In this document: piece after piece, positions 1 through 12,729 of the stretch | Layout of the letters: each line of letters opens with the position of its first letter | How positions within the stretch are numbered: the stretch's first letter is position 1 | Source of the DNA: an uncultured Lachnospiraceae bacterium | GTDB lineage: Bacteria > Bacillota_A > Clostridia > Lachnospirales > Lachnospiraceae | Length of the DNA: 12,729 nt | NCBI GenBank assembly: GCA_905200565.1 | Contig: CAJKKX010000021.1 | Location: 1-12,729 of the forward strand | Reading direction: 5' to 3' | Notes under the pieces: generated by a model | Databases searched by the model: none | Seen by the model: only the letters and a program-made list of their open reading frames with translations | What the model was told of the DNA's origin: nothing | Program-made: the position numbers and the translations under genes

Positions 1-94
1 CTTAACTAAATGACATTGGGAGTGAACAGTAACTTGGCGAATTGTTTTGTGCTGCTTGTCAAAAAATTATCAAAATTCATCAAAAACGAAGAAA

Positions 95-125
95 ATGGAT
101 ATGCATTTTGCATATCTATTTTTTT
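95..125 (+). terminator. Intrinsic terminator of an off-window upstream gene
   Basis: A perfect 8-bp inverted repeat (GATATGCA, 98-105, and TGCATATC, 109-116) with a 3-nt loop is extended by A-T, T-A and G-T pairs to an 11-bp stem. Seven T residues (119-125) follow directly. The stem is AT-rich, but the layout is that of a rho-independent terminator on the + strand. No coding sequence is visible in bases 1-94, so the gene it would end lies left of the window or finishes very near its edge. Confidence 0.6.
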
Positions 126-357
126 AACTTAAATAAAATGCTTTTCTTAAGTAAAAATTTAAAGAATATAAAAAAATCAAAAAACGCTGAAAAAAGAGAA
201 AATCATAGGGCAAAATATACAAAAATATAATACCAAATTTGGAGTGATTTTACAAACTTGCGTAAAACGATTAATAAATGATTGACTAAATTGTAAAAAG
301 AGTATATAACTATGTTAACAAGTTAATCCGTTTTCAGGGAAGTAGGGGACGAAGTAT
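126..357 (+). promoter_or_regulatory. AT-rich upstream region of the sugar operon with promoter and candidate operators
   Basis: A good sigma-A promoter is visible: -35 TTGACT (282-287), a 17-nt spacer, and -10 TATAAC (305-310), which predicts a start near 317. The ribosome binding site AGGGGA ends 8 nt before the ATG at 358. An inverted repeat TTTTAC-N8-GTAAAA (248-267) lies just upstream of the -35, and a further GTAAAA occurs at 293-298. GTTAAC (314-319) and GTTAAT (322-327) flank the predicted start. These are candidate regulator sites, inferred from symmetry only. The region 165-225 is a run of A-tracts spaced about one helical turn apart. No gene is supported here. Confidence 0.65.
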
Positions 358-1872
358 ATGGATGAAATCAAATTGAGAGTAAGCGGAATTGAAAAATCAT
401 TCCCTGGGGTGAAAGCGCTGAGTAATATCGACTTTGCAGTGCGAAAGGGTACCGTCCATGCACTGTGCGGGGAAAACGGCGCAGGAAAATCCACGTTGAT
501 GAAGGTTTTGACCGGTCTGTACAAGGCAGACAAAGGGCAGATTTACATAGACGAAAAGCCGGTCGAAATCAAAAATCCGCTCCAGGCAAGAGAGTACGGG
601 ATATCCATGATAGCCCAGGAGCTGAACTATGTATCGGAACTGTCCGTAGAAGAAAACCTGTTTATGGGGCGTTTGCCGGTAAATAAGTTTGGGAAGGTTG
701 ACTGGAAAAAGGTCCGCCGCGAAGCGGAGAAGTTTTTGGAAGAAGAGCATTTAAGCTATGCGCCGGACCAGAAGCTGAAAACCCTGACCGTTTCCGATAT
801 CCAGATGCTGGAGATTATTAAGGCGGTTAATAATAACGCCCAGGTGGTACTCATGGACGAGCCGACTTCCTCCATCTCACAGAAAGAGGTAAAGCTGCTG
901 TTTGAAAAGATTGCGGAGCTGAAGGCAAAGGGTGTAAGCATCATCTATATCTCGCATAAAATGGACGAGGTATTCCAGATTGCCGATGACATCACTATCA
1001 TCCGTGACGGCGCGGTGGTTTCCTCGGACAGGGCGGAGAATCTGGATATTGAAACAGTCATTGCCCGTATGGTTGGACGGAAAATGGACAATGCCTATCC
1101 GAAGGAAATCCTTCCGCTTGGCGAAAAGAATTTCGAGGTGCAGAATTTTAATTCCAAAGGCATGTTTGCAGATATCAATTTTTATGCCCGCAAGGGTGAG
1201 ATTGTTGGATTTGCCGGGCTGGTAGGCGCGGGGCGTACCGAAGTCATGCGTGCGATTTTCGGAATGGACCACAAGGACAGCGGCACAGTGAAGATCGACG
1301 GACAGGAAGTGACGATTAAAAGCCCGCATGACGCCATTGCGAAAAAGCTGATCATGCTGTCGGAGGACCGGAAAGAATACGGTATCATCCCGGTGCGAAG
1401 CGTTATGGAAAATGCCAGCATCGCATCACTGAAACGCTATTTCTTTGCAGGAAAGAACCACAAGAGCAAAGAGCGGAGCGAGGTGGGCGAGATCTTCCGG
1501 AAGATGAATGTGAAAACGCCGTCTCTGGATACACTGATTGCCTCACTGTCCGGCGGAAACGCGCAGAAGGTTCTGCTGGCAAGATGGATGCTCTGCGATC
1601 CGGAGATTATGATTCTGGATGAGCCGACAAGAGGAATTGATGTAGGCGCAAAATTTGAGATATACAAACTGATGACGGATATTGTCAAAGAAGGAAAGAC
1701 GATTGTTATGGTGTCCTCAGAGCTGCCGGAGCTGATCGGTATGTGCGACAGAATTTATGTGATGTGCCAGGGCAGGATCATGGGATGTTTAAACAGAGAA
1801 GAATTTTCACAGGAAACCATTATGATGCATGCGACCGGTCTTTTCGGCAAGACAGGGAAAGGAGATAAATAA
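358..1872 (+). CDS. Sugar ABC transporter, duplicated ATP-binding subunit (RbsA/MglA/XylG family)
   Basis: This is the cytoplasmic energy-coupling subunit of a CUT2-type (ribose/galactose/xylose class) importer. The 504 residues hold two fused ABC domains, the usual architecture and length for the family. Domain 1 has Walker A GENGAGKS (38-45), signature LTVSD (143-147) and Walker B VVLMDEP (163-169). Domain 2 has the degenerate Walker A GLVGAGRT (287-294, Lys replaced by Arg), which is typical of this family, then LSGGN (397-401) and Walker B MILDEPTRGIDVG (418-430). The ATG at 358 follows AGGGGA with normal spacing. It is the first gene of a four-gene operon, and its stop overlaps the start of the permease by one base. 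The substrate cannot be read from this subunit; ribose, xylose or a polyol are all possible. Confidence 0.93.
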   Translation: MDEIKLRVSGIEKSFPGVKALSNIDFAVRKGTVHALCGENGAGKSTLMKVLTGLYKADKGQIYIDEKPVEIKNPLQAREYGISMIAQELNYVSELSVEENLFMGRLPVNKFGKVDWKKVRREAEKFLEEEHLSYAPDQKLKTLTVSDIQMLEIIKAVNNNAQVVLMDEPTSSISQKEVKLLFEKIAELKAKGVSIIYISHKMDEVFQIADDITIIRDGAVVSSDRAENLDIETVIARMVGRKMDNAYPKEILPLGEKNFEVQNFNSKGMFADINFYARKGEIVGFAGLVGAGRTEVMRAIFGMDHKDSGTVKIDGQEVTIKSPHDAIAKKLIMLSEDRKEYGIIPVRSVMENASIASLKRYFFAGKNHKSKERSEVGEIFRKMNVKTPSLDTLIASLSGGNAQKVLLARWMLCDPEIMILDEPTRGIDVGAKFEIYKLMTDIVKEGKTIVMVSSELPELIGMCDRIYVMCQGRIMGCLNREEFSQETIMMHATGLFGKTGKGDK

Positions 1873-2870
1873 TGAACAAAAATAAACAGCTTTCCGCTTT
1901 TTTACAGAGGTTTTCCATTTTTATTGTTTTGATTGTAATGTTTCTGGTCTGTTCTTTGCTCAGCCCGTATTTCCTGAAAACGAACAACCTGATGAACATT
2001 GCCAGACAGCTCTGCGTTGGTATTCTGATAGCTTATGGCGAAATGATTCTGATTGTCAGCGGATTCCTGGATTTGTCGGTAGGTTCTGTACTTGCGCTGG
2101 CAGGTGTGCTTTCGGTAGCTGCTTATAAGGCAACCGGCTCGATGGCGCTGGCGATTCTGGTAGCGCTGCTGGTGGGTATGGCGTGCAACCTGTTTAACGG
2201 TATTTTCGTTGCACAGTTTGAAGTGCCGGCGTTTATCGCAACGCTGGGTATGCAGCAGATTGCCCGCGGTATTGCTCTTTACTTTACCGGCGGAGCAAAT
2301 ATCCTGCAGATTGGCAAATATGTCAATATCGGACAGGGCATGATTGGATTTATGCCGGTTCCTGTTATCATCGTTATACTGATTACGATCGCCGTCTGGT
2401 ACATGTTCAATCATACCAGTTATGGGCGGAGCCTGTATGCAATCGGCGGCAACCGCAAAGCGGCGGAAGCAAGCGGTATCAACGGAAAGCTGGTCATTTA
2501 CAAATCGTATCTCATAAACGGTATGCTTGCCGGACTTGCCGGAGTGATCTTTATGGCGAGAAACAATTCGGGTCTTCCGAATGGTGCGGTCGGCTATGAA
2601 ATGACCGGTCTGACGGCGGCAATCGTGGGCGGAACCTCTTTCTCCGGCGGTGTCGGCACGGTTATGGGAACGGTGGCAGGTGCTTTTATCATCGGTATCC
2701 TGGAAAATATCATGAATCTGCTTGGTGTAAACTCTTACATACAGAATATCATCGAAGGAGCAATTATCGTTATTGCCGTGGCATTTGATATCATGAGCAA
2801 GAGCCGCAAGACGAGCAAGATGATTATGGCGGTGGACGATACAAAGAAGGAAAACAGCTCCGCTAAGTAG
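1872..2870 (+). CDS. Sugar ABC transporter permease (RbsC family)
   Basis: This is the integral membrane channel subunit of the CUT2 importer. The 332 residues are dominated by hydrophobic segments, starting with a long one at about 13-35. The segment EMILIVSGFLDLSVGS (about 57-72) matches the conserved region of BPD_transp_2 permeases, where IDLSVGS is usual. A glycine-rich segment late in the protein (GLTAAIVGGTSFSGGVGT) is also characteristic. The ATG shares its A with the TAA stop of the ATPase gene (TAATG), and GGAGA lies just upstream, so translation is coupled. The tail after the last helix is short, charged and Lys/Ser-rich. Only one permease gene is present, so the channel would be a homodimer as in the ribose system. 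Confidence 0.92.
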   Translation: MNKNKQLSAFLQRFSIFIVLIVMFLVCSLLSPYFLKTNNLMNIARQLCVGILIAYGEMILIVSGFLDLSVGSVLALAGVLSVAAYKATGSMALAILVALLVGMACNLFNGIFVAQFEVPAFIATLGMQQIARGIALYFTGGANILQIGKYVNIGQGMIGFMPVPVIIVILITIAVWYMFNHTSYGRSLYAIGGNRKAAEASGINGKLVIYKSYLINGMLAGLAGVIFMARNNSGLPNGAVGYEMTGLTAAIVGGTSFSGGVGTVMGTVAGAFIIGILENIMNLLGVNSYIQNIIEGAIIVIAVAFDIMSKSRKTSKMIMAVDDTKKENSSAK

Positions 2871-2944
2871 AATGCGTTACTGCATGGACGCAGTGTTTAT
2901 TTTACAATATTTACCTACAAAAAAGAAAGGATGGGAAAAAAGAA

Positions 2945-4003
2945 ATGAAGAAAATGAGAAAATTGGCGGCAATGACAATCGCAGCGGCAGTTGCGGCAAC
3001 ATCCATGACGGGCTTCACAGCGTTTGCAGAAGGAGAAACCTATCGCGTTTGTTTCATCGCACGTGCAAGTGCAGATACTTTTGCGGCATGGCTGACAGAT
3101 TCCATGAAGAAAGCGGCAGACCAGTATGATGATATTGAGCTTACCTGCGTGAGCGGTGAAGCAGATGACAACACAATGGCAACGCTTCTGGAAGACTGTA
3201 TTACAAAAGAATACGACCTGGTTATCGTACAGTCCAACAACAATGCGGCACAGGCTCCGTATGTAAAGCAGGTTGCGGATGCAGGCATCCCGGTTATCAC
3301 AACGAACCCGACGACACATCAGAGTGACCTTGACGGTGTAACTGGCGACGAGGAAGTGGACAATGCAGTTATGGCAGGTACCGGTACTGTTGACGCGGAC
3401 CCGGTTGAGCAGGCTTCCCGCGGTGCGATCCGTGCCGTAGATGAAGTTCCGGAGAATGGAAATGTTGTTGTTCTTCGCGGACCGTCCGGAAACTATCACG
3501 CAGAAAAGCGTCGTGAAGCATGGGATACTTATTTCTTCGCAGAGCGCCCGGATGTTACGATTCTTTACGAAGATTATGCAAACTGGAACAATGATGAGGC
3601 TATGACTCTGATGGAGACATGGACACAGGGCGGAACCCACATCGATGCAATCATTTCCATGAATGATAACATGGCAGCAGGTGCAATCGAGGCTATCCGC
3701 AACAACTCCGAGTATATCAACGAAGACGGCACACCGAATTTCCTGGCATACGGCGTTGACGGAACAGCACAGGGATGTATGTTAGTCAAGGAAGGTCTTC
3801 TTACAGCTACCGCTCTTCAGAATGCAGAAGAAATTGCAAATCTGAACATGGAATACGCAGAGAAGGTTCTGAATGGCGAAATGGAGTACACCGATGTTGC
3901 AGATTTCGTGGAAGCTCCGGAAATCAACGCAGATAACGTTGATGAGTTCATCCAGATTTATATCGATAACGGTGAACTTACAGAGGATGCACTTGCAGAG
4001 TAA
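2945..4003 (+). CDS. Sugar-binding protein of the ABC transporter (RbsB/Peripla_BP_4 type), secreted
   Basis: This is the extracytoplasmic receptor that delivers substrate to the permease. The 352-residue protein begins with a signal peptide: positive MKKMRK, a hydrophobic Ala-rich core, and an AFA|E cleavage site after residue 28. There is no lipobox cysteine, which is unusual for a Gram-positive binding protein. The mature part has the type I periplasmic-binding fold pattern, with YRVCFIARASADTFAAW at the start, DLVIVQSNN, GIPVITTNP, VVVLRGPSG, and DAIISMNDNMAAGAI near the hinge. It sits 74 bp after the permease. Its Shine-Dalgarno AAAGG (about 2926-2930) is rather far (14 nt) from the ATG, although GGG at 2933-2935 is closer. 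A second Met at 2960 lacks a better site and would cost the positive N-region. The ligand is probably a pentose, hexose or polyol. Confidence 0.9.
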   Translation: MKKMRKLAAMTIAAAVAATSMTGFTAFAEGETYRVCFIARASADTFAAWLTDSMKKAADQYDDIELTCVSGEADDNTMATLLEDCITKEYDLVIVQSNNNAAQAPYVKQVADAGIPVITTNPTTHQSDLDGVTGDEEVDNAVMAGTGTVDADPVEQASRGAIRAVDEVPENGNVVVLRGPSGNYHAEKRREAWDTYFFAERPDVTILYEDYANWNNDEAMTLMETWTQGGTHIDAIISMNDNMAAGAIEAIRNNSEYINEDGTPNFLAYGVDGTAQGCMLVKEGLLTATALQNAEEIANLNMEYAEKVLNGEMEYTDVADFVEAPEINADNVDEFIQIYIDNGELTEDALAE

Positions 4004-4075
4004 GTAATAAAAAGATATAATGAATCTGTATAGGAAAGTCCTGAGAAAAAGGCAAGGTAAAATATTGTAAATAGC

Positions 4076-4103
4076 TGCCTGGCAGGCACCCGCTTGCCAG
4101 GCA
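4076..4103 (+). repeat. Strong hairpin between binding protein and dehydrogenase genes
   Basis: The arms TGCCTGGCAGGC (4076-4087) and GCTTGCCAGGCA (4092-4103) form a 12-bp stem with one G-U pair and the loop ACCC. Only four T residues follow (ATGCGTTTT), so it is a poor terminator. It is better read as an mRNA-stabilising or partial attenuating element that would let the binding protein be made in excess over the downstream dehydrogenase. That is a common arrangement in binding-protein operons. Its function here is inferred. Confidence 0.6.
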
Positions 4104-4148
4104 ATGCGTTTTACATACAATACAAAAACAGAAAGGGAGCATAAAGAC

Positions 4149-5192
4149 ATGAAAATGAGAGCAGCTTTTATGAACGGCGTCGACAAAATGATTATTAAGG
4201 AAGTCGATAAGCCAACTGCAGGAGCAGGACAGGTAGTAGTTAAAATGGAGTATGTCGGAATCTGCGGTTCCGACGTGCATTATTTCCATTCCGGAAGATG
4301 CGGTTCCTATGTGGTAACGGATGACGAATTCATGCTGGGACATGAGTGCGCGGGAACCGTTGTGGAAGTAGGCGAAGGATGCAAGGAGCTGAAGGTGGGC
4401 GACCGCGTTGCGCTGGAGCCGGGTATCACCTGCGGCGAGTGCGAATTCTGCAAATCGGGTCGTTACAACCTTTGCCCGGATGTTGTATTTCTGGCAACAC
4501 CGCCGGTACAGGGATGCTACGAGGATTTCATTGCATTCCCGGAGAATATGTGCTTCAAGCTGCCGGACAACGTTTCCACGAAAGAGGGTGCGCTGGTTGA
4601 GCCGCTTTCCGTTGGTATGCACGCTGCAAACCAGGGCGAAGTTACGCTTGGCGATACCGTTCTGATTCTCGGCGGCGGCTGCATCGGTCTGGTGACGATG
4701 ATGTGCTGCAAGGCGCACGGCGCAAGCAGAATTATCGTGGCGGACCTTGTGGATGCGCGTCTGGAGAAGGCAAAAGAGCTGGGCGCAACCGATGTGATCA
4801 ACAGCGGCAAGGTGGATGTATTTGAGGAAGTAAAGAGACTGACAGACGGAAAGGGCGCCGACAAGGTATTTGAGACGGCAGGCTCTCCGGTGACGATCGC
4901 GCAGACCCCGTTCTTCGTAAAGCGCGGCGGCACCATCGTGCTGGTAGGTATTTCCGCAAAAGAGGAAATCACTTATAATTTCGCGCAGATCATGGACAAG
5001 GAAGCGACCATCAAATCCGTATTCCGCTACAGAAACGTATATCCGCAGGCAATCGCAGCGATTTCCAGCGGCTCTATCCCGGTAGCGAAGATCGCGACCC
5101 ACGAATTCGACCTCGACCATATCCAGGAGGCATTCGAGGAAGCAATCAACAATAAGACCGATCTTGTAAAAGCAATTATAAAAGTAAACTAA
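4149..5192 (+). CDS. Zinc- and NAD-dependent polyol dehydrogenase (sorbitol/xylitol dehydrogenase-like, MDR family)
   Basis: It oxidises a secondary alcohol of a sugar alcohol to a ketose in the cytoplasm, with NAD+ as likely acceptor. The 347 residues show the full medium-chain dehydrogenase plan. Catalytic zinc ligands are in GICGSDVHY (Cys39) and GHECAG (His65, Glu66). The structural zinc site has Cys95, Cys98, Cys101 and Cys109. A Rossmann glycine motif (ILGGGCIGLV) is followed by an acidic residue in IVADL, which favours NAD over NADP. GICGSDVHY is typical of sorbitol and xylitol dehydrogenases. The start at 4149 is chosen because AAGGGAG (4133-4139) lies 9 nt before it; an in-frame ATG at 4104 has no such site and begins inside the hairpin region. 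As the last gene of the transporter operon, it suggests the imported substrate is oxidised before any phosphorylation. The exact polyol is unknown. Confidence 0.9.
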   Translation: MKMRAAFMNGVDKMIIKEVDKPTAGAGQVVVKMEYVGICGSDVHYFHSGRCGSYVVTDDEFMLGHECAGTVVEVGEGCKELKVGDRVALEPGITCGECEFCKSGRYNLCPDVVFLATPPVQGCYEDFIAFPENMCFKLPDNVSTKEGALVEPLSVGMHAANQGEVTLGDTVLILGGGCIGLVTMMCCKAHGASRIIVADLVDARLEKAKELGATDVINSGKVDVFEEVKRLTDGKGADKVFETAGSPVTIAQTPFFVKRGGTIVLVGISAKEEITYNFAQIMDKEATIKSVFRYRNVYPQAIAAISSGSIPVAKIATHEFDLDHIQEAFEEAINNKTDLVKAIIKVN

Positions 5193-5210
5193 ATATTATG
5201 ATGCCAAAGA

Positions 5211-5247
5211 AAAATGCCGCGCGGAGAAATCCGGGCGGCGTTTTTTT
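5211..5247 (+). terminator. Intrinsic terminator of the sugar operon
   Basis: GCCGC (5216-5220) pairs with GCGGC (5235-5239), and CGG (5222-5224) with CCG (5231-5233). A single G-G mismatch separates them and the loop is AGAAAT. Seven T residues (5241-5247) follow, and four A residues precede the stem. It lies 18 bp after the dehydrogenase stop, a textbook rho-independent terminator. Confidence 0.9.
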
Positions 5248-5329
5248 CGGGAGGTTTTGCAACAGGGAAGCTTGCCGGAAACGTTCCGGAACATTGGGAA
5301 AATTCCAAATAGCATTGAAAAAAACAGAA

Positions 5330-5452
5330 GTTTTGGGGAAAATTTTCCTAAAAATATTGATAATCCAAAAGTTTTGGGATAAAATATACTAAAAATATTA
5401 TTTAAATGAACGTTTTGGGATTACAGATATAAATGAATAGGAGGGATTGCCT
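5330..5452 (+). repeat. Tandem 41-bp repeats carrying a promoter and operator-like inverted repeat
   Basis: Copies begin with GTTTTGGG at 5330, 5371 and 5412, exactly 41 bp apart. Copies 1 and 2 match at about 28 of 41 positions, including CTAAAAATATT; copy 3 diverges after its first ten bases. A more degenerate relative (ATTGGGAAAATTCC) begins near 5292. Copy 1 contains the perfect palindrome GGAAAATTTTCC (5337-5348). A promoter spans the copy 1/copy 2 junction: TTGATA (5357-5362), 17 nt, TAAAAT (5380-5385). The inverted repeat CCAAAAGTTTTGG (5365-5377) lies inside that spacer. It looks like a repeated protein-binding site controlling the downstream ATPase gene; binding is inferred. Confidence 0.65.
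5439..5444 (+). promoter_or_regulatory. Shine-Dalgarno AGGAGG that decides a GTG start
   Basis: The perfect AGGAGG is followed by an in-frame TTG at 5447, only 2 nt away, and an in-frame GTG at 5453, 8 nt away. The spacing supports the GTG at 5453 as the real initiation codon. Confidence 0.75.
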
Positions 5453-6670
5453 GTGGCTGTCAGACGGATAGAGAGAAAAGAGTATCTTGAAAAACTCATT
5501 GCATTTCGGGATAAAAATATAATAAAAATCATCACGGGAGTTCGTCGGTGCGGAAAATCAACGCTGATGGAAATGTATCAGGATTATCTGAGAAAAAACG
5601 GCGTATCCGGCGAACAGATTATTGCGGTAAATCTGGAAGATTACGATTTCTATGATTTGCGGGAGCCCAGAGCGCTTCATGCATATATAAAGGAACGCCT
5701 TGTGCAGGATAAAATGACCTATGTTTTTCTTGACGAAGTACAGCACTGCGATGATTTTGCCGGGGTTCTGGACAGTCTGTTTATTAAAAAGAATGTTGAT
5801 TTATATGTGACAGGTTCAAATGCTTATATGCTGTCGTCGGAAATTGCCACACTGATTTCGGGACGGTATGTGGAAATCAGGATGCTGCCGCTATCATTTA
5901 AAGAATATGTGATGAGCACAGGAAATATGCAGGAGCTTGGGAAAAAGTATGTGACATATCTGGAAAACAGCTCTTTCCCATATACGCTGGAGCTTGCAGG
6001 GCGACCGAAAGAAATCCGGGATTACCTTGACGGAATTTATAACACCATTGTGGTAAAAGATATTGCAAAACGAAATAAGTTTCCGGATACGATGATGTTG
6101 GAAAGCATTGTACGGTTTCTGTTTGATAGTATTGGAAGTCCGCTTTCCACAAAGAAAATTGCGGACACTATGACGTCGAACGGCAGAAAAATTGATACAA
6201 AAACAGTAGAAAAATATCTGGATGCGTTAATGGAGAGCTACATTATTTATCAGGCAAAAAGATATAATATAAAAGGAAAGCAGTATTTAAAAACGCTGGA
6301 GAAGTATTATGTGGTGGATATTGGTCTGAGATATATGCTGCTGGGAGCCCGTTCTGCCGATGTGGGACATATTCTGGAAAATGTAGTTTATCTGGAGCTG
6401 ATACGCAGAGGGTATGATGTATATGTCGGCAGGCTGGATGAAATGGAAGTTGATTTTGTGGCAATGGATTATAAAAGAATCACATATTATCAGGTGGCGG
6501 CTTCTGTGCGAGATGAGCAGACATTGCGGCGGGAACTGGTGCCGTTGCAGAAAATCAATGACCATTATCCCAAATTTCTTCTTACGCTGGACGAGGACCC
6601 GGAGGGGGATTACGAAGGCATCCGGCGGGTAAATGCGCTGGAGTGGCTTATGGGAATGACGGAGATATAG
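5453..6670 (+). CDS. AAA_14/DUF4143-type ATP-binding protein
   Basis: A 405-residue cytoplasmic P-loop protein of the widespread AAA_14 plus DUF4143 type, whose role is not settled. From the GTG start, Walker A is GVRRCGKST (29-37) and Walker B is YVFLDEVQ (90-97, Asp94 and Glu95). A sensor-like Asn lies in YVTGSNAYML (Asn123), and ISGRYVEIRMLPLSFKEY is the usual family block. The C-terminal half (DUF4143) ends with a restriction-endonuclease-like pattern: a Glu in ILENVVYLEL, then EVDFV (332-336), then YYQVA. The middle holds a winged-helix-like segment (STKKIADTMTSNGRKIDTKTVEKYLDAL). The length is normal for the family. The gene stands alone between an operon terminator and a convergent operon, with its own repeat-rich promoter. 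Its base composition is clearly more AT-rich than the neighbouring operons, which suggests an accessory gene. Confidence 0.88.
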   Translation: MAVRRIERKEYLEKLIAFRDKNIIKIITGVRRCGKSTLMEMYQDYLRKNGVSGEQIIAVNLEDYDFYDLREPRALHAYIKERLVQDKMTYVFLDEVQHCDDFAGVLDSLFIKKNVDLYVTGSNAYMLSSEIATLISGRYVEIRMLPLSFKEYVMSTGNMQELGKKYVTYLENSSFPYTLELAGRPKEIRDYLDGIYNTIVVKDIAKRNKFPDTMMLESIVRFLFDSIGSPLSTKKIADTMTSNGRKIDTKTVEKYLDALMESYIIYQAKRYNIKGKQYLKTLEKYYVVDIGLRYMLLGARSADVGHILENVVYLELIRRGYDVYVGRLDEMEVDFVAMDYKRITYYQVAASVRDEQTLRRELVPLQKINDHYPKFLLTLDEDPEGDYEGIRRVNALEWLMGMTEI

Positions 6671-6688
6671 TGTTAAATACAGTGGTTT

Positions 6689-6709
6689 CGTTGCAAATTG
6701 CCTGCAACG
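6689..6709. repeat. Small inverted repeat downstream of the AAA_14 gene
   Basis: CGTTGCA (6689-6695) and TGCAACG (6703-6709) form a 7-bp perfect stem with a 7-nt loop. No T-tract follows. Together with the next hairpin it fills the gap between two converging genes. Confidence 0.45.
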
Positions 6710-6723
6710 ATTTCCTGCGATGC

Positions 6724-6749
6724 AACAGGGCAGCCAGGCTGCCCTTGTT
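6724..6749. terminator. Probable bidirectional terminator hairpin between convergent genes
   Basis: GGGCAGC (6728-6734) and GCTGCCC (6738-6744) form a GC-rich 7-bp stem with a 3-nt loop. It is extended by A-T, C-G, A-T and A-T pairs with one bulged T. It sits between the 3' ends of the + strand ATPase gene and the - strand transporter operon. The flanks are only weakly T-rich on either strand, so its efficiency is uncertain, but its position fits shared termination. Confidence 0.6.
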
Positions 6750-6754
6750 ATCTG

Positions 6755-7504
6755 TTAATCATAATCGATAAATACTTTTTCGTTTCGCCGGAATACATCT
6801 GCATGGATATGGTAGAGCTCCTCCACCAGCGCGGAGCTGATAACGTCGTCCGGTCTGCCGTCGCACAGGTTCTGTCCGTTCTTGAGCACGTAGATACGGT
6901 CGCAGAATTTTGAAGCGAGACTTAAATCGTGCAGTGCGGTCAGCACTGTTTTTTTCGATGCTTTCAAAAGCGACAGCGTTTTTATCTGGCTGCCGATATC
7001 CAGATGGTTGGTCGGCTCGTCCAGAATAATCATTTCCGTTTCCTGCGCCAGCGCGCGGGCAATCAGTACCCGCTGCTTTTCGCCGCCGGACAGGCTCAGA
7101 AAGCTTCTCTCCAGAAAATCTTCCATTCCGACCATTTCCAGCGAATGGCAGACCACCTCGCGGTCGTGGTCGTTGGCGGCTTCCATCAGACGTTTTCTGG
7201 GATAGCGCCCCATCTGCACAACTTCTTCGACGGTGAAGTCAAAATTTGCCTCGCTTTCCTGCGAAACCACCGCAATGCGTTCCGCCATCTGCCGGTTTGA
7301 CATTTTCAGAAGACTTTTTCCGTCCAGAAGGATATCTCCCGAAACGGGCACAAGCATTTTGTAGATATTTTTCAGCAGCGTCGACTTTCCGCTTCCGTTG
7401 GGACCGATGACGCCCACGAATTCCTCCTGGTTTACGGTGAGGGAAATATCCCGGATAATCTCCACCTGCCGGGTGCGGTAGCTTACTTTTTCTGCACTGA
7501 GCAT
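6755..7504 (-). CDS. btuD: ABC transporter ATP-binding protein of the B12/iron-siderophore family (BtuD/FecE-like)
   Basis: This is the cytoplasmic ATPase of a type II importer. The 249 residues give the complete motif set: Walker A GPNGSGKS (34-41), Q-loop at VVSQES (Gln82), signature LSGGE (138-142), Walker B MIILDEP (158-164), D-loop NHLD, and switch His192 in LTALHDLSL. The length is normal for a FecE/BtuD subunit. AAAGGAGG precedes the ATG, and only 13 bp separate it from the permease stop, so it is the last gene of the operon. The family also serves ferric siderophores and haem. The cobalamin riboswitch at the head of the operon is the reason to prefer corrinoid transport, so the symbol rests on context rather than on this protein alone. 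Confidence 0.9.
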   Translation of the reverse strand: MLSAEKVSYRTRQVEIIRDISLTVNQEEFVGVIGPNGSGKSTLLKNIYKMLVPVSGDILLDGKSLLKMSNRQMAERIAVVSQESEANFDFTVEEVVQMGRYPRKRLMEAANDHDREVVCHSLEMVGMEDFLERSFLSLSGGEKQRVLIARALAQETEMIILDEPTNHLDIGSQIKTLSLLKASKKTVLTALHDLSLASKFCDRIYVLKNGQNLCDGRPDDVISSALVEELYHIHADVFRRNEKVFIDYD

Positions 7505-7517
7505 AGGTCCGCCTCCT

Positions 7518-8576
7518 TTAAGATTTCCCGAAGGAATATTTCCGTACCCGTATCATCCACAGGAAGACAGGTGCTCCGAGCATGGAAGTAATAATGCCGA
7601 TAGGAATTTCACTGGGCTGGTCGAGCATTCTGGCACCGACGTCCACCCAGACCAGGAAAATCGCTCCCAGCAGCGTGGAAATCGGAATCACCTTCCGGTG
7701 GTCCGCACCGACCATCGACCGCACGATATGCGGGATGACAAGTCCGACGAAACCGATGCTGCCGGTCACTGCCACTGCCGTTCCGGTCAGTGCCGCCGAC
7801 AGAAAGACGGTGATTTTGCGCACGAGATTAATATTGATTCCCAGCGTCACCGCGCTGCTCTCTCCCATAAGAAGCGCGTTCATGGAGGTGGAGAGAGCAT
7901 ACAGGCACAGAAAGCCCGGTATCAGTACCATAAACAGGGGAAGAAGCTCTTCCCACTGGGCACTGGCTACGCTGCCAAGCGTCCAGAACGTCACCTCCCG
8001 GATTTTGCTGTCATCCGGGGCCTTGTAAATGAGAAAGTTTGAAAATGCGGTAAACATGGCGGAAATAGCCGTTCCCACCAGAACCAGCTTGATGGGCGCC
8101 ACCTCTTTGCCGCTTTTCGCCATGTAATAAACAATTAAAATTGCCGCCATCGCGCCGATAAAAGCGCCGCCCTGGACAGAGTATGCGCCAAGGAAGGAGA
8201 GCGCTCCGGTGACAATGGCAAGTGAAGCGCCGAAGGTTGCGCCGGAGGATACGCCCAGCACATAGGGACTTGCCAGCGGATTTTTGGTAAATGACTGCAT
8301 GGCGACGCCCGAAAGCGTCAGCGCCGCGCCTACCATAGCGCCCATCAGCACCCGCGGCGTCCGCAGATGCCAGACGATGTTCTGCGTGCTCATGCGGATA
8401 TCTTCAACATCGCCTATGCCGGTCAGACGATGAAGAACCACCTGCCAGACCGTTTGGAAAGGGATGCTGACAGGTCCGATTCCGATGGCAAGAATCATCG
8501 ACAGAATCAATAGTATTAGCAAGAACACGCAGGTTATCCCCACGTGTTCCCTCATGAATTTACATAACCGTTTCAT
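7518..8576 (-). CDS. btuC: FecCD-family ABC permease, probably corrinoid (BtuC-like)
   Basis: This is the membrane channel of the B12-type importer. The 352 residues include multiple hydrophobic helices, beginning with one at about 13-33. Family landmarks are TPRVLMGAMVGAALTLSGVAMQ (about 73-94), NPLASPYVLGVSSGA (family consensus NPLADP..LG.SSGA), and GSIGFVGLVIPHIVR in the C-terminal half. The latter is the coupling region that contacts the ATPase. Length is typical. The start at 8576 lies 6 bp after the stop of the binding-protein gene. It has no close Shine-Dalgarno (a GGAG is about 18 nt upstream), so translation probably depends on coupling to the upstream gene. Substrate specificity is taken from the riboswitch, since iron-siderophore permeases look the same. 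Confidence 0.9.
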   Translation of the reverse strand: MKRLCKFMREHVGITCVFLLILLILSMILAIGIGPVSIPFQTVWQVVLHRLTGIGDVEDIRMSTQNIVWHLRTPRVLMGAMVGAALTLSGVAMQSFTKNPLASPYVLGVSSGATFGASLAIVTGALSFLGAYSVQGGAFIGAMAAILIVYYMAKSGKEVAPIKLVLVGTAISAMFTAFSNFLIYKAPDDSKIREVTFWTLGSVASAQWEELLPLFMVLIPGFLCLYALSTSMNALLMGESSAVTLGININLVRKITVFLSAALTGTAVAVTGSIGFVGLVIPHIVRSMVGADHRKVIPISTLLGAIFLVWVDVGARMLDQPSEIPIGIITSMLGAPVFLWMIRVRKYSFGKS

Positions 8577-8582
8577 ATGAAA

Positions 8583-9629
8583 TTATTCAAAACACTCCGG
8601 ATGGAATGCCTGGGCAAATTTTTCAATCGTATCGCCCACACGGGTGCTGGCGAATACTTCCGGAAGCGTGATAACCAGGAAGTTTTCGCTCTTGATGGCA
8701 GTTACATCGGAAAGAGCTTCGTTGTCCAGCAGGAACTGGATTTTCTCGTCTGCGGTCGTATCGCCGTAATCATTGATGACGATAACCTCCGGGTCTGCCT
8801 CTACAACGGCTTCCCAGCTTACGGTGTTCCAGGTTTTTTCAAGGTCCTCAAATACATTGACGCCGCCTGCGTGACGCATCAGCTTTGAGGTGAAGTTGTT
8901 TCCGGGCGTGTAGGCGCCGCCGTCCATTTCGCAGTCAAAGTTGAATACCCGCACTTCCTCTGTACCGGCAATTTTCTCTTCTACTGCCGCAATCTGGGCT
9001 TTCATACCGTCTACGATTTCATTTGCTTTGTCTTCAACCTGGAAAATTTTGCCGAGGTTGTAAAAATCCTGATAAACATCTTCCACGTCGCAGCCAAGCT
9101 TGTAGCCTTCGATGGAAGAAAGGGACATGATGCCGTACTCGCTTAAGGCATCATGTGTGGCAATCGCCGTGTCAGAATCGCTGAAAGCAGAGCTTCTTCC
9201 ATAGATGAAATCCGGTTCCAGGTCCAGAACTACCTCCAGGGACGGATAACCGTTGTTGTCGGAGATCACCGGCTTTGATTCGTATTCTTCGCGGTACTGC
9301 TCCGGAAGCTGGGCGTTGTTGTAGCAGGTTCCGATAATTTTGTCGCCGAGACCAAGCGCCATAAGCTGCTCTCCGGTGTTGGGATTGGTGCTGATTACAC
9401 GCTCCGGAACATGTGTAAAGGTGACCTCCTGGTCGTCCTTTGTCACCAGCGTGAAAGGAAATACGTCGCCATCTGCGGCTTCTGCGCCGTCAGCTTCTGT
9501 CTCCGCAGCTTCGGTTTCCACAGCGGCTTCCTGTGTTTCGGCTTCTGTTTCCTCAGCAAAAGCTGCTGCCGGGGAGAGCGCCATTACGCCAGCCATAATC
9601 AGTGTCAGTAATTGGTTCCTTTTTTTCAT
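8583..9629 (-). CDS. btuF: Secreted substrate-binding protein, probable corrinoid-binding (BtuF-like, Peripla_BP_2)
   Basis: This is the extracytoplasmic receptor of the B12-type importer. The 348 residues start with a signal peptide (MKKR, hydrophobic core, cleavage AFA|E after residue 25) that lacks a lipobox cysteine. About 29 residues of almost pure Glu, Ala, Thr and Asp (26-54) follow. They form an acidic low-complexity linker before the folded part. The domain then shows the type III binding-protein pattern: ERVISTNPNTGEQLMALGLGDKIIGT, LEPDFIYGRSS, and a C-terminal WEAVVEADPEVIVINDYG. ATG is preceded by GGAGG (9636-9640) with 6-nt spacing. It is the first gene after the cobalamin riboswitch, and the permease and ATPase follow at once. 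A ferric-siderophore or haem ligand cannot be excluded from the protein alone. Confidence 0.88.
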   Translation of the reverse strand: MKKRNQLLTLIMAGVMALSPAAAFAEETEAETQEAAVETEAAETEADGAEAADGDVFPFTLVTKDDQEVTFTHVPERVISTNPNTGEQLMALGLGDKIIGTCYNNAQLPEQYREEYESKPVISDNNGYPSLEVVLDLEPDFIYGRSSAFSDSDTAIATHDALSEYGIMSLSSIEGYKLGCDVEDVYQDFYNLGKIFQVEDKANEIVDGMKAQIAAVEEKIAGTEEVRVFNFDCEMDGGAYTPGNNFTSKLMRHAGGVNVFEDLEKTWNTVSWEAVVEADPEVIVINDYGDTTADEKIQFLLDNEALSDVTAIKSENFLVITLPEVFASTRVGDTIEKFAQAFHPECFE

Positions 9630-9707
9630 CTTGCACCTCCATAGGTATTATGGTCGGGACTTTTGCCCCAACATCATGAAATGAGTGATTGGTTACTGGA
9701 AGTCCAT

Positions 9708-9740
9708 AAAAAAGAATCGAGCCTGTCTTCACAGACAGGC
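9708..9740 (-). terminator. Hairpin plus U-tract in the riboswitch leader (probable expression platform)
   Basis: On the - strand GCCTGTCT, loop GTGA and AGACAGGC form a perfect 8-bp stem (9740-9721). It is followed by TCGATTC and six T residues (9713-9708). The T-tract starts 7 nt after the stem, farther than ideal. The location between the riboswitch aptamer and the first gene makes a regulated terminator the natural reading. A closely related upstream TCTGTCT (about 9750) could compete for the 3' arm. Confidence 0.55.
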
Positions 9741-9884
9741 ATACCAGACAGACCGTTTTGTGCGCAGTAGTCCGGACCGGGCTTTGCAGACGACTGCATG
9801 AACCGGAAAAACGGAACTGCTGCGTGTGTCGTAGATACGAACAAATCTGCGAGGATGCTTTGCATGGAAGCTTCTTTCGCACAA

Positions 9885-10045
9885 GGCAGGCAGGTTTCCT
9901 GGCTCACAGATTTGCGCTTGTCCCTCCTTCTCACGGCATTCGCCGCAATGGATATCCGGGGAAGCTCCCTGCTCACAGTGACCGCATCGCTCAGGCTTTT
10001 CCTGATTCCCTCTCATTTCCGGATACGGAAATTCACCTGCTTTGT
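9885..10045 (-). promoter_or_regulatory. Cobalamin riboswitch (aptamer) controlling the BtuFCD-like operon
   Basis: Read on the - strand, the leader contains the hallmarks of the cobalamin aptamer. Near the 5' end is GCAGGTGAA (10040-10032). The core GGTCACTGTGA lies at 9983-9973. The B12 box AGCCAGGAAACCTGCC lies at 9904-9889. GCAGGT near the 5' end (10040-10035) pairs with ACCTGC of the B12 box to close stem P1. The aptamer lies downstream of a good promoter and some 250 nt before the binding-protein gene. Known biology: adenosylcobalamin or a related corrinoid binding represses downstream transport genes. A covariance-model search would set exact ends and the subclass. Confidence 0.9.
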
Positions 10046-10058
10046 TTCGACAAAATTC

Positions 10059-10087
10059 ATGATAGCATATAGCTGTCTGCTTTGCAA
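10059..10087 (-). promoter_or_regulatory. Promoter of the riboswitch-controlled transporter operon
   Basis: On the - strand TTGCAA (10087-10082), a 17-nt spacer and TATCAT (10064-10059) match a sigma-A promoter. The predicted start near 10052 puts the aptamer at the very 5' end of the transcript, as expected. It lies only 24 bp after the stop of the upstream ATPase gene, and no terminator is visible between them, so some read-through is possible. Confidence 0.7.
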
Positions 10088-10110
10088 GAGAACTTTTTTG
10101 TTGATTTTAT

Positions 10111-11085
10111 CTAATCCCAGATAATCAGATGCATGACTTTTTTGGCGGCTGTTACTATTCTTGAAGATAAATAACTTCTGGCAAGTTTTCTTTTGGAATA
10201 GCTCCATATGGGATTGCCCTGTGTCTGCTCAGACAGTAATTTAGTAAAAAACTGTTCCCAGCTGGCGTACTTTTCACTTTCGATATAATTTTCCGGTTTT
10301 TGGAGGATTGCAGATACATTTACATCCGGAATGGCATTTGTAGACAACAATAACCATTCAAAGGATTCCGGCGCGTATAGCGCTGCATTTTCTGCGCTGT
10401 CGAGATAGCGCATGATTTCGCGCATTTCTGAACCAAGCGCCGCCCCGTCTGCAATGACCAATATTTTTTGGGCGGTCGCTTCGGTATTCTTCAATACTTT
10501 CAGAATATTTGACTTTCCATTGGCAGATATGCATGAGATATTTTTCTGTCTGCACAACTCATTGAAAAATTCATATCCCGAATTTGAATCTTCTGTTATT
10601 ACCAGATGCGGATTTATGCCGTCTGTTTCCGATATTTCTCCATAAAGATTATATATTTCGTTGTACTTCTGCTTCGCTTCGTGAAATTTTCCGGATTCAC
10701 GGAAGCCGTATATTTCCCGGACACTGTAAGGAAGCATTGGCAGCTTTTCCCGTGTTGCGAGCACAAAGTAGTTATCTGATTTCAAAGCAAGCTCCGCGAA
10801 TTTTTTTGAAGCCAGAAAGCGGCTGCCTTCATCAATAAAAATGATGGAACCGGATATGCCTTCCAACTGCCGCTCCCAGTCTTCGCTGTCTAATGTCCGG
10901 CAGGGAAGGTCGCAGGAGACCACAATGCCGCTGTCAGTACCGTATCTTCTGTAGTCACGGATAAAATCAATCAATACGGTTTTACCGGAGCCGCTGTCTC
11001 CAGTGAGAATGGTGATATTTCTTTTAATGGTAAAATCGTATCGGATTTTCTTTGATTCAACAATGATTCTGTGAGCGCCCTTCAT
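10111..11085 (-). CDS. P-loop ATPase with TOPRIM-like C-terminal half, partner of DUF4869-like protein
   Basis: I do not recognise a named function. The 324 residues have no signal peptide or membrane segment. The N-terminal half is a P-loop ATPase: Walker A GDSGSGKT (29-36), Walker B SIIFIDEG (80-87, Asp85 and Glu86), and a sensor-like strand YFVLATRE (106-113). It lacks an ABC signature. The second half starts at about 160 with LVITEDSNSGYEFF (Glu165), then NGKSNI (189-194) and KILVIADGAALGSE (Asp213). This order of a Glu after a strand, a G-[KS]-N turn and an Asp-Gly turn after a strand resembles a TOPRIM domain as in OLD-family nucleases. That is inference from pattern only. The ATG is 6 bp past the stop of the small upstream gene, with AGGAG overlapping that gene's end (11099-11095), so the two are co-translated. 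It is more AT-rich than the flanking operons. An alternative is a non-nuclease regulatory ATPase. Confidence 0.75.
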   Translation of the reverse strand: MKGAHRIIVESKKIRYDFTIKRNITILTGDSGSGKTVLIDFIRDYRRYGTDSGIVVSCDLPCRTLDSEDWERQLEGISGSIIFIDEGSRFLASKKFAELALKSDNYFVLATREKLPMLPYSVREIYGFRESGKFHEAKQKYNEIYNLYGEISETDGINPHLVITEDSNSGYEFFNELCRQKNISCISANGKSNILKVLKNTEATAQKILVIADGAALGSEMREIMRYLDSAENAALYAPESFEWLLLSTNAIPDVNVSAILQKPENYIESEKYASWEQFFTKLLSEQTQGNPIWSYSKRKLARSYLSSRIVTAAKKVMHLIIWD

Positions 11086-11091
11086 AATATA

Positions 11092-11550
11092 TTACTCCTG
11101 TTTCATTTTGTTCAGATATTCAGAGGCAACGGGAATCAGCTCTTTCATTGAATGCACGATTTCTCCGCCGTTCCCGACAACGATGGTGAATTTTGTGTCT
11201 TTCCCAAAATCCATCAGATGCCGGAGATTGATGGTCAGGTTTTTGCTTTCCGCTATCTTCAGAATCCATTTTGCGCAGTTATCCCCGCACGTGGAGGCGT
11301 TGAAAATTTTATCCGGTTCATTCAGCATAAGAAGCAGCGTTTTTACACCGCCGGATAATCTTTCGGGAGGAATCTGTCCCAATACCGGGCTCTGGATACA
11401 TTCGCCGCTCAGAACATCTGATTTATCTATATCTTTAACCATCTGCTTTGCCAGAGCGGAATCGAACCATTCTGGCTCATAAGTATTTTTAAAATAGACA
11501 GCGGTATTGTAGACGCTGTTTTCCATATCTCCAAAAAAAATTGTCAGCAT
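11092..11550 (-). CDS. Small DUF4869-like protein, first gene of a two-gene cassette
   Basis: A 152-residue soluble protein of unknown function. From memory it matches the DUF4869 family of Clostridia (MLTIFFGDM at the start, VYFKNTYEPEWF, CGDNCAKWILKIAE, LRHLMDFG). That name should be confirmed by profile search. The sequence contains PERLSGGVKTLLLMLNEP (62-79), which looks like an ABC signature (LSGG, 65-68), but there is no Walker A anywhere in the protein. Cys88 and Cys92 form a CGDNC motif. The start at 11550 is chosen because GAGGTG (11561-11556) sits 5 nt before it; an in-frame ATG at 11619 overlaps the promoter and has no such site. It has its own promoter and is followed at once by the ATPase gene, so the pair probably acts together. 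Confidence 0.78.
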   Translation of the reverse strand: MLTIFFGDMENSVYNTAVYFKNTYEPEWFDSALAKQMVKDIDKSDVLSGECIQSPVLGQIPPERLSGGVKTLLLMLNEPDKIFNASTCGDNCAKWILKIAESKNLTINLRHLMDFGKDTKFTIVVGNGGEIVHSMKELIPVASEYLNKMKQE

Positions 11551-11581
11551 ATAAGCACCTCTCTCTTGCTTTCTACGGATT

Positions 11582-11610
11582 ATTTTAGCATTGAACCATT
11601 GTAAATGCAA
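11582..11610 (-). promoter_or_regulatory. Promoter of the DUF4869-ATPase cassette
   Basis: On the - strand TTGCAT (11610-11605), a 17-nt spacer and TAAAAT (11587-11582) match a sigma-A promoter. It lies wholly within the 69 bp between the ROK regulator stop and the small gene's ATG, giving a short leader of about 25 nt. No terminator for the ROK gene is seen in this gap. Confidence 0.68.
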
Positions 11611-11619
11611 TCCGGGCAT

Positions 11620-12729
11620 TTAAATCCGGTTCGGATACAGAAAGCGTTCCCGGATGAGGTATACGCCGCCAAGAAGCACGGAGGTGTCCTGCAGGGTGGA
11701 GGGCACCAGGCGGCAGTAGCCCTTCATGTTGTTGTGGAGCTGAGCCGCGATGTCGTCGCACAGTCCGGCGTGGCACATGGTGAGCGAGCTGTTGAGCACG
11801 ATGATGTCCGGATTGAAGGTGTTCAGCAGATTGTTGATGCCGACAGACATATATTTGATAAACTGCTGCATGGCGCGCACAGCGGCAGGGTCGCCCTGGC
11901 GGTAAAGTCTGCCGTAGACCTCGGCGTTTACCGGATAGCCCTTTTGGGCGGAGAGCTCCGCAAACAGTGCGCGCTCGGAGGCATACTGCTCCAGACAGCC
12001 GTGATTGCCGCAGGGACAGGGACGTCCGTCCACTTCGATAATAGTATGACCAAATTCGCCGGCGTAGCCGTTTTTGCCTTTGACGAGCTGGTTTTTCATG
12101 ATGATGCCGGCGCCGATACCGGAGTGGACGCTGATGTAGAGCATTTCATTGGTATCGTGGCAGTGCGCCCATTCGCCCAGCGCGGAAAGATTCGCCTCGT
12201 TTTCCATCACGACGGGTACGCCGTAGATATCGCCGAGGCGGGACACAAAATCGATATCTCCGAAAGAAGAATACGGAAGAAAAATGATTTTGTTATGATG
12301 GACAACGCCATGAATGCCGAGGGCGATGCCGAGAAGCCCGTAGCGCGTCTTCGGGAGAGCGTTTATCGCCTGGTCAATCCGTTCCTTTAAAAGAGGAAGC
12401 AGAAATTCCGTATTCTTCGGCGTGGGAAACTGTGTCAGACGGCAGTTGCCGCCCAGCAGGTTTGCCGTCATCAGGGTGATATTTTCTGTGGCAAGGTCGA
12501 TAGCAACGACGTAGCCGCAGTCTTTGTTTAGCTGAAGAAAAATCGGCTTTCTGCCTTTTCTGCCCTCCGGCGCGGTGTCGCTGCTTTCCGCCTCGAAAAT
12601 GATGCCGCGGTCGAGAAGCACCTGTACGATGGCGGAGACCGTCGCCTTTGTCAGACCAAGCTCGGAGGCAATGGAAGCACGGGAAATAGCGCCATGCGTA
12701 ATGATGGTGCGGAGGACCGACTGTGTGTT
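11620..12729 (-). CDS. ROK-family transcriptional regulator (XylR/NagC type), 5' end off window
   Basis: This is probably a sugar-responsive repressor. The reading frame is open to the right edge of the window, so the true start is missing; 369 codons are present. The first about 37 visible residues form a helix-turn-helix (ISRASIASELGLTKATVSAI), so the in-frame GTG at 12621 is internal, not the start. The ROK domain follows. It lacks the DxGxT phosphate-binding motif of ROK kinases (here IDLATENI). It has NEAN where kinases carry NDAN, so the catalytic Asp is Glu. It retains the zinc-binding segment CPCGNHGCLE (about 238-247) with GEFGHTIIEVDG before it. These features mark a regulator rather than a glucokinase. 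The targets, perhaps a sugar operon to the right, cannot be seen. Confidence 0.9.
   Translation of the reverse strand, partial: NTQSVLRTIITHGAISRASIASELGLTKATVSAIVQVLLDRGIIFEAESSDTAPEGRKGRKPIFLQLNKDCGYVVAIDLATENITLMTANLLGGNCRLTQFPTPKNTEFLLPLLKERIDQAINALPKTRYGLLGIALGIHGVVHHNKIIFLPYSSFGDIDFVSRLGDIYGVPVVMENEANLSALGEWAHCHDTNEMLYISVHSGIGAGIIMKNQLVKGKNGYAGEFGHTIIEVDGRPCPCGNHGCLEQYASERALFAELSAQKGYPVNAEVYGRLYRQGDPAAVRAMQQFIKYMSVGINNLLNTFNPDIIVLNSSLTMCHAGLCDDIAAQLHNNMKGYCRLVPSTLQDTSVLLGGVYLIRERFLYPNRI

Follow-up and report, generated by a model that had tools for sequence, protein, structure and literature searches.

ATPases of the ABC type are dimeric, and the signature motif of each subunit serves, in trans, the ATP bound by its partner (PMC7049728). 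An ABC ATPase is joined to a TOPRIM domain on a single chain in OLD proteins of class 1 and class 2, and the two are found on split chains in PARIS (PMC10568477), where the TOPRIM nuclease AriB is restrained by the ATPase AriA and the binding of a phage protein ends this restraint (PMC12409363). A survey of BREX published in 2026 describes OLD-ABC modules with various nucleases, and its main text does not mention DUF4869 (PMC12839542). In Gabija, an ABC-TOPRIM protein (GajA) is accompanied by a second gene encoding a UvrD-type helicase (GajB). Here, we analysed a DNA stretch of 12,729 nucleotides from an uncultured Lachnospiraceae bacterium (the window), in which a preliminary description had singled out a two-gene cassette, encoding a DUF4869-like protein and a P-loop ATPase with a TOPRIM-like half, as a possible compact defence module. 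We propose that the cassette is a minimal relative of the OLD/PARIS kind of immune module, made of an ABC ATPase and a TOPRIM, with the ABC ATPase distributed over two polypeptides and the TOPRIM restrained until a trigger arrives; we consider this reading somewhat more likely than not.

Table 1. Positions in the window of the cassette, its motifs and its neighbours
Feature	Position	Strand	Remarks
DUF4869 gene	11092..11550	minus	152 aa counted from an internal ATG, the mechanical ORF extending further
LSGGVK, residues 65-70	11341..11358	minus	ABC signature-type motif where predicted helix 67-77 begins
AGGAG Shine-Dalgarno of the ATPase gene	11095..11099	minus	read directly in the sequence
ATPase-TOPRIM gene	10111..11085	minus	324 aa
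Walker A GDSGSGKT, residues 29-36	10978..11001	minus	G29, G34 and K35 in 53/53
Walker B IIFIDE, residues 81-86	10828..10845	minus	D85 in 50/53 (E in 3), E86 in 51/53 (D in 2)
TOPRIM-like domain, residues 161-248	10342..10605	minus	topology; HHalign with stand-alone TOPRIM genes; RNase M5 Toprim at rank 38; sub-threshold PF20469
S-F-E, residues 241-243	10357..10365	minus	S 52/53, F 53/53, E 53/53; pattern of the OLD metal-B S-x-E (PMC7049728)
ROK-family gene	11620-12621
Cobalamin riboswitch RF00174	9872-10055	minus	84.8 bits; precedes the ABC operon 6755-9629
ABC operon next to the cassette	SBP 8583-9629; FecCD permease 7518-8576; ATPase 6755-7504

The DUF4869 gene lies upstream of the ATPase gene (Table 1). 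The coordinates bear out the 6-bp spacing first reported for them, and the Shine-Dalgarno sequence of the ATPase gene does overlap the end of the first gene, falling within its final two sense codons. The single common promoter that had been claimed was not supported, the promoter-like sites numbering 4 vs 3.4 ± 1.8 in shuffled sequences; judged from the spacing alone, co-transcription of the two genes is plausible. The cassette is flanked by the ROK-family gene and the ABC transporter operon, and the latter probably serves cobalamin uptake rather than iron uptake, since a cobalamin riboswitch is located between cassette and operon. Elsewhere in the window, an ATPase gene of the AAA_14/DUF4143 type with a TTG start (5447-6670) matches the PADLOC candidate PDC-S01 (E 2e-159), and there is no helicase among the window ORFs that were scanned.

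The two-gene type, consisting of a DUF4869 gene and an ATPase fused to a TOPRIM, is hereafter called form A, and residue conservation was assessed in its 53 unique intact ATPase-TOPRIM sequences, that of the window included. Walker A and Walker B had been placed in the N-half of the ATPase and both were found there (Table 1). This half is predicted to fold as an ABC-type core carrying the two motifs, while a pattern search detected no ABC signature between Walker A and Walker B of the chain. KaiC occupied the top Foldseek rows for the ATPase, the ATPase profile found mainly P-loop proteins among the PDB sequences, and the viral Foldseek library returned mixed matches, mostly helicases and polyproteins, which give no guide. 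Homologues of the ATPase at E ≤ 0.001 amounted to 4333 of the 7997 candidates scored.

In the C-half, residues 161-248 form four beta-alpha units in the predicted structure, and HHalign aligned the window C-half with a profile of stand-alone TOPRIMs over 140 columns (probability 96.1, E 2.9e-9). The TOPRIM-like nature claimed for residues 155-260 is therefore supported by topology and by homologous stand-alone TOPRIM genes in related loci. Among the structure matches of the ATPase, the Toprim of RNase M5 came at rank 38 (E 0.16), and PF20469 (OLD-like_TOPRIM) scored 15.5 bits on the window protein, under its cut-off of 23.2. Aligned by HHalign with 10 ABC-type proteins fetched by TOPRIM models, the C-half fell in the right register, yet 2 of 60 shuffles did equally well; searches of PDB sequences with the C-half or the stand-alone TOPRIMs gave no useful match.

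The ordered pattern of E165, NGKSNI (residues 189-194) and IADG (211-214) is present as described, E165 and D213 being kept in 53/53, and the Asp-x-Asp that had been found not obvious is indeed incomplete: its second position is Ala in 50 sequences, Ser in 2, Val in 1 and Asp in 0. The stand-alone TOPRIMs carry DxxxD in place of this motif (D61 and D65 invariant in 10). Both features speak for a module in which the TOPRIM is catalytically dead and which serves as an ATP-dependent sensor or as a DNA- or RNA-binding regulator, and the earlier doubt about catalysis stands in that the second Asp is missing in 53/53. The retention of E165, D213 and S241/E243 argues against such a switch, as these are four of the six metal ligands of OLD by pattern, not by superposition (PMC7049728). 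We consider it decidedly unlikely, also in view of the decay of TOPRIM genes described below.

The protein thus resembles class 1 OLD proteins (P2 Old, TsOLD), with an N-terminal ABC ATPase and a C-terminal TOPRIM on one polypeptide and with the E, the first D and the S-x-E as metal ligands (PMC7049728), and its earlier assignment to the OLD-like kind of ATPase plus TOPRIM is supported. It differs from them in that its 324 aa leave little room for the dimerization insert, that the chain is without a signature, that a second protein stands alongside in 42/42 intact cases, and that one Asp of the Asp-x-Asp and the E+4 acid are lacking.

The second protein matches Pfam PF16163 (DUF4869) with 192.9 bits, over a cut-off of 28.9, and 7982 of 7997 candidates scored were homologous to it at E ≤ 0.001. 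As Pfam yields only DUF4869 for this protein and NCBIfam nothing, no DNA-binding domain was found in it. Its LSGGVK motif aligns with the LSGG of ABC ATPases, and in 37 DUF4869 sequences S66 and G68 are invariant and K70 nearly so. When the predicted DUF4869 structure was compared with the PDB, the best 50 of 434 matches (E ≤ 10) were all of the ABC type by entry title, AriA ranking third (E 0.026). At the level of sequence, masking LSGGVK abolished the signal to ABC ATPases, the profile of split-form DUF4869 proteins scored no better against these ATPases than TOPRIM profiles did, the DUF4869 and stand-alone TOPRIM profiles remained at shuffle level against OLD-type proteins (20/60 and 25/60), and DUF4869 gave no useful match to PDB sequences. 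The predicted link between DUF4869 and ABC ATPases stands on the motif and the model, whole-domain sequence similarity being below significance. DUF4869 had been called an uncharacterised partner, and the catalogues indeed assign no function to it; it is not simply uncharacterised, however, since it looks like a signature-bearing ABC half. We propose that it is the signature-bearing half of a split ABC ATPase, acting as a regulatory subunit or antidote.

The distribution of motifs agrees with this proposal. In pattern searches, LSxGxK was found in 124 of 129 unique DUF4869 ORFs and Walker A in 1, which is a natural fusion of an ATPase half with DUF4869 (L147, 309 aa). Walker A was present in 53/53 form-A ATPases and in 30/31 of the small ATPases of the split-gene relatives, and signature-type matches occurred in 0/31 of the latter and in 6/53 of the former, all six at residues 186-196, that is, in the TOPRIM half. 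The motif reads LSGS in two DUF4869 genes found without a detected ATPase (L175, L176) and LAGG in one accompanied by an intact ATPase (L237). These counts in both proteins show that complementary ABC motifs lie on the two chains, and as a two-chain unit the pair contains Walker A, Walker B and the signature, which we propose meet at one site. Over 53 pairs, the distance matrices of the ATPase half and DUF4869 correlate at 0.82, those of the TOPRIM half and DUF4869 at 0.79 and those of the two halves at 0.84, which shows joint inheritance, not contact.

Because the sequence link of DUF4869 to ABC proteins is mostly the motif, the cassette could also be a plain toxin-antitoxin pair, in which the ATPase-TOPRIM is the toxin, DUF4869 an unrelated small inhibitor and the LSGG-like motif a coincidence, with no composite site. 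Coincidence would then have to account for a motif that is located at a helix start, is kept in 124/129 ORFs and complements what the ATPase lacks, for a protein model whose best 50 PDB matches of 434 are all ABC-type ATPases, and for a placement that suits ABC dimers, which use the signature in trans (PMC7049728). The gene linkage bears on this alternative as well.

We classed 87 form-A type loci from 397 Lachnospiraceae genomes, a count that omits about 35 weaker small-ATPase rows (mostly split-gene forms) and the PF16163 rows listed below G805:C10:19270. An ATPase was taken as intact when it covered profile positions 10-300 in a single frame of at least 300 aa without stops, a DUF4869 when it covered positions 13-115 with at least 130 aa and no stops, and an ATPase was taken as absent when no row appeared at the search threshold. 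Both genes were intact in 42 loci; DUF4869 was intact beside a broken ATPase in 24 and beside an undetected one in 9, and 12 contained only fragments. An intact ATPase without an intact DUF4869 was found in 0/87. The class with undetected ATPase includes an uninformative locus at a contig edge (G091:C189:3-350), while the other G091 locus has a 32-residue ATPase remnant; one locus classed as having a broken ATPase (G883:C3) is a natural fusion, and, many genomes being draft assemblies, some broken genes may be sequencing errors. If lesions followed gene length (2.1 to 1) and the loci are taken as independent, the 33 to 0 split would have a probability of 3e-6. The genes of all 42 intact pairs lie adjacent on the same strand, DUF4869 first in 40 and the ATPase first in 2, in keeping with the tight co-occurrence predicted by the preliminary description; the pair is thus neither rarely adjacent nor, given its patchy spread (see below), a universal housekeeping unit.

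One-way decay is the pattern of toxin-antidote or guarded-effector polarity, in which the harmful part would be retained only with its control. A plain toxin-antitoxin pair would also account for it, for the DUF4869 loci without detected ATPase (9/87, one of them at a contig edge), for the close gene spacing and for the cassette-like scatter among unrelated genes. The cassette indeed shares with type II toxin-antitoxin systems its two small overlapping or abutting genes, the one-way decay and a small partner that is found alone, and the rule that the toxic partner is never alone held in 42/42 form-A pairs and in 20/20 three-gene cassettes. It differs from them in that the partner proposed as antidote resembles half of an ABC ATPase and yielded no DNA-binding domain in Pfam or NCBIfam, and with the structural matches we regard the plain pair as unlikely on balance.

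The first ATPase lesion was taken to lie past residue 147 in 18 of the 24 loci where the ATPase is broken but DUF4869 intact (p 0.06; one run used 23 loci, another added G069), and within residues 148-200 in 15/24 (p 5e-7, for a bin picked post hoc). This clustering is only a hint, because of that choice of bin and because profile alignments tend to stop in the variable linker. In the nearest genome (L047), the ATPase copy is without residues 149-292, which hold the TOPRIM, and DUF4869 carries a transposase insertion. There (8665-11555 of L047), a DDE transposase ORF of 599 aa is inserted into the DUF4869 gene between copies of a 201-bp target duplication (window positions 11084-11284 on both sides), and one full DUF4869 copy remains. 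Long target duplications are known from IS1634/IS1549-type elements.

Relatives of the cassette divide the same parts over three genes. The gene next after distant DUF4869 genes encodes an ATPase of about 130-165 aa that has no TOPRIM, and a stand-alone TOPRIM of about 220-260 aa (outliers, 343 and 738 aa) often adjoins the pair, in the order TOPRIM-DUF4869-ATPase (for example L051, L053, L159) or DUF4869-ATPase-TOPRIM (L150, L151, L152). Since the TOPRIM has a gene of its own in these relatives, form A appears to be an ATPase-TOPRIM fusion. We examined 39 such cassettes in 38 loci selected from the weaker rows of the ATPase and PF16163 searches, a subset of such rows, and counted a stand-alone TOPRIM as intact when it had 220 aa or more and covered the profile from position 2 to at least 215. 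An intact TOPRIM gene was present in 20/39 cassettes, with both partners in 20/20, while in 6/39 the TOPRIM was truncated or missing beside both partners (L052, L148, L149, L161, the first of L214, L217). Other cassettes have a damaged ATPase and no TOPRIM (L160), only DUF4869 undamaged (L230), no DUF4869 and a TOPRIM with an in-frame stop (L210), or the ATPase alone (L218, L223), and one runs into the contig edge (L211); seven divergent cassettes (L156, L157, L222, L226, L227, L228, L231) gave no TOPRIM profile match. That the TOPRIM is lost beside intact partners and never intact without both suggests a costly activity, which argues against a catalytically dead domain.

In two of the divergent cassettes, the DUF4869-ATPase pair is followed by an ORF of 105-152 aa (L156 7567-7884, L157 7584-8042) that carries a short FED motif close to the start, judged by eye to be perhaps a reduced TOPRIM. 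At L229 (797-3871), a TOPRIM-DUF4869-ATPase cassette starts in frame within the end of an apparent ABC exporter gene (judged by eye), giving an ORF of 738 aa, an arrangement that is a possible cassette insertion.

From the motif partition, the models, the gene linkage, the three-gene relatives and the one-way decay, all shown here, we infer how a divided ABC-TOPRIM module would work. The 324-aa protein would provide the ATP-binding half with its Walker motifs and the fused TOPRIM effector, and DUF4869 the signature half; the two would pair as an ABC heterodimer that is asymmetric and has a single composite ATP site, at which the DUF4869 signature closes over the ATP of the Walker subunit. As Walker motifs and signature are on different chains, only the heterodimer would complete a site, and only one. 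By analogy with AriA-AriB of PARIS, the DUF4869-ATPase clamp would keep the TOPRIM inactive until a trigger, most likely phage infection, or the loss of DUF4869 freed it; once free, the TOPRIM would cleave nucleic acid (like AriB, probably RNA or tRNA), and the cell would be arrested. The cassette would then be a natural split ABC ATPase, clamping ATP at one site only when both chains are present and forming a two-key lock on a TOPRIM that is fused to the Walker chain or encoded by a third gene on either side, a new architecture for immunity of the OLD/PARIS type; we hold the chances of this reading to be evenly balanced. A full-text search of the open-licence literature found no paper on DUF4869, none with the phrase 'split ABC ATPase' and none combining ABC ATPase, Walker A, signature motif and separate polypeptide; earlier notice may exist in the subscription literature or elsewhere. 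The proposal assigns a function that can be tested to a Pfam domain for which none is known and which is present in roughly one fifth of the Lachnospiraceae genomes sampled (39/200; 73/397). If it is true, an ABC ATP site can have its two defining motifs encoded by separate genes, and modules of the OLD/PARIS type can shrink to about 1.4 kb.

PARIS likewise combines an ABC-type ATPase with a TOPRIM effector, fused or in separate genes, and the restraint of the effector by the ATPase (PMC12409363) is the role that we propose for the cassette. Unlike the cassette, which has its Walker site and signature on two chains and an incomplete Asp-x-Asp, AriA is a single chain. The PADLOC models of AriA and AriB gave nothing above weak P-loop level (AriA 18.1 bits, residues 24-85 only), and DUF4435 (PF14491) matched neither the window ATPase nor three stand-alone TOPRIMs at E ≤ 1. 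The resemblance to GajA that had been suggested fails: Gabija also pairs an ABC-TOPRIM protein with a second gene, but that of the cassette encodes DUF4869 and not a UvrD-type helicase, the ATPase chain has no signature and little insert room, and there is no fixed GajB-type partner. The GajB models listed match 2 of the 71 form-A neighbour proteins scanned; in L006 a UvrD-type gene lies upstream, as does the homologue of this gene in L003. The cassette lacks defining features of OLD, PARIS and Gabija, and is best filed as a variant of the ABC-TOPRIM immune kind and a member of none of them.

The named relatives of the cassette belong to Lachnospiraceae (Dorea, Blautia, Schaedlerella and others). 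Within 200 genomes of this family, the ATPase was matched in 31 (E ≤ 0.001) and PF16163 in 39; within 397, at E ≤ 1e-6, the ATPase profile was matched in 74, weak and small relatives included, and PF16163 in 73. In a class-wide sample, PF16163 occurred in 4/291 genomes, three of them above cut-off and all three Lachnospiraceae. The ATPase profile found 53/295 genomes in an order-wide sample (E ≤ 0.001), most matches being weak and over the P-loop, with one full-length match in another family (G752, E 1.3e-118). The spread is patchy, as the preliminary description had anticipated, and mostly within Lachnospiraceae. One genome (G112) has thirteen PF16163 matches of several forms. Form-A neighbours are mostly metabolic (a cobalamin-type ABC operon, the ROK gene, glycerate kinase, dTDP-sugar genes), as might be expected if the pair had a housekeeping or accessory metabolic role and no part in conflict; the occurrence in fewer than a fifth of 397 genomes, the thirteen matches in a single genome and the frequent decay make such a role highly improbable.

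An association with defence islands had been proposed as a check. Across 14 form-A loci, where 71 of 77 listed neighbour proteins were scanned, defence genes did not recur beside the cassette (raw counts). Enrichment is not claimed for form A, the first 25 of 88 PADLOC families listed matching at most 3 members each, mostly by generic helicase/ATPase models. For the split-gene form, 113 neighbours were listed and 89 of them scanned; single loci beside PglX/PglZ (L150) and ThsB (L151) are only suggestive, being raw counts. At L150 (1793-8517), a PglX-like DNA methylase gene and a PglZ gene immediately precede the DUF4869-ATPase-TOPRIM trio. Two close relatives of the cassette (L003 170-5413, L006 594-5481) lie directly downstream of the same pair of helicase genes, of the DEAD/MrfA and UvrD types, which show 83% and 77% identity from one locus to the other and were not seen in the window.

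The varied insertion sites suggest transfer as a small cassette. Three PLSDB records contain the pair, annotated as DUF4869 and hypothetical protein (Ruminococcus albus, Agathobacter rectalis, Collinsella), and only that of R. albus pRUMAL02 is taken as plasmid carriage; L095 (with proS and tilS) and L096 (with aro genes) may be chromosomal pieces, judging from these housekeeping genes. An apparent empty site in a genome of the same genus (G122) was set aside, its ROK homologue being 65% identical but not syntenic. Five 'Bacteriophage sp.' records with ATPase matches were not used, the two inspected being UNVERIFIED and without annotation, and the IMG/VR locus L091, which has a phage minor capsid gene nearby but an interrupted ATPase frame, was likewise rejected as phage carriage. 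On another IMG/VR viral contig, of 72 kb, DUF4869 occurs alone (L092 5989-6454), near RtcB and Thg1 genes and with an in-frame TAG at a position mostly occupied by Trp in the family; a solo DUF4869 there would fit counter-defence, though the gene is interrupted.
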